A stretch of 64,000 nucleotides of DNA from Myxococcales bacterium. Lineage in GTDB: Bacteria > Myxococcota_A > Polyangia > Polyangiales > Polyangiaceae. The first letter of the stretch is position 1. Each line of letters begins with the position of its first letter. Location of the stretch: the NCBI GenBank assembly GCA_016794345.1, contig JAEUKE010000270.1, positions 62,001 through 126,000 on the forward strand, read 5' to 3'. Below the pieces are notes generated by a model. It saw only the letters and a list, made by a program, of their open reading frames with translations, was not told the DNA's origin and did not search any database. Below, one piece after another: positions 1 through 64,000 of the stretch. The translations under genes and the position numbers were made by a program.

Positions 1-4
1 CAGC

Positions 5-367
5 TCAGATCCGCTGACCGCTCGGCGCCGTCAGCGTCTCGTGCTCGACGTTGCCGGTGTTGCGCTCGCCGGCTCGTGCGATCGTGACGACCTCCGCGCC
101 GTCCTCCGATCGGGTGCGGTGCTCGACGTCACGCGGTACGACGAAGAGCTCCCCGGGGCCGAGCTCCACCGAGCCGTCAGGTGTGTCGATGAAGAGTCGG
201 CCCGCGATGACCCAGAACAGCTCGTCGGCGTCGTCGTGTCGGTGGAACACGAACTCGCCCTTCACCTTCACGACTCGAACCTCGTGTCCGTTGAGCTCGG
301 AGACGATCTTGGGGCGCCAGGGCTCGAGGACCTGGTCGAGCTTCTCGCGGAGGTTGACCGGCTTCAT
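5..367 (-). CDS. Single-domain cupin protein
   Basis: A 120-residue protein with one small beta-barrel cupin. Motif 1 is seen around HRHDDADELFWVIAG, with two His and a Glu for metal binding, and motif 2 around the PGELFVVPRDVEHRT stretch. This layout is typical of mannose-6-phosphate isomerase-like cupins that bind a divalent metal; the substrate cannot be read from sequence. An in-frame extension of 17 residues exists upstream, but the ATG at 365-367 begins the conserved part (MKPVNLREK) and is preferred. It lies downstream of tuf on the same strand, separated by a hairpin terminator, so it is probably transcribed on its own. The fold is confident, the function unknown. Confidence 0.8.
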   Translation of the reverse strand: MKPVNLREKLDQVLEPWRPKIVSELNGHEVRVVKVKGEFVFHRHDDADELFWVIAGRLFIDTPDGSVELGPGELFVVPRDVEHRTRSEDGAEVVTIARAGERNTGNVEHETLTAPSGQRI

Positions 368-425
368 CGGGCGGCAGCGTACCCCTTGGGGGACCGGCGC
401 GGATGTGCGCGGCCACAATGAACAA

Positions 426-451
426 CGCCCCCTCGCCGGAGCGAGGGGGCG
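426..451 (-). terminator. Hairpin terminator after tuf
   Basis: A perfect 10-bp GC-rich stem (426-435 paired with 442-451) with a 6-nt loop lies just past the tuf stop codon. On the minus strand it is followed by TTGTTCATTG, a weak T-rich tract. The same CGCCCCCTC/GAGGGGGCG core recurs in the hairpin upstream of tuf. Confidence 0.7.
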
Positions 452-456
452 CTGTC

Positions 457-1632
457 CTACTTCACCGAGGTCACCGAGCCGGCGCCGACGGTGCGCCCAC
501 CCTCGCGGATGGCGAACCGCATGCCGACCTCGAGCGGAACGGGGCGCCCGAGCAAGAAGCGCACGTGCGCGCGCCCGCCGGGGTCGACCTGGTCCGCGCC
601 GGTGATGGCCTCGATCGTGCCGGTCACGTTGGTGGCGCCGAAGAAGAACTGCGGCTTGTAACCGACGCCGAACGAGGTGTGCCGGCCGCCATCCTTGGCG
701 GTGAGGACGAAGAGCTCGGCCTCACCGAACGCGTACGAGGCGACGCTGCCGGGCGCGACGAGCGCCTGGCCGCGAACGATCTCGTCGCGGCCCACGCCGC
801 GAAGGAGCAGGCCGACGTTTTCGCCGGCGCGCGCCTCGGCGCGGTCGCGGCGAAACGACTGCACACCGGTGACCACGACCGAGCGTGGCGTCTCGCCGCT
901 GAGCCCCACGATCTCGACCGAAGAGCCCTTGGTGAGCACGCCGCGCGTGACGCGACCGGTCGCGACCGTACCCCGCCCGTCGATGGTGAAGACATCCTCG
1001 ACGGGCATGAAAAACGGCGCGGCGAAGTCGCGCGGCGGCTCGGGGATCGTGCGGTCGAGCGTGGCGACGAGCTCGCGAACGCAGCGGGTGGCCTCGCCCT
1101 CGGCGGCGCCCGCGAGGGCTGCCTGGAGAGCGAGGAGCGCCGAGCCGCAAACGACCGGCACGCCCGAGAACCCGTGTGCGGCGAGGAGCTCCTCGACCTC
1201 GAGGACGACGAGCTCCACGAGCTCGGGGTCGGCCACGTCCGTCTTGTTGACGAACACGACGAGGTGCTCCACGCCGACCTGGCGAGCGAGCAGCACGTGC
1301 TCGCGCGTCTGGGGCCCGATGCCTTGCGAGCCGTCGACGAGCAAGATCGCGCCATCCATCTGCGAGGCGCCGGCGATCATGTTCTTCACGAAGTCCGCGT
1401 GGCCGGGGCAGTCGACGTGTGCGTAGTGACGCGTGGCCGACTCGTACTCCACGTGGGTGATGTTGATCGTGATGCCGCGCTCGCGCTCCTCGGGCGCGTT
1501 GTCGATCTCGGCGAGCGTTCGCGCCCTTCCGCCGTGGATGGCGGCCATCACCTGGGTGATGGCGGCGGTGAGCGTGGTCTTGCCGTGATCGACGTGCCCG
1601 ATGGTTCCGACGTTGACGTGATTCTTCTTCAT
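457..1632 (-). CDS. tuf: Divergent elongation factor Tu
   Basis: This 391-residue GTPase delivers aminoacyl-tRNA to the ribosome if it acts as ordinary EF-Tu. All G motifs are present: HVDHGKTT (13-20), DCPGH (74-78), NKTD (129-132), SAL (164-166). Domains 2 and 3 follow. It is unusual: the N terminus is about seven residues shorter than the E. coli protein, NKCD reads NKTD, and the normally invariant QFYFRTTDVTG motif of domain 3 reads [11 protein letters not shown]. That replaces the equivalents of E. coli Arg333 (Gly332 here) and Thr334 (Ala333 here). The kirromycin-site residues Gln124, Gln329 and Ala375 are kept. No ribosomal, tRNA or secE/nusG genes are nearby, so it is outside the usual tuf contexts. 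A GGGAGA ribosome binding site precedes the ATG. The family is certain; a specialised paralogue is inference. Confidence 0.95.
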
Positions 1633-1658
1633 GACCGTTCTCCCGTGCGACAAACGAC

Positions 1659-1693
1659 TTCGCCCCCTCGGGCAGGGAGCCGGAGGGGGCGAA
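1659..1693 (-). promoter_or_regulatory. Leader hairpin upstream of tuf
   Basis: A perfect 11-bp inverted repeat (1659-1669 with 1683-1693, 13-nt loop) lies 27 nt before the tuf start, with the ribosome binding site between. Its core matches the terminator on the other side of tuf. It could act as an attenuator or an RNA-stabilising stem; no direct evidence favours either. Confidence 0.5.
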
Positions 1694-1730
1694 TTCGAGA
1701 GGTCGCGTGTCACGACGCTCGATGAACGAA

Positions 1731-1776
1731 CCTCACCCTCCTGGCACCATGCCAGCGTCCCGTGAAGAGGGTGAGG
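1731..1776 (-). promoter_or_regulatory. Nested hairpin in the tuf leader
   Basis: The outer stem is a perfect 10-bp repeat (1731-1740 with 1767-1776). Inside it is a 5-bp stem (1741-1745 with 1751-1755) around ACCAT. It lies about 100-145 nt upstream of tuf and could be the upstream half of a structured 5' leader. It also lies upstream of the divergent receiver gene at 1919, so a DNA-level role is possible. Confidence 0.35.
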
Positions 1777-1918
1777 GTGAGAAGCGCATGACCCGAGCAC
1801 CGACGCTGCGTGAGCAGCGAGGCTGACAGACGCCCGTCCGGCTCCTGTTCGCCGATCGGACGTCCAGTGACCACGACCACCGTAGGCAAGCCGCGCGGGT
1901 GTTGCTACGCCTTGGATC

Positions 1919-2314
1919 ATGGGGGCCGATGCCTCGCCGTTCGAACGAACCATCCTCGTCGTCGATGACGATCACGTGCAGGCGCGTGCGACGGTGCGCC
2001 TGTTGAAGATTGCGGGGTTCGACGCGGTCCCTGCGCCCGACATCGAGTCGGCCATGACGGAGCTGACGCAGCGGCCGATCCACGTGCTCCTCGTCGATCT
2101 GCAGCTCGGCTCGGAGCACGGCGGCGACCTCGTCACGATGGCGCGCCGCGACTACCCGGCGCTGACGACCATCTTGATCAGCGGGTCGGCGCCCGACGAG
2201 GTCGAGCCGGTCGCGAAGGCGTGTGGGGCGACCGCGTTCCTGACGAAGCCGTTCGATCTCGATAGGCTTCTCGAGATCATCGACACCACGGTCGCTCCTG
2301 CTCGCGCCGACTAG
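1919..2314 (+). CDS. Stand-alone receiver (REC) protein
   Basis: A 131-residue protein consisting of one CheY-like receiver domain. The acidic pocket is VVDDDH (14-19), the phosphoacceptor is Asp60 in LLVDLQL, and the conserved Lys lies in LTKPFD near residue 109. There is no output domain, so it must act by protein contact or as a phosphate shuttle. No kinase gene is adjacent; the nearest is in the FIST operon at 5.2 kb, so its partner is unknown. It is divergent from tuf and convergent with the GldG-like gene, the two stop codons overlapping in a CTAG tetranucleotide. The ATG at 1919 fits the domain start. Confidence 0.9.
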
Positions 2315-3930
2315 GGCGCTGGCGCGGCGAGCGTCGCGCCGAGCTCCGCCCACTCGGCGTCGGCGTTCATCCAGTCGAGCGTGCTCTTGAAGGAGATGAG
2401 GATGGTCCTCAGGTGCTCGGTGGCGTAGGGCTTGGCGACCGCGAGCAGAAGCGGGTCTCCGGGATGGGTTCCCATCATCTGGAGCTGCGGCGGAAGCTCG
2501 GGACCGTTGCCGGCGCGCGCGAACGGGTTGGCCAGGAACTGCGAGGAGGAGACGACGAGAACGCGGCTCGGCGCCTTCGACCGCTGCGCCTCGGGGCCCG
2601 AAGCAAAGGCGCTTCGAAGCTCACCTTCGACGGTCGCTGCGACGACGCGCGGCTCCGCCGGGCCTTCCTGCTTCCACGTGGTCGAAGGGTGGACGGGCAG
2701 CGCTTCGGCCGTGATCGAGGTGGACTGCGACGATGTCCGGGCGACCGCACGGAGCTTTGCGCCCGGCTGCTTCTCGGGATGGAGCAGCAGGGTCGAGGCG
2801 AACGGGAACGGAACGGCGTGAAGGTTGAGGAACGGCGCGAACGCGGCGTCGAGCTGGGAGCCGTCCCGGCTTGGCTCGCCGAGGATGGGGACCGCCCGAT
2901 AGGTGAGGGGCGTGGGGCTGCCGTCCGGTGCGAGGACGGGAAGCCGTGCGCCGCGCGCGAAGTCGAGCACCATGTCCTTCTTCATCTCGATGCCGTAGCC
3001 CCCGAGAAGTCCGTCCACGCCGAAGAGATCGAGCTTGGCCTCCATCGCGGGGGTCGCCCTCGGCAGGTTCACGGCGCTCACGTACACGACGAGGGACCTC
3101 TCGCCGAGCAGGACGAACTCGTCGATCCGGCGAAGCTCCTCGACCGTGTAGGCCTCGCCGGGCTGGGTGATGATGAGCCCGCGAAGGCCTGCGTCGATGG
3201 GCGATTCGCGGCGGAGGTCGACCTCCTCCAGCTTGTACGAAGGGAAGTACTCATGGAGCACGCCCTCGATGCTGATGCCCGGGCCGGGGTCGGGAGCGAG
3301 GCTGTTCTTCTCGGAGAGGCGGAGCTCCTTCTTGCCGGTCACGACGCCGAACCGGGTGGAGATGCCGTCCGCGCGGTCGCGAAGCTCCCGCATCTTCGTG
3401 GTCAGGAAGAACTCGAAGCTCGCGCCGTTTTCGGGCGGCCAGAAGGGGATGACCTCGCGCTCCGCGCCATACGTGAGCACGAACCCGGAGAAACCCTGGG
3501 TCAGCGTGACCTTCTGCTCGTCTCCTTCGCCGAAAGCTTGTTCTTGAACGCCCGCCTCGCGGGCCCGCGCGCGGAGCTCGTCGGTCTTCGGGTCGATGAC
3601 CTGCGCCTTCACCTTGCTCGCGCTCGTCTTGCCCGACGATTCGAACGTCGCCGCCTCGTAGTGGCCGAGCATCGTCGCGACCTTCTGGGAGAAGGCGTCG
3701 AGAGCGGGTGTGCCTCGCGTGACGTAGGCGTCGATCCGGAGCTCCTGTTTCAGGCCCTCGCAGACGAGCCTTCGTGAGGCGCGCGTCAGCGGCTCGGGCT
3801 TGTTCGTCGTCTCGGGCGTGGCGGAAACCGCGATGCTGCTCGTCGTCGCGGGAGGCTTCTGCCCATCGCCGCAGCCCGGGAGCGAAGCGACCACCGTACA
3901 AGCGAGGAGGGCACGCGCGAACCGGAGCAT
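2311..3930 (-). CDS. GldG-like lipoprotein
   Basis: A 539-residue protein starting with a lipoprotein signal (LLACTVVASLPGC, Cys near residue 21). The rest matches the periplasmic domain of GldG, the auxiliary subunit of ABC transporters used in gliding and export (Gldg family, PF09822). Conserved stretches include IDAYVTRG, RGLIITQPGEAYT and DGLLGGYGIEM. Normal GldG is membrane-anchored with a C-terminal helix and sits beside the ATPase and permease genes. Here the protein ends shortly after the STLDWM region without that helix, and no ABC genes are near. It may be a lipid-anchored derivative working with a transporter encoded elsewhere. The start at 3930 is set by the signal peptide. Confidence 0.75.
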   Translation of the reverse strand: MLRFARALLACTVVASLPGCGDGQKPPATTSSIAVSATPETTNKPEPLTRASRRLVCEGLKQELRIDAYVTRGTPALDAFSQKVATMLGHYEAATFESSGKTSASKVKAQVIDPKTDELRARAREAGVQEQAFGEGDEQKVTLTQGFSGFVLTYGAEREVIPFWPPENGASFEFFLTTKMRELRDRADGISTRFGVVTGKKELRLSEKNSLAPDPGPGISIEGVLHEYFPSYKLEEVDLRRESPIDAGLRGLIITQPGEAYTVEELRRIDEFVLLGERSLVVYVSAVNLPRATPAMEAKLDLFGVDGLLGGYGIEMKKDMVLDFARGARLPVLAPDGSPTPLTYRAVPILGEPSRDGSQLDAAFAPFLNLHAVPFPFASTLLLHPEKQPGAKLRAVARTSSQSTSITAEALPVHPSTTWKQEGPAEPRVVAATVEGELRSAFASGPEAQRSKAPSRVLVVSSSQFLANPFARAGNGPELPPQLQMMGTHPGDPLLLAVAKPYATEHLRTILISFKSTLDWMNADAEWAELGATLAAPAP

Positions 3931-4052
3931 GGCCCGCGGTGCTACCAGCGAGCCTCCCCAAGGACAAGGGACGGTCGTCCGTGCGGTCACGGCGCGGCGT
4001 GTGCTTTCGACCCACCCCTTAAGGACTGAAGAGTCTGACCGTCGTCGTCGGA

Positions 4053-5180
4053 GTGGAAAGCGTTTCCTTCTCCTACGAGCCGGCCAAGGGCTGGTCGATC
4101 GACTCGTTCCCGGCCCTGGACTCCGAGCGGACCTGGGTGCTGGCCTTCGGCGCTCCCGAGTTCCTGCGCGACGTCGGTCCAATCGCCGAGCTGGCGGGTG
4201 CGTACCCCAAGGCGCGCGTGATGGGGTGCTCGTCCGCCGGGGAGATTCACGGTGGGCAGATCCGTGACGGCAGCCTCTCGGTCGTGGTCATGCGCTTCTC
4301 CGAGGGGCACGTGCGCGAGTGCGCCGTCGAGGTCGCGGACGGACGGGCCAGCCGCGAGGTGGGCCGGTCGCTCGCGCGAGGGCTGAGCGCACCCGATCTG
4401 CGAGCGGTCTACGTGCTCGCCGACGGGCTTCGCATCAACGGCTCCGAGCTCCTGGCCGGCATCCACGACGTGATCCCGCCCGACGTGGTGGTCTCGGGTG
4501 GCATGGCGGGGGACGGCAGCCGGTTCGAGAAGACGTGGGTGATCGCCGACGGCAAACCTCGCCCGGGCTGGGTGACGGCGCTGGGCCTCTACGGAGAATC
4601 GATCCGGGTGAGCCACGGATCGCGCGGCGGCTGGGACGCGTTCGGGCCCGAACGTGTCGTCACACGATCCGAGGGCAACGTGCTCTACGAGCTCGACGGC
4701 GAGCCCGCGCTCGCGCTCTACAAGAAGTACCTGGGGGAAAGAGCCGAGGAGCTGCCTTCCTCCGCCCTGCTGTTCCCGCTGGCCATCCGCAGCGCCGACT
4801 CGAACAAGACCGTGGTGCGCACGATCCTCTCGGTCGACGAGGCGCGAGGCAGCATGACCTTTGCCGGGGATATCCCCGAAGGAGCGATCGTGCAGCTCAT
4901 GCGCGCGAACTTCGAGCGGCTCATCGACGGCGCAGCAGCCGCGAGCGAGGCTGCGGAGGCACCCGAAGGCGCGGTCACGCTGGCCGTGAGCTGCGTGGGA
5001 CGACGCCTCGTCCTCGGCGAGCGCGCCGAGGAGGAGGTCGAGGCCGCCCTCGACTCGGCGCCGAAGGGCGCCTCGATGGTGGGGTTCTATTCTTACGGGG
5101 AGTTCGCGCCGCACGGCCCGCTCGAGTGTGGGGTCCTGCACAACCAGACGATGACCCTGACCCGATTCTGGGAGGCCTGA
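4053..5180 (+). CDS. FIST domain sensory protein
   Basis: A 375-residue soluble protein with an N-terminal FIST domain (about 25-215, with ARVMGCSSAGEIHGG and VVSGGMAGDG) and a FIST C domain (about 220-360, ending GFYSYGEFAPHG). FIST proteins are thought to sense small ligands, probably amino acids, and often precede signalling proteins. The start is GTG with no strong ribosome binding site, so a few residues of doubt remain. The stop is one base before the start of the histidine kinase, so the two are surely co-transcribed. It is the likely input of the three-gene pathway 4053-8588. Confidence 0.9.
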   Translation: MESVSFSYEPAKGWSIDSFPALDSERTWVLAFGAPEFLRDVGPIAELAGAYPKARVMGCSSAGEIHGGQIRDGSLSVVVMRFSEGHVRECAVEVADGRASREVGRSLARGLSAPDLRAVYVLADGLRINGSELLAGIHDVIPPDVVVSGGMAGDGSRFEKTWVIADGKPRPGWVTALGLYGESIRVSHGSRGGWDAFGPERVVTRSEGNVLYELDGEPALALYKKYLGERAEELPSSALLFPLAIRSADSNKTVVRTILSVDEARGSMTFAGDIPEGAIVQLMRANFERLIDGAAAASEAAEAPEGAVTLAVSCVGRRLVLGERAEEEVEAALDSAPKGASMVGFYSYGEFAPHGPLECGVLHNQTMTLTRFWEA

Positions 5181-5181
5181 C

Positions 5182-6273
5182 GTGCACAAGGTCCTCGAGC
5201 GGCAGCTTCGTCGGGTGGGCGTCGGGGAGGGTCCCCCTACGGCGGAGCAGTGGCAGGCTCTGCTCGAGCGGATCGACAGGGCGTACGCCGAGGCCGACAA
5301 GGACCGCTACACCCTGGAGCGCTCGCTCGAGCTGTCGTCCACTGAGATGCGCAAGCGCTACACCGAGCTCCAGGAGGCGCAGCGCAAGCTCGTCGAGGCG
5401 TCGCGCAAGGCGGGCATGGCCGACGTCGCGGCGAGCGTCCTTCACAACGTCGGCAATGTCCTGAACAGCGCGAACACCTCCGCGAACCTGGTCGTCCAGA
5501 CCGTCCGCTCACCGAGCTGCGCCGGCCTCGGCAAGGTGCTCGCCCTGCTCGCCGCCCAGCCCTCACCTGGCGAGTTCCTGGACAAGGACCCGAAAGGCAA
5601 GAAGGTCATTCCGTACCTCGAGACGCTGAAGGTGACGATGGAGGAGGAGCGGCGGTCGCTCGTGACGGAGGTGGAGTCGCTCCAGAAGAACCTCGAGCAC
5701 ATCAAGCAGGTCGTCGCGCAGCAGCTCTCCTCGGCGAAGGGCAGGCCGACCTCGGAGCTGTCGGAGCGCGTCGAGCTGAGCGAGCTCTTCCAGGACGCCA
5801 TCCACGTCGCCAAGACCGGCCGCGAGGGCGGGACGGGCGAGATCTCCTTCGTGCGGGAGCTCGCCGCCTCGTCGATCGAGACCGACCGACACAAGCTCAT
5901 GCAGATCGTCACCAACCTGCTCGCCAACGCCCGTGACGCGGTCGCGGGGCGCCCGGACGCCACCGTGACGATTCGCACCTCGTTCGGTGACGCTGACATG
6001 ATCGTCATTGACGTGGCGGACAACGGGGTCGGGATTCCCTCCGCGACCCTCGAGCGTCTCTTCAGCCACGGGTTCACCACGAAGCCCGACGGCCACGGCT
6101 ACGGCCTCCACGGCAGCGCGTGCGCCGCGATCGAGCTCGGCGGCAAGCTCGGGGCGTTCAGCGACGGTCCTGGATGTGGCGCGACGTTTCGGCTGACGCT
6201 GCCACGGAGCCGAGGACGGCGCGCGCCGACCCGCGTCCCGAGCGCAGCCCCTCACGCAACGGAGGCGACGTGA
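5182..6273 (+). CDS. Cytosolic histidine kinase, FIST partner
   Basis: A 363-residue kinase without membrane segments. A coiled coil (about 30-80) leads into a non-standard H-box, VLHNVGNVLNSA, with the phosphorylatable His at 88. The catalytic domain shows the N box (NLLANARDAV), the G1 box (DNGVGI) and a GHGYGLHGSA glycine loop. The HNVGNVLN type of H-box is typical of kinases downstream of FIST proteins. It begins with GTG one base after the FIST stop, and its TGA overlaps the GTG of the next gene, so translation is probably coupled. It most likely receives its signal from FIST and phosphorylates the receiver domain of the next protein. Confidence 0.9.
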   Translation: MHKVLERQLRRVGVGEGPPTAEQWQALLERIDRAYAEADKDRYTLERSLELSSTEMRKRYTELQEAQRKLVEASRKAGMADVAASVLHNVGNVLNSANTSANLVVQTVRSPSCAGLGKVLALLAAQPSPGEFLDKDPKGKKVIPYLETLKVTMEEERRSLVTEVESLQKNLEHIKQVVAQQLSSAKGRPTSELSERVELSELFQDAIHVAKTGREGGTGEISFVRELAASSIETDRHKLMQIVTNLLANARDAVAGRPDATVTIRTSFGDADMIVIDVADNGVGIPSATLERLFSHGFTTKPDGHGYGLHGSACAAIELGGKLGAFSDGPGCGATFRLTLPRSRGRRAPTRVPSAAPHATEAT

Positions 6274-8588
6274 GCCCTTCTTTCGAGCCGCGACACAGAC
6301 GCATCATCGTCATCGACGACAACCACGCGATCCACCAGGACTTCGCGAAGGTGCTCGACAATCGCAAGCCCCCGTCCGCGTTGCTCGCCGACCTGGAGAG
6401 CGATCTGTTCGGTGACGACGCCGCGCCCGAGCCGGAGCGCAACTCCACACCGATGCAGTTCGATGTCGCCTTCGCCGACCAGGGCGAGAAGGGCGCCGAG
6501 ATCGTCGAGAAGGCGATGGCGGAGGGCAACCCGTTCTCCGTCGCGTTCGTCGACATGCGCATGCCGCCCGGCTGGGACGGCATCCAGACGATCCGCCGGC
6601 TCTGGGAGATCGATCCCGACCTGCAGTGTGTGATCTGCACCGCGTACTCGGACTACTCGTGGGAGATGATCCTCGACGAGCTCGGGATCAGCGACCGGCT
6701 CCTGCTCCTGCGCAAGCCCTTCGACGCGGCGGAGGTGAGCCAGCTCGCGTGCGCCCTGACGGAGAAGTGGCACCTCGCGCGTCACGCCCACCTCAAGCTC
6801 GAGCAGCTCCGGTCGATGGTGGAGGAGCAGACGGCTCACCTGGCCGAGAGCGAGGCACGGTATGCCCTCGCGGCCGCCGGCGCCAACGACGGCCTCTGGG
6901 ACTGGAACCTCAAGACCGACCGGGTCTTCTATTCACCTCGCTGGAGCGCGCTCCTGGGGCTGCCCTCGACCGAGCCGCTCCTCTCGAACGTCGACCATTG
7001 GGTCGGTCTGGTTCACGAGGAGGACGCGCCGCTCCTCCGGACAGCGCTGGACGAGCTGCGCGCAGGCGCAGTCGAGCAGCTCTCGATCGAGTACCGCATC
7101 CGTCACCACGACGGCCAATACCGCTGGATGCACTGCCGAGGAGCGCTGCAGCGCGGCGCGAACGGAGCGCCCGCGCGCGCGGCGGGCTCGCAGACCGACG
7201 TCACGAGCCGCAAGGTCGCCGAGACGCAGCTTCGGCACGACGCGTTTCACGACGCGCTGACCGGTCTACCAAACCGGGCCCTCTTGACCGAGCGCCTGAC
7301 CCGCTGCGTGCTGCGTCAGCAGCGCGACCACTCCTACCGCTACGCGGTGATGTTCATCGATCTCGATCGCTTCAAGATCGTGAACGACAGCCTCGGGCAC
7401 GGCGTCGGCGACGCCCTGCTCGTCGCGCTCTCGAAGCGCCTCTCGGGGTGTGTCCGGGCGGTCGATACGATCGCCAGCCCGGAGTCGCGCGTGGCGCGGC
7501 TCGGCGGCGACGAGTTCGTCGTGCTGCTCGAGGGGATTACCCAGGACGCAGACGCGCTCCGCGTGGCCGAGCGGCTCCTCGCGTCCACTGCGGAGCCGAT
7601 CAATGCGGAGGGTCACACGCTCCATGCTTCGCTCTCGATCGGCGTGGCGATCGGCAACCCGACTTACCAGCGAGCGGACGACATCCTGCGCGACGCCGAC
7701 ATCGCGCTCTACCGCGCCAAGGCGGAAGGACGAGGGCGGTACGGCGTGTTCAGCGACGAGCTCCACGCCGCGGCCGTGTCGCGCTGGAAGACGGAGACGG
7801 AGCTCCGCAGCGCCATCGGTCGAGGTGATCTCCACATCCTCCTGCAGCCGATCGTCGCGCTCGACACGGGCGAGGTGCAGTCGTTCGAGGCCTTGGTCCG
7901 CTGGCGCAAGGAGGACGGCTCCGTCGTCGCGCCGGGGAACTTCATCCCCATGGCGGAGGAGACCGGGCTCGTCCTCCCGCTGGGCAAGTGGGTTGTCGAA
8001 GAGGTGTGTCGCGTGATCGCGGCGTGGCAGTCGCTCGGGTTGCGCGTCCCCATCGCCGCGAACGTCGCCAGCAAGCAGTTCTCGAACGCCGGCTTCTTCG
8101 AGGAGATTCGCGGCGCGCTCGACGCGACCGGCGTGCCGCCCGAGCTGCTCCACCTGGAGATCACGGAAGGCGCGACCATGGATCCGAAGGCGACGGAGAC
8201 GTGCGAGCGGCTGGCTCGGCTCGGTGTGAAGCTCTACCTCGACGACTTCGGCACGGGGTACTCGTCGCTGTCGTACCTCGCGCGGATGCCCATCGATACG
8301 CTCAAGATCGACAGGTCCTTCGTGGCGCGGCTGACCGAGGATCCGATGAGCCGCTCGATCACGCAGACAATCATCAAGCTCGCCGAGACGCTCCGCATGG
8401 GTGTCATCGCCGAGGGAGTGGAGACGGAGCAGCAGCGCGACGCGCTGCGCGAGCTGCACTGCAGCCTCGGGCAGGGCTTCTTGTTCGCGCGACCGCTCTC
8501 GGTCGACGCGGCGCTCGAGCTCGTCGCGCGGCGCCGAGCGCGAGCGGCCTCCCTGGGCCCGATCTCGTTGGCCCCGGCCGCACATTGA
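6270..8588 (+). CDS. REC-PAS-GGDEF-EAL cyclic-di-GMP protein
   Basis: A 772-residue bifunctional cyclic-di-GMP enzyme. The receiver (12-155) has phosphoacceptor Asp95 (FVDMRMPPG) and an unusual loop of about 35 residues before it. A PAS domain (about 193-310), an intact GGDEF cyclase motif (RLGGDEFVVL) and an EAL phosphodiesterase domain (EALVRW, EITEG, LDDFGTGYSS, AEGVET) follow. Both catalytic signatures look intact; the inhibitory RxxD site before GGDEF is absent (SPES). The start is the GTG overlapping the kinase stop, with GGAGG four bases upstream. The final CATTGA belongs to an 89-bp dispersed repeat, so the repeat lies across the stop. Which activity dominates cannot be read from sequence. 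Confidence 0.93.
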   Translation: MSPSFEPRHRRIIVIDDNHAIHQDFAKVLDNRKPPSALLADLESDLFGDDAAPEPERNSTPMQFDVAFADQGEKGAEIVEKAMAEGNPFSVAFVDMRMPPGWDGIQTIRRLWEIDPDLQCVICTAYSDYSWEMILDELGISDRLLLLRKPFDAAEVSQLACALTEKWHLARHAHLKLEQLRSMVEEQTAHLAESEARYALAAAGANDGLWDWNLKTDRVFYSPRWSALLGLPSTEPLLSNVDHWVGLVHEEDAPLLRTALDELRAGAVEQLSIEYRIRHHDGQYRWMHCRGALQRGANGAPARAAGSQTDVTSRKVAETQLRHDAFHDALTGLPNRALLTERLTRCVLRQQRDHSYRYAVMFIDLDRFKIVNDSLGHGVGDALLVALSKRLSGCVRAVDTIASPESRVARLGGDEFVVLLEGITQDADALRVAERLLASTAEPINAEGHTLHASLSIGVAIGNPTYQRADDILRDADIALYRAKAEGRGRYGVFSDELHAAAVSRWKTETELRSAIGRGDLHILLQPIVALDTGEVQSFEALVRWRKEDGSVVAPGNFIPMAEETGLVLPLGKWVVEEVCRVIAAWQSLGLRVPIAANVASKQFSNAGFFEEIRGALDATGVPPELLHLEITEGATMDPKATETCERLARLGVKLYLDDFGTGYSSLSYLARMPIDTLKIDRSFVARLTEDPMSRSITQTIIKLAETLRMGVIAEGVETEQQRDALRELHCSLGQGFLFARPLSVDAALELVARRRARAASLGPISLAPAAH

Positions 8589-8666
8589 GGGAGTCGAGCC
8601 CGAGAGCCCCCGGACCTCGCCAGAACAGGCGTGCGGCTCTCCGTCCCCGCAACGGGGCTCTCGCTC
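8578..8666. repeat. 89-bp dispersed repeat, copy 1
   Basis: Nearly identical to 9803-9890, differing by a few substitutions and one or two single-base indels. It contains inverted stretches (GAGAGCCCC near the left, GGGGCTCTC near the right) that could fold into a long hairpin. It includes the stop codon of the GGDEF-EAL gene. It may be a REP-like element placed at gene ends. Confidence 0.8.
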
Positions 8667-8714
8667 GGTCGTGGTCCTGCCGTCCAAAGAACGGGTGCCA
8701 GGTGCCCCGATGGG

Positions 8715-9245
8715 CTACGGGAGCGGTGAGCTGGCAGACAGTCGAAGCAGGATGACGGTTGCGTTATCGTGGCCGCCCGCATCCTCCGTCGCATCGAGGA
8801 GGGCAGAGCAGCCAGCAGGAAGGTCTGGAGACTGCTCCCTCAGGATCTCGGCGATGCGAGCCACGCCGACCTGCCGTGACAGCCCGTCGCTGCAGAGAAG
8901 GTAGATGTCCCCCGGCGAGGCCGGGTGATAGCCGACGTCGGCGGACAAGCTTTCCCCAACGCCCACTGCGCGGGTGATGACGTTGGCGTGGAACATCTCC
9001 ACCTCCGCGAGTTGCTCGTGCGGAGCATCAGTCCTTCGCAGCTCGGCGAGGAGCGAATGGTCCTCTGTGAGCCAGGTGAAGACGCCCTCCCGAAAGCGCC
9101 CGACGCGGCAATCGCCGACGTGCAGAACCGTCACCCACCCTTCGAACACGCGGACCGCACAGAGGGCGGCGCCCTGGCCCCTCAACGCCGGCTCGGCGCT
9201 CGCTGCTCGGAAGACCTCGGCGTTCGTTGGACCACGAGATCCCCG
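8715..9245 (-). pseudogene. PP2C phosphatase, N-terminally truncated
   Basis: About 175 residues match the C-terminal two thirds of a PPM/PP2C protein Ser/Thr phosphatase: VLHVGDCRVGRF, WLTEDHSL, VITRAVGVG, GDIYLLCSDGLS and HDNATVILL. The first part of the fold, which carries the RxxNxD and DGMGGH metal-binding motifs, is missing. In its place the open frame runs on for about 60 unrelated residues antisense to the next gene. Without those Asp residues the product cannot bind the two catalytic metals. The break lies near 9235-9245, inside a segment bounded by two repeats, which suggests a recombination event removed the 5' end. Confidence 0.75.
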
Positions 9246-9300
9246 GCTGGTTGATCGGCTGCACTGAAGAGCCAATCGATTGTGTATGGCGGTGAGCGCA

Positions 9301-9693
9301 ATGCGGGTTTCGTTCGTGTTCGCTGTAGCTGGCATTCTCGGTAGTACCGTTTTCCCTGCGAGCCGGGGCGAGGCGCCGGCCGGCTTCGCCAGCGTCAACG
9401 GAGTCATTCTGAACGAAGAGCAGGTCACCGAGTTCCGTCGTTGGCTGCAGCCGTCCCAAGGACGGCCAGAGGCTCGCCGGCTGTTGGTTGATTGCTGGGT
9501 CGTCTATCGCGAGGATTCGCGAGCCCCCTCTTTGCCGGCGCCGACGCCGGCCATTCTGCTTCAGTCACTGTATCGGTGGCGTGCCCAGCATCGGCCCGCA
9601 GGATCGACGGCGGTTGAGGCCGAGCGCTCGCTGCATCAGCAAATGGCTAAGCTGCATCGAGCCCATGATGTGAAGTGGTATGCGGTACCGTAA
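9301..9693 (+). CDS. Small exported protein of unknown function
   Basis: A 130-residue protein with a Sec-type signal peptide (MRVSFVFAVAGILGSTVFP), then a mostly helical mature part starting GFASVNGVILNEEQV. That opening faintly resembles the N-terminal region of parvulin/SurA-type chaperones, but no PPIase domain follows; this is only a hint. ATG codons at 9286 and 9301 are both possible; GGTGAG just before 9301 favours the latter. The sequence is visibly less GC-rich than its neighbours (TTCGTTCGTGTTCGCTGTAG) and lies between the two 88-89 bp repeats beside a truncated phosphatase. It may be acquired DNA. Whether it is expressed is unknown. Confidence 0.5.
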   Translation: MRVSFVFAVAGILGSTVFPASRGEAPAGFASVNGVILNEEQVTEFRRWLQPSQGRPEARRLLVDCWVVYREDSRAPSLPAPTPAILLQSLYRWRAQHRPAGSTAVEAERSLHQQMAKLHRAHDVKWYAVP

Positions 9694-9802
9694 GCGGCGT
9701 TGCCCTAGGTGAGCGCGAGCTCCCATTACCCATCCAGGGTAACCCCTCCAGGGAGGGAGGACTGAGACTCTGGACCGGGTTCATGGCGCAATGCTGTCGA
9801 GA

Positions 9803-9890
9803 CCGCACATTGAGGAGGCGAGCCCGAGAGCCCCGGACCTCGCCAGAAACAGGCGTGCGGCTCTCCGTCTCCGCAACGGCGCTCTCGCTC
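9803..9890. repeat. 88-bp dispersed repeat, copy 2
   Basis: Direct repeat of 8578-8666, beginning CCGCACATTGAGG and ending GCTCTCGCTC. It abuts the stop codon (9889-9891, minus strand) of a decayed gene, just as copy 1 lies across the stop of the GGDEF-EAL gene. Confidence 0.8.
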
Positions 9891-10056
9891 AGTGGAACAC
9901 GAGCTCGAACTCGGTCTGTCCCGGCGACCAGGTGACGTCCACGTCGAGGCGCTGCAGCCAACCGAGAGCTCGCCGATGCGCTCGGTGTGAAGGCTGCCTC
10001 GCAGGACGAGGGGCTCCGCGGCGCGCTCCTCGAGCGCACACGTCGTGGTCGACCAC
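9889..10056 (-). pseudogene. C-terminal remnant of an unidentified gene
   Basis: On the minus strand two frames together read like one protein end: ERAAEPLVLRGSLHTERIGE in one frame, continuing as WLQRLDVDVTWSPGQTEFEL in another, ending with TGA at 9889. No single start-to-stop frame covers both, so a frameshift and loss of the 5' part are inferred. The family is not recognised. It lies between the repeat and the kelch gene. Confidence 0.4.
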
Positions 10057-10067
10057 CACGAGGGCAA

Positions 10068-11324
10068 TCAGGGCACGGCGATCTCGGCGCTGTCGAGGAC
10101 GGCGCCGGAGCCGAGCCCGCCGATCACGAGCACCTCGCCCGTTGGGAGCGCCGTCGACGTGTGGAGGACTCGTGCGGTCGCGAGCCCGCCGATGGGGCTC
10201 CAGGCGTCGGCGGCGGGGTCGAAGACATGCGCGTCGTCGAGGAGGTTGAAGCCCGAGGTGCTGCCGTGCAGGCCGGCCGTCGCGAGGAGCCGGCCGGACG
10301 GCAGGACCGAGAGCCCGACTCCGGTGCGTGACTCGGGGAGCGCAGCGCTCGCGGCGAAGGTGTCCGCCGCGGGGCTCGTGCGTTCGCTCGTGGCGAGGAA
10401 CTTGATGTTCGCCAGCTTCCCGGCGACGACGAGCGCGCCGCCGTCGGGGAGGGCTGCGGCCGCGTGGAACACCCGGGCCTCGGCGAGGGGCGGACCCGGC
10501 GACCACGTCTCGTCCGCGGGGTCGAAGATCTCCGTCGCGACGATCTGATCTTCCGCAGCGTTCGAGCCGCCGGCCACGAGCACGCGCCCGTCCCCCAGGA
10601 TCGTCGCGGTGTGGAGGAACCGCGGGGCTGCCAGCGGCGCCGTCTCGTGCCAGGCGCCGTCGGCCGGGTCGTAGATCTCCGCCGAGCCGACCTCGTCCCC
10701 GAACGACGGCGACGTGACGTGGCCGTCCGAAGCACCGCCCACGACGAGCACGCGTCCGTCGAGGAGGAGCGTTGCGGTGTGGTGGCTCCGCGCAGTGACG
10801 AGGGCGGCTGCAGCTTGCACCGAGCCGGCGACGGGATCGAAGAGCTCGACCGAGCCGAGGACGTCCTCGCCCGCCGGTCCGCCGATGGAGTTGGTGCGGC
10901 CGCCGCCGACGACGAGGACCAGGCCCGAAGGGAGCCTCGTCGCGGTGTGGTTCGTGCGCGGCGTGAGGAGCGCGGAGGCCTCGGTGAAGGTCCCGGTCGC
11001 CCGCTCGAAGACCTCGATCGAGGCGAGCGGGGCGTAGTCGTAGTCCTCTCCGCCGATCACGGCGACGCGGCCGTCGATGAGGAGCGTCGCGGTGTGGTTC
11101 GTGCGACCCGTCGTGAGCGAGCCCGTGGCGACGAACCGGGTCGGCTCTTGCCGGGGATGTGTCCCGCCGCCCTGGCCGCCCGACGAGGGGTCCTCGCCGC
11201 CGCTGCCACCGTTTCCACCACTGCCACCGTTGCCGCCCGAGGCGGCAGGGTCCGGGTCCGAGCCGCAAGCGGCCGCAACGAGCACCGAGGCGAGCGCGAG
11301 GAGGGAAGATCTGCGAGCGATCAC
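10068..11324 (-). CDS. Kelch-repeat lipoprotein
   Basis: A 418-residue secreted protein. A short lipoprotein signal (ARRSSLLALASVLVAAAC) is followed by a Gly/Ser-rich linker, then about six kelch-type blades with the recurring pattern TxRxxHTATLLxDGRVLVVGG, as in galactose-oxidase-like beta-propellers common in myxobacteria. No catalytic domain accompanies the propeller, so binding or adhesion at the outer membrane is the likely role. The GTG at 11322-11324 is preferred because it places the signal peptide at the N terminus; a TTG 14 codons upstream is possible. It is separate from the regulator gene upstream, which ends 49 bases before this start. Confidence 0.8.
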   Translation of the reverse strand: MIARRSSLLALASVLVAAACGSDPDPAASGGNGGSGGNGGSGGEDPSSGGQGGGTHPRQEPTRFVATGSLTTGRTNHTATLLIDGRVAVIGGEDYDYAPLASIEVFERATGTFTEASALLTPRTNHTATRLPSGLVLVVGGGRTNSIGGPAGEDVLGSVELFDPVAGSVQAAAALVTARSHHTATLLLDGRVLVVGGASDGHVTSPSFGDEVGSAEIYDPADGAWHETAPLAAPRFLHTATILGDGRVLVAGGSNAAEDQIVATEIFDPADETWSPGPPLAEARVFHAAAALPDGGALVVAGKLANIKFLATSERTSPAADTFAASAALPESRTGVGLSVLPSGRLLATAGLHGSTSGFNLLDDAHVFDPAADAWSPIGGLATARVLHTSTALPTGEVLVIGGLGSGAVLDSAEIAVP

Positions 11325-11373
11325 GAGGCTCTCGTTAACCCGGCGCAGGGGGGAGCCGCACTTCAAAGATCGG

Positions 11374-13917
11374 TCAAAGCTGGGGCTCCTCGGTCCTCCG
11401 CAGGGTGACGGCCGGATCCACCAGGTAGCCGTCGTCTGTGTGGAGGAGGATCTCGGCGAGCCCGAGGGTACGGAGCGTCGCCACGGCCACGTAAGCGCGG
11501 CGCTGTCCAGCCGAGGGCACCACCTTCTCGCCCGGCCAGCCCGCCGCGAGCAGCTCCTGCCAGCTCGCGCCGACGCCGGGGCGTCGTTCCCGCATCCGCA
11601 CGAGGTAGGCGAAGAGGAGCTTCAGGGAGCGACGACGGACGAGGCTCACCCGCGCTCGACCCTCGAGCGAGAACCATCTGCCGTCGGGGCCGACCTCGAG
11701 GACACGAGGTGCCGGCGCGGCACGCGCGCGCATCGCCTCGACGAGCCGAGCAGCGAGCCGCTGCTCGATGCAGCGCGGCGCCGCCTCGCTCGAGCCGGCC
11801 AGGATGTCGAGGTCGCGACAATCCATGACAGATCTGTCATGAGAAAGCGCGAGCCATCCGGCCACGCGCGCGATCGCTCCCCGCTCGCCGTCGCAGTCGG
11901 CGCCGAGCCGCGTCCGGGCGTCTGCCAGGATCTCCGCGGCGTCGGTGGGTCTACCTTCCGAGGCGGCGAGCACCGCCTCGACGCACGCGAGGAGCGCGTG
12001 CGCGCGCGGATCGGCCGGTTCGCGGCAGGCCTCGTCGCCATCGGCGCGGCCGAGCCCAGCTCTCGCGCGCGCCGCGTCGCCCTGCTCGAGCGCGACCATG
12101 GCCAGGAATGCGCGCGTGAAATCGTCGAAGCGAGCGTCGCCCACCTCGCGGGCGATCGCGAGTGCGTGGGTGTAGCGGCGCTCCGCCTCGCCGAGCTCGC
12201 CGCGACCGTGGGCCACGATCCCGAGATGCCCGATCGAGATGCCTTCGTAGCGGCGGTCTCCTGTGCGGCGGTGGTGGGCAAGCGCGTCGAGCGCGTGTTG
12301 CTCGGCCTGCGCGAGCTCCCCGGTGTCGAGGCACACGACGCCCAGATCGTCGAGGATGGGGCCACGGAGGTCGTCGAGCCCCGCTTCGTCCGTCGCCGTC
12401 AGCGCCTCGACGAGCAGCCGCCGGGCCTCCTGCAGCCGGCCGCGATGGCGCTCGGCCTGGCCCATCAGGCGGAGCACCTCGACCGTGACCGGACGGCCGG
12501 GAGGCGCGGCGCGTCGGGCCCGCTCGAGGGCGCGCATCGCGCCGGGGTTGTCGCCCCCCACCCGGAGCACCCGCGCCTCGGCGACGTGGGCTCGCGCGAG
12601 GAGGATATCGAGGTCTTGTGGCTGAGGCTCCGGGCCGGACGGGGCCTCTCGGGCGGCGGCGAGCGTGCGATCGACGATCGCTCTATGGAGAGCGAGCGGG
12701 ATTCGCCCATAGAGAGCCGCCTCCATCCTCACGCCGAGCTCGACGGCGCGCGCGGCGGCGATGTTGCTCGCTCTGTCGAGGGCGTCGAGCCAATCGGGCA
12801 GGGCACGAAGGAGCGCGCCGCGTGTGCTCTCGGAGGGGCGCTCTCCCATTCGACGCGACCGGTCGAGGAAATGCTGCGTCTTCAGGCGCCGCACGTGTCC
12901 GGGCTCGTCGAGCATCTCGGCGGCGAACGCGCGCACGCTCTCGAGCGCGAGGAACCGATCGGCGTCCGCGCGGAGAAGGGATTTGCGGACCAGCGTCTGC
13001 ACGATCTCGAGGGCGCTTCCGGGCTCGTCGAGCACCGCCTCGGCCGCCGGAAGGTCGAACGGCGCCGCGAAGACCGAGAAACGCGCGAGCGCGACGCGCT
13101 CACGTGGACCGAGGAGCTCCCACGACAAGCCGATGGCGGCGCGAAGGCTCGCGTGGCGTCCCAGTGGATCTCCCGGACGGGCGAGCAGCGTGAACCGGTC
13201 GTCGAGGCGCTCGAGCATGGCGCGCGGCGAGAGCACCTCCGCTCGGGCGGCTGCCAGCTCGATCGCGAGCGGGTTGCCGTCGAGCCGGGCGACGAGCCGT
13301 TCGAGCGCTTCGGTGTCGAGGAGACCTTCCGGCCGGGCGCCTGCGCTCGCGGCGCGGGCGCGGAAGAGAGCGACGGCGTCTCGCGTCGCGAGCGCGTCGA
13401 TCGGGAGGACCGTCTCGCCACGTAGCCCGAGCGGCTCGCGGCTCGTGACGAGGAGCCGGGCTTCGGTGGCACGCCGTCGGACGGTCTCGATGAGCCGCTT
13501 CGTGAAATCGAGCTGGTGCTCCACGTCGTCGAGGACCAGCAGGAGCGCGCCGCGGGCGGCGCAGCGGTCGGCGAGCGCGTCGGCATCAACCGGCTCCCCT
13601 TTTCCTTTCCACGGGAAGGCGGCGACGACCGTCGCAAGGGCTTCGTCGGAGGAGCGCAGCCCACCGAGCTCCGCGAGGTGGACTCTTCCCTCGAGCTCAC
13701 CGCTCTGCATGAGCCTCGCCGCTACCACGCACGCGACGCGCGTCTTGCCGATCCCGGCGGGCCCGACGAGCGTCGTGACGCCTGCTGGCCCCAGCGCCCG
13801 CGTGACCCGCGAGACGTCACCTTCGCGACCCAGGAACGCGTCGAAAGAAGCTGGCAACGCGGGCGCGGTGGCCTCACCTTGCTCCGCTCGGTGCGCCTTC
13901 GGAGCCCGCCTGCTCAC
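11374..13917 (-). CDS. NB-ARC ATPase/TPR/winged-helix regulator
   Basis: An 847-residue STAND-type regulator. The ATPase at about 30-330 has the P-loop VGPAGIGKTR, Walker B LLLVLDDVEH, sensor LLVTSREPLG and the GNPLAIELAAARAEVLS motif. Helical TPR-like repeats follow (about 340-700, for example LDDLGVVCLDTGELAQAEQH). The last 90 residues form a winged-helix-like domain (RRSLKLLFAYLVRMRER onward) resembling the effector domain of transcriptional regulators, here at the C terminus rather than the N terminus as in SARPs. ATP-driven assembly upon ligand binding and DNA binding are inferred from the family. The GTG start overlaps the stop of the TPR membrane protein by 4 bp, so the two are coupled. 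Confidence 0.85.
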   Translation of the reverse strand: MSRRAPKAHRAEQGEATAPALPASFDAFLGREGDVSRVTRALGPAGVTTLVGPAGIGKTRVACVVAARLMQSGELEGRVHLAELGGLRSSDEALATVVAAFPWKGKGEPVDADALADRCAARGALLLVLDDVEHQLDFTKRLIETVRRRATEARLLVTSREPLGLRGETVLPIDALATRDAVALFRARAASAGARPEGLLDTEALERLVARLDGNPLAIELAAARAEVLSPRAMLERLDDRFTLLARPGDPLGRHASLRAAIGLSWELLGPRERVALARFSVFAAPFDLPAAEAVLDEPGSALEIVQTLVRKSLLRADADRFLALESVRAFAAEMLDEPGHVRRLKTQHFLDRSRRMGERPSESTRGALLRALPDWLDALDRASNIAAARAVELGVRMEAALYGRIPLALHRAIVDRTLAAAREAPSGPEPQPQDLDILLARAHVAEARVLRVGGDNPGAMRALERARRAAPPGRPVTVEVLRLMGQAERHRGRLQEARRLLVEALTATDEAGLDDLRGPILDDLGVVCLDTGELAQAEQHALDALAHHRRTGDRRYEGISIGHLGIVAHGRGELGEAERRYTHALAIAREVGDARFDDFTRAFLAMVALEQGDAARARAGLGRADGDEACREPADPRAHALLACVEAVLAASEGRPTDAAEILADARTRLGADCDGERGAIARVAGWLALSHDRSVMDCRDLDILAGSSEAAPRCIEQRLAARLVEAMRARAAPAPRVLEVGPDGRWFSLEGRARVSLVRRRSLKLLFAYLVRMRERRPGVGASWQELLAAGWPGEKVVPSAGQRRAYVAVATLRTLGLAEILLHTDDGYLVDPAVTLRRTEEPQL
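11824..11841. repeat. 18-bp perfect palindrome inside the regulator gene
   Basis: CATGACAGATCTGTCATG lies within the NB-ARC/TPR gene. It shares the TGACA-N4-TGTCA core with the palindrome at 40862-40883. It may be an operator or chance; it is AT-richer than the flanking DNA. Confidence 0.4.
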
Positions 13918-14834
13918 CCGAGCCCGTGGGCATCGAGGAAGGTCTTCATCTCCGGCCAGGCGACGCCGAGATACGCGAACTCGCCCGGTTGCACGGGCTC
14001 GATCCGGACGAGCCGAGCCGAGACGGCGTTGTGCTCGCGCAGGACGGCGCTGGCTTCGGCGAACGATCGAATGACCTCCACCACGCGCATCTGGTTGGCC
14101 GAGAGGACCTCCCGCAACAGGAGCCAGTTGCTCTCGAGCAGCTTGAGCGCATCCGCCCGGCGCCCTCTCCTGAGCGCGATCACGGCATCGACGACGCAGA
14201 GGAGGCTCGCGGCGCCGAGCCGATCGTCCTTCGTCTTCCGGAGCCTGCCCCGCGCCTCCTCTGTCCAGGCCGCGGCGGTCTCGAGATCACCGAGCAGGGC
14301 GTTCGTCATGCCGAGCTGGATCGCTGCCTGGAGCCGCACCGAAGAGGTGAAGACGAGCGACCTGATCCTCTCCAGCTCGGTATAGAGCCGGCGCGCCTCG
14401 ACGAGGTTGCCGGACGCGAGGCAAGCGCCGGCGGTCTGCGAGCGCGCGGCGGCGGAATAGAGCGGCTGCTTCTCGTGCGCGGCGGCGACCTCTCCGAACG
14501 CGCGGGCAGCGTCGCCGAATCGGCGCTCCGCCATGGCACGGCGCCCAGCCTCGAGCGCCAGGTTGAAGTCGATGGACTGTCGATAGGTCCGGAAGAAGTA
14601 CACCGCGAACGCAAAGACGAGCCCGGAGGGCAGGAGCCCGAGCCACCAGCCGCCGAATCGTGACGGCTCCGGGGGAGGCGTGCCGCCCTTGTCTTCGCCG
14701 ACGAGGCTCCAGATCGCGGCGAAGAGCGCGATGAGCACGATCCAGAGCAGGAGCGTCTTCCGGGGCGATGGCTGTGCCTGCTGCGTCGGCGCCGCGGGCT
14801 CGGGCTCGGGAAGGAATGGCCGCTCGTCAGTCAT
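13914..14834 (-). CDS. TPR membrane protein
   Basis: A 306-residue protein with two membrane helices (about 26-44 and 62-82), followed by a cytosolic helical region with TPR-like repeats (ALEAGRRAMAERRFGDAARA and later repeats). No enzyme motif is seen. Its stop overlaps the GTG of the NB-ARC regulator, so it is the first gene of a two-gene operon. An attractive but unproven idea is that it anchors or gates the STAND regulator at the membrane. The ATG at 14834 opens a proline-rich N terminus; no better start is visible. Confidence 0.75.
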   Translation of the reverse strand: MTDERPFLPEPEPAAPTQQAQPSPRKTLLLWIVLIALFAAIWSLVGEDKGGTPPPEPSRFGGWWLGLLPSGLVFAFAVYFFRTYRQSIDFNLALEAGRRAMAERRFGDAARAFGEVAAAHEKQPLYSAAARSQTAGACLASGNLVEARRLYTELERIRSLVFTSSVRLQAAIQLGMTNALLGDLETAAAWTEEARGRLRKTKDDRLGAASLLCVVDAVIALRRGRRADALKLLESNWLLLREVLSANQMRVVEVIRSFAEASAVLREHNAVSARLVRIEPVQPGEFAYLGVAWPEMKTFLDAHGLG

Positions 14835-14879
14835 GCCCTACGTCTTCGTGCGGTGCGTCCGGTCCGTCAAGCCGCTGCT

Positions 14880-15581
14880 TCAGCCGCCGCCGCTGCACAG
14901 GAAGGCCTGCAGGTCCTTCGGGAGCGCGTCCCAACCGGGGGGCAAGTCCTCCGGCTTCGGCGGCTTGCCCGTGGTCGCGGTCGAAGGACAGAGCTCGGCG
15001 TGTTTGGTGCTCGTGTCCAGGTACACCCTGGCCTTGTCGCCTTGCAGCTCGACCACCGTCGCGCCCCCAAAAAACGTGGCGCTGTCACGGTGCAGATCGA
15101 AGAAGACGACGAAGCGGCGGCCCTGCCACTCGGCGCCCGTGATCGTAACCTGGCAGCCGGCCTTGTTCTCGCCGAGCTTGTCGGTCGAGATGAGCAGCGT
15201 CGTCTGACCGGTCTTCGCAGCGCACGCGCGGATGGCGGCGCTGGCGATGTCACGCTTCAGGCACACCGCATCGGGAAGGGCCTTGTCTGCAGCCACGAGG
15301 TCCTCGACGGAGGGCGCGAAGCCGCCGTAGTGCTTCCCGGTTGCCTCGCACTGTGTGACGGCGGCTGGCATCGAGGGCGGCGTCGGTGCAGGGGCGACGG
15401 CCGAGGCGGCCGCCGCTGTGGCGGTCGTGCTCGCGCTCACGCTCGGCTTGGGCGCTGCGGCGCTCGTGGCGAGCGGCGCGGTGCTGGACCTCGCGGAGCT
15501 CGAGTCGGCTGGCGAGCACGCGCACCCGAGCGCAAAGCAGGCGATGATCCAGGGGGCCCAACCGAGATGGCGACGAGGCAT
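14880..15581 (-). CDS. Lipoprotein of unknown function
   Basis: A 233-residue protein with a lipoprotein signal (APWIIACFALGCACS) and a Ser/Ala/Thr-rich linker of about 60 residues. A folded domain of about 130 residues follows, containing at least five Cys (CEATGKHYGG, CLKRDIA, IRACAAKTG, AGCQVTITG, ELCPS), which may form disulfides. No family is recognised. The start at 15581 is set by a strong AAGGAGA ribosome binding site and by the signal peptide. It lies on the same strand as the DUF2378-like gene upstream, 56 bases away, and might be co-transcribed with it. Confidence 0.7.
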   Translation of the reverse strand: MPRRHLGWAPWIIACFALGCACSPADSSSARSSTAPLATSAAAPKPSVSASTTATAAAASAVAPAPTPPSMPAAVTQCEATGKHYGGFAPSVEDLVAADKALPDAVCLKRDIASAAIRACAAKTGQTTLLISTDKLGENKAGCQVTITGAEWQGRRFVVFFDLHRDSATFFGGATVVELQGDKARVYLDTSTKHAELCPSTATTGKPPKPEDLPPGWDALPKDLQAFLCSGGG

Positions 15582-15637
15582 CGTCTCCTTATCCGCGGGC
15601 TCTCGGCGGTCCGTCAATCGATGCTTCGCGATGCAGC

Positions 15638-16171
15638 TCAGCGCCATGTGACGCTCCAGAGCCACCGCCTCGCGTCGCCCTCGTGAGTGACGCGGACGTT
15701 GGACGCGCCGGTCAGCTCGACGGCGCCGGCGAGCCAGCCCGCGAGCGTCTCTCGGGTGTTCTCGCCAAGCCCGGGATGCTCCTCCACGACGAAGCGCATC
15801 GCGCGCTCGCCGGCGCGGTCGGCGCGAGCCGCACCGCAGTCGTGGTACTTGCTCCAGAGCGTCGCGGCGCGGTCGGTCAGCGCGGGCACCGTCATGAACC
15901 GGACGACGACGCGGTAGACGCCGCCGAGATCAGCGCGTGCCGCCTCCTGACCGAAGCGTCGCAGCGCCATCTTCCCGCCGCCGTAGACGAGCGGTGTCGC
16001 GTCGCCGTACAGGCGGTTCGCGAACGCCTCATCCACCCAATCCGTCGCGACGAACCGCTCGTAGACGGTGCGGTCGCCCTCCGAGAGCCTGTTCAACAGG
16101 GCCGCCTCGACTCCGGCTTCGCGAACACGGTTGCGCAGGAGGACGAGCGGGACTGCCTTGTACCGGGGCAC
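15638..16171 (-). CDS. DUF2378/TIGR02265-like protein
   Basis: A 177-residue cytosolic protein. The middle (DLGGVYRVVVRFMTVPALTD, then WSKYHDCG) and the end (GWLAGAVELTGASNVRV, ending WSVTWR) follow the pattern of TIGR02265, a paralogous family characteristic of myxobacteria with a fold related to heme-NO-binding/V4R domains. Function in this family is unknown. The conserved Cys pair common near the C terminus of relatives is absent here. The start is GTG at 16169-16171. No operon partner suggests a pathway. Confidence 0.65.
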   Translation of the reverse strand: MPRYKAVPLVLLRNRVREAGVEAALLNRLSEGDRTVYERFVATDWVDEAFANRLYGDATPLVYGGGKMALRRFGQEAARADLGGVYRVVVRFMTVPALTDRAATLWSKYHDCGAARADRAGERAMRFVVEEHPGLGENTRETLAGWLAGAVELTGASNVRVTHEGDARRWLWSVTWR

Positions 16172-16215
16172 GGCGCGAGCTTACGTCGGGTGCGAAGCTC
16201 CCGGAACCGATGACC

Positions 16216-17301
16216 TCATCGCGTTCCGCCTGGCATCAAGAACACCCCGTCGAGCACATACTTCCCGTGCGGGCCTGCGGCCTCTTTCCCCGGCCGCTCG
16301 TCGAACGACAGCGTCACCTCCAGCGAGCGGTACGGGAAGGCGGAGCGCGATCGGTCGTAGAGGAGGAAGTCGTCCGAGTCGTGGGCCTCGTTGTGTTTGA
16401 TCCTGCCCTTCGCGCCGACGGCGTCGATCACCTCTCCGGCGGGCACGCGCGTGCGCGCGGCCCAGATGTCGATGCCCTTGATCGCGTCGGAGCCGGTGCC
16501 GCTCGATCGCCTGCTGACCCGGAAGCGATCACCCGAGAGTCCGGCGAGCTTCGCGACCTCCTCCGGCTCCTTCGCGAGGAGGCTCGGGTTCGCCGCCAGG
16601 AAGGCGAGGGCCGCACGAAGCGTCGCGACCGCTGCGTGGTCGTCCACGACCGGGAGCACCTCCTCCGGCATCGAGACCGAGGCGTGACCGGCGAGCTGCG
16701 CGTCCCCGATCGGCACGCTGTTCACCGAGTCCTCGACGTCGGTGTACCGGATGCCGATTCCCACGGTCACGCGACCGGGGCCCCAGATATCGGGCCGCTC
16801 CTTGCCTTCGGTGGCGAGGTTGAAGACGCGATAGCCCCAGGCACCCGCGTTCGAGCGCACCGCGACGGGCTTGTCGATACCCATCGCCGCGGCGAGATCC
16901 CGCGCGGGCACCTTGGGAAACTGAAGGCTCACGGCGCTCTCTCCCGCAAACTCCAGCTTCACGTCTGCAGGGAGCGCGAGCTCGGCGCGCAGCTTGTCGC
17001 TGGTCAGGTAATAGAGCCCCGGCTCGCAGCTCAGCCTCCGGAGGATGCCGGCCAAGCTCGAGGCGTCGTTCTTCACGGCGGGCAAACGAGCGCAGGCCGC
17101 GTTGTTGGGTGGTGGCGTCGTGGACGCGTAATGCGTCGGGCTCTCGGGGGCGGGCAGGGGAGCGGCCGGCTCAGCGGGGGCGAGGCTCGATGGGGCCGCA
17201 TCTTGCTCAGCCGTCGTGCTCGCGGTGGGCGAGGGGCCGTTTGGCTCGGAGCAAGCCATCAACAGGGCGCAGGCCCCGGCCCATGTCGTCTTCCGCGTCA
17301 T
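16216..17301 (-). CDS. Lipoprotein of unknown function
   Basis: A 361-residue protein with a lipoprotein signal (WAGACALLMAC, Cys near 17), an Ala/Pro/Ser-rich linker to about residue 65, then a globular region of about 290 residues rich in beta-forming stretches (VKLEFAGESAVSLQF, RVTVGIGIRYTDVED, LEVTLSFDE). Only two Cys follow the lipobox. I do not recognise a family. It is flanked by the DUF2378-like gene and by the secreted protease, all on the minus strand but with gaps of 40-70 bases. The ATG at 17301 directly begins the signal peptide. Confidence 0.7.
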   Translation of the reverse strand: MTRKTTWAGACALLMACSEPNGPSPTASTTAEQDAAPSSLAPAEPAAPLPAPESPTHYASTTPPPNNAACARLPAVKNDASSLAGILRRLSCEPGLYYLTSDKLRAELALPADVKLEFAGESAVSLQFPKVPARDLAAAMGIDKPVAVRSNAGAWGYRVFNLATEGKERPDIWGPGRVTVGIGIRYTDVEDSVNSVPIGDAQLAGHASVSMPEEVLPVVDDHAAVATLRAALAFLAANPSLLAKEPEEVAKLAGLSGDRFRVSRRSSGTGSDAIKGIDIWAARTRVPAGEVIDAVGAKGRIKHNEAHDSDDFLLYDRSRSAFPYRSLEVTLSFDERPGKEAAGPHGKYVLDGVFLMPGGTR

Positions 17302-17370
17302 GGAGCAGGGATACGGCCTCGAGCGACGAACGGTCTACCCCAACTGGACCGCCGCCCTCGCCGCGACCGC

Positions 17371-18570
17371 TCAGTTCTCGACGCGCGCGTTGAGGCTCAG
17401 CGAGGAGTAGGCCTTGTAGCCGCGGACCGAGACGAAGTACGTGCCGGCCGTCGGGTTGTTGAACGTGCAACTTTCGTTGTTGGCGTTCAGGTAGGGCCGG
17501 CAGTCGTACGCCGACGTGGTCGGCTTGGAGCCGCGACGCACGTAGAGGTCGGCGTCGCCGGTCCCGCCGAAGCTGTCGACGAGCAGCTGAGCCTGCCCGG
17601 CGGGCACGGTGATCTCGAAGTGTGCCCAGCTGCCGGCCGCGCCCGAGAGCCCGGCCTGGTTGAGGAGGACCGTCTGCCCGGTCGGCGGTTCTTCCTCACC
17701 GCCGCCCGAGCCGCTGCCTGCGCCGGCGTCGCCCGCGATCCCCGTGGTCTGCTCGATCCAGGAGGCGAAGGACGAGACCCGCGCGTACATGCCCGGGTAT
17801 TGAGGCGCCGCGCAGCCGTAGCCCCAGCTGACGACGCCGGCGAGGACCACGCCGCCCTCGCCGTCCGGAACGACGAGCGGTCCGCCGCTGTCGCCCTGGC
17901 AGGAGTCCTTGCCGCCGATGCCGATGAGGCCGGCGCCGAGCTGATCGGCCGTGATGTTCTCCGGGTAGGCCTGGTCCGCCTGGGTGTTGCTGACGATGGG
18001 CACGTCGACCGTCTGGAGGTTCGCGGGGAGCGAGCTGCTCCCGGACGAGAGGCTGCCCCAGCCGCTCACGGTGGCGATGATGCCCGGCTCGATGCGGCCA
18101 TCCGCGACGGTCGCGGCGGTCGCGTAGGGGATCGCCTTGGCCTTGGATCCGGTGAGGTCGAGCGGGGTCGTGAGCTTGAGCAGGGCGATGTCCTTGCCTT
18201 GCTCCGGGGTCACGTAGCCGGAGTAGCGGATGATCTGGCTCACCTTGCGGCTCTGCCCGCCGCTGCCGTTGCGGTTCGTCGCGCCGGCGACCACCCGGAG
18301 CGAGCTGGCCGAGGTGCCGGCCACGCAGTGGTTCGCGGTCACGATCCAGCTGTCACCGAGGATGGTCCCGCCGCAGAAGTGAGAGCCGCCGGAGGTCTGG
18401 AGCGAGATCTGCCACGGGCGCGCCTCGATCGTCGTCTGCGTGCCGCCGACGATGCCGCTGCGCTCCTCCTCGGCGACCTCTTCCTGCTCTTCTTCGTCGT
18501 AGCCGCCGGGGGCGCAAGCCGAGAGACCGATCGCAAGCAGGAAACCGAGTCGTTGCAGCTCCGTCTTCAT
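17371..18570 (-). CDS. Secreted trypsin-like protease with PPC domain
   Basis: A 399-residue lipoprotein or secreted S1-family serine protease. A signal with lipobox (GFLLAIGLSAC) and an acidic propeptide (DEEEQEEVAEEE) lead to the activation site IVGG. The catalytic triad is His in VTANHC, Asp in GKDIALLKL and Ser in GDSGGP. The chymotrypsin fold ends near SFASWIEQTTG; a Gly/Ser linker and a C-terminal pre-peptidase (PPC) domain (about 305-395) follow, a module often removed after secretion. The Asp two-to-seven residues before the active Ser (KDSCQGDSGG) fits a trypsin-like preference for Lys/Arg. GGAGG precedes the ATG. Myxobacteria use many such proteases in predation. Confidence 0.93.
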   Translation of the reverse strand: MKTELQRLGFLLAIGLSACAPGGYDEEEQEEVAEEERSGIVGGTQTTIEARPWQISLQTSGGSHFCGGTILGDSWIVTANHCVAGTSASSLRVVAGATNRNGSGGQSRKVSQIIRYSGYVTPEQGKDIALLKLTTPLDLTGSKAKAIPYATAATVADGRIEPGIIATVSGWGSLSSGSSSLPANLQTVDVPIVSNTQADQAYPENITADQLGAGLIGIGGKDSCQGDSGGPLVVPDGEGGVVLAGVVSWGYGCAAPQYPGMYARVSSFASWIEQTTGIAGDAGAGSGSGGGEEEPPTGQTVLLNQAGLSGAAGSWAHFEITVPAGQAQLLVDSFGGTGDADLYVRRGSKPTTSAYDCRPYLNANNESCTFNNPTAGTYFVSVRGYKAYSSLSLNARVEN

Positions 18571-18742
18571 TCTCGCCTCCTCGTTCGTCGCCAGCGATGC
18601 GCGGCTGGTTCGGCGCATCGCTTCGTGGACCGCGTCCACTTCGCTCCGCGTTTACGAGGACAGAGAGTTCCAGCTCGGGCGAGATCGATCCATCGCGGGT
18701 TCTGACGGATCTGTTGCGTTGGGCGCAACGATCGAGCTGCTC

Positions 18743-18771
18743 CGGTGCAGTCGTGCAGCCAGACTGCACCG
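18743..18771. promoter_or_regulatory. Inverted repeat upstream of the protease gene
   Basis: A perfect 10-bp inverted repeat (CGGTGCAGTC at 18743-18752, GACTGCACCG at 18762-18771) around a 9-nt spacer that itself contains GTGCAG. It lies about 175-200 bases upstream of the protease start in otherwise empty DNA (18571-18823). It could be an operator; no known consensus is claimed. Confidence 0.4.
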
Positions 18772-18823
18772 AAAAGCATCGGTGTTTGGCGGGTTTTGTG
18801 GCGATGGGTCGTCGCCGGGGTCA

Positions 18824-18857
18824 GAAGAGCGCACGTGTGCGCACACGTGCGCTCTTC
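18824..18857. repeat. 34-bp perfect palindrome
   Basis: Two 17-bp arms meet without a spacer, the centre reading CACGTGTGCGCACACGTG. The right arm overlaps the stop codon (18856-18858) of the DUF486 gene on the minus strand. No T-tract follows on either side, so it is not a classical intrinsic terminator. It may be a protein binding site or a cruciform-forming stem. Confidence 0.6.
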
Positions 18858-19197
18858 AGCTGCGTTTGAGCACGAGCACCATGCCCGCCGCGAGCAGGAC
18901 GAAGCCGAAGACGTGCCGCGTCTCGATCGGCTCATCGAGGACGAAGCGCGAGACCAGCGCGACGCAGATCACGCCGGCGCACAGATGAAACGAGGCCATC
19001 TGCGCGCCGGTGTACGTCCCGTAGCCGAGGCGCGTCGCGTAGACGTTGAGCGCGTACTCGGGCAGCACGATTGTCCAGCTCAGCGCGAGCGCGCTCCAGA
19101 ACGAGAGGCCGTTCCGAAATCGCAGGTGCCCCAACCAAGCGGTCGCCATGAAGGCGCCCGACGCGAGGATCATGAGCGGGACCGCGATGAGCTTCAC
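18856..19197 (-). CDS. DMT family membrane protein (DUF486)
   Basis: A 113-residue integral membrane protein with four predicted helices. It follows the DUF486 pattern: ALALSWTIVLPEYALNVYATR then GYGTYTGAQM, and a last helix VFGFVLLAAGMVLVLK. These are half-size relatives of drug/metabolite transporters and probably dimerise; substrates are unknown. The second helix differs slightly from the usual ALxLSWLIAxxEY pattern. The start is GTG at 19195-19197. A 34-bp palindrome begins at its stop codon. It appears to stand alone. Confidence 0.85.
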   Translation of the reverse strand: MKLIAVPLMILASGAFMATAWLGHLRFRNGLSFWSALALSWTIVLPEYALNVYATRLGYGTYTGAQMASFHLCAGVICVALVSRFVLDEPIETRHVFGFVLLAAGMVLVLKRS

Positions 19198-19496
19198 GCG
19201 TCGAGGCTAGCGGAAAGCCGCGACGTGCGGCGCCTGAAGCCCGAAGCTCGCGGCGTCGAGCCTAGCGCGTCGCCACGCCGACCTTCATGACGGACGCGCT
19301 CGGGTGCGGCTCGCCCGGCAAATAGCGACGCCGTTGCGAGGTGAGGCCGGAGCAGTCGGCCCGAAAACACTCTGCGATCCAAGCGAGCGCTCGTCAAGTC
19401 GTCGAGCGGCCGCGCGCAGGCTCGGTGTCCACCGATGTCCACGGAAGGCGGCGAGCCCGCGGCCGTATACCCCGCGACTCGAAAAGGAGGTGCGAC
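19198..19496. other. Intergenic region, possible gene-end remnant
   Basis: About 300 bases between the DUF486 gene and the next gene. On the minus strand a short frame ends RRYLPGEPHPSASVMKVGVA and stops near 19262, reading like the tail of a lost gene, but it is too short to assign. CGTCGAGGCTAGCG and CGTCGAGCCTAGCG occur about 60 bases apart as an imperfect direct repeat. The right end carries a strong AAAAGGAGG ribosome binding site for the gene at 19497. Confidence 0.35.
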
Positions 19497-19997
19497 ATGG
19501 GGTTCTTCGACAAGGTGAAGCAGTTCGCGGGCGGCAAGGGGATGGCGGACGTCGTGATCACGGACGTCGAGAGGCAGCCGGTCGAGAGCGCGTCGATGAC
19601 GTTCACCGACAGCGTCGTGAAGGGCACGATGGTCGTGACCGCGAAGGAGCCCTGCCAGATCCTCGCGACGAAGTACGAGATCGGCATCCGGTACTTCCGT
19701 GACGGGCAGGAGTTCAACACCTATGTCGCCTCGGCGTTCGATCCGGAGCCGAACACCCACTACTCGGACGGCTGCACGAAGTTCCCGGTCGACATGACGC
19801 CGGGCCAGACGCTGCGGCAGCCGTTCATGGTGAGCGAGGTCGACCTCGCGAACGCCATGTCCAAGAACGGCATCAGCGATCCCGCAGGCGCGGTCGCTTC
19901 GGGCGCCGTGAAGATGACCCTCAAGTGCATCGCAGACGTGAAGGGCTCGCCGTTCGATCCCTCGAACGAGGTGCTCATCCAGCTCCGCCCGAGCTGA
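19497..19997 (+). CDS. Small soluble protein, family unknown
   Basis: A 166-residue cytosolic protein starting MGFFDKVKQFAGGKG, with beta-rich stretches (ADVVITDVERQPVESASMTF, GAVKMTLKCIADVKG). The N-terminal opening is reminiscent of Spo0M-like arrestin-fold proteins, but the match is weak and I do not assign it. The start is secure: an optimal AAAGGAGG lies six bases before the ATG, suggesting strong translation. It is convergent with the acetyltransferase gene, with 13 bases between the stops. No operon partner. Confidence 0.7.
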   Translation: MGFFDKVKQFAGGKGMADVVITDVERQPVESASMTFTDSVVKGTMVVTAKEPCQILATKYEIGIRYFRDGQEFNTYVASAFDPEPNTHYSDGCTKFPVDMTPGQTLRQPFMVSEVDLANAMSKNGISDPAGAVASGAVKMTLKCIADVKGSPFDPSNEVLIQLRPS

Positions 19998-20010
19998 GGT
20001 TGCGCTCGCG

Positions 20011-20544
20011 TCAGCCGAGCGGCCGCTGCATGGCGACGCGGTGCTCGGGGAAGGGCAGCCAGCGCCGCTGCTCCTCCACGTGGTGGAGCACGCCGGGGCC
20101 ACATTCGCTCTCCGGCACGACGACGAACCCTTCGGACTCGTAGAAGGGCAGGTTGAACGCGACCTGGGCGTAGGTCGTGAGCCAGATCGCCTCGCCGCGC
20201 TGCTCGACGGCCCACGCGACGGCGCGCCGCAGCAGGGCTCGGCCGACGCCCCGCCGGCCGGAGTCGGCCCGCACCGAGAGCTGGTCGAGGTAGGGCTCAC
20301 CGTCCAGGACGTCGAGCGACGCGAAGCCGATGAGGCGGCCCTCTTCGACCGCGACGAAGAGGCGCCCGAGCTCCGCGGAGCGGCGCCACCGGCGCCGCTC
20401 GTCGAGCGCGAAGGGGTGTTCGTCCGTCAGGCCGAGCTCGATGCCCGCGCGCGCATACAGCTGGGTCGCGTCGTCGTCGACCGAGAAGACCTCGGGCATC
20501 TCGCTGGGGGCCGCGGCGCGGATCGCGAAGGGCGACGTGCTCAT
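20011..20544 (-). CDS. GNAT acetyltransferase
   Basis: A 177-residue GCN5-related N-acetyltransferase. The acetyl-CoA site is seen as LDQLSVRADSGRRGVGRALL (motif A, QxxGxGxG-like with RRGVGRAL). Preceding strands (LFVAVEEGRLIGFASL) and the later AFNLPFYESEGFVV motif B complete the fold. The substrate is not predictable. The ATG at 20542-20544 was chosen because the upstream in-frame extension of 55 residues is Arg/Pro-rich and unlike coding sequence. It is convergent with the gene at 19497. Confidence 0.88.
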   Translation of the reverse strand: MSTSPFAIRAAAPSEMPEVFSVDDDATQLYARAGIELGLTDEHPFALDERRRWRRSAELGRLFVAVEEGRLIGFASLDVLDGEPYLDQLSVRADSGRRGVGRALLRRAVAWAVEQRGEAIWLTTYAQVAFNLPFYESEGFVVVPESECGPGVLHHVEEQRRWLPFPEHRVAMQRPLG

Positions 20545-20590
20545 GTTGCGGTCCGGCGACGGACGCGGCTGCCCGCGTTCCCTGACCGGC

Positions 20591-21370
20591 TCAACCCAAC
20601 GCCCGCTCGACCTCCGGGGACTCCGGTCGACCCAACGCGGCGCGGAGCTTCGGGACGTTCGGGCTCGAGCTCTGGCCACGCGCGGCTTTCTCCTTGGCGA
20701 TCTGGGCAAACACGAGGCGCAGCTTGTCCCGCCTCGCGCCAGACCAGCCGGCGACGACGGTCAGGAGCCGCTGCGTGAGATCATCGTTCTGCTCCGTCCC
20801 CAGGAAGTTCTCGATCAGATCGCTCGCGAGCCGCAGCTGGCGTGACAGCGCGTCGCTCTCCTCGAGGAGCGCGAGCGCTGCCGGAGTGGAGGCAAAGTCG
20901 AGGTGGAGCGCCAGCCTCTCGACGACGGCGTCGAGCTGCGCGGCGTAGCGAGCGCCACCCGTCCCAGCGGCGGTGGTTCGCAGCGCCTGGGGGAACGGCA
21001 CGACGACGACGCGAAAGCCCCCCGCGGTGAGGGCTTCGACGCCTTCGGCCAACGTCACGCCGGGGTGAAAGCCGAAGCTGTCCTCGTCCGGCTCGTCCAT
21101 CTCGGCGTACTCCTCGTCGGTGTAGATCGCCTGTCGGAGATTGCAGGCGTCGACGTATTCGTTGACCCAGGCGAGGAGGTCGTCCGCCTCGCCGTCCCCC
21201 ATCTCGGGCTCGTCGATGGCGCCGAGCTCGCCGAAGCAGTCCTCGTGTGCGGACCGGTACCAGTAGCCGGGACAACCCGCGTACTTCGGCGGAACGGGCT
21301 TCTCTAGCCACTCTCCGACGTCGGAGAGGGGAAACACGAACGCCACCGGTCGCAGCTCCGTCTTGGACAT
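20591..21370 (-). CDS. Hypothetical cytosolic protein
   Basis: A 259-residue acidic protein without signal peptide or membrane segments. The N-terminal part (AFVFPLSDVGEWLEKPVPPK, then GCPGYWYRSAHEDCFGELG) and a helical C-terminal half (ASDLIENFLGTEQNDDLTQR) are clear, but I recognise no family. The ATG at 21370 is supported by GAGGAG about ten bases upstream; a longer in-frame reading of 21 more residues is less likely. It lies 90 bases after the aminopeptidase start region on the same strand order, with a separate promoter possible. Confidence 0.65.
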   Translation of the reverse strand: MSKTELRPVAFVFPLSDVGEWLEKPVPPKYAGCPGYWYRSAHEDCFGELGAIDEPEMGDGEADDLLAWVNEYVDACNLRQAIYTDEEYAEMDEPDEDSFGFHPGVTLAEGVEALTAGGFRVVVVPFPQALRTTAAGTGGARYAAQLDAVVERLALHLDFASTPAALALLEESDALSRQLRLASDLIENFLGTEQNDDLTQRLLTVVAGWSGARRDKLRLVFAQIAKEKAARGQSSSPNVPKLRAALGRPESPEVERALG

Positions 21371-21460
21371 GAGATCTTCTCCTCGTGGGACTCCCAGCGT
21401 GGCGTTCGTACCGTCGCAGGACGGAGTTGTCATCTGTGAACGCCGGGGCTCTCCGGTGCC

Positions 21461-23221
21461 TCAGCCGCCCGTCAGCGAGTCCAGTCGGCCTTTGACCACG
21501 GCGCGCGCGATGTTGTGGTAGCCGGCCGCGGCGCCATCGAAGATCTTCCGCGCGAGCGCCCGCGTCTCCGGTCTTTCGGCGAGCGCGGTGTAGAGCGGGA
21601 GCAAATATTTCATTCGTCCGACCGTGCCGAGGACACGCTCGACATCGGGCAGTACCGCTGCGTAACCAGATCGAATGGCGAGCTCCAGCCACGCGACCTT
21701 CAGCTCCACGTTCTCCGTCTTCGTGAGCCCGAAGCGCGCATCGATCGCGGCGAGAGAGTCGTGCGACATCGGTCGGGGGAGCCGCTCGAGCCACAGGTTG
21801 AGCTCGGTCGGTGAGAGCGGGTCGCTCGGCACGGTGGTGCCGAGCGACTCGATCGCTTCCAACCGCGACGAGCGAATGGGCGGCGCGTTTGCGGGCAGCC
21901 CTTCTCCGTCGGTCCACTCCTTCGCGTCCACCGTGGCGAGCACGCCGGGCAGCTCGCGGTCGGTGAACGCAAGGAACGTCTCGGTCGTGACGGCGCCGAA
22001 GCGGAAGGCCTCGAGGTAGCGCTTCGCGAAGGCGTCGAAACGCTCGCGTCCGATCGCGGCCTCGATGGCGGCGAGGAAGAGCTGGCCCTTGTCGTAGGGC
22101 ACCACGCTGAAGGCCTCGTCCGGATCGACGCCGTGGAGGTGCGTGCGCAGCCGGCCGAGGTGGGGGCGCCCTTCGCGCGCGAAGCGGCCGAGGGCGTCCT
22201 CGAGCTCGCGGCGACACAGCGCGGCGACGAGCGCAGCGGTGTCCGCCCCCTCCACCACCTCGGTGATGCGAAGCTCGGCGTAGCGCGTCCAGCCCTCGTT
22301 GAGCCAGAAGTGCTCGGCGTTGGCGTTCGTCACGAGGTTGCCCGTCCAGGCGTGCGCGAGCTCGTGTGCGATGACACGCACCTGCGAGCGATCTTTGGCG
22401 AGCAGGGTCGGCGTCACGAAGGTCAGGCGTGGGTTCTCCATCCCGCCGTAGGGGAACGACGGCGGCATGACGAGGATGTCGAAGCGCTCCCACGCGTACG
22501 CACCGAAGAGCGCCTCTCCGGCCTCGAGCATCGCGTCGACGGGCGCGAACTCCCACGCGGCGCCTTCCACGACGCTCGGCTCCGCCCAGACGCGCGTGCG
22601 GGCGCCGAGCTCACGAGACTCGAGCTCGCCCACGGCGAACGCAAAGAGATAGGGTGCGATCGGCTGCTCGAGGCGATACCGCTCGATCGCCTCGCTCCCC
22701 GCGACCTCGCGGCTCACGAAGCCGGCCGCCATGAGCCCGCGGAGCGCCGCCGGGACGCGGAGCGCGGCGGTGAACGTGATCCGGCGGCTCGGCGTGTCTT
22801 GCAGCGGCACGACCGAGCGCGCGTGGACGGCCTGGCACTGCGAGAACAGGAAGGGGTGGACGCGGCCGGCGGTCTGCGCGGGCTCGAGCCACTGGAGGGC
22901 GCTCGCGTCGGGTGACGTGGAGTACCGAATGACGACGGAACGCGCCCCGGCAGGCAACGTGACCGTCAGCTTCGCCCCGAGGATGGGCTCTTCCGCACCG
23001 AGCGTGAAGGGGACCGGTCGGCCGTCGGCGGTCGTCACGCTGGTGATGTGGAGCCCACGTGTATCGAGATCGATCGGCTCGCCCGTCGCCGGGCGATCGA
23101 GCGTGAGGGTCGCGACCGCCTCCAGCGTGTGGGAGGCAAAGTCGACGCGAGCCTCCCAGGTGAGATCGGTGACCGCGGGGTGCGAGTCGTCGGCGAAGGA
23201 ATGCGGATCGAGGCGGGCCAT
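21461..23221 (-). CDS. M1-family aminopeptidase
   Basis: A 586-residue cytosolic zinc aminopeptidase of the M1 family, close in layout to leukotriene A4 hydrolase/aminopeptidase B. It has the N-terminal beta domain (1-190), the substrate loop GGMEN, the zinc site HELAH with the third ligand Glu 18 residues later in FWLNEG, and a helical C-terminal domain (about 430-580). It removes N-terminal residues from peptides; an epoxide hydrolase side activity is possible in this subgroup but not shown. No signal peptide is present. The ATG at 23221 gives MARLDPHSFADDSHP, which matches the usual start of the group. Confidence 0.93.
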   Translation of the reverse strand: MARLDPHSFADDSHPAVTDLTWEARVDFASHTLEAVATLTLDRPATGEPIDLDTRGLHITSVTTADGRPVPFTLGAEEPILGAKLTVTLPAGARSVVIRYSTSPDASALQWLEPAQTAGRVHPFLFSQCQAVHARSVVPLQDTPSRRITFTAALRVPAALRGLMAAGFVSREVAGSEAIERYRLEQPIAPYLFAFAVGELESRELGARTRVWAEPSVVEGAAWEFAPVDAMLEAGEALFGAYAWERFDILVMPPSFPYGGMENPRLTFVTPTLLAKDRSQVRVIAHELAHAWTGNLVTNANAEHFWLNEGWTRYAELRITEVVEGADTAALVAALCRRELEDALGRFAREGRPHLGRLRTHLHGVDPDEAFSVVPYDKGQLFLAAIEAAIGRERFDAFAKRYLEAFRFGAVTTETFLAFTDRELPGVLATVDAKEWTDGEGLPANAPPIRSSRLEAIESLGTTVPSDPLSPTELNLWLERLPRPMSHDSLAAIDARFGLTKTENVELKVAWLELAIRSGYAAVLPDVERVLGTVGRMKYLLPLYTALAERPETRALARKIFDGAAAGYHNIARAVVKGRLDSLTGG

Positions 23222-23362
23222 CGGGCGGCGATGCTACACAATGCGGCCGCACGAGCTCCCCCTTCGCGAAGCGGGGGGCCTATCCGGGTGAAACGGCGCC
23301 GCCCAACCTCATCGAGCACGAGGGCGGCGCCAAGCCCTTCCACCCTGATAGGATGCGCAACG

Positions 23363-24238
23363 ATGAGAAGATCCGTCCCGTCCGTCGTCTGCGCGGCGCT
23401 GCTCGTGTGGGGTTGCTCGTCCACCACGCCGGCGTCGACGGAGCCACCCTCGACCGAGCCACCGGCCTCCTCCGCCACCGCCGCGGCGACAGGGGTCGCG
23501 GCGGACGTCGCGCCGCTCGCCTCGGCGTCGCCCTCGGCGTCGAGCGCGGCACCAACCGCGGACACGCGCGCCTTCGACGCGTGCCAGAAGCTCTGCGACC
23601 GCGTCGCGTCGAGCTGCCCACAGGGGCGAGACGAGATGTGCCGGGCGCAGTGCAAGCGGCGCGACGGGCGCACCGACGGGTGTGAAGCCGAAGGTGAGGC
23701 GGCCTTCCTCTGTCAGCTGAAGGCGACCGAGTCCTTCTGTGACAGCGTCGTCTCTTCGTCCTGTGTCGACGCGTTCTCGAAGATGAAGCGCTGTCAGCGC
23801 GGCGAAGCGAAGGCGGCGCCGGTCGCGAGCGGCGCACCGGAGGGCTGGTCTTTCGTGAACGAGGAGGCCTGGGGCGTCTCCGCGCTCATGCCGCCGGGCG
23901 CCGCGATCGACGCGCAGGCGAAGACCCGAACCTGGAAGGCGTCGCGAGCGAGCGCCCTCTACGAGATCACCGAGCTGCCGCGGCCGAAGAAGGTCGACAG
24001 CCAGTCGATGATCAAGCTCGTCATCGGTCACCTCGGCGTCTCCTGCCAGAAGGACATGCGCCTGACCGGCCTGGTCGAGACCGACAAGCTGATCTCGAGC
24101 GGCTTCGAGACGTCGTGCAGCGACGGCAAGCGAGTCCTCGGCAAGCTCCGGATCGACGCGCAGCGGGCGCTGTGTCTGGTCGTCCGCGACGAGGCGGACG
24201 GCGCGCTTCGCGACGCGTTCCTCTACGGCGTGAAGTAG
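23363..24238 (+). CDS. Cys-rich lipoprotein
   Basis: A 291-residue protein with a lipoprotein signal (SVVCAALLVWGC, Cys18), a Ser/Ala/Thr/Pro linker to about residue 70, then a small domain with eight Cys (CQKLCDRVASSC to MKRC), probably held by disulfides. A C-terminal domain of about 130 residues (GWSFVNEEAWGVSALMPPGA onward) follows. No family is recognised, though the Cys block resembles helical-hairpin modules seen in many myxobacterial lipoproteins. The ATG at 23363 opens the signal peptide. It is convergent with the oxidoreductase gene. Confidence 0.75.
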   Translation: MRRSVPSVVCAALLVWGCSSTTPASTEPPSTEPPASSATAAATGVAADVAPLASASPSASSAAPTADTRAFDACQKLCDRVASSCPQGRDEMCRAQCKRRDGRTDGCEAEGEAAFLCQLKATESFCDSVVSSSCVDAFSKMKRCQRGEAKAAPVASGAPEGWSFVNEEAWGVSALMPPGAAIDAQAKTRTWKASRASALYEITELPRPKKVDSQSMIKLVIGHLGVSCQKDMRLTGLVETDKLISSGFETSCSDGKRVLGKLRIDAQRALCLVVRDEADGALRDAFLYGVK

Positions 24239-24272
24239 GAGAGGCTTGCTGTTCGCGGCGCGCCGTGGCCGC

Positions 24273-25280
24273 TCAGCCGACGCGGATGACCACCTTGCCG
24301 AAGTGCGCGCCGCTCGCGAGGTGCTCGTATGCTCGCGCCGCGTCTCCGAAGGCGAAGGCGCGATCGACCACCGGCTCGATGCCGGAGGCTTCGAGGGCGC
24401 GCACCAGGCTCTCGAACATCGCGACGGAGCCGACGTAGACGCCGTGGACACGCAGAGCCTTGTGGAACACGGCGTAGGTGTCGATCGGACCCTGGGTGCC
24501 CGCCAGGATCCCGAGCAGGCTCATCGTGCCGCCATAACGCAGCGCCTTGACCGTCTGGTCGAACGTCCCGGCCCCGCCGACCTCCACCGCGACGTCCACA
24601 CCGCGGCCGCCCGACGCCGCTCGCACGGCGTCGCCCCATTGGGGCGTCGCCTTGTAGTCCAGGGTCGCGACGGCCCCCATTTGCTCGAGGCGAGCCCGCT
24701 TCTCCGCGGAGCTCGACGTGGCGATGACGTTGGCCCCGGCGGCTCTCGCGAGCTGGAGCGCGAAGATCGAGACGCCACCGGTGCCCTGGACGAGCAACGA
24801 GTCTCCCGGGCGCAGCGAGGCCGCTTCGAAGAGCGCGTGCCAGGCGGTCACGCCCGCGCACGGCAGGGTCGATGCTTGTTCGAAGGACCATTTCGAAGGA
24901 GCTCGCACCCAGGCCGACTCGGGCAACACGACCTCCTCCGCCAACATGCCGTCGGCGGACCCGCCCAGGGCGTTCTTGTGGTGCTCCTCCGTGAGGCCAC
25001 CCTGTTGCCACCCGGGAAAGAAGGCGGCCGCGACGCGATCGCCGACCACATGTCGCCGAACGGCCGAGCCGACTTCGATCACCTCGCCGGCTCCGTCGGA
25101 GGTCGGGACGACCGGGCGCTCGCGACGTTGCGCCCCCCGGAGCACCGACAGATCGCGGTAGTTCAGCGAGACGGCGCGGACGCGGACGCGGACGTCCGTC
25201 GGGCCGAGCGGAGGGCTCGGCCGATCGACGAGCTTGAGCGCGGCGAGCCCTTCTTCACGGTGCAGCTCGTATGCCTTCAT
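24273..25280 (-). CDS. Zinc-type alcohol dehydrogenase/quinone oxidoreductase
   Basis: A 335-residue medium-chain dehydrogenase. The N-terminal GroES-like domain (VSLNYRDLSVLRG, GEVIEVGSAVRRHVVGDRV) is followed by a Rossmann domain with the nucleotide loop VQGTGGVSIFALQLARAAGA, pointing to NADPH. Catalytic zinc Cys/His ligands are absent, as in the quinone oxidoreductase branch. It is divergent from an HxlR regulator with a palindromic operator between them, the arrangement known for qor2/qorR in Corynebacterium glutamicum. Reduction of quinones or enones under redox stress is the likely role. The ATG is preceded by GAGGTG. Confidence 0.9.
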   Translation of the reverse strand: MKAYELHREEGLAALKLVDRPSPPLGPTDVRVRVRAVSLNYRDLSVLRGAQRRERPVVPTSDGAGEVIEVGSAVRRHVVGDRVAAAFFPGWQQGGLTEEHHKNALGGSADGMLAEEVVLPESAWVRAPSKWSFEQASTLPCAGVTAWHALFEAASLRPGDSLLVQGTGGVSIFALQLARAAGANVIATSSSAEKRARLEQMGAVATLDYKATPQWGDAVRAASGGRGVDVAVEVGGAGTFDQTVKALRYGGTMSLLGILAGTQGPIDTYAVFHKALRVHGVYVGSVAMFESLVRALEASGIEPVVDRAFAFGDAARAYEHLASGAHFGKVVIRVG

Positions 25281-25333
25281 GAGTCGTTCACCTCGTGGCG
25301 CGCAAGGTGGCTCCACGGTACGATTGGAGCAAG

Positions 25334-25353
25334 TACGCACAAATCTGTGCGTA
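25334..25353. promoter_or_regulatory. Operator palindrome between oxidoreductase and HxlR genes
   Basis: TACGCACA-AATC-TGTGCGTA: two perfect 8-bp arms with a 4-bp spacer, 17 bases before the HxlR start and about 55 before the divergent oxidoreductase start. Its position suits binding by the HxlR protein to repress both genes. Confidence 0.75.
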
Positions 25354-25370
25354 GTGACAGAAAGGTAACC

Positions 25371-25745
25371 ATGACCCCATCGGCAAAGACCAAGCCGAGC
25401 GCGAAGACGGGCTGCTCCGTGGAGGCGGCGCTCGTGGTCCTCGGCGGTCGCTGGAAGGCCGTCGTCCTCTTCTGGTTGCTCCGGGGCAAGCGCCGGTTCG
25501 GTGAGCTGCGGCGTCAGCTGCCGAGCTGCAGCGCGCGTGTGCTCACGCTCCAGCTGCGCGAGCTCGAGCGAGACGGCCTCATCAAGCGCACGGTCTTCGC
25601 CGAGGTTCCACCCAGGGTCGAATACGAGCTCACCGCGTTCGGTCGGACCGTCGAGCCGGTGCTCGTCGGCTTGAAGGAGTGGGGGGAGCGCTACGAGCGC
25701 AGGCTGAACGCGGTGGCGCAGAAGCGGGTCTCGTCCGCCGTGTGA
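25371..25745 (+). CDS. HxlR-family redox-type regulator
   Basis: A 124-residue winged-helix repressor of the HxlR/DUF24 family. The motif GCSVEAALVVLGGRWKAVVL carries the conserved N-terminal Cys (Cys15) that senses quinones or oxidants in YodB, QorR and relatives. The wing region reads RTVFAEVPPRVEYELTAFG. It likely represses the divergent oxidoreductase and itself through the palindrome at 25334-25353. The ATG at 25371 follows AAAGGTAACC, an acceptable ribosome binding site. The family is certain; Cys-based sensing is inferred from relatives. Confidence 0.9.
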   Translation: MTPSAKTKPSAKTGCSVEAALVVLGGRWKAVVLFWLLRGKRRFGELRRQLPSCSARVLTLQLRELERDGLIKRTVFAEVPPRVEYELTAFGRTVEPVLVGLKEWGERYERRLNAVAQKRVSSAV

Positions 25746-25907
25746 GCCGGGCGCGACCGCGGTGGCCGGCGCGTCGAGCGGCCGAGTGGATCCACCCTGG
25801 GGCACAGATGATCCGCCTCGCTCGCTCACCGGGTGCGACTTTCCCCCGCCTGAACGCCGCGATCACCGTTTCGTCACGTGGCACACGATCTGCTCTCGGC
25901 GCCACCC

Positions 25908-27326
25908 GTGAAGAAGCTCTTCCTGTCCGTGTTCGCGCTCGCCGTGACCCCGCTGCTCGTCTTCGGGTGCGACGACGGGGTCGCCTCGAACACGGAGAAC
26001 GCGACGAGCTGCAAGGGCGCGAAGCTCGACGCCAAGGGGAAGTGCCGGCTCCCGAACGGGCGCTTCGCGAAGGCAAAGTGCTGCGCCGGGCCGGCGGAGC
26101 AGTGTGACGCGCCGATCCTCGAGGCGATCGAGGCCTGCGTCACCGACATCCGGAACAACGATCCCGACTTCGACCCGAGCGTGACGTCGGGCTTCGACCT
26201 CTACGATCAGTGCTCCGATCCCGAGGTGACTGCGCCGGCTCGCGACGCCCGTTGTGAGGGGAGCAAGCCGCCTGCGTATTGCGCGCTCGACATGGACGCG
26301 TTCACGTCGGAGTACCTCCCGGTCTGCCGCGTGGAGGCGACGCACCGCTGGCTGGACGGTGCGTGTGTGTTCGGCGAGAGCTACCGCGACATCCTCGACA
26401 GCGCCGAGGCCATGGTCGTCGTCGGCCGGCGCCAGCTGACCGCCGGCTCCTCCCTGACGGATCTGCAGCGGAGCCAGATCCTCTCCGCGGTGGAGGCGAC
26501 CGCGCACGACGTGTCGACCGTTGAGGCGGCGTTCGAGGTCGTTGACGACAATGTCATCTTCCAGTCGGAGCTCTGGGACGCGAGCGGCCGGCGCGGGTTC
26601 ACCGCCTACGAGATGGGCGCCGGCGACAACTCCTTCGGGAAGATCTTCGTCTCGGGGACGACCGAGGTCGCGGCCACCATCAACGACGGCATCCTCGAGG
26701 GCTGCTCACCGCTCTGGGGCAACGAGCGACGCCGCTGCGCGACCGACGCGGACTGCCGAGGCGGCACCAAGTGTCACGGGCGGCCCGAGGGCTTCGCGCT
26801 CGGACGCTGCATCGACCCGACGCTCGACACGAGCCCGCTCGAGACGACCGCCTGCACCGTGACCGAGACGTCGTTCGGGTGCCCCGACGGCTCGGGGCTC
26901 GTCTGCGCCGGCGCGGCGGCGAGCGGGGAGGGGCTCTGCCTGCCTGGGTGGATGCGCGGCCGATTCCACTCTTGGCCTCGCACCGCCATCCCCGACAACA
27001 AGCCCGCCGGCGCCGACGCGGCTCTCCTCGCCTACGGGCTCGCGACGGTCGACATGGACATCAAGCTGACGATGCAGATCAGCCACCAGCGGATCTCCGA
27101 TCTCCGGGTGAAGCTCATCAACCCGGCTGGGACCGAGGTCGTCGTCTTCGAAGGCTCGTCGCAGACGCCCGGTACCGAGGTCTATTTCGATGACAAGCCC
27201 GTCATTGGGTTCTCCGGCGACGAGTCGGTCAACGGCGTCTGGCACCTCGTCGCCATCGACAAGAAGTCGGGCAAGACCGGCACGCTGGATCGGTTCGATC
27301 TCGAGCTGACCTCCCGCTGGGACTGA
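25908..27326 (+). CDS. P-domain lipoprotein
   Basis: A 472-residue lipoprotein (KKLFLSVFALAVTPLLVFGC signal). The N-terminal half is Cys-rich (CKGAKLD, CRLPNG, KCCAG, ACVTD). A region with CATDADCRGGTKCHG resembles the short Cys patterns common in myxobacterial surface proteins. The last 90 residues form a P/Homo B domain (MDIKLTMQISHQRISDLRVK to LDRFDLELTSRW), normally found after subtilisin-like proprotein convertases. No protease domain is present, so a binding role is inferred. A GTG at 25908 is chosen for the signal peptide; a GTG at 25878 is possible. Confidence 0.75.
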   Translation: MKKLFLSVFALAVTPLLVFGCDDGVASNTENATSCKGAKLDAKGKCRLPNGRFAKAKCCAGPAEQCDAPILEAIEACVTDIRNNDPDFDPSVTSGFDLYDQCSDPEVTAPARDARCEGSKPPAYCALDMDAFTSEYLPVCRVEATHRWLDGACVFGESYRDILDSAEAMVVVGRRQLTAGSSLTDLQRSQILSAVEATAHDVSTVEAAFEVVDDNVIFQSELWDASGRRGFTAYEMGAGDNSFGKIFVSGTTEVAATINDGILEGCSPLWGNERRRCATDADCRGGTKCHGRPEGFALGRCIDPTLDTSPLETTACTVTETSFGCPDGSGLVCAGAAASGEGLCLPGWMRGRFHSWPRTAIPDNKPAGADAALLAYGLATVDMDIKLTMQISHQRISDLRVKLINPAGTEVVVFEGSSQTPGTEVYFDDKPVIGFSGDESVNGVWHLVAIDKKSGKTGTLDRFDLELTSRWD

Positions 27327-27332
27327 AGCCCG

Positions 27333-29633
27333 TCACGACCCACCGGCGGCGCTCAGGATGCGCTGCACGATCGCGAGCAGCGCGTCGGGCACGACGGGCT
27401 TGGGAAGGAAGTCGACCCCGGTGTCGAGCACGCCGTGGTGCACGATCGTGTTCTCCGTGTAGCCGGACATGTAGACCACGCGCGTGGTCGGGCGCGTGGC
27501 GAGCAGGCGGTCCGCGAGCTGCTTGCCGTTGAGCCCCGGCATGACGACGTCGGTCAGCAGGAGGTGAATCGGACCGTCGTGTGACGCCGCCAAGCTCAGA
27601 GCGTCATCCGGACGGGCAGCCTCGAGCACGATGAGCCCCGCTCGACGAAGCACGCTGACGACCACGTCGCGGAGCTGCGCCTCGTCCTCCACCACCAGCA
27701 CCGTGCGACCTCGCAGGCTTGCCATGGGGATCGTGCGGGGCGCGGGCTGGTGCACAACGGCGGGATCACCCGTGCGGGGAAAGTAGAGCTTGAAGGTCGT
27801 GCCTCGTCCGGGCTCGCTGTAGACCCAGATCGTGCCGCCCGTCTGCCGGACGATGCCGAAGACGGACGACAGGCCGAGCCCCGTGCCGATGCCCGGGCCT
27901 TTGGTCGTGAAAAACGGCTCGAAGATGCGCTCCTTCGTGGCCGCGTCCATGCCGATGCCCGTGTCCGAGACCGCGATGAGCACGTGGGGCCCCGGGCGCA
28001 CGTCGAGGTGGGTCCGCGCGTAGCTCTCGTCGATCTCCACCAAGCCGGTCTCGATGGTGAGCCGCCCTCCGCTCGGCATGGCGTCGCGTGCGTTGACGAC
28101 CAGGTTCAAGACGGCTTGCTCGAGCTGCGGGGGGTCGACCTTCAGCAGACACGGGGCGGCGGCGAGGGCGAGCTGGAGCTCGAGGTCTTCGCCGACCAGG
28201 CGCTCGATCATCGGGGCCATGGCGAGGAGGACGTCGTTGGCGTCCACGACTCGAGGCTGGAGGACCTGCTTTCGGCTGAACGCCAACATCTGCCGCGTGA
28301 GGTCGGCGGCGCGCTCTCCTGCGCGCTCGATCTGCTCGAGCTCGGGCCGGCTCGGGTGTCCTTCGGGCAGATCGTCGTGAACGATCCGGGCGAAGCTCAA
28401 GATGACCGACAGGAGGTTGTTGAAGTCGTGCGCCACGCCGCCGGCGAGCCTCCCGATCGCTTCCATCTTCTGGGCCTGACGCAGCTGCGCCTCGAGCTCA
28501 CGCTGCTCGGAGATGTCGCGCGCGATCGTCGCGAAGTAGAGCGGTGTCCCGTCTGGTCCCCGGTGCGCGATGATCACCTGCGAGAAGGGCACCTCGCGTC
28601 CGGAGGGGTCGATCAGGTTCGTCTCGCCGCGCCATGCCCCCGTCTTCACCGCGGAGGGGATCGCCGTCTCGAGGATGATGCTCCTCGAGGCGGGGGTGTG
28701 GTGATCCCCCATCTTGCCGATCGGCGCAGCGTCCGAGAGACCGAACATCGCTCGTGCGGCCTGGTTGAGGTAAAGGACGTTGCCGCTCGGGTCCGCGATC
28801 CCGACCACGTCGGGCGTCGCGTCGAGGACGGCTGCGAGCCGGGCTCGCTCCTCTTCGGCGCGCTTGCGCTCCGTGAGGTCGATGAACGAGCCCATCATCG
28901 CGGTCACGTTCCCGTCGCCATCCGTCACGGCGCTCGCGAGCATGTGCAGGGGAAAGGTCGAACCGTCCTTGCGTGTCCCGTTGCGCTCCCCGGCCCAGCC
29001 TCCGGTCGCACGGACGGAGGCGATGACCTCCGCGCCTCCAGGCGAGAGCTCGACCGCGAGGCGGCCTATGAGCTCCTCCCGGGACGCGTAGCCGAACATG
29101 CTCATGAAGGCCGGGTTGACATAGACCAGGCGGCCTGAAGCGTCGGAGATGGCGATGCCGTTCAGCGCCGTCTCCATCGCCTGGTCGCGTAGGCGCATCG
29201 CGGCCTCCGTGCGCTGGCGCTCCGTGATGTCCTGTGTGGCACCGATCGTCCGCTTGGGGCGCCCGTTCTCGAAGTCGGTCTGCGAGCGGCTCGACACCCA
29301 GCGAACCTCGCCGTTCGGCAGGACGATTCGGTGCTCCACGTCGAACCGCCCGTCACCCGAGGGGTCGTGTGCCCGCCGGACCGCTGCGGCGATTTTCGCG
29401 CGGTCCGCCTCCGCGATGCCGGCCATGATGAGCGTGAGGGTGATCGGCGTATCGAGACCGACCCCATGGATGGCCCGCATTTCGGGCGACCAGTAGATTT
29501 CGTCGCGGTCATGGTCGTGGTGGAACATGCCGAGGCCGGCCACGCGCGTAGCTTCCTGAAGCCAGGCCACATGAAGCTGTTCTCTTTCCAGGTCTTCCAG
29601 GTCTCGAGGCAACGGCATGGGGGAACCGCGCAT
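27333..29633 (-). CDS. Hybrid histidine kinase, three PAS and REC
   Basis: A 766-residue soluble sensor kinase. Three PAS domains are seen (about 20-150, 160-275 and 285-400; WSPEMRAIHGVG, LVYVNPAFMSMFGYAS, LYLNQAARAMFGLS). A HisKA domain with GVAHDFNNLL, an ATPase domain (NLVVNARDAM, DTGIGM, GTGLGLSSVFGIV) and a C-terminal receiver with Asp in LLTDVVMPGLNG follow. The type resembles FixL-like kinases with a built-in receiver; no cofactor-binding residue is evident. The ATG at 29633 has GGAG six bases upstream; an in-frame ATG at 29738 is an alternative. It is convergent with the P-domain gene, only six bases apart. No partner regulator adjoins it. Confidence 0.9.
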   Translation of the reverse strand: MRGSPMPLPRDLEDLEREQLHVAWLQEATRVAGLGMFHHDHDRDEIYWSPEMRAIHGVGLDTPITLTLIMAGIAEADRAKIAAAVRRAHDPSGDGRFDVEHRIVLPNGEVRWVSSRSQTDFENGRPKRTIGATQDITERQRTEAAMRLRDQAMETALNGIAISDASGRLVYVNPAFMSMFGYASREELIGRLAVELSPGGAEVIASVRATGGWAGERNGTRKDGSTFPLHMLASAVTDGDGNVTAMMGSFIDLTERKRAEEERARLAAVLDATPDVVGIADPSGNVLYLNQAARAMFGLSDAAPIGKMGDHHTPASRSIILETAIPSAVKTGAWRGETNLIDPSGREVPFSQVIIAHRGPDGTPLYFATIARDISEQRELEAQLRQAQKMEAIGRLAGGVAHDFNNLLSVILSFARIVHDDLPEGHPSRPELEQIERAGERAADLTRQMLAFSRKQVLQPRVVDANDVLLAMAPMIERLVGEDLELQLALAAAPCLLKVDPPQLEQAVLNLVVNARDAMPSGGRLTIETGLVEIDESYARTHLDVRPGPHVLIAVSDTGIGMDAATKERIFEPFFTTKGPGIGTGLGLSSVFGIVRQTGGTIWVYSEPGRGTTFKLYFPRTGDPAVVHQPAPRTIPMASLRGRTVLVVEDEAQLRDVVVSVLRRAGLIVLEAARPDDALSLAASHDGPIHLLLTDVVMPGLNGKQLADRLLATRPTTRVVYMSGYTENTIVHHGVLDTGVDFLPKPVVPDALLAIVQRILSAAGGS

Positions 29634-29841
29634 GCTGACTCCAGCCGCGTCCGCAAGACAACCCACCCCCAGCCGGCCGGCTTCGGCCCGTTCGACGGGG
29701 GGCTCCCGGCGTCCGCAATAGCTGGAATTTTCTGCCATCCCATCGTCCGCGGAGCGCTGGCAGGGCCACAAGGGAACCGTACGCCGAGGGGGGTGTCGAG
29801 GTGGCCGTGGCCTGTCTCCTCGTGCCTCCGCCAGCGTGAGC

Positions 29842-30936
29842 ATGCACCCGAACAACCGCTTGTTGCTCGCGTTCTTGCTCGCCTCGGCCTGCGCTGCGCC
29901 GCGCCCCGAGGCTGCGGTCGTCGCCGAGGTCCGCCCGGGCGCGATGGTGGAAACGGCGATGCGAGACGGCGGCCAGGCGGTCGGCGTCGTCGCCCCCGAG
30001 AGCCCGGAGCCGGCGGTGAAGACCCTCGTCATCGAGCGACCGGAGAACGTCGCCTGCGCGCTCTCCGCCGAGCGCTGGGAGGGCGCGCTGCAGCTCCGTG
30101 ACGGCGGCGCGACCTTCGCGACGGTCCGCGCCGGGAAGGGCACGCTGCACCTCCCCGTCGAGGGCGGCGCCGCGGTGATCGACCTGACCGGTGGCCTCGA
30201 GCTCACCGCGGTCGTGTCGGCTCCGAGCGTCCACCTCGCGCGGCCGATGGCCCTCGGAGACTTCGCGGTCCCGCTCGCCGAGACGGCGCTCGAGCTCGCG
30301 GCTCCGCACGAGGCGGGGCGCATGAACGTGGGGCTCGATGTCTCGGATCTGTTCGACGCTCCGAGGTCCGTGCGGCAGGTCGTGCCTTGCTCCGCGTTGC
30401 AGCCTTCCAAGGCGAGCTACGACGCCAGAGCGTTCGTTCGCCAGCCCACGCGAGATCCGGTGGGCCTCGTCCCGTTCACCGAGCTCCGGAGCGCGCCACA
30501 GGGGCCCGTGGTCGCTCGCCTCGGCAAGTCTCCTCAGGCGCGCGTGGGCGCGGCGAGCGGCGCGTCACGACACGTCGTGCTCCAGGGTCGGGGCTACGTC
30601 GCGTCGGGGTGGGTGCCTTCCGCCGCCGTGGACTTCTCTTCCCTGGGGATGGCGAGCGGCGTCGGCCGGCTCGGCTACAGGACGCGCGAGTACACGCGCA
30701 CGTCCATTTGCAGCGACCCCCTCCGCGTCTGGGCGCAGATCGGCGGCGAACGGGCCATCATCGGCGTCTTGCCCAGCGGTGTCGGCTACGTGACGAGCCA
30801 CAAGGAGACGCGGGAGAACACCGCCGGCTTCGTGTCGGTCGAGCTCACGACCAGCTGGCTCCACGTCGATGACCGTGCTGTCCTGTTGCTCGACTCGCTC
30901 GACGTCGCCCGCTGCCAGGCCCGATCGAAGAAATGA
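29842..30936 (+). CDS. Lipoprotein of unknown function
   Basis: A 364-residue exported protein with a short lipoprotein signal (RLLLAFLLASACAAP). The N-terminal 150 residues are beta-rich (GATFATVRAGKGTLHLPVEG, AVIDLTGGLELTAVV). The C-terminal part (VGLVPFTELRSAPQGPVVAR, GRGYVASGWVPSAAVD) resembles SH3-like repeats that bind cell wall or peptides, but the resemblance is loose. It ends with CQARSKK. A GTG six bases before the chosen ATG is also possible. It is divergent from the hybrid kinase with about 200 bases between them, which hold no recognisable site. Confidence 0.65.
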   Translation: MHPNNRLLLAFLLASACAAPRPEAAVVAEVRPGAMVETAMRDGGQAVGVVAPESPEPAVKTLVIERPENVACALSAERWEGALQLRDGGATFATVRAGKGTLHLPVEGGAAVIDLTGGLELTAVVSAPSVHLARPMALGDFAVPLAETALELAAPHEAGRMNVGLDVSDLFDAPRSVRQVVPCSALQPSKASYDARAFVRQPTRDPVGLVPFTELRSAPQGPVVARLGKSPQARVGAASGASRHVVLQGRGYVASGWVPSAAVDFSSLGMASGVGRLGYRTREYTRTSICSDPLRVWAQIGGERAIIGVLPSGVGYVTSHKETRENTAGFVSVELTTSWLHVDDRAVLLLDSLDVARCQARSKK

Positions 30937-31036
30937 AGGAACGACTCGCGCCCGGCCTGGTGCGGCCGACCTGGATCCCAGACGATCCGAGGCGGCGCGA
31001 TAGCGGTGAATCCGGCGGATTCTGAGGTGTCCTACC

Positions 31037-32356
31037 TTGGCACCAATTGTGCGAGCGGCGCGAGCCGTGACCTTCCGCGCGACCTCGCTCTCCTTTCTTC
31101 TCCTGGTGCTCGGCTGCTCCGACGGGACCTCCAGCCAGTCGGAGGACCTGAAGCAGTCGAAGCCGGCGAAGAACTGGAGCCGCGACGTCGTCTCCACCGA
31201 GCTCGACGTGGACCTCGAAGGCAACCGCGCGACGGCACGCATCGAGGTGGGCGCATCCAAGCGGACCGGCGTGTCGTTCGAGGTCGGTGATCTCAGCATC
31301 GAGTCGGTCCGAGACGAGAAGGGCCCGCTCCCTTTCAAGCAGGACGGCTCGCGCCTCGATATCGGCTACGCCGCCAAGCGGTCGGGCACGATCGAGATCG
31401 CCTACGGGTTCCGCGACCACACCGAGCTGCAAGGGGCGACGTCGAAGGGGCTCACGTTCACGTGGCCGAGCTTCTGCGGCAACCTGTTCCCCTGCAAGTC
31501 GGACCCCTCGGACGGTCTTCGCTTCGAGCTGTCGCTCTCGGGCGTGCCCAGCGGGGCGAAGGCGATCTTCCCTCCCGCGATCGAGGCCGACGCGCCGGCT
31601 TACATGCTCGCGTGGGCGGTCGGCGACTACACGGAGATCGATCTGGGCAAGACCGCGTCGGGCACGAGCGTCCGCGCGTGGTACCTGCCCGGTGAGAAGC
31701 AGGCCACCACGAAGGGCACCGCCCACCTGCGCGACGTCGTCGAGTGGTACGAGCAGACCTACGGCGACTACCTCTTCGGCGACGTCGTCGGATCGGTCTC
31801 GGCCGAGTGGGGCGGGGGAGCGTTCGGCGGGATGGAGCACCACCCGTTCTGGCACGTCTCGCGCGGCTCGATGGGGGACGAGGAGACCCACGCGCACGAG
31901 GCGGCGCACGGCTGGTTCGGCGACGGCGTGCGCATCGAGTGCTGGGAGGACCTCACGCTGTCGGAGGGCACCACGAGCTACGTCACCGCGCGCGCGCTCG
32001 AAGCGACCGCAGGCAAGGCCGCCGGCGACGGTGTCTGGGCCTCGTATGAACAGCGGCTCGACTCGGTTGTCGCGTCGCAGGATCGCGTGGCGCGGCCCGA
32101 GGGCTGCAACCAGATCGACGTGTTGAACGATCTCTGGAACGACGTGGTCTACATGAAGGGCGCGTTTTTCTATCGCGCCGTCGAGGCCGAGATCGGCCGC
32201 GAGACGCTCGACCGAATCCTCGCCGGCTTCTACGCCGCGCACCGCGAGAAGGCCGCTGGTGTGGATGACATGCTCGACGCCATCCGCGAGGAGTCCGGCT
32301 TCGACCCCGAGCCGCTCGCGGACGTTTGGTTGCGGAGCCTCGGCCGACCGGATTGA
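31037..32356 (+). CDS. M1-like metallopeptidase lipoprotein
   Basis: A 439-residue lipoprotein (SLSFLLLVLGCSDG) with the catalytic core of gluzincin peptidases. The zinc site HEAAHGWFGD has the third ligand Glu 18 residues on (TLSEG), as in the M1 family. The exopeptidase loop reads GGMEHH instead of G(A/G)MEN, so N-terminal recognition may differ. A conserved Tyr is likely in the NDLWNDVVYMKGAFFYR stretch. It probably faces the periplasm or cell surface and degrades peptides there. The start is uncertain: a TTG at 31037 has GAGGTG at proper spacing, while GTG codons at 31049 and 31067 also give a signal peptide. Confidence 0.85.
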   Translation: MAPIVRAARAVTFRATSLSFLLLVLGCSDGTSSQSEDLKQSKPAKNWSRDVVSTELDVDLEGNRATARIEVGASKRTGVSFEVGDLSIESVRDEKGPLPFKQDGSRLDIGYAAKRSGTIEIAYGFRDHTELQGATSKGLTFTWPSFCGNLFPCKSDPSDGLRFELSLSGVPSGAKAIFPPAIEADAPAYMLAWAVGDYTEIDLGKTASGTSVRAWYLPGEKQATTKGTAHLRDVVEWYEQTYGDYLFGDVVGSVSAEWGGGAFGGMEHHPFWHVSRGSMGDEETHAHEAAHGWFGDGVRIECWEDLTLSEGTTSYVTARALEATAGKAAGDGVWASYEQRLDSVVASQDRVARPEGCNQIDVLNDLWNDVVYMKGAFFYRAVEAEIGRETLDRILAGFYAAHREKAAGVDDMLDAIREESGFDPEPLADVWLRSLGRPD

Positions 32357-32410
32357 CCACGGTAGCTGGGCGCGTTGACGCGAAAGCCCAACGAAGATCA
32401 CATCGCGTTC

Positions 32411-32806
32411 ATGGTCCCCTGCGGTGTCTGCGGCACGCCCATCGATCCGAGCACGGCGAACTTCGACAAGGCCGGCCGACAGGTCTGCCGGAGCTGCGAA
32501 GCCCGCGGCGTGATCGTCGAAGGGGACATGAAGGCGACGAACAGCATCTGGGTCTCGTCGCTCATCATCGGCATCAGCGGGCTCGTGAGCTGGTCGTGTT
32601 TCAACCCGTTCGGCATCGTCTCCATCATCACGGTGTTCAGCGCGATCGGCTGGATCGTGTCGGCCAACCGGCTCGGCCCCGAGTACCGCCGGCAGCTCGG
32701 CGGCAAGCTCACCGCAGGATGGGTGATGGTCATCGCCGCGCTGGGCATCCACCTCGTCGTCCTCGCGATCATGGGCCTGGCGCTCGTGGGCTGGGCCGTG
32801 CACTGA
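32411..32806 (+). CDS. Zinc-ribbon membrane protein
   Basis: A 131-residue protein. An N-terminal Cys pair (CGVCG) and a second pair (CRSC) about 20 residues later form a likely zinc ribbon, followed by three hydrophobic segments (about 45-65, 65-85 and 103-125). The pattern occurs in many small bacterial membrane proteins of unknown role. The ATG at 32411 begins just before the ribbon; a TTG 12 codons upstream is possible. It follows the peptidase gene by 54 bases on the same strand and may be co-transcribed. Confidence 0.7.
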   Translation: MVPCGVCGTPIDPSTANFDKAGRQVCRSCEARGVIVEGDMKATNSIWVSSLIIGISGLVSWSCFNPFGIVSIITVFSAIGWIVSANRLGPEYRRQLGGKLTAGWVMVIAALGIHLVVLAIMGLALVGWAVH

Positions 32807-32924
32807 CCGCCGATGGGCGTGCCTGCCCGTTTGCCCCGGCGTAGCAAGCTGCGACGCGCCGACGGGGCCGCGCGCCCCGGCGAGCGTTGGAGCCTGGCTT
32901 GCACGCGCACGGGGTAGGGTCCCC

Positions 32925-33266
32925 ATGGTGCCCGCTGGCCGCGACTTCATCTACCGGTGGGCCGAGAACGAGGCGAACTGGTCGGGCGGCTTCTGGCCCG
33001 GGAGCTCGCCGATCGAGTACCCCGCGTTCTAGGGCAGGAGGAAGTGCCGCGCCTCCGGGACCCACCGCGCGCGGCTCGGCTGGATCGCCGCCTCCGGAAA
33101 CCCACGCGGCTCGGGCACGAAATAGGCGTACGAGGCCGTACGCACGGCGGACGATCCCGAACGAACCCTCCTCGCGTTCCTCGAGTCGACCTACCGGGCC
33201 GGGGCCGAGCTGTCGGGCTGGCAGCGGAGCCGCCTGGAGCTGCCGGAGATCCCCACGCCGCACTGA
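32925..33266 (+). pseudogene. DUF5996 fragment with internal inversion
   Basis: The start (RDFIYRWAENEANWSGGFWP) and the end (AVRTADDPERTLLAFLESTY to IPTPH) match the C-terminal third of DUF5996 proteins. In the given orientation the frame stops at TAG at 33030. If 33030-33130 is reverse-complemented, the whole 342 bases read as one frame of 113 residues, with the expected middle part (AFYAYFVPEPRGF, then HFLLPYEAV). The N-terminal two thirds of the family (about 200 residues) are missing upstream, so even the restored frame is a fragment. A small GGCCG/CGGCC hairpin follows the stop. The upstream stretch 32807-32924 holds nothing I can identify. Confidence 0.75.
33030..33130 (-). other. 101-bp inverted segment
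   Basis: Read on the minus strand this segment continues the DUF5996 frame from TTC at 33027-33029 and rejoins it at 33131 without any base lost. Its ends are TA/TA; no longer inverted repeats are visible at the borders. Confidence 0.75.
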
Positions 33267-33314
33267 GGCCGCACACGGCCGAGGCGAAGCGGGAGACAGC
33301 GAGCGCTGCCGAGC

Positions 33315-33944
33315 TCAGCCGATCTGGAAGGTCTTCGGCGCGCCCGCATAGGGCCCGCCGCCGTCGGCGACGCGATTCGTTTCGAAGATCGCGTTCACAA
33401 TCTCGACGGTGACGGGCGCGCCGGCTGCGGTGAGCTTGGCCCAGGCGTCGGCGCTCGGCGTGTAGGTGAGCGCGGTCGTGAAGACGCGCAGCAACTTCGC
33501 GTCGGTCTGCGTCGAGAACACCAGGAAATAGGCTCTTCCCGAGATGGGCGTGCCGTGCGCCTGGGCCTCGCGAACCCCGAGCAAGAGCCCGATCGCGCGC
33601 TCGAGCGCGCCGGGCTCCCGGAACGACGCCGCGCCGACGGCCCAGCTGAAGGCGAAGGGCGTGGCCGCGGAGATCGTCTCTCCGCTCGTGGGGGCCACGA
33701 GCCCGGCGGCCTGGGTCGCGTCATCCTTCGGGGACTGGGCGAGGAGCGCGACCAGCGCTTCGTCCGTGGCCCCCCCTTCGTAGACGACGTCCGACAGATC
33801 GTCCGCCCCGGAGCCCGTGGAGGCGCCCGTCGACGAGGTGGACGACGGCTCGTCGTCCGAGCAAGCGGGGGCGCCCGCGGCGAGGCTCGCCGTGAACGCC
33901 AGCACGCGGCGGCGGCTGAAGACAGACGGTTTTGTCAGTGCCAT
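33315..33944 (-). CDS. MbnPH-associated lipoprotein
   Basis: A 209-residue exported protein (RRVLAFTASLAAGAPAC signal, with an Arg-Arg that might suit Tat). A Ser/Thr/Gly linker leads to a domain with TPFAFSWAVG, AQAHGTPISGRAYFLVFST and a C-terminal KTFQIG. I do not know the family. Its ATG overlaps the end of the MbnH gene by 10 bp, so it is the third gene of the MbnP-MbnH operon and probably works with it, possibly as a copper or substrate handling partner; that is inference from position. The His in AQAHGTP is one of very few metal-binding candidates. Confidence 0.7.
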   Translation of the reverse strand: MALTKPSVFSRRRVLAFTASLAAGAPACSDDEPSSTSSTGASTGSGADDLSDVVYEGGATDEALVALLAQSPKDDATQAAGLVAPTSGETISAATPFAFSWAVGAASFREPGALERAIGLLLGVREAQAHGTPISGRAYFLVFSTQTDAKLLRVFTTALTYTPSADAWAKLTAAGAPVTVEIVNAIFETNRVADGGGPYAGAPKTFQIG

Positions 33945-35140
33945 GGATCGGACCAACGCTCGTCGGTGAGCAGCTCGTAATCGGTCAGGGTCTCGAGGAA
34001 GGCGAGGACGTCCGCGCGCTCCTGCACCGTCAGCGTGAAGCCCGCGATGAGCTCGCTCTTGTAGGGGTTGTCGCTTCCGACGCCGGCGTAGGGGCCCGAC
34101 GTGATGGTGCGCCCGCCCGCGGCGTAGTGATCGAGCACCTCCGACAAGGTGGCGATGCTGCCGTCGTGCATGTACGGAGCCGTGAGCGCGATGTTGCGGA
34201 GGGTGGGGGCGCGGAAGCGGCCCATGTCCGTGGGGAAGCCCGTGAACTCGAAGATGCCGGTGTTGTCCGGCGGATAGTCCCCCGTGCCGCCCACGTTGTA
34301 GAGCCCGGTGTTGTGGAACATGATCTCCTCGAACGTCGTGCCTTCGTGCGACACCGAGTCCGAGAAATTGAAGCCGCCGTGGCAGTGGAAGCACTCGAGG
34401 CGCTCGCCGAAGAACAGGTCCTTGCCGCGCACCGCCGACTCCGAGAGCGACTGCTGTCCGCCGTAGTTGTAGGCGTCCCACGCGCTCCGGTACGAGATGA
34501 TCGAGCGCTGGAAGCTCGCGATGGCGCGGACGACGTTCTCGACCGTGTACGGGTCCGTGTCCTCGGGGAACGCCGCAGGGAACCGATCGACGTAGGCCGG
34601 CTCGGTCTTCAGCCTCGCGAGCAAGGTGTCCTCCTGGCCGGCGAGGCCGAGCTCGACGGGGTTCTCGCCGAACATCGGGACGAGGGCCTGCTCCTCGAGG
34701 GACGCGAGCACCGGGTTCGCCCAGGTGAAGGCGTTGAGGTAGCCGGTGTTGGCGATCGACATCGCGCCGCGCACGTGGTGTTGCCCCGTGGAGCCGACGC
34801 CGACGGGAAGGCCGTCCGTGAAGGCGAGCGACTGCTGATGACACGTCGCGCACGACTGCGTCCCGTTGCCCGAGAGGCCCTTGTCGTAGAAGAGGTACCG
34901 ACCGAGCTCGACCTTCTCATTCGTGATGGGGTTGTCTTCCGGGACGCGCGGCTTCGGGTACCCGGGTGGGAGCCCCCAGTCGAAGGCGGTGGAGCCGCCA
35001 CCTCCGCCGGCGCCGCCCGTCGCCGCGCTCGAGCCGCCAGCCCCGCCGCCGCCGGCGGGGGGAGCCGTCTCGCCGTCATCGCCGCAAGCAGCTGCGGCGA
35101 CGATCATCAGCCCGATCGCGAGCGCCGGCAGGAGTCGCAT
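33935..35140 (-). CDS. mbnH: MbnH-like di-heme cytochrome c peroxidase
   Basis: A 401-residue lipoprotein (LAIGLMIVAAAAC) of the MauG/bacterial cytochrome c peroxidase superfamily. Two heme c sites are present, CATCH (about residue 97) and CFHCH (about 250). The spacing and segments such as GRYLFYDKGLSGNGTQSC and FRAPTLRNIALTAPYMHDG fit the metallo-mystery-pair cytochrome, now named MbnH. In studied systems MbnH oxidises a tryptophan of its partner MbnP to kynurenine. The MbnP gene lies two bases upstream, so the pair is transcribed together. A long Gly/Ala linker follows the lipid anchor. Confidence 0.92.
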   Translation of the reverse strand: MRLLPALAIGLMIVAAAACGDDGETAPPAGGGGAGGSSAATGGAGGGGGSTAFDWGLPPGYPKPRVPEDNPITNEKVELGRYLFYDKGLSGNGTQSCATCHQQSLAFTDGLPVGVGSTGQHHVRGAMSIANTGYLNAFTWANPVLASLEEQALVPMFGENPVELGLAGQEDTLLARLKTEPAYVDRFPAAFPEDTDPYTVENVVRAIASFQRSIISYRSAWDAYNYGGQQSLSESAVRGKDLFFGERLECFHCHGGFNFSDSVSHEGTTFEEIMFHNTGLYNVGGTGDYPPDNTGIFEFTGFPTDMGRFRAPTLRNIALTAPYMHDGSIATLSEVLDHYAAGGRTITSGPYAGVGSDNPYKSELIAGFTLTVQERADVLAFLETLTDYELLTDERWSDPWH

Positions 35141-35142
35141 GG

Positions 35143-36102
35143 TTACTCGATGCGGAAGAAGCTCAGGGTGCTCGGCGACGGGTCGCCCGTCTCGAGATCG
35201 AGGCCAAGGTTGGGGAAGATGGGCTCGCACTCCGGATCCGTCCCGCCCGACATGCAGCCCGGCGCTCCGCCGCCGTCCGTCAGGAGATCGCTGTCCGCGA
35301 TCGCCGCGGCGTAGTCCGCCACGATCACCTCGTTCGCGAAGTCGAACGAGTGGAACTCGATCTGCGCCACGTTCTGATTCGAGCACGTGACCATTTCTCC
35401 CATCGCGGGGTCACCGACGCAACCGGTCGCGCCCAGGTGCAGGTTGAACGGGCCGGCGCCGCCCATGGCGACGCTGTCGACCCGGAGGTATTTGTACCCG
35501 CTCGTCCACGCCCAGAACATCGCCGTGAGGTTGAGCGGGCTCGGGGCCTGGGCGCTGTCGAGGTGGTTCAGCTCGTCGGGGACGCCGAGCTTGAAGCTGA
35601 CGCCGACGTAGGTTCCCTCCGGCGCGTGGCCGCGGACGAACGTGCGCGTCTCGGTCGTGCCGTTGGCGCAGGCGCCCGTCTTGTCCTCGAAGTCGAGCAG
35701 CGCCACGTTCTCGTATTGCCAGAGGCCGTCCTGATCGAGCTCGAGCGGGACCTCGTTGTGGTTCTGGTCGTGCAGCATCACGTCGTACACGTAGAACCGG
35801 AAGTCCGTGATGCTGGCGGTGGCGTCGGTCGTGCCGAGGCCCGTGTAGCTCTGGGCGCAGTCGAACGTCTCCGCGCCCACCTTCGCCGCGAAGGGCACAT
35901 CGATCGTCATCATGCCGCCGCCCGAGCCACCGGTGCCGGAGCTGGTGCTCGAGGTGGTCGACGTGGTCGTGGAGGCAGAGGTGGAGGACGACGTCGAGCC
36001 CGACGACGAGCTCGACGAGGTGGAGGTGCCGGTCGAGCCGTCGTCGTCGCCGCAGGCGACGAGTGTGGCGAGGGGGAGAGCGAGGAGAGCAACGAAGCGC
36101 AT
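35143..36102 (-). CDS. mbnP: MbnP-like copper-binding lipoprotein
   Basis: A 319-residue lipoprotein (MRFVALLALPLATLVAC) with a long Ser/Thr linker and the MbnP domain (about 65-315). Family hallmarks are ITDFRFYVYDVMLHD, MFWAWTSGYKYLRVD and a set of Cys (FDCAQS, TGACANG, TGCVGD, TCSNQN) matching the four-Cys motif of the metallo-mystery-pair protein. The Trp oxidised by MbnH in known systems probably lies in or near FWAW. Known MbnP proteins bind Cu(I) after modification; copper handling at the cell surface is the likely role. The first gene of a three-gene operon. Confidence 0.92.
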   Translation of the reverse strand: MRFVALLALPLATLVACGDDDGSTGTSTSSSSSSGSTSSSTSASTTTSTTSSTSSGTGGSGGGMMTIDVPFAAKVGAETFDCAQSYTGLGTTDATASITDFRFYVYDVMLHDQNHNEVPLELDQDGLWQYENVALLDFEDKTGACANGTTETRTFVRGHAPEGTYVGVSFKLGVPDELNHLDSAQAPSPLNLTAMFWAWTSGYKYLRVDSVAMGGAGPFNLHLGATGCVGDPAMGEMVTCSNQNVAQIEFHSFDFANEVIVADYAAAIADSDLLTDGGGAPGCMSGGTDPECEPIFPNLGLDLETGDPSPSTLSFFRIE

Positions 36103-36172
36103 GCCCTGCGTCTAGCACGCGGCTCGGAGAGCGGCCTGCGTCACTTGGCCGCAGCGTCGCGCTCCCGTTTCG

Positions 36173-36889
36173 TCACTCCTCTGCGCGCTGCTGGAACGAG
36201 GCGAGGCCCATCCGCGTGAGCTGATCTTCGCGCGTCACCGCCGCGCGCGCGATGCTCGCCCACTCCTCGTACCAGGCGCGCAGCGCGAGCAGGCGCGTCT
36301 CGTGATCCGTGGGGTGCGGGCCGCTGCGCGAGCCCACCGACTCGCTCGCGGGCTCCGCCGCCTCGACGAGCGCGCGGAGCCGCTTGCGCTCCTCGGTGGT
36401 GATGCCGCGTTTGGCCAGCGCGTCGAGCGCAGCGCGATCCTCGCGGCGCGACGCCTTCCGGTCTTCGGAAGCCTCGAGCGCGTCGAGTCGATCGAGGAGG
36501 TGGCGTACGCCCTGCACGGCGCCGGGACCGTCGGTCGGGCCGAGCCCCGCGAGGACGAAGCGCGCTTGATCGGGGAAACGATGGCGGAGCGACGCCTCGA
36601 CGATGCGAAAGCCCTTCTCGTCCCACGCGTCGAGCTCGACGACCGCGTCCTGGACCGCGAGCTCGAACTTCTCCGGCCACTCCACGTCGTCGGGCCCCAC
36701 ACACTCGCGGAGCAGCTCGAGCCCTTCGCGGTGATCGTCCGGGCTGTAGCCGTGCCGCGCCAGGAGCGTGCGGATGGTGAAGCTCATCGTGATCGCGTGC
36801 AGCAGCTGCGCGGCCTTTGTCGGCGTGGACTCGAGGGCGGCGCGCGCGCGCGTCAGGAGCGGCAAGGACATCGGCGGGTCGTCGTGCAT
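36173..36889 (-). CDS. Hypothetical helical protein
   Basis: A 238-residue cytosolic protein, strongly helical and rich in Arg, Glu and Ala (DRLDALEASEDRKASRREDR, RGITTEERKRLRALVEAAE). No signal peptide or membrane segment is present and I recognise no family. Two starts are possible, ATG at 36889 and at 36871 (MSLPLLTRA). It precedes the mbnP promoter region by 70 bases and follows the enoyl-CoA hydratase start by a 22-base gap on the same strand, so it could share a transcript with the latter. Confidence 0.65.
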   Translation of the reverse strand: MHDDPPMSLPLLTRARAALESTPTKAAQLLHAITMSFTIRTLLARHGYSPDDHREGLELLRECVGPDDVEWPEKFELAVQDAVVELDAWDEKGFRIVEASLRHRFPDQARFVLAGLGPTDGPGAVQGVRHLLDRLDALEASEDRKASRREDRAALDALAKRGITTEERKRLRALVEAAEPASESVGSRSGPHPTDHETRLLALRAWYEEWASIARAAVTREDQLTRMGLASFQQRAEE

Positions 36890-36911
36890 GGCGACCCGCG
36901 AGGGTATCAGG

Positions 36912-37712
36912 TCAGCGCCCGGTGAACCGGGCGTCGCGACGCTCCAGGAAGCTCTGGAGGCCTTCGCGCGCGTCCTCGCTTGTGAGGATGCCGGGCAGGA
37001 GGCCGCGGAGGTGCTCGACCGCCGCGCGGTCGCCTTGCTCCGCCGCCACCCGCGCGTTGGCGAGCGTGCCCTGGACCCCGGCGGGCGCTTGTTTCGCGAT
37101 GAGCTGGGCGATGGCGCGCGCGCGTTCGACGTGGGCCCCCGGCTCGACGACCTCCTGAACGAGGCCGATCCGCAGCGCCTCGGCCGCGCCGAGCTCCTCC
37201 GCCGTCAGCAGAAATCGCATCGCATTCCCCCAGCCGAGCTTCGCCGGCGCGCGGAACGTGGCGCCCCCGAACGGGATGATCCCGCGCGCGATCTCCAGCT
37301 GCCGGAAGCGGACGTCGGAGGCGGCGATCACGATGTCGGCCGCGAGCGCCAGCTCGATGGAGAGCGTGAAGGCGATGCCGCTCAGCGCCAAGACGACGGG
37401 CTTGGGCACCGGCGGCGCCCAGACCCCGAAGGGATCGTATTGGTGAGATCCGGCGAGCGCGCGCGGCCCACGCTCGGCCACGGCTGGCCCGACGACGGCG
37501 AGATCCAGCCCGGCGGAGAAGTGCGGGCCGTGACCGAACAGGACCCCGGCGAAGAGGTCCGGCTCGTTGCCGAGGCGCTGGTAGGCCGCGCCGAGCTGAT
37601 CGATTGTCTCGAGGTCGAACGCGTTGCGCTTCTCGGGCCGGTTGATCCCGATGAGCAGCACGTTGCCGTCCTTCTCGACCGTGACGCGCTGATTCGATGG
37701 CTCTCCGCTCAT
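36912..37712 (-). CDS. Enoyl-CoA hydratase/isomerase family protein
   Basis: A 266-residue crotonase-fold protein. The oxyanion-hole segments HFSAGLDLAVV and LSGIAFTLSIELALAADIVI are clear, and the region RQLEIARGIIPFGGATFR covers the catalytic Glu area. The second Glu position and the GGTQRL motif are altered, so reaction type (hydration, isomerisation or thioester hydrolysis) cannot be fixed. The length is normal. The ATG at 37712 fits the family start. No other fatty-acid genes adjoin it. Confidence 0.88.
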   Translation of the reverse strand: MSGEPSNQRVTVEKDGNVLLIGINRPEKRNAFDLETIDQLGAAYQRLGNEPDLFAGVLFGHGPHFSAGLDLAVVGPAVAERGPRALAGSHQYDPFGVWAPPVPKPVVLALSGIAFTLSIELALAADIVIAASDVRFRQLEIARGIIPFGGATFRAPAKLGWGNAMRFLLTAEELGAAEALRIGLVQEVVEPGAHVERARAIAQLIAKQAPAGVQGTLANARVAAEQGDRAAVEHLRGLLPGILTSEDAREGLQSFLERRDARFTGR

Positions 37713-37943
37713 CGGCGGAGGGTTCGTCCCACGATCCCCTCGCGTCAACGGTCCGGGATCCGACTGCAGCGGAAACGCAGCCCGGACGAGCGATAGGGCC
37801 TGGCGGCACTTGCCACCGGGGTGGGATCGGCCGATGGCGGAGTCGCCTGGATGCCCTCGTGGCCGCGAGGAAGCTCTGTCCCGCGGCCCGCGTACGAGGG
37901 GGGCCTCGAGCAGGATCTCGACGCAGGCAGTTGGGTAGTCGCC

Positions 37944-39512
37944 ATGCAGAAAAGCTCCGGTTGGGTGGGTCGTGCGCTGCGGGCTCTGCCCGTCGTCATT
38001 CACGTTTCGGCAGCGGCGCTGTTGGGCATCGGCTCCACGGGGTGCGGCGCGCTCGCGGCGCTCACCAACCCCGAGGCCGCCTGGGCCTTCGACGAGCCCG
38101 CGCCGATGTCGGTCGTCGTTCGCAGGGCCGAGCTCGCGCACGCCACCGCCGAGCAGGTCGAGCGCCTCATGGGCCAGACCCCGGTCGACGACGACTCCGC
38201 CTGGATCCCCGAGACCAGCCTGAAGAAAGACGAAGCGCAGGCGCTCCTCACCTCCGCCGGCACGAACGACACCTACGGAAGCGCCAAGGGCCAGAAGCTC
38301 CGGGTGACCGCCGCGGAGGCCTACGTGACCCGCTTCTCGACGATCTGCTCCAGCGAGGAGCAGCACCCGAGCCTGCTCGCCGCGACGAGCCCCAAGCTGC
38401 AGTCGTCGTACGAGGACATCGCGCGCATCCAGGACGAGATCGGCGCGGTGGAGGCGAAGATCGGAGACGTCGACAAGGCCCTCGACAAGGAGGGCGTCGC
38501 GGACGCCGAGAAAGAGAAGCTCGAGAAGCAGAAGGAGGCGCTCGAGGGCCAGATCGACAAGCTCGAGGAGTCCTACGACCCCAAGGTCGAGGATTTCGTG
38601 AAGCTGGTCCGCGAGGAGGCCGGGAAGCTCGACGAGGCGAAGAAGAAGTCGATCGGCGTCGCGGTCGTGAATCTCCGGCGCGCGGTCGAAGAGGCGAAGA
38701 ATAACAATTCTGTTGCCTTGCTCCGTTACCCGATGGCGGTCGCCGGCCTCACGGGCGAGCTCGAGCCCACCGCCAAGCGTGTCGTCGCGGACGTGATCGA
38801 GGAGAAGGTCGGCAAGCGGCCGGACATGACCAGCCTCAAGCCGGAAGTGAAGCTGGAAGGCACCGACGTGAAGCTGACGCTCAACGGGCTCAGCCCTTCC
38901 GAGCTCGCGAGCCTCAGCCCCGACGAGCTGCTCGAGGAGGCCACGCTGCGGCTCGGCGGGTACGTCGGCCGCGTCATGGTGCTCATCGCTTACGCGGACG
39001 ACACGCAGCGCATCCTCGATTTCCAGTCGAAGGTCCTCGACGCGTGGCTCGAGGGGATGAAGATCGACAGCGCGACCTTCCCGGGAGCCGGGGAGAGCCT
39101 CGCCGATCTCAAGGTGGAGAGCGGACCGGCCGCGGGTCAGCAGGCCAAGAAGCTCGACATCGACAGGTCGAAGCTCGGCCGCTTCATGCCGGGTGGTGTT
39201 CGGACCTCGGGCTGCTCGCGGAAGGTGAAGGCGAAGCCGGCGGAGGAGGAGACCGAGGTCGCAGAGGCCGACGCGGAGGAGAAGGCACCCAAGGGCAAGG
39301 CCGACAAGGGCAAGCCCGCGGCGAGCAAGCCGGCGCCCGCGAAGACCGCCCAGAAGGACAAGAAGGAGCCTGCGAAGGCCTCCAAGCCCGCGAAGTCCTC
39401 GGGGCCGACCGTCCCCGTGAAGTCGGAGGCGCCGGCCAGCGGGCCTGCTACAAACGATCCCGGCCGTTGCGACATCGTGGTGACGACTGCGGAGGGCAGC
39501 ACCTGCATGTGA
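37944..39512 (+). CDS. Coiled-coil lipoprotein with Lys/Ala-rich tail
   Basis: A 522-residue exported protein with an N-terminal hydrophobic signal and lipobox-like LLGIGSTGC. The mature part has an alpha-helical domain, a marked coiled coil (about 165-235; EKIGDVDKALDKEG-type heptads with many Glu/Lys), a second domain (KPEVKLEGTDVKLTLNG) and a highly charged, low-complexity tail rich in Lys, Ala and Pro (about 430-500). No family is recognised. The tail could bind nucleic acid or acidic polymers. The stop overlaps the GTG start of the GIY-YIG protein, so the two are coupled. A short AT-rich patch (AATAACAATTCTG) at 38700 is unusual for this DNA. Confidence 0.75.
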   Translation: MQKSSGWVGRALRALPVVIHVSAAALLGIGSTGCGALAALTNPEAAWAFDEPAPMSVVVRRAELAHATAEQVERLMGQTPVDDDSAWIPETSLKKDEAQALLTSAGTNDTYGSAKGQKLRVTAAEAYVTRFSTICSSEEQHPSLLAATSPKLQSSYEDIARIQDEIGAVEAKIGDVDKALDKEGVADAEKEKLEKQKEALEGQIDKLEESYDPKVEDFVKLVREEAGKLDEAKKKSIGVAVVNLRRAVEEAKNNNSVALLRYPMAVAGLTGELEPTAKRVVADVIEEKVGKRPDMTSLKPEVKLEGTDVKLTLNGLSPSELASLSPDELLEEATLRLGGYVGRVMVLIAYADDTQRILDFQSKVLDAWLEGMKIDSATFPGAGESLADLKVESGPAAGQQAKKLDIDRSKLGRFMPGGVRTSGCSRKVKAKPAEEETEVAEADAEEKAPKGKADKGKPAASKPAPAKTAQKDKKEPAKASKPAKSSGPTVPVKSEAPASGPATNDPGRCDIVVTTAEGSTCM

Positions 39513-41164
39513 GCCCATCGGAGAGCCGAGACGAGCTCTCCGATCTCGCGGTCCTCTCCGTGGACTGCCAGACCACCGGCGCGACGCCCGCGCTGGGCGC
39601 GCTTCTGGAGCTGGGCTGGGCTGTCGTGCCGCCCGAGCCCTCGCGCGCGGCCCTCGCGCGCGCGCACTGGATCGAGGTGCCCCCGCCGCACCGTGTGACG
39701 CGCGTCGTGCGCGAGCTGACGGGCTTCGACGAGAGCTGCCGCGCGGAGGCCATCCCGGTCGAGCTCGCGTGGGCGAAGCTCCGGGGCGATCTGGCGGCGC
39801 ATTTCCCCGGCGTGCTCGTCGTCCCCACGGTCATCCACTTCGCTCGCTTCGAGCTCGCCTTCTTGCGCGACCTGCAGGAGCGTCTCGAGCCCGGGACGGT
39901 CTTCCCGTTCGCGGCCGTCTGTCTGCACGAGATCGCGCGGCGTCTCTTCCCGGATCTGCCGCGGCGGAGCCTCCGCGCGCTCGCGGGGTACCTCGGCCAC
40001 TCGCCCGAGCTCGTGCGCAGGAGCCGAGGTCACGTCGAGGCCACCGCCTTCGCGTGGCGGGCGGTCGTCGGCTTGCTCGCCGAGCGCGGCGTGACCACCT
40101 GGGCCGGCCTACGTGCCTTCCTCGACGAGCGGGCGCCCCCGCGCTCGAGCCGTCGCGGCTTTCCGATCACGGCCGCCGAGCGGCGCGACCTGCCGCTCGG
40201 GCCCGGCGTCTATCGCTTCGTGCGCAAGAACGGGGACGTGCTCTACGTCGGCAAGGCGGCGAGCATCAAGAAGCGCGTCGCCAGCCATTTCGGTGCGGGC
40301 GCCAAGACGACGGAGCGGGCGCTCGAGATGCTCACGCAGGCGCAGCGGATCGTCGTGACCGAGACCGCGACGGCGCTCGAGGCTGCGTTGCTCGAGACCG
40401 ACGAGATCAAGCGCCTCGACCCGCCTTACAACGTGCAGCTGAAGGAGGGCGATCGACGGGCGTGGTTCGCCGCGAAGAGCGGCGAGGCCGGCGGCGAGCC
40501 CTCGGCGGACCGACCGCTCGGCCCGTTCCCGTCTGCCATCGCCGTGCGGGGGCTGGGCGCGCTCATCGGGCTCTTGAGCGGGGCCACGGCCTCCTCGAAG
40601 GTCCGCGCCGCCGCCGTCGGTGTCCCCGAGGCGTTCGCGCCCGAGGAAGCGCCCTTCGCCGAGGCGTGGACCACGCTGGTGGCAGGGCACCTGAGCGTGG
40701 GGCGCACGCCTTGGGGGAGGCTCGTGCGTGGCGCGGCCAGGCTTCGGGGCACGGCGGAGCCCGAGAGCGACGAGACGACCGTCGGGTGGGACCCCGCGCG
40801 CATCACACGCCACCTCGAACGAACGCTGCGCAACGCAGGGCAGCTGGTGCGTCGAGCCAGAATTCTGACAATTTTGTCAGAATCGAAGGTGACGTTCCGG
40901 GAGGTCGGCGCGCCGGCGCCGCGCTCCCTCGTCATCCGCAGGGGTGCGATCGAGGCCGGTCTGGGCTCGGCCGAGGTCATGCCGCTCGCCCGCCTGCCCT
41001 GGCGCGATCGGCAGCGCCTGTTCGACGCCGGCGCCTACGATCGGCTGCGCGTCCTCCTGACCGAGCTGGTGCGCGTCCACGGAGAAGGCGGCGAGGTCAC
41101 GATCGCCGTGCCCGGCGCGGAGCTCACCGGCGAACGCGCCTCGCGCCTGCTCCGGGTCGTGTGA
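39509..41164 (+). CDS. Exonuclease-like/GIY-YIG protein
   Basis: A 551-residue protein with an N-terminal DEDDh-type domain (1-195) and a GIY-YIG nuclease domain (about 230-310; GVYRF, LYVGKAASIKKRV, then a Glu region and PPYN), the layout of the UvrC-like/Cho repair nucleases. The exonuclease motifs are altered: DxET reads DCQT (Asp19, Gln21), the HN..FD motif reads HFARFE, and the third acidic position is lost (GHVEATA). The exonuclease part is therefore probably inactive, while the GIY-YIG part looks intact. The C-terminal 240 residues are unassigned. It starts with GTG overlapping the previous stop. Confidence 0.85.
   Translation: MSPSESRDELSDLAVLSVDCQTTGATPALGALLELGWAVVPPEPSRAALARAHWIEVPPPHRVTRVVRELTGFDESCRAEAIPVELAWAKLRGDLAAHFPGVLVVPTVIHFARFELAFLRDLQERLEPGTVFPFAAVCLHEIARRLFPDLPRRSLRALAGYLGHSPELVRRSRGHVEATAFAWRAVVGLLAERGVTTWAGLRAFLDERAPPRSSRRGFPITAAERRDLPLGPGVYRFVRKNGDVLYVGKAASIKKRVASHFGAGAKTTERALEMLTQAQRIVVTETATALEAALLETDEIKRLDPPYNVQLKEGDRRAWFAAKSGEAGGEPSADRPLGPFPSAIAVRGLGALIGLLSGATASSKVRAAAVGVPEAFAPEEAPFAEAWTTLVAGHLSVGRTPWGRLVRGAARLRGTAEPESDETTVGWDPARITRHLERTLRNAGQLVRRARILTILSESKVTFREVGAPAPRSLVIRRGAIEAGLGSAEVMPLARLPWRDRQRLFDAGAYDRLRVLLTELVRVHGEGGEVTIAVPGAELTGERASRLLRVV
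40862..40883. repeat. 22-bp palindrome inside the GIY-YIG gene
   Basis: ATTCTGACAA-TT-TTGTCAGAAT: 10-bp arms with a 2-bp spacer, clearly AT-richer than its surroundings. It shares TGACA-N4-TGTCA with the palindrome at 11824-11841. Confidence 0.4.
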
Positions 41165-41204
41165 CGTTGAGGCGCGTCGGCGCGGCGTGTAAGACTCGCG
41201 CCCG

Positions 41205-42443
41205 ATGACCCACCGTCGCCGCGCGTTCCATCCCCAGACGAGCTCGGTGTCCGAGGGCTTCGATCCGAGCCTGAGCGTGATGGCGGTGCGGCCGCCCATC
41301 TACCCCGTCTCGACCTATGCCTTCTCGTCGGCCGCGCAGGCCGCACACTACTTCGAGCTCGCGCTCGGCAAGACAGAGCGCGCGCCAGGGGAGGACCCGG
41401 GGCTCATCTACGCGCGGCTCAACAACCCGAACGCGGAGATGTTCGAGGACGCACTGACCGCGGTCGAGAAGGACGCCAACGCAGCGGCCGCGTTCTCGAG
41501 CGGCATGTCCGCGATCACCACCACGCTCCTGTCGCTGGCCAAGCCCGGGCAGAAGATCCTCTACGAGAGGCCGGTGTACGGCGGCACGGATCACTTCTTC
41601 CGCCACATGTTGCCCGAGCTGAAGGTGGAGGCGATCGCGGTCTCCCCCGGCGGCTGGGCCGAGGCGGCGCGCACACACGCGCGCGAGGTCGCGGTCGCCT
41701 ACGTGGAGACGCCGGCGAACCCCACGCTGCGGATGCTCGATCTCGAGGCGCTCCGCGGTTGTCTCGACGCCGCCGTGTCGGATCGTCGTGTCCCCCTCCT
41801 CGTCGACAACACCTTCCTCGGGCCCGTGTTCCAGTCGCCGCTCAAACACGGCGCGGACATCGCGCTCTACTCGGCGACCAAGTTCCTGGGCGGGCACAGC
41901 GATCTGGTCGCCGGCGCTATCACGGCGTCGGACCCGGCCCTCGTCGCGCAGGTCAAGACGACGCGGGCGTTCCTGGGGACGATCTGCGAGCCGTTCACCG
42001 CGTGGCTTCTCCAGCGCAGCATGGCGACGCTCTGGCTGCGGATGACGAAGCAGTCCAAGAACGCGTCGCGTCTCGCGGAGATCGTCAAGGCACACCCGGC
42101 CGTACGGGACGTGCACTACCCCACGCTCTTCGTCGGCGACCAGGCGCGCATCTTCCAGAAGCAGTGCACCGCGCCGGGGTCGATGATCGCCATCGATCTC
42201 CACGGCGGCCGCGAGGCGGCGTTCCGCTTCCTCGACTCGCTCGAGCTCGTGCGGTTGGCCGTGTCGCTCGGTGGGGTGGAGTCTCTCGCGTGCCATCCGC
42301 TCACGACCACCGCGTCGGAGATGAGCGAAGAAGATCTGCGCGAGGGCGGCGTGACCGAGGGCCTCGTCCGGATCAGCGTGGGCGTCGAATACTGGCGCGA
42401 CCTACAGAAGGATCTGGTCGCGGCGCTGGACGCGGCCCGCTGA
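41205..42443 (+). CDS. Cystathionine synthase/lyase-type PLP enzyme
   Basis: A 412-residue PLP-dependent enzyme of the Cys/Met metabolism family. PLP is bound by the Lys in SATKFLGGHSD; YARLNNPNAEMFEDAL, SSGMSAITTT, ERPVYGGTDHFF, VETPANPTLRMLD and VSLGGVESLACHP are family marks. Candidates are cystathionine gamma-synthase, cystathionine gamma-lyase or methionine gamma-lyase; the residues seen do not decide between them. No methionine biosynthesis genes adjoin it. The ATG at 41205 fits the family start. Confidence 0.9.
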   Translation: MTHRRRAFHPQTSSVSEGFDPSLSVMAVRPPIYPVSTYAFSSAAQAAHYFELALGKTERAPGEDPGLIYARLNNPNAEMFEDALTAVEKDANAAAAFSSGMSAITTTLLSLAKPGQKILYERPVYGGTDHFFRHMLPELKVEAIAVSPGGWAEAARTHAREVAVAYVETPANPTLRMLDLEALRGCLDAAVSDRRVPLLVDNTFLGPVFQSPLKHGADIALYSATKFLGGHSDLVAGAITASDPALVAQVKTTRAFLGTICEPFTAWLLQRSMATLWLRMTKQSKNASRLAEIVKAHPAVRDVHYPTLFVGDQARIFQKQCTAPGSMIAIDLHGGREAAFRFLDSLELVRLAVSLGGVESLACHPLTTTASEMSEEDLREGGVTEGLVRISVGVEYWRDLQKDLVAALDAAR

Positions 42444-42484
42444 GCCCGGCGGCATTCGTTCCTAATCGGGCCAGCCGACTGGGC

Positions 42485-43561
42485 TCAGATGTCTTCGTCG
42501 GCGTCCGTGAGGTGCCAGCGGTTCGTGTCGCCGAGCTCCTCGCGGGAGAGCGTGACCCCGGGCGCGACGTCGTAGACGACGGGCCAGGTCGCCTCGCGCG
42601 CGGCGAAGCCGCGCGCGAGGAGGATGGACTCGAAGTCGCGGTGACCCAAGAACCGGATCGACGCGCTCACGACGCCTCGCAGGAGGAGGGCAGGCACGAG
42701 CAGATCGAGCAGGGGGCCGATGTCCTGGGGCATGCCGAAGAGATCGCGGATGCGCGCGAACTCTCCCTCGCGCAGGACGACCGCGTACGCGTGGACGGCA
42801 TCGGCCGACGAGCGGTCGACGAGGGCCGCGATCTCGCAGCGCTCCTCCGGGTGCTCCAGGAAGCGCCACCGGAGAAACCGTGACGAGCGCTCCCCGACCA
42901 GATCGTAGTGGGGGCGCGCTCGCTGCCAGAGATCGTCGAAGCGCGCGTCCGCGCTCGTCAGCCACTCGAGCTTGAGGTGGGTCAGGGCGCGGGCGGCCGG
43001 CGCGAGCATGCCGGCGAAGCGCGCGCCGTCGACGAGCGGCGCGGCGACCTGCGCCAGCACCGGCACGGAGATCCGGCGGCGCATGTACCGCGCATGGCGG
43101 AGCACGCGGGCGTAACGCGTCAGGCTCCCGAGCGTCCGGTACCCGCAGCGCTTCAGCACCGGCGCCGCGGCGACGTTGGGGAAGCCGTAGCTGAACGCGC
43201 CGCGCTCGAGCGCGACCTTGCGCGCGCCGCGGACGAGCGTGAGCGCCGGCATGAGCGACCGGTGCGACGCGTCGACCGCGAGGTCGCCGAGGATGGCGCC
43301 GTGCACCGCTTGGCTGCGGTACGAGAACGGCCGCGGCATGACGCCGATGCAGCCGACGGCTTCGGCGCCCGCGCGCAGCAGGAGCTCCACCGGCGGCTCC
43401 GGCGCGTCGCGACAAGTCCACGCGAACTTGTGGCCGGCCGGCCCGCGCAGCGAGAGGTTCTCCCGCCAGAGCCGGACCAGATCGGGCTCGCTCGCGGCGA
43501 GAGAGGGCGTGTCGAGGCGGTAGCTCGGTAAGGGGGCCGACAAGCAGCCTGGCTCTACCAC
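42485..43561 (-). CDS. GNAT-like acyltransferase, amide cluster
   Basis: A 358-residue protein resembling the N-acyltransferase superfamily (GNAT-type) found with polysaccharide or exosortase loci. An acyl-CoA-binding-like segment (HGAILGDLAVDASHRSLMPA, then GAFSYGFPNVAAAPVLKRCG) supports this. The C-terminal half (about 200-358) may be a second GNAT-like domain. The start is uncertain: the GTG at 43559-43561 overlaps the end of the asparagine synthase gene by 7 bp, and a TTG at 43543 is also possible. As last gene of a five-gene operon it may acylate or transfer the product made by the upstream enzymes. The fold call is moderate. Confidence 0.65.
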   Translation of the reverse strand: MVEPGCLSAPLPSYRLDTPSLAASEPDLVRLWRENLSLRGPAGHKFAWTCRDAPEPPVELLLRAGAEAVGCIGVMPRPFSYRSQAVHGAILGDLAVDASHRSLMPALTLVRGARKVALERGAFSYGFPNVAAAPVLKRCGYRTLGSLTRYARVLRHARYMRRRISVPVLAQVAAPLVDGARFAGMLAPAARALTHLKLEWLTSADARFDDLWQRARPHYDLVGERSSRFLRWRFLEHPEERCEIAALVDRSSADAVHAYAVVLREGEFARIRDLFGMPQDIGPLLDLLVPALLLRGVVSASIRFLGHRDFESILLARGFAAREATWPVVYDVAPGVTLSREELGDTNRWHLTDADEDI

Positions 43562-45573
43562 GTGCGAAGGGCGCTGTCCTCGGTGCGGTCGACGTCGACG
43601 CCGAGGCGATCGCCCGTCCGGGCACCCGTGTCGGGGTCGCGCCCGGCGGCGAGGAGGTCGCGGTGCAGGAGCTGCGTCGACAGGATGGCGCAGATCGCCA
43701 TCTCGTCCGTGTTGCTCATCTTGTCGCCGCCCGTGCGCTTGCATTTGGCGACCAGCGAAGCGACCGCCTGAGGAGACCACAGCCCGGCCGCGGCGATCGC
43801 CTCCGGCGAGGTCACCTCGGCCACCCACTCCGGTGCAGAGGCGGAGAAAAAAGGCCGGGCCACCGGCGCGCGGTAGGGCTGCTTCTGCCGCGACCGGATC
43901 TGGTCCGGGACGAGGTCCGCCGTCGCCCGCTTGAGGATGTGTTTCTCGTCCAGGCCGAAGAGCTTCTGTTCGTCGGCGAGCGCCGGAGCGAGATCCAGGA
44001 CGTCCGGGTCGAGGAAGGGAAAGCGGCCCTCCACCGAGCTCGCCATCAACATGCGATCGCCCTGGGAGGAGAGGAGATAGCCGGAGAGGAGGGTCTCCAT
44101 CTCCAGCCACTGGGCTTTCGCGAGGGGCGAGTACCGCGCGAAGTCGGCGGGCAGCCGGGCCTCGAGCCTCGCTGCGCCGCCGCCGGTCGGCGCGGCCGCC
44201 CGGACCGTCTCGGCCAGCATCATCTGGATGCGGCTCGTCGTCTCCCAACGAGGGCGGTGAGAGTAGAAAGGGTCGTCGGTCGCCGAGAGGTTCCTGCCGA
44301 AGAAGGCCTTGGCCATCTCGACCTGCGCGACCGGGGATCGCGCGAGGTAGGGATAGAGGCGGAGCAGGAGCTGGGGCCGGCACTTGCTCTGGGGCTGCCG
44401 CGCCCAGAACCGACGCACCTTGTCCTCGCGGAACAGGTCGTAGCCCGCGAAGACCTCGTCCGCGCCTTCACCCGTCAACACGACCCGGTATCCGCTCTCG
44501 CGGACCAGACGCGAGAGCACGAGGAGCGGGGCAGGGGCCGTGCGGAGGAGCGGGGCCTCGGCGTGCCACACGACGTCGGGCAGCACCCGGGCGATGTCCG
44601 CGTCCGTGCAGCGGACCGAGGCGTGTTTCGTGCCCAGGTGTTTCGTGGCCGCCTCCTGGAAGGGGGTCTCGTCGAACTCCCGATCGGCGAACTCGACCGA
44701 AAACGTGGACAGCGAGACGTCCCCGCGGCGGGCCACGAGGGCGGCGACGATCGTCGAGTCGAGCCCGCCGGAGAGGTAGCTCCCCACCGGGACGTCGGCG
44801 CGGAGGCGGATCGTGGAAGCGGCCGAGAGGCGCGATCGGACGAGGGCGTCGTCGCCCGCGTCCCGCGCGCGGCGGCTCGTCGGGAACGCCGGCAAGTGAC
44901 GGGACACGACGCGGGGCTCGCGATCGCGGCCGCGCTCGAGGACCGCGACGGCGCCGGGCGGGACCTGGTGGACTCCGGCGAAGGGCGTCGTCGGCGCGAG
45001 CGGGGCCCAGAACGTCAGCGTCTCTTCGAGGCCGGCGGGGGAGAAGGCCCGCGGCACGTCCTTGTCGACGAAGAGCGCCTTCACCTCGCTCGCGAAGCGC
45101 AGGACGCGATCGTGGACGGTGTAAAAGAGCGGGAGGATTCCGGCGCGGTCACGGCAGAAGACGAGGCGGTCTTCGCGTTTGTCGAAGACCACGAAGGCGA
45201 ACTGGCCGTTCAGCCGCTCGAAGAGCGCGATACCGTGCTCCAGGTAGGCGTGCAGCAGCACCTCGGTGTCGCTCTTCGTGCGGAACACGTGCCCACGCGC
45301 CTCGAGGTCGCGCTTGAGCTCGACGTAGTTGAAGATCTCGCCGTTGAAGCAGATAACGACGGAACCGTCATGGCTTGCCATCGGCTGCCAGCCGCCCTCC
45401 GCGTCGATGATCGAGAGGCGCGCGTGCGAGAGGGTCACGCCGCCGTCGCGGTAGACGCCGAAGCCGTCCGGACCGCGGTGGCGGAGCGCCCTCGCCATGG
45501 CGAGCGCGAGGTCCCGGTGACCCGGTCGGCTGTCCTCGCGGTCGAGCGTCACCAAGCCCGCGATGCCACACAT
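43555..45573 (-). CDS. Glutamine-dependent asparagine synthase-type amidotransferase
   Basis: A 672-residue enzyme with a class II glutaminase domain (Cys2 of MCGIAGLV; RHRGPDGFG, SIID, FNGEIFNY) and an ATP-pyrophosphatase synthase domain (SYLSGGLDSTIVAALV, TGEGADEVFAGYD). It transfers ammonia from glutamine to a carboxylate activated as the adenylate; free Asp is only one possible substrate. Related enzymes in exosortase-linked and antibiotic loci act on other acids. Its ATG overlaps the stop of the ligase by one base. Together with an acyl carrier protein and a ligase it likely amidates a carrier-bound or released acid. The C-terminal 70 residues are an extension of unknown role. Confidence 0.88.
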   Translation of the reverse strand: MCGIAGLVTLDREDSRPGHRDLALAMARALRHRGPDGFGVYRDGGVTLSHARLSIIDAEGGWQPMASHDGSVVICFNGEIFNYVELKRDLEARGHVFRTKSDTEVLLHAYLEHGIALFERLNGQFAFVVFDKREDRLVFCRDRAGILPLFYTVHDRVLRFASEVKALFVDKDVPRAFSPAGLEETLTFWAPLAPTTPFAGVHQVPPGAVAVLERGRDREPRVVSRHLPAFPTSRRARDAGDDALVRSRLSAASTIRLRADVPVGSYLSGGLDSTIVAALVARRGDVSLSTFSVEFADREFDETPFQEAATKHLGTKHASVRCTDADIARVLPDVVWHAEAPLLRTAPAPLLVLSRLVRESGYRVVLTGEGADEVFAGYDLFREDKVRRFWARQPQSKCRPQLLLRLYPYLARSPVAQVEMAKAFFGRNLSATDDPFYSHRPRWETTSRIQMMLAETVRAAAPTGGGAARLEARLPADFARYSPLAKAQWLEMETLLSGYLLSSQGDRMLMASSVEGRFPFLDPDVLDLAPALADEQKLFGLDEKHILKRATADLVPDQIRSRQKQPYRAPVARPFFSASAPEWVAEVTSPEAIAAAGLWSPQAVASLVAKCKRTGGDKMSNTDEMAICAILSTQLLHRDLLAAGRDPDTGARTGDRLGVDVDRTEDSALRTW

Positions 45574-47060
45574 CAGAGCAAGTCCCCTTTGCGGACCTTG
45601 CCGCTGGCGGTGCGCGGGAGCTCGGCGATCACCTCGAGCTGCTTCGGGACCGCGACCTCGCCGAGGTGCTCGCGGACGTGGCGCCGCACGTCGTCCGCCG
45701 AGACGCTCGCGCCGTCCGCCAGGACCAGGAACGCCTTCACGGCCGTGCCGAGCGTCGGGTCGGGCACGCCGACGACCGCGACCTCTCGTACGCCTTCGAG
45801 CTCCGCGATGATGCCCTCCACCTCGACCGGGCTGATCTTCTCGCCGCGTGTCTTGATCACGTCGTCTTTCCGGGAGACGAACGTGAGGTAGCCGCGCTCG
45901 TCGAGGCGGAAGAGGTCGTTCGTGTGGAGGACCAGCTCGCCCGGCGTCGGGCCCGGCCTCAGGGTTCGCGCGGTCGCCTCGGGATCCCGGAAGTAGCCGC
46001 GCATCACGTTGCCCCCGCGGATGACCAGCTCGCCGACCTCACCGACCTCGGCGCGTGAGCCGTCCTCTCGCTCGAGCCAGGCTTCCTGGTTGGGCATCGA
46101 GATGCCGACCGAGCCGGCGAGTGACTCCGCCTCTTCGGGCGGCAGATAACAGACCCGCGTGCACTCGGTCTGGCCGTACATCGCGTAGAAGCGCACCTTG
46201 GGGAGGTGCTCGTGGAGCCGCGCCACCTGGGCGGCGGGCAAGGCGTAGGCGGCGTTCGTGAGGTAACGAAGGCTGGTGAGGTCGTACGTCCCGAGCTTCT
46301 TCAAGGAGAGGAGCGACGCGAAGATGGTCGGGACCCCGGCGAAGCCGGTCACCTTCTCCTGCATGAGGCGCTCGACGATCGGAAACGGCATGCCGTAGCC
46401 GCGTTCGAGGACGAGCGTGCCCCCGAACATGTGCGTGACGAGCATCTGGAAGAGGCCATACGTATGCGAGAGCGGCAGCACGCAGAGGATGACGTCCTCC
46501 GGGCCGTGATCGAGGTAGCTCCCGATGGCCAGGGAGCTGTTGCGGAGGTTCGCGTAGGAGAGCATGACGCCCTTCGGCTCGCCCAGGCTCCCGCTGGTCC
46601 AGCAGATCGTCGCGAGGTCCGCGTCGATGGATGCGCGCTCCCCGGGGCCGGCGTCCGTCCTCGCGACCTCCTCCTCGAAGGTGGCTTCGTCGTCCACCAC
46701 GAGCGATGGCTCGGCCAGCGAGAGGAGGCGTGCTCTCCGCTGAGGCCTGAGCGCGCCGCCCACGAGGGAGGGGATCGCGTCGGCGCGCAGCGCGCCGTAG
46801 AAGGCGAGCACACACGCGACCGAGTTCTCGAGAGCGACGAGGACGCGGCTCTGCCGCGTCACGCCGCGCGCGCGCATGTGGCGGGCCGCCCGATCGACGA
46901 GCGAGTCGAGCTCCGCGTATCCGATGCGGCGAGACCCGAAGACGAGCGCGGGGTGGTCCGGCCGCTCGCGGCCGAACACCCGAAGCGCGTTGTCGACGAG
47001 GAACGCGTCGGTGCGCGGATCGCGCGCGACCCGCGGCTGCGCTCGGACCGGGTCAGCCAC
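45573..47060 (-). CDS. AMP-forming acyl ligase
   Basis: A 495-residue adenylate-forming enzyme of the ANL superfamily. It shows the phosphate loop TSGSLGEPKGVMLSY, the YGQTECTRV motif, the hinge FVSRKDDVIKTRGEKISPVE and the C-terminal catalytic Lys in RTASGKVRKGDLL. It activates a carboxylic acid as acyl-AMP and probably loads it onto the acyl carrier protein encoded just before it, whose gene overlaps this one by 8 bp. Layout resembles the exosortase A-associated acyl ligases, though no exosortase gene is in the window. The substrate is unknown. The start is GTG. Confidence 0.9.
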   Translation of the reverse strand: MADPVRAQPRVARDPRTDAFLVDNALRVFGRERPDHPALVFGSRRIGYAELDSLVDRAARHMRARGVTRQSRVLVALENSVACVLAFYGALRADAIPSLVGGALRPQRRARLLSLAEPSLVVDDEATFEEEVARTDAGPGERASIDADLATICWTSGSLGEPKGVMLSYANLRNSSLAIGSYLDHGPEDVILCVLPLSHTYGLFQMLVTHMFGGTLVLERGYGMPFPIVERLMQEKVTGFAGVPTIFASLLSLKKLGTYDLTSLRYLTNAAYALPAAQVARLHEHLPKVRFYAMYGQTECTRVCYLPPEEAESLAGSVGISMPNQEAWLEREDGSRAEVGEVGELVIRGGNVMRGYFRDPEATARTLRPGPTPGELVLHTNDLFRLDERGYLTFVSRKDDVIKTRGEKISPVEVEGIIAELEGVREVAVVGVPDPTLGTAVKAFLVLADGASVSADDVRRHVREHLGEVAVPKQLEVIAELPRTASGKVRKGDLL

Positions 47061-47301
47061 CCTTCTTTCGCGTCACGTAAGCGACAAGCCTCGCGACCGA
47101 GCCGAAGTTGTCGGGGACCATGTCCTCGTCGTCCACCACGACGCCGAGGTCCGACTCGAAGAAGCCGGCGATCTCGAGGACACCCGTGGAGTCCAGGATG
47201 CCTTGATCGAGCAGCGGTACGTCCGACGCGAGATCTTGCGTCATGCCGCGGTAACCGAAGCTCTGAACCAGGAAGGACCGAATCTGTGACTCGTAGCTCA
47301 T
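47053..47301 (-). CDS. Acyl carrier protein
   Basis: An 82-residue acidic carrier protein. The phosphopantetheine attachment serine is Ser38 in ILDSTGVLEI, where the usual DSL reads DST. The length and helical pattern fit a stand-alone ACP. It lies between the NadE-like and the ligase genes, overlapping the latter, and is the obvious carrier for the activated acid. No phosphopantetheinyl transferase gene is in the window. The ATG at 47299-47301 fits the usual start. Confidence 0.9.
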   Translation of the reverse strand: MSYESQIRSFLVQSFGYRGMTQDLASDVPLLDQGILDSTGVLEIAGFFESDLGVVVDDEDMVPDNFGSVARLVAYVTRKKGG

Positions 47302-47318
47302 GGGGTTTTGTTTCTCGC

Positions 47319-48281
47319 CTAGCGGTCGTCGACCAGGAGCGGCGCGGCGTGGAGGTACTCGGCGACGCGGCGCTTGGATGCGATGTCCTTGTAGACGCGC
47401 TCGACCTGCTCGGGCGTGATCTCCACGACCGGCGCGACCTCCGCGGGGGCGATGCCCTTGTCGAACGCGTAGAGGCAGAGGTCCATCTTGGCGTAGGGGA
47501 GGGAGAAGTAGAACTCGTCCTGACCTTGTGGCATCGAGAACGTGTCCGTCGTCGGCGGCCGCTTGCGGATCTCCTCCGGAACACCGAGGTGCTCGGCCAT
47601 GGCGAAGACCTGCGTCTTGAACAGGTGGGCGATGGGCTTGAAGTCCGCCAGGCCGTCGCCGCCTTTCACGAAGAAGCCTTGATCGTACTCGAGGCGGTTG
47701 GGCGTGCCGGCGACCGCGTAGTTGAGGCGGTCCGCGTGGTAGTACTCCATGTTCGTCCGCAGGCGCTGCTTGAAGTTCGTCGCCGCGACGAGCTGGAGGT
47801 AGGGCTTGAGCGGCATCCGCTTCGTCTGCGTACCGCTCGCGGTCGAGACCGTCAGATGCGAGACGTTCAGCCGGTCGGAGTCGAGGATCGAGGGCAGGGT
47901 GATCTTGAAGCGATCGCCTGCCGCGTACTCCGGGAAGACCTGCCGGATTGCCTCGTCCTGGCGGGCGTAGCAGCCCGAGCCCGTGAGCGCGGGCTGGATG
48001 TCCTCCACCACCGTCTGGATGCCGAGCACGTCCGCGAGCGCGCGCCCGAGCCGCAGGGCGTCGGACGACGAGTCCCGCTCGGGCAGGAAGAGGCCGAGCA
48101 CGTGCTCCTTCCCGAGGGCCCGAGCGCAGAGCGCGCCCACGACGGAGCTGTCGATTCCGCCCGACAACCCCACGACCGCCCCACGGCGCCGCAGCGTGCC
48201 GAAGACCTGCTTTCGGATCGCGTCCTCGATGCGCGCCGCTTCGGCGGCGCAGTCGAGCCCCATCACCTCGCGGGAGAACAT
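47319..48281 (-). CDS. nadE: NAD synthase-like amidotransferase
   Basis: A 320-residue ATP-pyrophosphatase of the NadE family, with PP-loop LSGGIDSSVVGA (40-46), GTPNRLEYDQGFFVKGGDG and KPPTTD-like RPPTTDTF motifs. There is no glutaminase domain, so it uses free ammonia. It could make NAD for the cell, but as first gene of an operon with an asparagine synthase-type enzyme, ligase and carrier protein it may serve a biosynthetic amidation instead. Some exopolysaccharide and secondary-metabolite loci carry such NadE relatives. The ATG at 48281 was chosen over a longer in-frame reading. Confidence 0.85.
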   Translation of the reverse strand: MFSREVMGLDCAAEAARIEDAIRKQVFGTLRRRGAVVGLSGGIDSSVVGALCARALGKEHVLGLFLPERDSSSDALRLGRALADVLGIQTVVEDIQPALTGSGCYARQDEAIRQVFPEYAAGDRFKITLPSILDSDRLNVSHLTVSTASGTQTKRMPLKPYLQLVAATNFKQRLRTNMEYYHADRLNYAVAGTPNRLEYDQGFFVKGGDGLADFKPIAHLFKTQVFAMAEHLGVPEEIRKRPPTTDTFSMPQGQDEFYFSLPYAKMDLCLYAFDKGIAPAEVAPVVEITPEQVERVYKDIASKRRVAEYLHAAPLLVDDR

Positions 48282-48399
48282 GGTCCGGCAGGCTAGTCCC
48301 GCAGAATCGGAGTTTCCACGCCAAACAGGTGCGACGCCCAACCTGAAACGGCCTTACCAGTCGATGCGCACCCGGCGCGTGTGTGGTACTCGCGAAGCC

Positions 48400-49770
48400 A
48401 TGGAGACGAGGTCCACCCGCAGGAAGTTCGTCTGGGCGCTCGCGGCGGTGGGCGGCACGGCAGCAGCAGCGGCAGCCGCGGCCATGCACCGGAGCATCCT
48501 GGCCAGGCTGTCGCTCTTGACGCGTCTGCCGGAGTTCTCTGCCACCCCGCCGCTGGTCCCCCACGATCCGGTCAAGGACAAGCGGACGCTCTACGTGTCC
48601 CAAGGGAAGGGCCCGTCCGGCAACGTGGACGCAGTCGTCGAGAAGCTCGGGGGCATCGAGCGCCTCGTTGGAGCTGACGACGTCGTCATCATCAAGGTCA
48701 GCGCGCAGTGGTGGAACATCGGCATGACGAACGTCGCGTCCGTCAAGCGGATGATCGAGCTCGTCGTCGGCCGGCCCGGGTTCACGGGGGAGGTCATCGT
48801 CTTCGAGAACACCCACTTCCGGCTCGCCGACGGCTCGGGCCTCTCCCGCGCGTTCACCCACCCGAGCGTGCGCAACGTGGACGTCGAGGGCTGGACGAAG
48901 ATGGGCGATCTGCTCGGCCACTTCGAGAAGGAGAAGGCGCCCGTCTCGTTCGTGGGGCTCGTGGACGCCGGCACGAGCAGCATGGGAGGTGACCACTGGC
49001 ACGACCATGCTCACGAGCACGGCGTGTATGGGGGCGATGGCCGCGGGCCCATCGCGGACGGCGAAGACCGGGACGGCTACCACTGGGACTTCTCCCGCAC
49101 CTTCCGCAAGAAGCGGAGCTGGGTGGACAGCGCCCAGACGCCGCTCACCTGGCCGCGCTTCACCTCGCCGCGCACGGGGGTGGTGGTGGACCTGAAAGAC
49201 GGCCTCTTCGAGCGGAAGGACGGCGCGCTCCATCCGCTGGGGCGCAAGCTCACCTTCGTCAACATGACGACGGCAAACGAGCACGTCTCCACCGGGCTCA
49301 CCTGCGCGTGCAAGAGCGCCATGGGCATCGTCGACATGAGCGCCGGTCGCAACGGGACGGACCCGCGCGTCCGGGACTACCAATCCGTCCACTACTTCGG
49401 TGAGCCGGGCGCGAGCTGGCGCATGGCCGGGCCGCTCGCCCACTTCGCCAAGGAGGTTCGGGCGCCGGATCTCTACCTCGCGTGTGCGGAGTACGTCGGC
49501 CTCGTGCCCGCCGCGGGCTTGCCTGGCGAGGAGCCCGACCTCCGGATCGAGGAGGCCTCGGCGATCCGCGCGGGGACGGTCGTGGCGGGGACCGATCCGG
49601 TCGCGATCGACACCTGGGTGGCGAAGAACCTCCTCCTGCCTCGCGGCGGAAAAAATCGCTCGCGGTACGACGTCGACGATCCCGACTCGGTCCTCTCCCG
49701 GTTCCTCAGGTATTACCGCGAGGTTCACGGGAGCGGCACGCTCGACCCGGCGTTGATCGACGTGGCCTGA
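48400..49770 (+). CDS. Tat-exported DUF362 protein
   Basis: A 456-residue protein with a twin-arginine signal (STRRKFVWALAAVGG plus an Ala-rich hydrophobic stretch). The mature part follows DUF362: VVIIKVSAQWWNIGMTNVAS, PGFTGEVIVFENTHF, and a C-terminal GTVVAGTDPVAIDTWVAK block. Many DUF362 proteins also carry ferredoxin-type iron-sulfur clusters; here the only close Cys pair is TCACKS, so no such cluster is evident. A His-rich stretch (GDHWHDHAHEHG) could bind metal. It is divergent from the amide operon, 118 bases apart. Function of the family is unknown. Confidence 0.85.
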   Translation: METRSTRRKFVWALAAVGGTAAAAAAAAMHRSILARLSLLTRLPEFSATPPLVPHDPVKDKRTLYVSQGKGPSGNVDAVVEKLGGIERLVGADDVVIIKVSAQWWNIGMTNVASVKRMIELVVGRPGFTGEVIVFENTHFRLADGSGLSRAFTHPSVRNVDVEGWTKMGDLLGHFEKEKAPVSFVGLVDAGTSSMGGDHWHDHAHEHGVYGGDGRGPIADGEDRDGYHWDFSRTFRKKRSWVDSAQTPLTWPRFTSPRTGVVVDLKDGLFERKDGALHPLGRKLTFVNMTTANEHVSTGLTCACKSAMGIVDMSAGRNGTDPRVRDYQSVHYFGEPGASWRMAGPLAHFAKEVRAPDLYLACAEYVGLVPAAGLPGEEPDLRIEEASAIRAGTVVAGTDPVAIDTWVAKNLLLPRGGKNRSRYDVDDPDSVLSRFLRYYREVHGSGTLDPALIDVA

Positions 49771-49812
49771 GGTGCGCGTGTAAGGCCGCCCGCCCGCGGG
49801 CGTTCCTTCCGC

Positions 49813-50730
49813 ATGAAGAGCCTTCGCCCCCTCGCTTGCGCCGCGTTCCTTCCTCTCGCGCTCGGGTCCTTCGCGTGCAGCGGAGCGAGCCGCGACGCCG
49901 CGGGGCCGAGCTCCCCGGCGGAGCAACGCGCCTCGTGGGGGCTCGACGCGCCGCCGCCGGCACCGGGCGGCGAGGCCGCCTCCGCGGCTCCGAGCACGGC
50001 GCAGGGGGCGGACGCGGCTACGGGCCGGCGCCAGAGCTTCGATGACCGCCCGGCCGCCGAGCCCCAAGCGCGCCCCGGGCTCGGGACCGAGTTCGGCGAG
50101 ACGCGGACCTCGCACATCTCGTCGAGCCCGTTCTCGCGAGCGGACGCGAAGAGCCCCTTTGCGACCGGGGCGCTCTTCTACAACGACGAGGAGGGCGCGC
50201 GCGCCATGGCCACGGCGTCGGGGTTCCAGAGGACGTCCGAGGGAGGGATCGAGATCGGCGGCGGCATCCTCACGGCTCGGCTCAAGGGCGACGACGGGCG
50301 GTTCTTGAGCGGGTTCGAGGCCGGCGGGAAGGAGTTCGTGACCGGCATGGCGGGCGACCGGTATTCGATCGTGGTGGAGAGCCACGTCCCCGCGCGCCTC
50401 GAGGTCGTGGTCTCGGTCGACGGCCTCGACGTGATCGACGGACGTCCGGCGAGCTTCTCGAAGCGAGGCTACCTGCTGGACCCTCACGGCTCGATCGAGA
50501 TCGACGGCTTCCGGCAGAGCATGGAGACGGTGGCCGCCTTCCGCTTCGGCGCGGTGAGGGACTCTTACGCGGAGAAGAAACACGGCGACGCGCGCAACGT
50601 CGGCGTCATCGGGCTCGCCGTGTTCCACGAGCGCGGCGATACGCCGGGGCTCTGGGGCCGCGGAGAGGCTCAGCGGCGGCTCGACGCCAACCCGTTCCCG
50701 GGCCAGTTCGCGACCCCGCCCGGCAGGTGA
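49813..50730 (+). CDS. Lipoprotein of unknown function
   Basis: A 305-residue protein with a lipoprotein signal (CAAFLPLALGSFAC) and a long Ala/Pro/Gly-rich linker to about residue 110. The globular part (GSIEIDGFRQSMETVAAFRF and neighbours) is beta-rich, and ends GQFATPPGR. A related C-terminal segment, with conserved FRFGAV and NVGVIGLAVF, occurs in various myxobacterial surface proteins, but I have no function to offer. It follows the DUF362 gene by 42 bases on the same strand and may be co-transcribed. Confidence 0.7.
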   Translation: MKSLRPLACAAFLPLALGSFACSGASRDAAGPSSPAEQRASWGLDAPPPAPGGEAASAAPSTAQGADAATGRRQSFDDRPAAEPQARPGLGTEFGETRTSHISSSPFSRADAKSPFATGALFYNDEEGARAMATASGFQRTSEGGIEIGGGILTARLKGDDGRFLSGFEAGGKEFVTGMAGDRYSIVVESHVPARLEVVVSVDGLDVIDGRPASFSKRGYLLDPHGSIEIDGFRQSMETVAAFRFGAVRDSYAEKKHGDARNVGVIGLAVFHERGDTPGLWGRGEAQRRLDANPFPGQFATPPGR

Positions 50731-50733
50731 GCG

Positions 50734-52284
50734 TCAGGGTGCGGTGGCGGTCGCCTGCGCCACCGCCTCGGAGAGCTGGCGCACGGTGAACGGCTTCGCG
50801 AGCAACGAGCGCGCGCCTTCCCCGATCACCGTCTCCTCGTCGGAGCGGTCGAGGTGCCCGCTCGTCAAAATGACGGGAACGTCAGGCGCCAGGCGACGGA
50901 GCCGCGCCAGCGCGTCTCGGCCGTTCAGCTTTGGCATGACCACGTCGAGGAGGACGAGATCGATCTTCTTCTGCTCGGAGACGACCCGGTCGATGGCCTC
51001 CTGGCCGTCGCGGGCCTCGAGCACCACGTGACCGAGCTGCTCGAGCGAGCGCCTCGTCGCGTCGCGCACCATGCGTTCGTCGTCCACCACCAGGATCTTC
51101 AGGCTGCGGCCTGCCTTCTCCGGCTGCCTGGTCGCGGGCAAGCTGGTGACGGACGAGCGCGCGACCGGGAGCGTCACGCGGAAGATTGCGCCGCGCGGCT
51201 GGTTGTCCAGCACCTCCAGTCGGCCGCCGAAAGCTCGCACCGCCGCGTGTACGGTGGCGAGGCCGAGGCCCGTGCCCGGCCTGCCCTCACCCTTCGTCGT
51301 GAAGTAGGGCTCGAAGATGTGATCGCGGATCTCCGGCGGGACACCGGGACCGGTGTCGGCGACGGTGAGGACCACGTGTTGGCCCGGGGCGAGCGGGATC
51401 GGCGGGGCCTCGAGGTGGACGTCTTCCACCGTGACCGAGAGCTTGCCGCCGTCCGGCATCATCGCGTCTCGCGCGTTGATGAGGAGGTTCAGACAGAGCT
51501 GCTCGATCTGCGAGGGGTCGCCGCGGACGATGCCCGTGCCGCGGAGGGCGAAGGTCACCTCGATGTTCCGGTCGAATGTCCGCTTGGTCAGGTCGAGGAC
51601 GGAGCGCACCGCCGACGCGAGATCGAACCGCGTGGCCTTCCCGCTTCCGGCTCGGCCGAACGCGAGGAGCGCCTTCGTGAGCTGCGAGGCGCTGGTCACG
51701 GCCGCGCCGATCTCCGCGAGCTCAGGCGCGAAGGGTGACGCTGGATCCCGGGCGCGGATGTCCTCGGCGATGATGCTGATCGACGTGAGGATGTTGTTGA
51801 AGTCGTGGGCGACGCCGGTCGCGAGCTGGCCGAGCGACCGGAGGCGCTCCCCCTGCCTCAGCTGCTCCTCCGACGCCGCCCGGGCGCGGAAGGCCTGCGC
51901 CTCGGTCGTGATGTCCTCGAACGAGATGACGACGAGCTCCACCTCGCCGCTCTCGCCGATCCAGGGACGCGCCGTCGCGCGGACGTCGACGCGGGTTCCG
52001 TCGGGGCGATGGATGACGATGTCGTCGACCTTGACGATGGTCCGCTCTCGCAGGGCCCGCGAGAAGGGGAGCTTGTCTTCCGGGTAGGCGGCGCCGTGCG
52101 CATCGCGGATGCCGTAGGGCTCCGTGTAACCGCCGGCCGCCACGTCGCTCCGCGCGTCCATCCCCATGATCTCGCGGAAGACCTTGTTCGAGAGGACGAG
52201 CTCGCCGCTCGGCGCCTTGGCGATCCAGACGCCGACCGCCAGGAGGTCCAGGATGTCCGCAGGAATCTTCGGCTCCCCAGCCAC
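50734..52284 (-). CDS. Hybrid histidine kinase with PAS and REC
   Basis: A 516-residue soluble kinase: PAS domain (about 8-125), HisKA with GVAHDFNNILTSI (His near 165), ATPase domain (NLLINARDAM, DTGPGV, GTGLGLATVHA) and C-terminal receiver with the phosphoacceptor in LLDVVMPKLNG. The order matches the other hybrid kinase at 27333, but with a single PAS. A GTG at 52282-52284 is the most likely start; a TTG further out is possible. It is convergent with the lipoprotein gene, three bases apart, and follows the Ser/Thr kinase gene on the same strand. Confidence 0.9.
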   Translation of the reverse strand: MAGEPKIPADILDLLAVGVWIAKAPSGELVLSNKVFREIMGMDARSDVAAGGYTEPYGIRDAHGAAYPEDKLPFSRALRERTIVKVDDIVIHRPDGTRVDVRATARPWIGESGEVELVVISFEDITTEAQAFRARAASEEQLRQGERLRSLGQLATGVAHDFNNILTSISIIAEDIRARDPASPFAPELAEIGAAVTSASQLTKALLAFGRAGSGKATRFDLASAVRSVLDLTKRTFDRNIEVTFALRGTGIVRGDPSQIEQLCLNLLINARDAMMPDGGKLSVTVEDVHLEAPPIPLAPGQHVVLTVADTGPGVPPEIRDHIFEPYFTTKGEGRPGTGLGLATVHAAVRAFGGRLEVLDNQPRGAIFRVTLPVARSSVTSLPATRQPEKAGRSLKILVVDDERMVRDATRRSLEQLGHVVLEARDGQEAIDRVVSEQKKIDLVLLDVVMPKLNGRDALARLRRLAPDVPVILTSGHLDRSDEETVIGEGARSLLAKPFTVRQLSEAVAQATATAP

Positions 52285-52298
52285 GCGCGCATGGTACC

Positions 52299-52309
52299 AA
52301 AAAAAAGGG

Positions 52310-52318
<9 letters not shown>
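52299..52318 (-). terminator. Possible minimal intrinsic terminator
   Basis: On the minus strand a short GGCT-CGT-AGCC stem overlaps the Ser/Thr kinase stop codon and is followed by a run of eight T. The stem is only 4 bp, so efficiency is doubtful, but a T8 run is rare in this GC-rich DNA. Confidence 0.4.
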
Positions 52319-54160
<1,842 letters not shown>

Positions 54161-54181
54161 GAGCGCATGGTAACCCCAGCG

Positions 54182-54616
54182 TCAGCTGGGCGGCGTGCCG
54201 GGCGGCAGGTGGATCGGAAGAAACTCGATCTTCTCCGGCTGCCAATAATAGAGTTCACCGTTCTCGCCGGCGACGAGGCGCCGAGCGCCGCGGCCCTGCA
54301 CGTTGGGCGTGGGCACGGTGTACTCGCGGTAGTAGCCGAGAGGCTTCTCGGGGAGGCGGCCCTGCGCGTTCTCGTAGACCTGTCCGTCTTCGTCGTAGTC
54401 GAACGGGCCGCGGCGCTGGACATGGCCGATGACCTGCGTGAGCGGGCGGATCTCGTTCGGATCCGTCAGCGCGGCCAGCCCGGGCATTTCCGGCGTCTCG
54501 TAGCCGCCCACCGTGCCGCCTTCGATGCCCTCCTCGAACGGCTCGTCCGATGGGCAACCGAGGGAACAAAGCGCCCACGCGGCACAAACGAAGAGACCCT
54601 TTCGCACGGGCGGCAT
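54182..54616 (-). CDS. Barnase-type RNase lipoprotein, His lost
   Basis: A 144-residue protein with a lipoprotein signal (LFVCAAWALCSLGC) and a microbial RNase domain (PF00545, N1/T1/barnase group): YENAQGRLPEKPLGYYREYT, then GRGARRLVAGENGELYYW. The general base Glu (Glu98 in REY) and the Arg pair (112-113) match barnase. The segment that should read DHYQTF reads PEKIEF, placing Glu128 where barnase has its catalytic His102. Activity is therefore doubtful, and a binding role is possible. Myxobacteria carry several lipidated relatives. No barstar-like inhibitor gene is seen nearby. It lies between two kinase genes on the same strand. Confidence 0.8.
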   Translation of the reverse strand: MPPVRKGLFVCAAWALCSLGCPSDEPFEEGIEGGTVGGYETPEMPGLAALTDPNEIRPLTQVIGHVQRRGPFDYDEDGQVYENAQGRLPEKPLGYYREYTVPTPNVQGRGARRLVAGENGELYYWQPEKIEFLPIHLPPGTPPS

Positions 54617-54637
54617 CCTACACGAAAGGCCGGCGGG

Positions 54638-57337
54638 TCAGTCGGGGTCCCAGCTCTTGGCCGCTCCGTACGAGAGGGAGCCCGGCGGCTTCGCGGAAGC
54701 GGGCTCACCGGGCGCGCGCTGGCGAGCGGGCGCCCGGAGCGCCGCGTCGGCCTCCGCGGCGAGGCGAGCCGCCTCGGGGTTGTCTTCGGCGAAGAGGCCG
54801 GCCACGCGCGCGGCCTCGCGGGCCTCGGCGGCGGCCTCCTCGGGGCGACCGAGCGCGCGCAGGCTCAGGGCGCGCGCCCACCGCGCTCCCGCGAGCGGGA
54901 GGGAGTCTCGCCCCGCGGTCGACATCAGGATGACGATGGCGTCATCGAGTGAGCGGACCGCCGCGTCGTGCCGGCCGGCAGCCCTGTCGGCGCGGGCGAG
55001 GTTGACGAGCGCGAGTGCGCGCTCGGGGCTCCGCGCCGCCTCGAGGATCGCGCTCGCGCGGCCCAGCCGCTCGCGCGCCTCGACGGGCCGCCCCAGATCC
55101 AGGAGCACGAGGCCCATGCTGTTCTCGGTCAAGCCGACGGATGGATGCTCGGCGCCGAGGAGCGACTCGAGGGCCTTGGCGCGCTCGTAAGCGCGGAGGG
55201 CGTCCTCGGGCCGACCGAGGAGCCTGAGCACGCCCGCCACGTTGTGGTGGTGGCGAGCAACGGCGGGGTGCTCGGCGCCGAACGCCTGCTGGTCGGCGGC
55301 GAGGGCGCGCTCGTGCAACGCGAGCGCCTGAACGAGATCGCCGCGGAGGCGGGCGACGTCCGCGAGGGCGCCGATGGCTCGTGTGACGTCGGTCGGATCC
55401 GCAGCCGGGGCTTGCTGATAGAGCGCCTGCGCGCGCTCCAGCTCGCGTGTCGCGTCGTCGAGCCGGCCGAGCGAGGTGAGCGCGAGGCCGCGCGCCAGCG
55501 CGAGGCCGGCGACGAGCGCGGGCGGATCGCCGACCCGCGAGATCGCCGCCGCGGCGCGCGTCGAGTCTCGTTCGACCTCGGCGAAGCGGCCGCCCGCTCC
55601 CTCGACGGCGAGCACCTCGAGCCACGCGCGGGCTGCGGTCGCGTCGGCGCGAGCGGCCTCGGCGATCGTCTGCGCCGCGTCGGCGTGCTCACGCGCTCGA
55701 ACGAGGTCGCCCGCTCCGCGATGCACCCGCGCCGCGACCAGCTCGGCCTCCGCGACCGTGGGTCGGTGCCCGGAGGCACGCGCGCGCGCGACGAGCGAGA
55801 GGGTGAGATCGAGGCTCACTTCGCCAGGCCTGGCCGCGGAGGTGGCCCGGAGCGCCGCGAGCGCGCCCTCGATCGCGTCGACCTCCGCGGCGGCGCCCGG
55901 ATCGGTCGGGCGTGGGTCCGCGCCGAACAGAGCTTCGACGTTCGCGCAATCGCCGACGTCGGGGAGCGCGAGAGCGGCTGCCGGCGCGCCGAGCACCACC
56001 TGCGCGTCCGCGGCCTCGAACGACGATACCAGCGCATCGAACGAGGCGAGACGGCGATCGAGGCAACGCATCCGCGCGTCGAGGATCGTAGGGGATTGCT
56101 CGCCGCGGACCTGCGTCGCCTCGCAAGTGGCGACGAAGCCGGCCTGCCAGTCGGAGGCCCACGCAGCGAGGACGGGGCGAACGCGATCGGCGCTCGCGCC
56201 CGCGATGGGGCTCGCGGTGGCCGCGAACGCGCCTGCGATTCGCGCGGCGCGTCGGTCGTTCCAGACTCCGGTGACCCGCGCGGCGCCTTCGAGGCAGACC
56301 GACCGGGGATCGGCCTCCGGCTTCGGAGTGGGCCGCGCGAGCGAGGTGAGGAAGGCCGCGGACGAGGCGGCGAGCGCGACCACAACCCCGGCCGATACGA
56401 GCCGACGCGAACGCGTCCGGCCGGGGACGATCTCACGCACGAACGCGTCCACGGAGGGGAACCGACGGTCGGGCTGAAACGCGAGCGCTCGCGCGATAGG
56501 CCGGCGCAGGGAGCTCGGAACGGCCGCCAGGCGGCTCGGTTCGAGACCTCGTTCGATCGCCGCACGGAGCTCGGCGGGGGTCGATCCGGTGAAGGGGCGC
56601 GTGCCCGTCGAGGCCTCGAAGGCGCAGACCGCCAGCGCGAATTGATCGCTGTGTGCGGTCGCCTCGTCACCTTCGAGCTGCTCGGGCGCCATGTACGCGG
56701 GAGTGCCCACGAGGCGCGCGTGGTCGGCGCCGGGCTCGGTGGGGAGCGCCGCGAGCCCGAAGTCGGTGACACGGACGCGGCCATCGTCGCCCACGATCAC
56801 GTTCTCCGGCTTCAGATCGCGGTGGACGATCCCCGCCTGGTGCGCGGCCGCCAGGCCCGAGCCGATCTGCGCGACCACTTCGCGGATCCGATCCTGTCGC
56901 GGCCGCTCCTCCTCGAGCCAGGCGCGGAGCGTCCGGCCAGCGACGTACTCCATCGAGAGGTACACGTCGGGCTCGACGCACCCGACCTCGTACACCGTCG
57001 CGACGTTCGGGTGAGCGAGGCGTGCCATGGTCTGCGCCTCGCGGAGGAGCCGCGCGGCGCGCTCGGCGCGATCGCGGATGACCTTCAAGGCGACGCACCG
57101 ATCCAGATCGGGATCACGCGCGAGGTAGACGACGCCCATCGCACCCCGACCCAGCTCTCGCTCCACGGCATACCGGCCGATCGTGCTCGGTGCGGAGTCC
57201 TCGGCGCGCGCGAGGGTCGAGACGAGCGCGTGGCAGTCGGCGCAGCCGTCGAGGTGTCCTTCTGCCCACCGCAGGTGAGACTCGTCGAGGCGCCCGGACA
57301 AGAAGTCGTCCACGGTGGCATCGTCGAGGCACGTCAT
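54638..57337 (-). CDS. Ser/Thr kinase with anti-sigma zinc motif and TPRs
   Basis: An 899-residue protein. The N-terminal 40 residues form a zinc motif of the ZAS/zf-HC2 type (H28-x3-C32-x2-C35), normally found in anti-sigma factors. A complete kinase domain follows (about 54-300; GRGAMGVV, Lys85, HRDLKPEN 173-180, DFG 193-195), then one membrane helix (about 313-335) and a long periplasmic or surface TPR region with repeats such as HHHNVAGVLRLLGRPEDAL (about 450-850). The gene is divergent from a sigma factor, 53 bases apart, so the kinase may sequester or phosphorylate that factor; this is inference from position and domain content. Confidence 0.9.
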   Translation of the reverse strand: MTCLDDATVDDFLSGRLDESHLRWAEGHLDGCADCHALVSTLARAEDSAPSTIGRYAVERELGRGAMGVVYLARDPDLDRCVALKVIRDRAERAARLLREAQTMARLAHPNVATVYEVGCVEPDVYLSMEYVAGRTLRAWLEEERPRQDRIREVVAQIGSGLAAAHQAGIVHRDLKPENVIVGDDGRVRVTDFGLAALPTEPGADHARLVGTPAYMAPEQLEGDEATAHSDQFALAVCAFEASTGTRPFTGSTPAELRAAIERGLEPSRLAAVPSSLRRPIARALAFQPDRRFPSVDAFVREIVPGRTRSRRLVSAGVVVALAASSAAFLTSLARPTPKPEADPRSVCLEGAARVTGVWNDRRAARIAGAFAATASPIAGASADRVRPVLAAWASDWQAGFVATCEATQVRGEQSPTILDARMRCLDRRLASFDALVSSFEAADAQVVLGAPAAALALPDVGDCANVEALFGADPRPTDPGAAAEVDAIEGALAALRATSAARPGEVSLDLTLSLVARARASGHRPTVAEAELVAARVHRGAGDLVRAREHADAAQTIAEAARADATAARAWLEVLAVEGAGGRFAEVERDSTRAAAAISRVGDPPALVAGLALARGLALTSLGRLDDATRELERAQALYQQAPAADPTDVTRAIGALADVARLRGDLVQALALHERALAADQQAFGAEHPAVARHHHNVAGVLRLLGRPEDALRAYERAKALESLLGAEHPSVGLTENSMGLVLLDLGRPVEARERLGRASAILEAARSPERALALVNLARADRAAGRHDAAVRSLDDAIVILMSTAGRDSLPLAGARWARALSLRALGRPEEAAAEAREAARVAGLFAEDNPEAARLAAEADAALRAPARQRAPGEPASAKPPGSLSYGAAKSWDPD

Positions 57338-57390
57338 GGGCGGCTCTCCAACCGTAGCCCCCGAGTTTGCCCGTTGCTACCGTCGCCGAG

Positions 57391-58101
57391 ATGGCCGATT
57401 CGGTCGATTCGCCCGACGAGGAGCTGCGGCTCGTCGCCGCGTTGAAGGTGGGGGACGCCGTGGCGTACGCGACCTTCGAGGCCCGTTACCTCGCGCCGCT
57501 GCCCCACCTGCTCGGGAGCGTGCGGCTCGACGCCGCCGATCTGGACGAGGTGAAGCAACGCACCCGCCAGAAGCTCCTCGTGCCCGACTCGAGCGGCGCG
57601 ATGCGGATCGAAGGGTACGCGGGCAAGGGGAGGCTGAAGGGCCTCGTGCGCGTGGTCGCGACTCGCGAAGCGATCTCGCTCAGGCGACGGACACGACGTG
57701 AGGTCGGGCTCCCGGAGGACGTCGACGGGGTCGCCGAGGCGCCGCGCGCCTGGGATCCGGGGATCGCGATGCTCGCAGGTCGAACGAAGGCTGCGTTCGT
57801 GTCGGCGTTCGAGGAAGCCGTTCGGGCTCTGACGACCCGGGAGCGCACGATCCTCCGGCTGCACCTGCTGGGCGGCGTGACCCTGGAGAAGCTCGCCGAG
57901 ATGTATGGCGTTCACCGCGCGACCATCGTCCGGTGGCTCGCCGCCGCTCGCGAGCGCCTGCTCGAGGAGACACGTGGCCGGCTCGGCGGCGCGCTCGGGA
58001 TCGAGGCGAGCGAGCTCGAGAGCGTCATGGAGGCCGTGCGCGCCAGCCTGGACCTGAGCGTGGAGCGCCTGTTCGCGAGCGTGGAAGCCGGCACGGACTG
58101 A
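57391..58101 (+). CDS. Myxobacterial-type RNA polymerase sigma factor
   Basis: A 236-residue sigma-70 family protein of the small type. Region 2 is seen in the first half (AALKVGDAVAYATFEARYLA, then GRLKGLVRVVATREAISLRR) and region 4 with its helix-turn-helix near the end (VTLEKLAEMYGVHRATIVRW). The pattern resembles TIGR03001 (Sig-70 gmx1), a myxobacterial group. The ATG at 57391 is preferred over an in-frame start eight codons earlier. It is divergent from the kinase with an anti-sigma-type zinc motif, suggesting the two form one regulatory unit. Confidence 0.88.
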   Translation: MADSVDSPDEELRLVAALKVGDAVAYATFEARYLAPLPHLLGSVRLDAADLDEVKQRTRQKLLVPDSSGAMRIEGYAGKGRLKGLVRVVATREAISLRRRTRREVGLPEDVDGVAEAPRAWDPGIAMLAGRTKAAFVSAFEEAVRALTTRERTILRLHLLGGVTLEKLAEMYGVHRATIVRWLAAARERLLEETRGRLGGALGIEASELESVMEAVRASLDLSVERLFASVEAGTD

Positions 58102-58219
58102 AAACGCAGGCCCCGGACTGCCGGCGCACGCATTTCGACCCGTCGTGAAGAATTTCTTGCGCCGGTCGCGCTCGGCCCGCGTTTCGTCGTCGGAACCCCA
58201 GCTCGAGGAAAACGAACCG

Positions 58220-58771
58220 ATGAACAAAGCAGAGATCCACACGATGGCGCTCCTCGCGGCCGCGAAGATCACCCTGGTCGCCGGGGCCACGGGGTGCGAG
58301 CGGGATCGGGCCGGCGCCATTCGCCGCGAGCCGGTCGCGCCGACGGTCCACCTCGGCCACGCCGCGCCGGGCCAGACCGCCTGCGAGACGCCGCACGTCG
58401 CAACGCCGGCGCCGACGAGCCCGGCGCCGACCTCGCCGCCGCGAGCCGCCGTGAACGCGCCGCAACCCCCACCGAGCGCCGCGCCACCGAGCGCCGCCCC
58501 ACCGAGCGCCGCGCCCCGGTTCTCGGGGCTCACGTCGAGCACCGAGGCTTGTGCGGCGGCGGCGGCTGTCGTCCGACAGACGGGCGTGCCGTCGCCTCCG
58601 GTGACGGCGTGCTGCAACGATCTCCTCGCCCGCGCCCAGGCCGGAGAAGGCATCGCGTCCGGCGCTGCGTTCTCTTGCTGCTTCGTCCCCGGCGTGAAGG
58701 AGAGCCGCTCGTTCTGTTCACCCTGGGGGCCGCCCGCACCTCCGGCCGTGCCGGCGGGGTGGCTCTCGTGA
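58220..58771 (+). CDS. Cys-rich exported protein, ferritin-like partner
   Basis: A 183-residue protein with a weak N-terminal hydrophobic segment (MALLAAAKITLVAGATGC) and a low-complexity Pro/Ala/Ser linker containing three PPSAA repeats. The C-terminal half has six Cys (TEACAAA, TACCND, SCCFVPG, SFCSPWG). The Cys-Cys pairs suggest disulfides or metal binding. No family is recognised. The ATG at 58220 has GAGGA upstream; a GTG start 25 codons earlier is possible. Its stop overlaps the GTG of the ferritin-like gene, so both are probably made together. Confidence 0.65.
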   Translation: MNKAEIHTMALLAAAKITLVAGATGCERDRAGAIRREPVAPTVHLGHAAPGQTACETPHVATPAPTSPAPTSPPRAAVNAPQPPPSAAPPSAAPPSAAPRFSGLTSSTEACAAAAAVVRQTGVPSPPVTACCNDLLARAQAGEGIASGAAFSCCFVPGVKESRSFCSPWGPPAPPAVPAGWLS

Positions 58772-59586
58772 GCGCGTTCGTCGATCTGCGGTCCCTCGCC
58801 CGGGAGAAGGCTCCCGCGCTTCCACCGGAGGCCCTGCAGGAGGCGCTCCTCGTGCACGCCCTGCCCACCTGGGCCGGTCGCATGAAGAACGAGCACGGCT
58901 CCGCGCGCGTCTTTCGCCACCTCGCCGAGCAGCTCGATCGTGCCGGGCTGGATGGCGCGGCATGCCGCGAGTTCGCGGAGGAGGAGCGGCGTCATGGAGT
59001 CCTGTGCGCGGCGGTCCTCGAGGCGCTCGGCGGGCAGGCCGTGTTCGTCGAGGAGCCGTGTGACTACCCCCTGCACGAGGACGCTTCGCCCCTCGAGGCA
59101 GTGGCGCGGAACGTCCTCTCGGTCTGCTGCCTCAGCGAGACGGTGGCGGTCGCGCTCATCGGAGCGGAGCGCCTCGCCATGACGCAGGGCCCCTTGCGTG
59201 ATCTCCTCGAGTCGATCCTGGCCGACGAGATCGGGCACGCGCGCTTCGGGTGGAAGCTCCTCCACGAGATCGTGCCGCGGCTCTCGCCTCGCGAGCGCGC
59301 GCGGGTCGATCGTTACCTGGCCCTGGCGTTTGCGGATCTGGAGCGGCACCAGCTCGCGCACATCTCCGACGCGAGCAGCCCCGGCGGGCTCGCCGCGGAG
59401 CTCGGCGTCTGTGATGGGCGCGACATGCGCGCGCTCTTCTACCGCACCGCGGAGGAGGTCATCGTGCCCCGGCTCGAAGACCTCGGCTTCGCGGCGCGCG
59501 CGGCGTGGGACGCGCGACGCATCACGGCGTGCGCTTCTTCTTCCGCATCTTCTTCAGGGCCAGGTCGATCGGCTCCTGGTTCTTGA
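58768..59586 (+). CDS. Ferritin-like diiron protein
   Basis: A 272-residue protein with a four-helix bundle of the ferritin-like type. Two metal motifs are visible: EEERRHG (about residues 72-78) and DEIGHAR (about 150-156), with a further Glu in each preceding helix, giving the E/ExxH pairs of a diiron site. Whether it stores iron or oxidises a substrate cannot be told. The start is GTG overlapping the previous gene. The last 20 residues lie opposite the end of the convergent kinase gene (65-bp overlap), so the natural C terminus may be poorly conserved. Confidence 0.85.
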   Translation: MSAFVDLRSLAREKAPALPPEALQEALLVHALPTWAGRMKNEHGSARVFRHLAEQLDRAGLDGAACREFAEEERRHGVLCAAVLEALGGQAVFVEEPCDYPLHEDASPLEAVARNVLSVCCLSETVAVALIGAERLAMTQGPLRDLLESILADEIGHARFGWKLLHEIVPRLSPRERARVDRYLALAFADLERHQLAHISDASSPGGLAAELGVCDGRDMRALFYRTAEEVIVPRLEDLGFAARAAWDARRITACASSSASSSGPGRSAPGS

Positions 59587-61327
59587 CGCAGAGGCGCACC
59601 ACGATGTCGATGACGAGCTCGGCGCGCTCGTCGCCTACCTCTACCGCTCGATCGAGGGCGGCGATCTTCTTGTCGCAAGGTGCGTCGCGCAGCAAAAGGG
59701 CGATCTTCACCGCCTCGGAGGCGTTGCCCTGCACCTGCTCGTCCGCGAGGACCTTGCGCGCGCGCTCGGCGAGCGACGCTCTGCCGTGCCGCTCGACGTA
59801 CCGGTAGAGCAAGTCGGGGCCGCCGCTCGCGAGCCCGACCGCTTCCCACGTCTCCGCGGCGCGAGGGTGCTTCTCCTTGTGGAGCGCGACGAGCACCTCC
59901 GACACCGCCGCCGCGTTGGCCTGCGTCGAGAGGGCCTGCGGATCGGCGCGGAGCAGCGCGGCGACGCCCGCGGCCGCGTCGTCCCACGCGCCCTTCGTCG
60001 TGGCGTCGCGCAGGGCGACCGCGATCGCCTCGATCTCGGCCGGGGTCGCAGCGGTCGCGGTGTCCGCCGGCTGCGGCGCGGAAGCGGAAGGGACCGCTGC
60101 CGACGCGCTCGGCGCGGGCGGCTCGACCTTGTCGTGGGTGGGGACTGGCTCGGGCGCTGCGGCGGCGGTCGCGGATGCGCTCCCGATGGGCGCGGCCGGC
60201 GGAGGAGCCGCGTCCGGGGCGGCGCGGAACGCGAAGTAACCGGCGCCGAGGGCGAGCACGGCGCCCGCGACGATGAACGGCGCGGGCGACGATCGGCGCG
60301 CGGCGGGTACGGGCGGGTCGGGCGTCTTCTTCGGCTCGGCGGGCGCGGCCTCGAGCTCGGGCTCGGGCTCGGGCTCGGCCATGGTCTCGGCGCGCTTGGG
60401 CTCGGGCTCGGTCGAGGCGGCCGCGGGGCGGCGGTCGGCGAGCGCGGCCTCGAGCGCCTCGATGACCTCCGTCGCGGTCTGGTAGCGCTCGTCGAAGTCC
60501 TTGTGGAGGAGCTTGGCAATCACAGCCTCGAGGGCGTCGGACACCTCGATCTTGGGGGCTCGCGCGCGCATCTTCGGGGCGGGCGCGTGCCGCTGCTTGG
60601 CGAAGAGCTCCGCCTCCGTCTTGGCGTCGAAGGGGTGTTTGGCGGTGAGCATCTCGAAGGTGATCACGCCGAGCGCGTAGAGATCGGCCCGCGCGTCCAC
60701 GAGCTCCATCCCGAACGCGGCCTCGGGCGCGAGGTATTCGACCGTGCCGAAGATGACCCCGCGAGCGGTGAGGCGAGAGTCTTCCTCCGCCTCGTCTGCG
60801 CCGAACGTGGAGAGCCTGCCCGAGTCGATCTTGGCGAGGCCGAAGTCGATGAGCTTGATGGCGTCGCCCTCGGCGACCATCACGTTGCGCGGCTTGAGAT
60901 CGCGGTGGACCATCCCCCGCGCGTGCAGGTGGTCGAGCGCGCGCGCGATCTCGACGGCGACGCGCACCGCGCGCTTCGGCGCGAGCGGCGCCTCGCGATC
61001 GATGAGCGAACGCAACGTCTCGCCTTTGACGTACTCCACGACGAGGAAACGCGAGCCGTCCTCCAGGTCGCCGAAGTCGGTCGCGCCCGCGATGTTCGGG
61101 TGGGAGACCTGCGCGCCCACCTGCGCCTCGCGCTCGAAGCGGAGGACCATCTCGGGGTGGTCCTCCACGTCGGGGTGGAGCACCTTGATGGCGACCCGCT
61201 TCTTCAGGTTGAGGTGGCGGCCGAGGTAGACGGTGCCCATCGCGCCCGTCGCGAGCACCTCGTCGAAGCGGTAGCGATCGTCGACGGTGGTGCCGACGAG
61301 CGAGCGGGCGCGTGCGTCAGAGGCCAC
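59522..61327 (-). CDS. Ser/Thr protein kinase
   Basis: A 601-residue kinase. The kinase domain (about 18-285) has the ATP loop ATGAMGTVYLG, Lys48, HRDLKPRN (141-148), DFG (161-163) and GTVEYLAPE. A proline/glutamate-rich linker (about 300-345) precedes one membrane helix (FIVAGAVLALGAGYFAF) and a helical C-terminal domain of about 150 residues outside the cytosol. Activation loop contents (SRLSTFGADEAEEDSRL) are longer than usual. The start is GTG at 61325-61327, overlapping the end of the small gene upstream by 11 bp, so both are coupled. The 3' end overlaps the ferritin-like gene by 65 bp. Confidence 0.9.
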   Translation of the reverse strand: MASDARARSLVGTTVDDRYRFDEVLATGAMGTVYLGRHLNLKKRVAIKVLHPDVEDHPEMVLRFEREAQVGAQVSHPNIAGATDFGDLEDGSRFLVVEYVKGETLRSLIDREAPLAPKRAVRVAVEIARALDHLHARGMVHRDLKPRNVMVAEGDAIKLIDFGLAKIDSGRLSTFGADEAEEDSRLTARGVIFGTVEYLAPEAAFGMELVDARADLYALGVITFEMLTAKHPFDAKTEAELFAKQRHAPAPKMRARAPKIEVSDALEAVIAKLLHKDFDERYQTATEVIEALEAALADRRPAAASTEPEPKRAETMAEPEPEPELEAAPAEPKKTPDPPVPAARRSSPAPFIVAGAVLALGAGYFAFRAAPDAAPPPAAPIGSASATAAAAPEPVPTHDKVEPPAPSASAAVPSASAPQPADTATAATPAEIEAIAVALRDATTKGAWDDAAAGVAALLRADPQALSTQANAAAVSEVLVALHKEKHPRAAETWEAVGLASGGPDLLYRYVERHGRASLAERARKVLADEQVQGNASEAVKIALLLRDAPCDKKIAALDRAVEVGDERAELVIDIVVRLCVKNQEPIDLALKKMRKKKRTP

Positions 61328-61592
61328 AGGACCACGGGCCCACGAAGATGGCGGCGCGGCGACAGCTGACGGTGACGCTGCGCTTCTGGGTGTGCATCTG
61401 GAAGGTCTGCCCGAACGGCGTCCGCGTCATGTAAGACGTCTTGACGGTGCACGTCGGGCCGAGGTCCCCACACGCGACAGTCTTCGCGTCCTCCACCACG
61501 GCGGCGTTGTCACCGAAGACGTTGTAGAGGCACGCCGCCGTGAAGCCGATCCCGGCGGCGAACACGATCGTGCTGAGGGCGCGGCGGCTCAC
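61317..61592 (-). CDS. Small membrane-anchored Cys protein
   Basis: A 91-residue protein with an N-terminal hydrophobic helix (LSTIVFAAGIGFTAACLYNVF), then a short exported part with four Cys (VACGDLGPTC, VSCRRAA, WSCGL) that could form two disulfides. No family is recognised. The GTG at 61590-61592 is the best start, though its ribosome binding site is poor. It overlaps the GTG of the kinase by 11 bp, implying translational coupling, and may supply an exported partner for that kinase. Confidence 0.6.
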   Translation of the reverse strand: MSRRALSTIVFAAGIGFTAACLYNVFGDNAAVVEDAKTVACGDLGPTCTVKTSYMTRTPFGQTFQMHTQKRSVTVSCRRAAIFVGPWSCGL

Positions 61593-61617
61593 GGCCAAAG
61601 ATGATAGCGCGCCCTCG

Positions 61618-62904
61618 TCAGTAGAGGCCGGGCACGATGCGGTATTTGACCTTCTCGCAGTAGGTCTTCCAGTCGTCGCCGTATTTCTTGGCGCACTCGC
61701 GGTGGTCGCGGCGCTCGCGATCGATGAGCAGCGGCGCGAAGTAGATGAAGTAGAAATAGGCCGCGACGTGGGAGAAGCCACACGGCAAACACCACGCGAG
61801 GGCCATCGTGAGGTCGCCGAAGTAGTTCGTGTGGCGGGCGAGGCCCCACCAGCCCGAGGTGAGGAGCTTCGTGCCACGCTTGGTCTGGAGAAAGGTGGGC
61901 GGCTTGCCCCAGATTCGCGCGTTCGGATCCGTCCGGAAGTGGTGCTTCTGGAGGTTGGAGCTCCGGAAGACATAATAGCCGGCGAAGTTCATCAGGCCGA
62001 TGAGCACGGCCGCCCACACCGGGATCTCGGGCGCGTGGGAGACGAGGTACTGCGTCTGGATCGAGAAGGTGAACGGCATCCACACGATGAAGCCGAACGC
62101 CAGCATGAAGCCGTAGTTCTCGAAGTTGATGTCCCACGTGGAGAGCATCGCCTCCTCGAACCAGTAGAAGTCCGCCACGTACCAGAGCTGGAACGCACAC
62201 ACGAGGAGCATGGGGAGCGAGACCGCGCCCTCGCGCGTGTACTCCGCGTGGGCCATCGCCAGGTCGAACGCGATCCAGGTGGTGAGCCCGATCTTCGACT
62301 CGAAGAAGAGCTTCAGATCGAAGCTCCTCCCGATGCGCGGGTTGAGCGAGCTGCCCATGAAGAAGTCGTAGATGAAGAGCCCCGTGCGGTGCTCCACCCG
62401 GTCCGACAGGAAGCCGTAGGCGTAGAGGAACGCGGAGAAGCCGTACGCGAACAGGGTGGCCGCCGAGAGCATGGGGCCGAGCTCGGCGAGCACGTCCGCG
62501 CCGGTGACGACGCCCGAGAAGCCGAGCGCGACGATCACCGCGAGCGAGACCCACAGCGACGCGAAGCCGTTCAGCCGGTATTCGATCTTCTTGCCGTCGC
62601 GCTGGGCGAGGCCGAGCACGCGCTTGGCCGGCAGGAGCACGTCGAGCGCGGCCTGGAAGGCGAGCCAGCCGAAGAAATAGACGCTGCCGCGCACGGTGGG
62701 CGCGGGCACCTTGGCGAGCATCTCGGGCGAGGGGAAGAACAGCGCCCCGCCGTTCTCGTGGATGCAGAGCCACAGGTACATCGTGAGGACGGGCAGGAGC
62801 ACCGTGAACGCGACGGCCCCGAACGGGCCGCCGAAGTGCGTCGGCTCGTCTTTTTCGGCGGCAGGCCGGCGAGCGATCGCGCCGGCTGTTGCGGCGTCGG
62901 CCAT
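61618..62904 (-). CDS. ERG4/ERG24-type sterol reductase
   Basis: A 428-residue integral membrane protein with nine or ten helices. It carries both signatures of the ERG4/ERG24 family of sterol C-14 and C-24(28) reductases: LLTSGWWGLARHTNYFGDL and the C-terminal KYGDDWKTYCEKVKYRIVPG. These enzymes reduce a sterol double bond with NADPH. Some myxobacteria make sterols de novo, so a real sterol role is plausible; which bond is reduced cannot be told. No other sterol gene is in the window. The ATG at 62904 gives a cytosolic N-terminal tail. It lies just after the MBL-fold gene start (4-base gap). Confidence 0.88.
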   Translation of the reverse strand: MADAATAGAIARRPAAEKDEPTHFGGPFGAVAFTVLLPVLTMYLWLCIHENGGALFFPSPEMLAKVPAPTVRGSVYFFGWLAFQAALDVLLPAKRVLGLAQRDGKKIEYRLNGFASLWVSLAVIVALGFSGVVTGADVLAELGPMLSAATLFAYGFSAFLYAYGFLSDRVEHRTGLFIYDFFMGSSLNPRIGRSFDLKLFFESKIGLTTWIAFDLAMAHAEYTREGAVSLPMLLVCAFQLWYVADFYWFEEAMLSTWDINFENYGFMLAFGFIVWMPFTFSIQTQYLVSHAPEIPVWAAVLIGLMNFAGYYVFRSSNLQKHHFRTDPNARIWGKPPTFLQTKRGTKLLTSGWWGLARHTNYFGDLTMALAWCLPCGFSHVAAYFYFIYFAPLLIDRERRDHRECAKKYGDDWKTYCEKVKYRIVPGLY

Positions 62905-62908
62905 GCTC

Positions 62909-63607
62909 TCAGCTCCCGCGGAGGGCGCGGCGCGCGAGCCCGCTGAAGTAGGGGTTGGTCTTCTTCACCTCGCCGAGCGGCGCGCGCTCCCCGCCGTAGG
63001 CGTGGCCCGGGAAGAGGACGAGCTCGTCGGGGAGGCGAGCGAGGCGCTCGGTGAGCGTGCGCTCCATCTCCTCTGCGCTGCCGCCGGGCAGATCGACGCG
63101 ACCGCAGCCCTGGAGGAAAAGCGTGTCACCGGAGACGAGCGCGTCCCCCAGGCGGAAACACTGCGACCCCGGCGTGTGCCCCGGGGTGTGCAGGAGCTCG
63201 ATCTCCACCGACCCGACCATGACCTTGTCGTTGCCTTCGTGCCGGACCAGATCGCTCTCCGACAGACCGGTGACCTTGCGCACGCCGTCGGCCTCGAGCT
63301 TGTGGACGTGCACGGGGCAGGGGGCGAGCGCCATGAGCCGCGTCAGCCCCTCGATGGTGAGCCCGAAGATCGAGCCGCCCACGTGATCGGGGTGGTAGTG
63401 CGTGACCAGCGCACCGGTCAGGCGCAGGCCTTCTTGCTGCGCGCGATCGACGATGCCCTGGACGTCCCACGCCGGGTCGACGACGACACACTCGCCGGCC
63501 TCGCGATCGGCGATGAGGTACACGAAGTTCTGCATCTGCGTCCCGGCCGGATCGCCTCGGCCGATGTCACGGCCGACGAGGAGCTGGATGACTTGCGGGT
63601 TTCCCAC
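62909..63607 (-). CDS. MBL-fold hydrolase, glyoxalase II-like
   Basis: A 232-residue metallo-beta-lactamase-fold hydrolase. Metal ligands are seen in THYHPDHVGG, HTPGHTPGS, SGDTLF and FPGHAYGG, the set of the glyoxalase II and related thioester hydrolases. The ribose/persulfide dioxygenase group shares this layout, so S-glutathione or persulfide substrates are both possible. The start is GTG at 63605-63607. Its stop is four bases before the sterol reductase start, so the two are co-transcribed. Confidence 0.88.
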   Translation of the reverse strand: MGNPQVIQLLVGRDIGRGDPAGTQMQNFVYLIADREAGECVVVDPAWDVQGIVDRAQQEGLRLTGALVTHYHPDHVGGSIFGLTIEGLTRLMALAPCPVHVHKLEADGVRKVTGLSESDLVRHEGNDKVMVGSVEIELLHTPGHTPGSQCFRLGDALVSGDTLFLQGCGRVDLPGGSAEEMERTLTERLARLPDELVLFPGHAYGGERAPLGEVKKTNPYFSGLARRALRGS

Positions 63608-63661
63608 GAGCGCGAGCTACCACGACTCGACGCGCGCGTTCAGCTATAGTCCGCGGACTGG

Positions 63662-64000
63662 ATGCCCGCGCCCTCCGAACGCCCCCGCGCCGACCGCCAG
63701 GGGCCCGAGATCTCGGTCGAGCCGCTCAAGTACCACGTCGGAGACGTGCTCGCGGAGAAGTACCGCCTCGAGGAGCTGCTCGGGCAGGGCGGAATGGGAT
63801 CGGTGTGGCGCGCGCGCAACCTCGCGCTCGAGGCCGACGTCGCCGTGAAGTTCGTCCACGGCGAGCTCGCCTCCGCCGAAAGCACGGAGCGGCTGAAGCG
63901 CGAGGCACACGCGGCCGCGCGGCTCGAGCACCCCTCCGCGGTCCGCGTCTACGACTTCGGCACGAGCGAGGTCGGTGATCCGTTCATCGTCATGGAGCTC
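63662..64000 (+). CDS. Ser/Thr protein kinase, partial
   Basis: The first 113 residues of a Ser/Thr kinase cut by the window edge. The ATP-binding loop GQGGMGSVWRAR and the catalytic Lys in DVAVKFVHGE are visible, followed by LKREAHAAARLEHPSAVRVY and the hinge region IVMEL. No transmembrane segment precedes the domain. The ATG at 63662 follows a CTATAGT stretch that could be a -10 promoter element. It is divergent from the MBL-fold gene, with 54 bases between. Confidence 0.88.
   Translation, partial: MPAPSERPRADRQGPEISVEPLKYHVGDVLAEKYRLEELLGQGGMGSVWRARNLALEADVAVKFVHGELASAESTERLKREAHAAARLEHPSAVRVYDFGTSEVGDPFIVMEL

What the first reader, a model, noticed from the sequence alone, without database searches (positions are those of the whole stretch)
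42485..48281. Five-gene amide-forming cluster
NadE-like ammonia ligase, acyl carrier protein, AMP-forming ligase, glutamine-dependent asparagine synthase-type enzyme and a GNAT-like protein overlap or nearly touch. Two separate ATP-pyrophosphatase amidotransferases with one carrier suggest synthesis of an amidated acyl product, related to exosortase-associated or small natural-product loci but without exosortase, PKS or NRPS genes.
Basis: partly seen in the sequence, partly recalled or inferred. Interest (0 to 1): 0.66.

Follow-up and report, generated by a model that had tools for sequence, protein, structure and literature searches.

The report
Acyl-amide module for surface polysaccharide
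A compact gene set found across many bacterial phyla, one member of which is routinely labelled NAD synthase, most likely builds an amide-bearing acyl group on a small carrier protein and attaches it to a cell-surface polysaccharide, a pathway for which I found no published description.

Summary
The five genes are real, touch or overlap, and are a conserved module. Around 104 NadE-type loci (some genomes sampled twice) from at least eight phyla, the ligase lies within 6 kb in 91, the carrier in 86, AsnB in 75 and all four in 65. The cluster NadE is not the cell's NAD synthase: this genome and ten relatives all carry a separate canonical one. The GNAT is a tandem-GNAT acyltransferase. In the Polyangiaceae it occurs only in genomes with the cluster NadE (26 of 26), sometimes unlinked. 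A sixth gene belongs: the divergent, probably exported DUF362 protein at 48400-49770 (9 of 9 genomes). Relatives point to polysaccharide. One Polyangiaceae genome has the set inside an EPS locus, Manganitrophus has it beside an exosortase, and neighbours elsewhere are dominated by polysaccharide genes. Best model: the ligase loads a dicarboxylate-like acid on the carrier, AsnB and NadE make an amide, and the GNAT transfers the group to a sugar. The substrate, the division of labour between the two amide-formers and the product are inferred. No description was found in open literature.

The parts
47319..48281 (-). NadE-like ATP-pyrophosphatase amide ligase (PRK00876 subfamily, 320 aa), intact SGGIDS loop, about 52-residue insertion relative to P. 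horikoshii NAD synthetase
47053..47301 (-). stand-alone acyl carrier protein, 82 aa, DST motif (Ser38) conserved in homologues
45573..47060 (-). AMP-forming acyl/aminoacyl ligase, 495 aa; closest solved structure VinN (3wvn); Arg equivalent to VinN R331 kept, D230 replaced by Thr
43555..45573 (-). class II glutamine amidotransferase of the asparagine synthase type, 672 aa, MCG N-terminus (Cys2) and SGGLDS loop; the only AsnB-type enzyme found in this genome
42485..43561 (-). tandem-GNAT acyltransferase, 358 aa, N-myristoyltransferase-like fold
48400..49770 (+). DUF362 protein, 456 aa, N-terminus with an RR motif and hydrophobic stretch (probably Tat-exported); sixth gene of the system, divergent, 118 bp from NadE

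Best explanation
The genes encode a module that prepares an amide-bearing acyl group on a small carrier protein and attaches it to a building block of a cell-surface polysaccharide. (1) The ligase adenylates a small acid that probably carries a second carboxylate or similar polar end, and loads it on Ser38 of the ACP. (2) AsnB, using glutamine, and the NadE-like enzyme, using free ammonia, adenylate a carboxylate and turn it into a carboxamide, before or after loading. (3) The tandem-GNAT transfers the group from the ACP to an amine or hydroxyl of a sugar precursor. (4) The exported DUF362 protein acts later, role unknown. In many relatives a PrmC-like enzyme probably N-methylates the amide. 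Shown here: gene content, conservation, co-occurrence, folds, intact active-site motifs, polysaccharide context in relatives. Inferred: substrate, order of steps, division of labour between the two amide-formers, acceptor, product.
For: Module conservation: of 104 NadE loci (some genomes present twice), ligase 91, ACP 86, AsnB 75, all four 65, from Myxococcota, Proteobacteria, Nitrospirota, Planctomycetes, Acidobacteria, Bacteroidetes/Ignavibacteria, Armatimonadetes and Desulfobacterota. GNAT: strong matches in 26 of 108 Polyangiaceae genomes, all among the 39 with the cluster NadE (Fisher 1.2e-15; genus-level 2.4e-7). GNAT is adjacent to an ACP and the PrmC-like enzyme in G001-G003. DUF362: 9 genomes, all NadE+ and GNAT+, next to GNAT in G033 and G034 and next to NadE in G059 and G060. 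Polysaccharide context: G059 holds GNAT, MBOAT, DUF362, NadE and ACP, with AsnB and ligase beyond, in one locus with Wza-type export, sugar transferase and polysaccharide deacetylase. In G013, G031, G040 and G073 the GNAT sits beside a GT4 glycosyltransferase in an EPS locus. Manganitrophus carries the quartet beside exosortase W. Pfam tally of 96 neighbours from 26 diverse loci is led by GDP-mannose dehydratase, epimerase, RmlD, Polysacc_synt, glycosyltransferase and polysaccharide deacetylase families. The own genome has an EPS locus of the same type on contig 151. Chemistry: Arg equal to VinN R331 invariant in 76 of 76 ligases; PrmC-like enzyme found only with D-type ligases (22 of 39 versus 0 of 37).
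Against: In the window itself no polysaccharide gene is adjacent, and the own EPS locus is on another contig. No substrate or product was measured. The window ligase is a variant (D230T, K330T relative to VinN), so its substrate may differ from that of most relatives. Some rhizobial loci lack AsnB nearby and some loci lack a detectable GNAT. Co-occurrence of the EPS genes with NadE is only moderate (sugar transferase 20 of 31, p=1.4e-4). P-values ignore shared ancestry.
Confidence: 0.55

Rival explanations
1. The set makes a soluble small molecule (an amidated acyl or aminoacyl metabolite, osmolyte or signal, comparable in logic to N-acetylglutaminylglutamine amide), released from the ACP by the GNAT onto a small amine.
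For: No polysaccharide gene adjoins the window cluster; AsnB also matches TIGR03104 (N-acetylglutaminylglutamine amidotransferase) below cut-off; Mesorhizobium loci add an adenylation-carrier-thioesterase protein.
Against: Repeated independent placement inside EPS loci and next to an exosortase; a probably exported DUF362 partner.
Confidence: 0.22
2. AsnB and NadE amidate a uronic acid of a nucleotide sugar or polysaccharide (WbpS-like uronamide formation), while ligase, ACP and GNAT add an unrelated acyl group to the same glycan.
For: WbpS-type AsnB enzymes in EPS clusters are reported to make uronamides (PMC3684757); nucleotide-sugar dehydrogenases adjoin several related loci.
Against: NadE stays with ligase and ACP in loci where no AsnB was detected nearby (Rhizobium and Neorhizobium type), tying it to the carrier rather than to AsnB; nucleotide-sugar dehydrogenase is not general.
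Confidence: 0.13
3. The NadE-like protein is a second NAD or NMN synthetase, and its clustering with the other genes is incidental.
For: PF02540 and PRK00876 matches above cut-off; fold matches include Francisella NMN synthetase 3fiu.
Against: Tight clustering with ligase, ACP and AsnB across phyla; a canonical NadE is present in all 11 genomes checked; about 52-residue insertion before the NxxxR helix, where P. horikoshii NadE has 17 residues against 69 here.
Confidence: 0.07

Closest known systems
VinN/VinL-type stand-alone adenylation enzyme and carrier (vicenistatin pathway)
   Same: Stand-alone ligase with a small carrier; VinN (3wvn) is the closest solved structure (E=1.9e-60); Arg331 equivalent invariant, and 39 of 76 related ligases keep D230 and nearly always K330-R331.
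   Different: The window ligase has Thr at D230 and K330; no PKS, no macrolactam, two amide-formers and a tandem GNAT instead.
Exosortase A-associated acyl-CoA ligase (TIGR03098) and amidotransferase (TIGR03108)
   Same: Same superfamilies, and the quartet sits in an exosortase W locus in Manganitrophus.
   Different: Both are well below the curated cut-offs (343 of 592 and 366 of 817 bits); no exosortase in this genome.
NAD synthase PRK00876 (NF002048)
   Same: Above cut-off (492 bits, cut-off 313); PP-loop fold like 2e18 (TM 0.84 by target).
   Different: Not the cell's only NAD synthase, carries an insertion, travels with ligase, ACP and AsnB.
WbpS-type uronamide-forming amidotransferase in O-antigen and EPS loci
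   Same: AsnB-type glutamine amidotransferase with a polysaccharide context.
   Different: WbpS is not described as part of a carrier-protein pathway; similarity of this AsnB to WbpS was not measured here.
Carrier-based acyl decoration of surface polymers (Dlt D-alanylation; V. cholerae O1 perosamine tetronate; from my own knowledge)
   Same: Ligase plus carrier plus transferase decorating an envelope polymer.
   Different: No amide-forming enzymes in those systems; different transferases.

Membership tests
NAD synthase (NadE) | Matches the NAD synthase profile above cut-off with intact SGGIDS PP-loop | tested here: met
NAD synthase (NadE) | Is the enzyme that supplies the cell's NAD (needed because no other exists) | tested here: not met
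   Separate full-length NadE in own genome (638 aa) and in 10 of 10 relatives
NAD synthase (NadE) | Uses deamido-NAD as substrate | not testable with these tools
   needs an enzyme assay; the insertion hints at a changed acid site
Exosortase A-associated ligase and amidotransferase set | Ligase and AsnB reach the curated scores of TIGR03098 and TIGR03108 | tested here: not met
   343.5 of 592 and 366 of 817 bits
Exosortase A-associated ligase and amidotransferase set | Genome encodes an exosortase | tested here: not met
   no PF09721 match
VinN-type adenylation enzyme | Asp at position 230 that binds the amino group | tested here: not met
   Thr in the window; Asp in 39 of 76 relatives
VinN-type adenylation enzyme | Arg at position 331 | tested here: met
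   76 of 76
Asparagine synthase (glutamine-hydrolysing) | Cys2 glutaminase and SGGxDS synthetase motif, profile above cut-off | tested here: met
   aspartate as substrate not testable
N-acetylglutaminylglutamine amide system | Amidotransferase reaches TIGR03104 cut-off | tested here: not met
   311.8 of 570 bits
PKS/NRPS natural-product cluster | Multidomain PKS or NRPS protein in the cluster | tested here: not met
   none among the cluster genes; gene list of the window

The most novel reading that the evidence does not exclude
A previously undescribed, phylum-spanning carrier-protein pathway places carboxamide-bearing (in some lineages N-methylamide-bearing) acyl or aminoacyl groups on exopolysaccharides, using a neofunctionalised NAD synthase together with an asparagine-synthase-like enzyme; hundreds of genomes carry its NadE under the label NAD synthase.
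Probability: 0.35. Interest if true: 0.75.

Novelty: new variant of a known kind. Interest (0 to 1): 0.6.

Why it matters
If right, an enzyme whose family model names it NAD synthase, with at least 572 confirmed relatives in one capped scan, belongs to a surface-polysaccharide modification pathway. It would give biochemical meaning to part of the ligase, carrier and amidotransferase genes seen around exosortase-type EPS loci, and predict a new class of amide-bearing acyl groups on bacterial EPS, relevant to aggregation and biofilm.

Tried and rejected
Cluster NadE as the only NAD synthase: rejected. Chance neighbours: rejected by cross-phylum conservation and phylogenetic profiles. Exosortase in this genome: none. 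PKS or NRPS cluster: none. GNAT without partners: rejected by profile and fold. PrmC-like methyltransferase in the window genome: only the housekeeping-level hit, so amide methylation is not proposed here. Ten literature searches found no description of the NadE-AsnB-ligase-ACP set; only open-licence papers were searchable. My gene caller truncates starts and misses genes in lower-GC contigs, so counts are lower bounds. Louvain clustering split the core families and was corrected by hand.

Full report
Observation. The window is G000:C14:62001-126000 of a 9.66 Mb genome; closely related loci come from Sorangium and I refer to its family as Polyangiaceae. The five reported genes are present on the minus strand with the right families and almost no intergenic space. 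The order of transcription is NadE-like, ACP, ligase, AsnB, GNAT. NadE matches NF002048/PRK00876 at 492 bits (cut-off 313), AsnB matches TIGR01536 at 464 bits (cut-off 267), and the ligase has both AMP-binding domains. Catalytic motifs are intact: the SGGIDS loop in NadE, MCG and SGGLDS in AsnB, and a DST motif with Ser38 in the ACP, conserved in at least 95% of 81 homologues.

The NadE is not the cell's NAD synthase. The same genome has a separate 638-residue glutamine-type NAD synthase on contig 153. Ten genomes from other lineages that carry the cluster NadE all have another canonical NadE as well. Compared with the P. horikoshii enzyme, the cluster NadE has 69 residues instead of 17 between the PP-loop half and the NxxxR helix, an insertion of about 52 residues. 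It is partly conserved and is predicted to contain helix and strand elements, while the rest keeps the NAD synthetase fold (best match 2e18, TM 0.84 by target). A changed acid substrate is likely but not shown.

Conservation. Searching the family found the cluster NadE in 39 of 108 genomes after removing weak matches to canonical NadE. Of 104 usable loci, some being the same genome fetched twice, 91 have the ligase, 86 the ACP, 75 AsnB and 65 all four within 6 kb. Gene order varies (NadE-AsnB-ligase-ACP, AsnB-ACP-ligase-NadE, ACP-ligase-NadE), so the association is not simple inherited synteny.

GNAT and DUF362. The GNAT is weak by profile (PF00583, E=0.001) but is predicted with pLDDT 92 as a tandem GNAT whose closest solved folds are N-myristoyltransferases and the E. 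faecalis protein 2hv2. Homologues lie near NadE in about 20 loci of several phyla. In the Polyangiaceae strong homologues occur in 26 genomes, all among the 39 with the cluster NadE (Fisher 1.2e-15, or 2.4e-7 counting genera). Often they are elsewhere in the genome: in G001-G003 beside a carrier protein and a PrmC-like methyltransferase, and in G013, G031, G040 and G073 beside a GT4 glycosyltransferase inside an EPS locus. The divergent gene 48400-49770 encodes a DUF362 protein with an RR-containing, probably Tat-type, N-terminus; it occurs in 9 genomes, all with NadE and GNAT, directly next to GNAT in G033 and G034 and next to NadE in G059 and G060. I count it as the sixth gene.

Polysaccharide link. 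In G059 the GNAT, an MBOAT O-acyltransferase, DUF362, NadE and ACP, with AsnB and ligase beyond, form one locus with polysaccharide export, chain-length-like, deacetylase, glycosyltransferase and sugar-transferase genes. In Candidatus Manganitrophus the quartet lies between an XrtA-type polysaccharide deacetylase and exosortase W. A Pfam tally of 96 neighbours from 26 diverse loci is led by GDP-mannose dehydratase, epimerase, RmlD, Polysacc_synt, glycosyltransferase and polysaccharide deacetylase families. The window genome has no exosortase and no polysaccharide gene beside the cluster, but contig 151 carries an EPS locus related to those that hold the GNAT in relatives (60% identical sugar transferase, 55% identical 371-residue protein, related chain-length protein and barrel). 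The link for this genome is therefore by analogy, in trans.

Ligase chemistry. The closest solved relative is VinN, which binds 3-methylaspartate using D230, with K330 and R331 as key residues of the neighbouring loop (PMC11253843). Among 76 cluster ligases R331 is invariant; 39 have Asp at 230, nearly all with K330 too, while others have Gly (17), Thr (7, including the window), Ser (7), Cys, Asn or Ala. The invariant Arg suggests a second carboxylate or similar group on the substrate (inference). A PrmC-like methyltransferase, from a family that methylates glutamine side-chain amides, occurs only beside D-type ligases (22 of 39 versus 0 of 37; relatedness not corrected) and as a dedicated paralogue only in genomes with the cluster NadE (12 of 12). 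An amide methyltransferase tracking this module agrees with an amide product. The window genome lacks it.

Mechanism. The ligase loads an acid on the ACP; AsnB (glutamine) and NadE (ammonia) form carboxamide; the tandem GNAT transfers the group to a sugar; DUF362 acts in or beyond the membrane. Which amide-former acts on which carboxylate is unknown. Loci of the Rhizobium type show NadE, ligase, ACP and GNAT without AsnB nearby, so NadE is closer to the core of the pathway than AsnB.

Known systems. It is not a member of the exosortase A ligase and amidotransferase families (scores below cut-off), not an NRPS or PKS cluster, and its ligase lacks the VinN aspartate. It works like carrier-based acyl decoration of surface polymers, with amide formation added. 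WbpS-type AsnB enzymes in EPS loci are described as uronamide-forming (PMC3684757), a rival role for AsnB here. Ten searches of open literature found no description of the set.

Noticed in passing
NF002048 / PRK00876 (window 47319-48281): The public family model names this enzyme NAD(+) synthase, so the cluster NadE is probably misannotated in hundreds of genomes.
   Followed up: partly
L132:1398-3977 and other Mesorhizobium loci: An adenylation-carrier-thioesterase tridomain protein (about 860 aa) directly precedes NadE in many Mesorhizobium loci.
   Followed up: no
G185 (genome of L110, Mesorhizobium ciceri): Two separate cluster-type NadE genes, one on contig C1 and one on C2.
   Followed up: no
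L204 (G178, another family of the order): A GNAT homologue lies close to an AsnB-type gene in a genome outside the Polyangiaceae; whether that genome has the cluster NadE was not checked.
   Followed up: no
G065: Has a strong cluster-type ligase but no detected cluster NadE (genome 72% complete).
   Followed up: no
window 39509-41164 (+): Reads as an exonuclease-like region followed by a GIY-YIG-like nuclease stretch (by eye only).
   Followed up: no
G000:C151:38250-40079: A GlmS-like gene lies in the EPS locus of the window's own genome.
   Followed up: no
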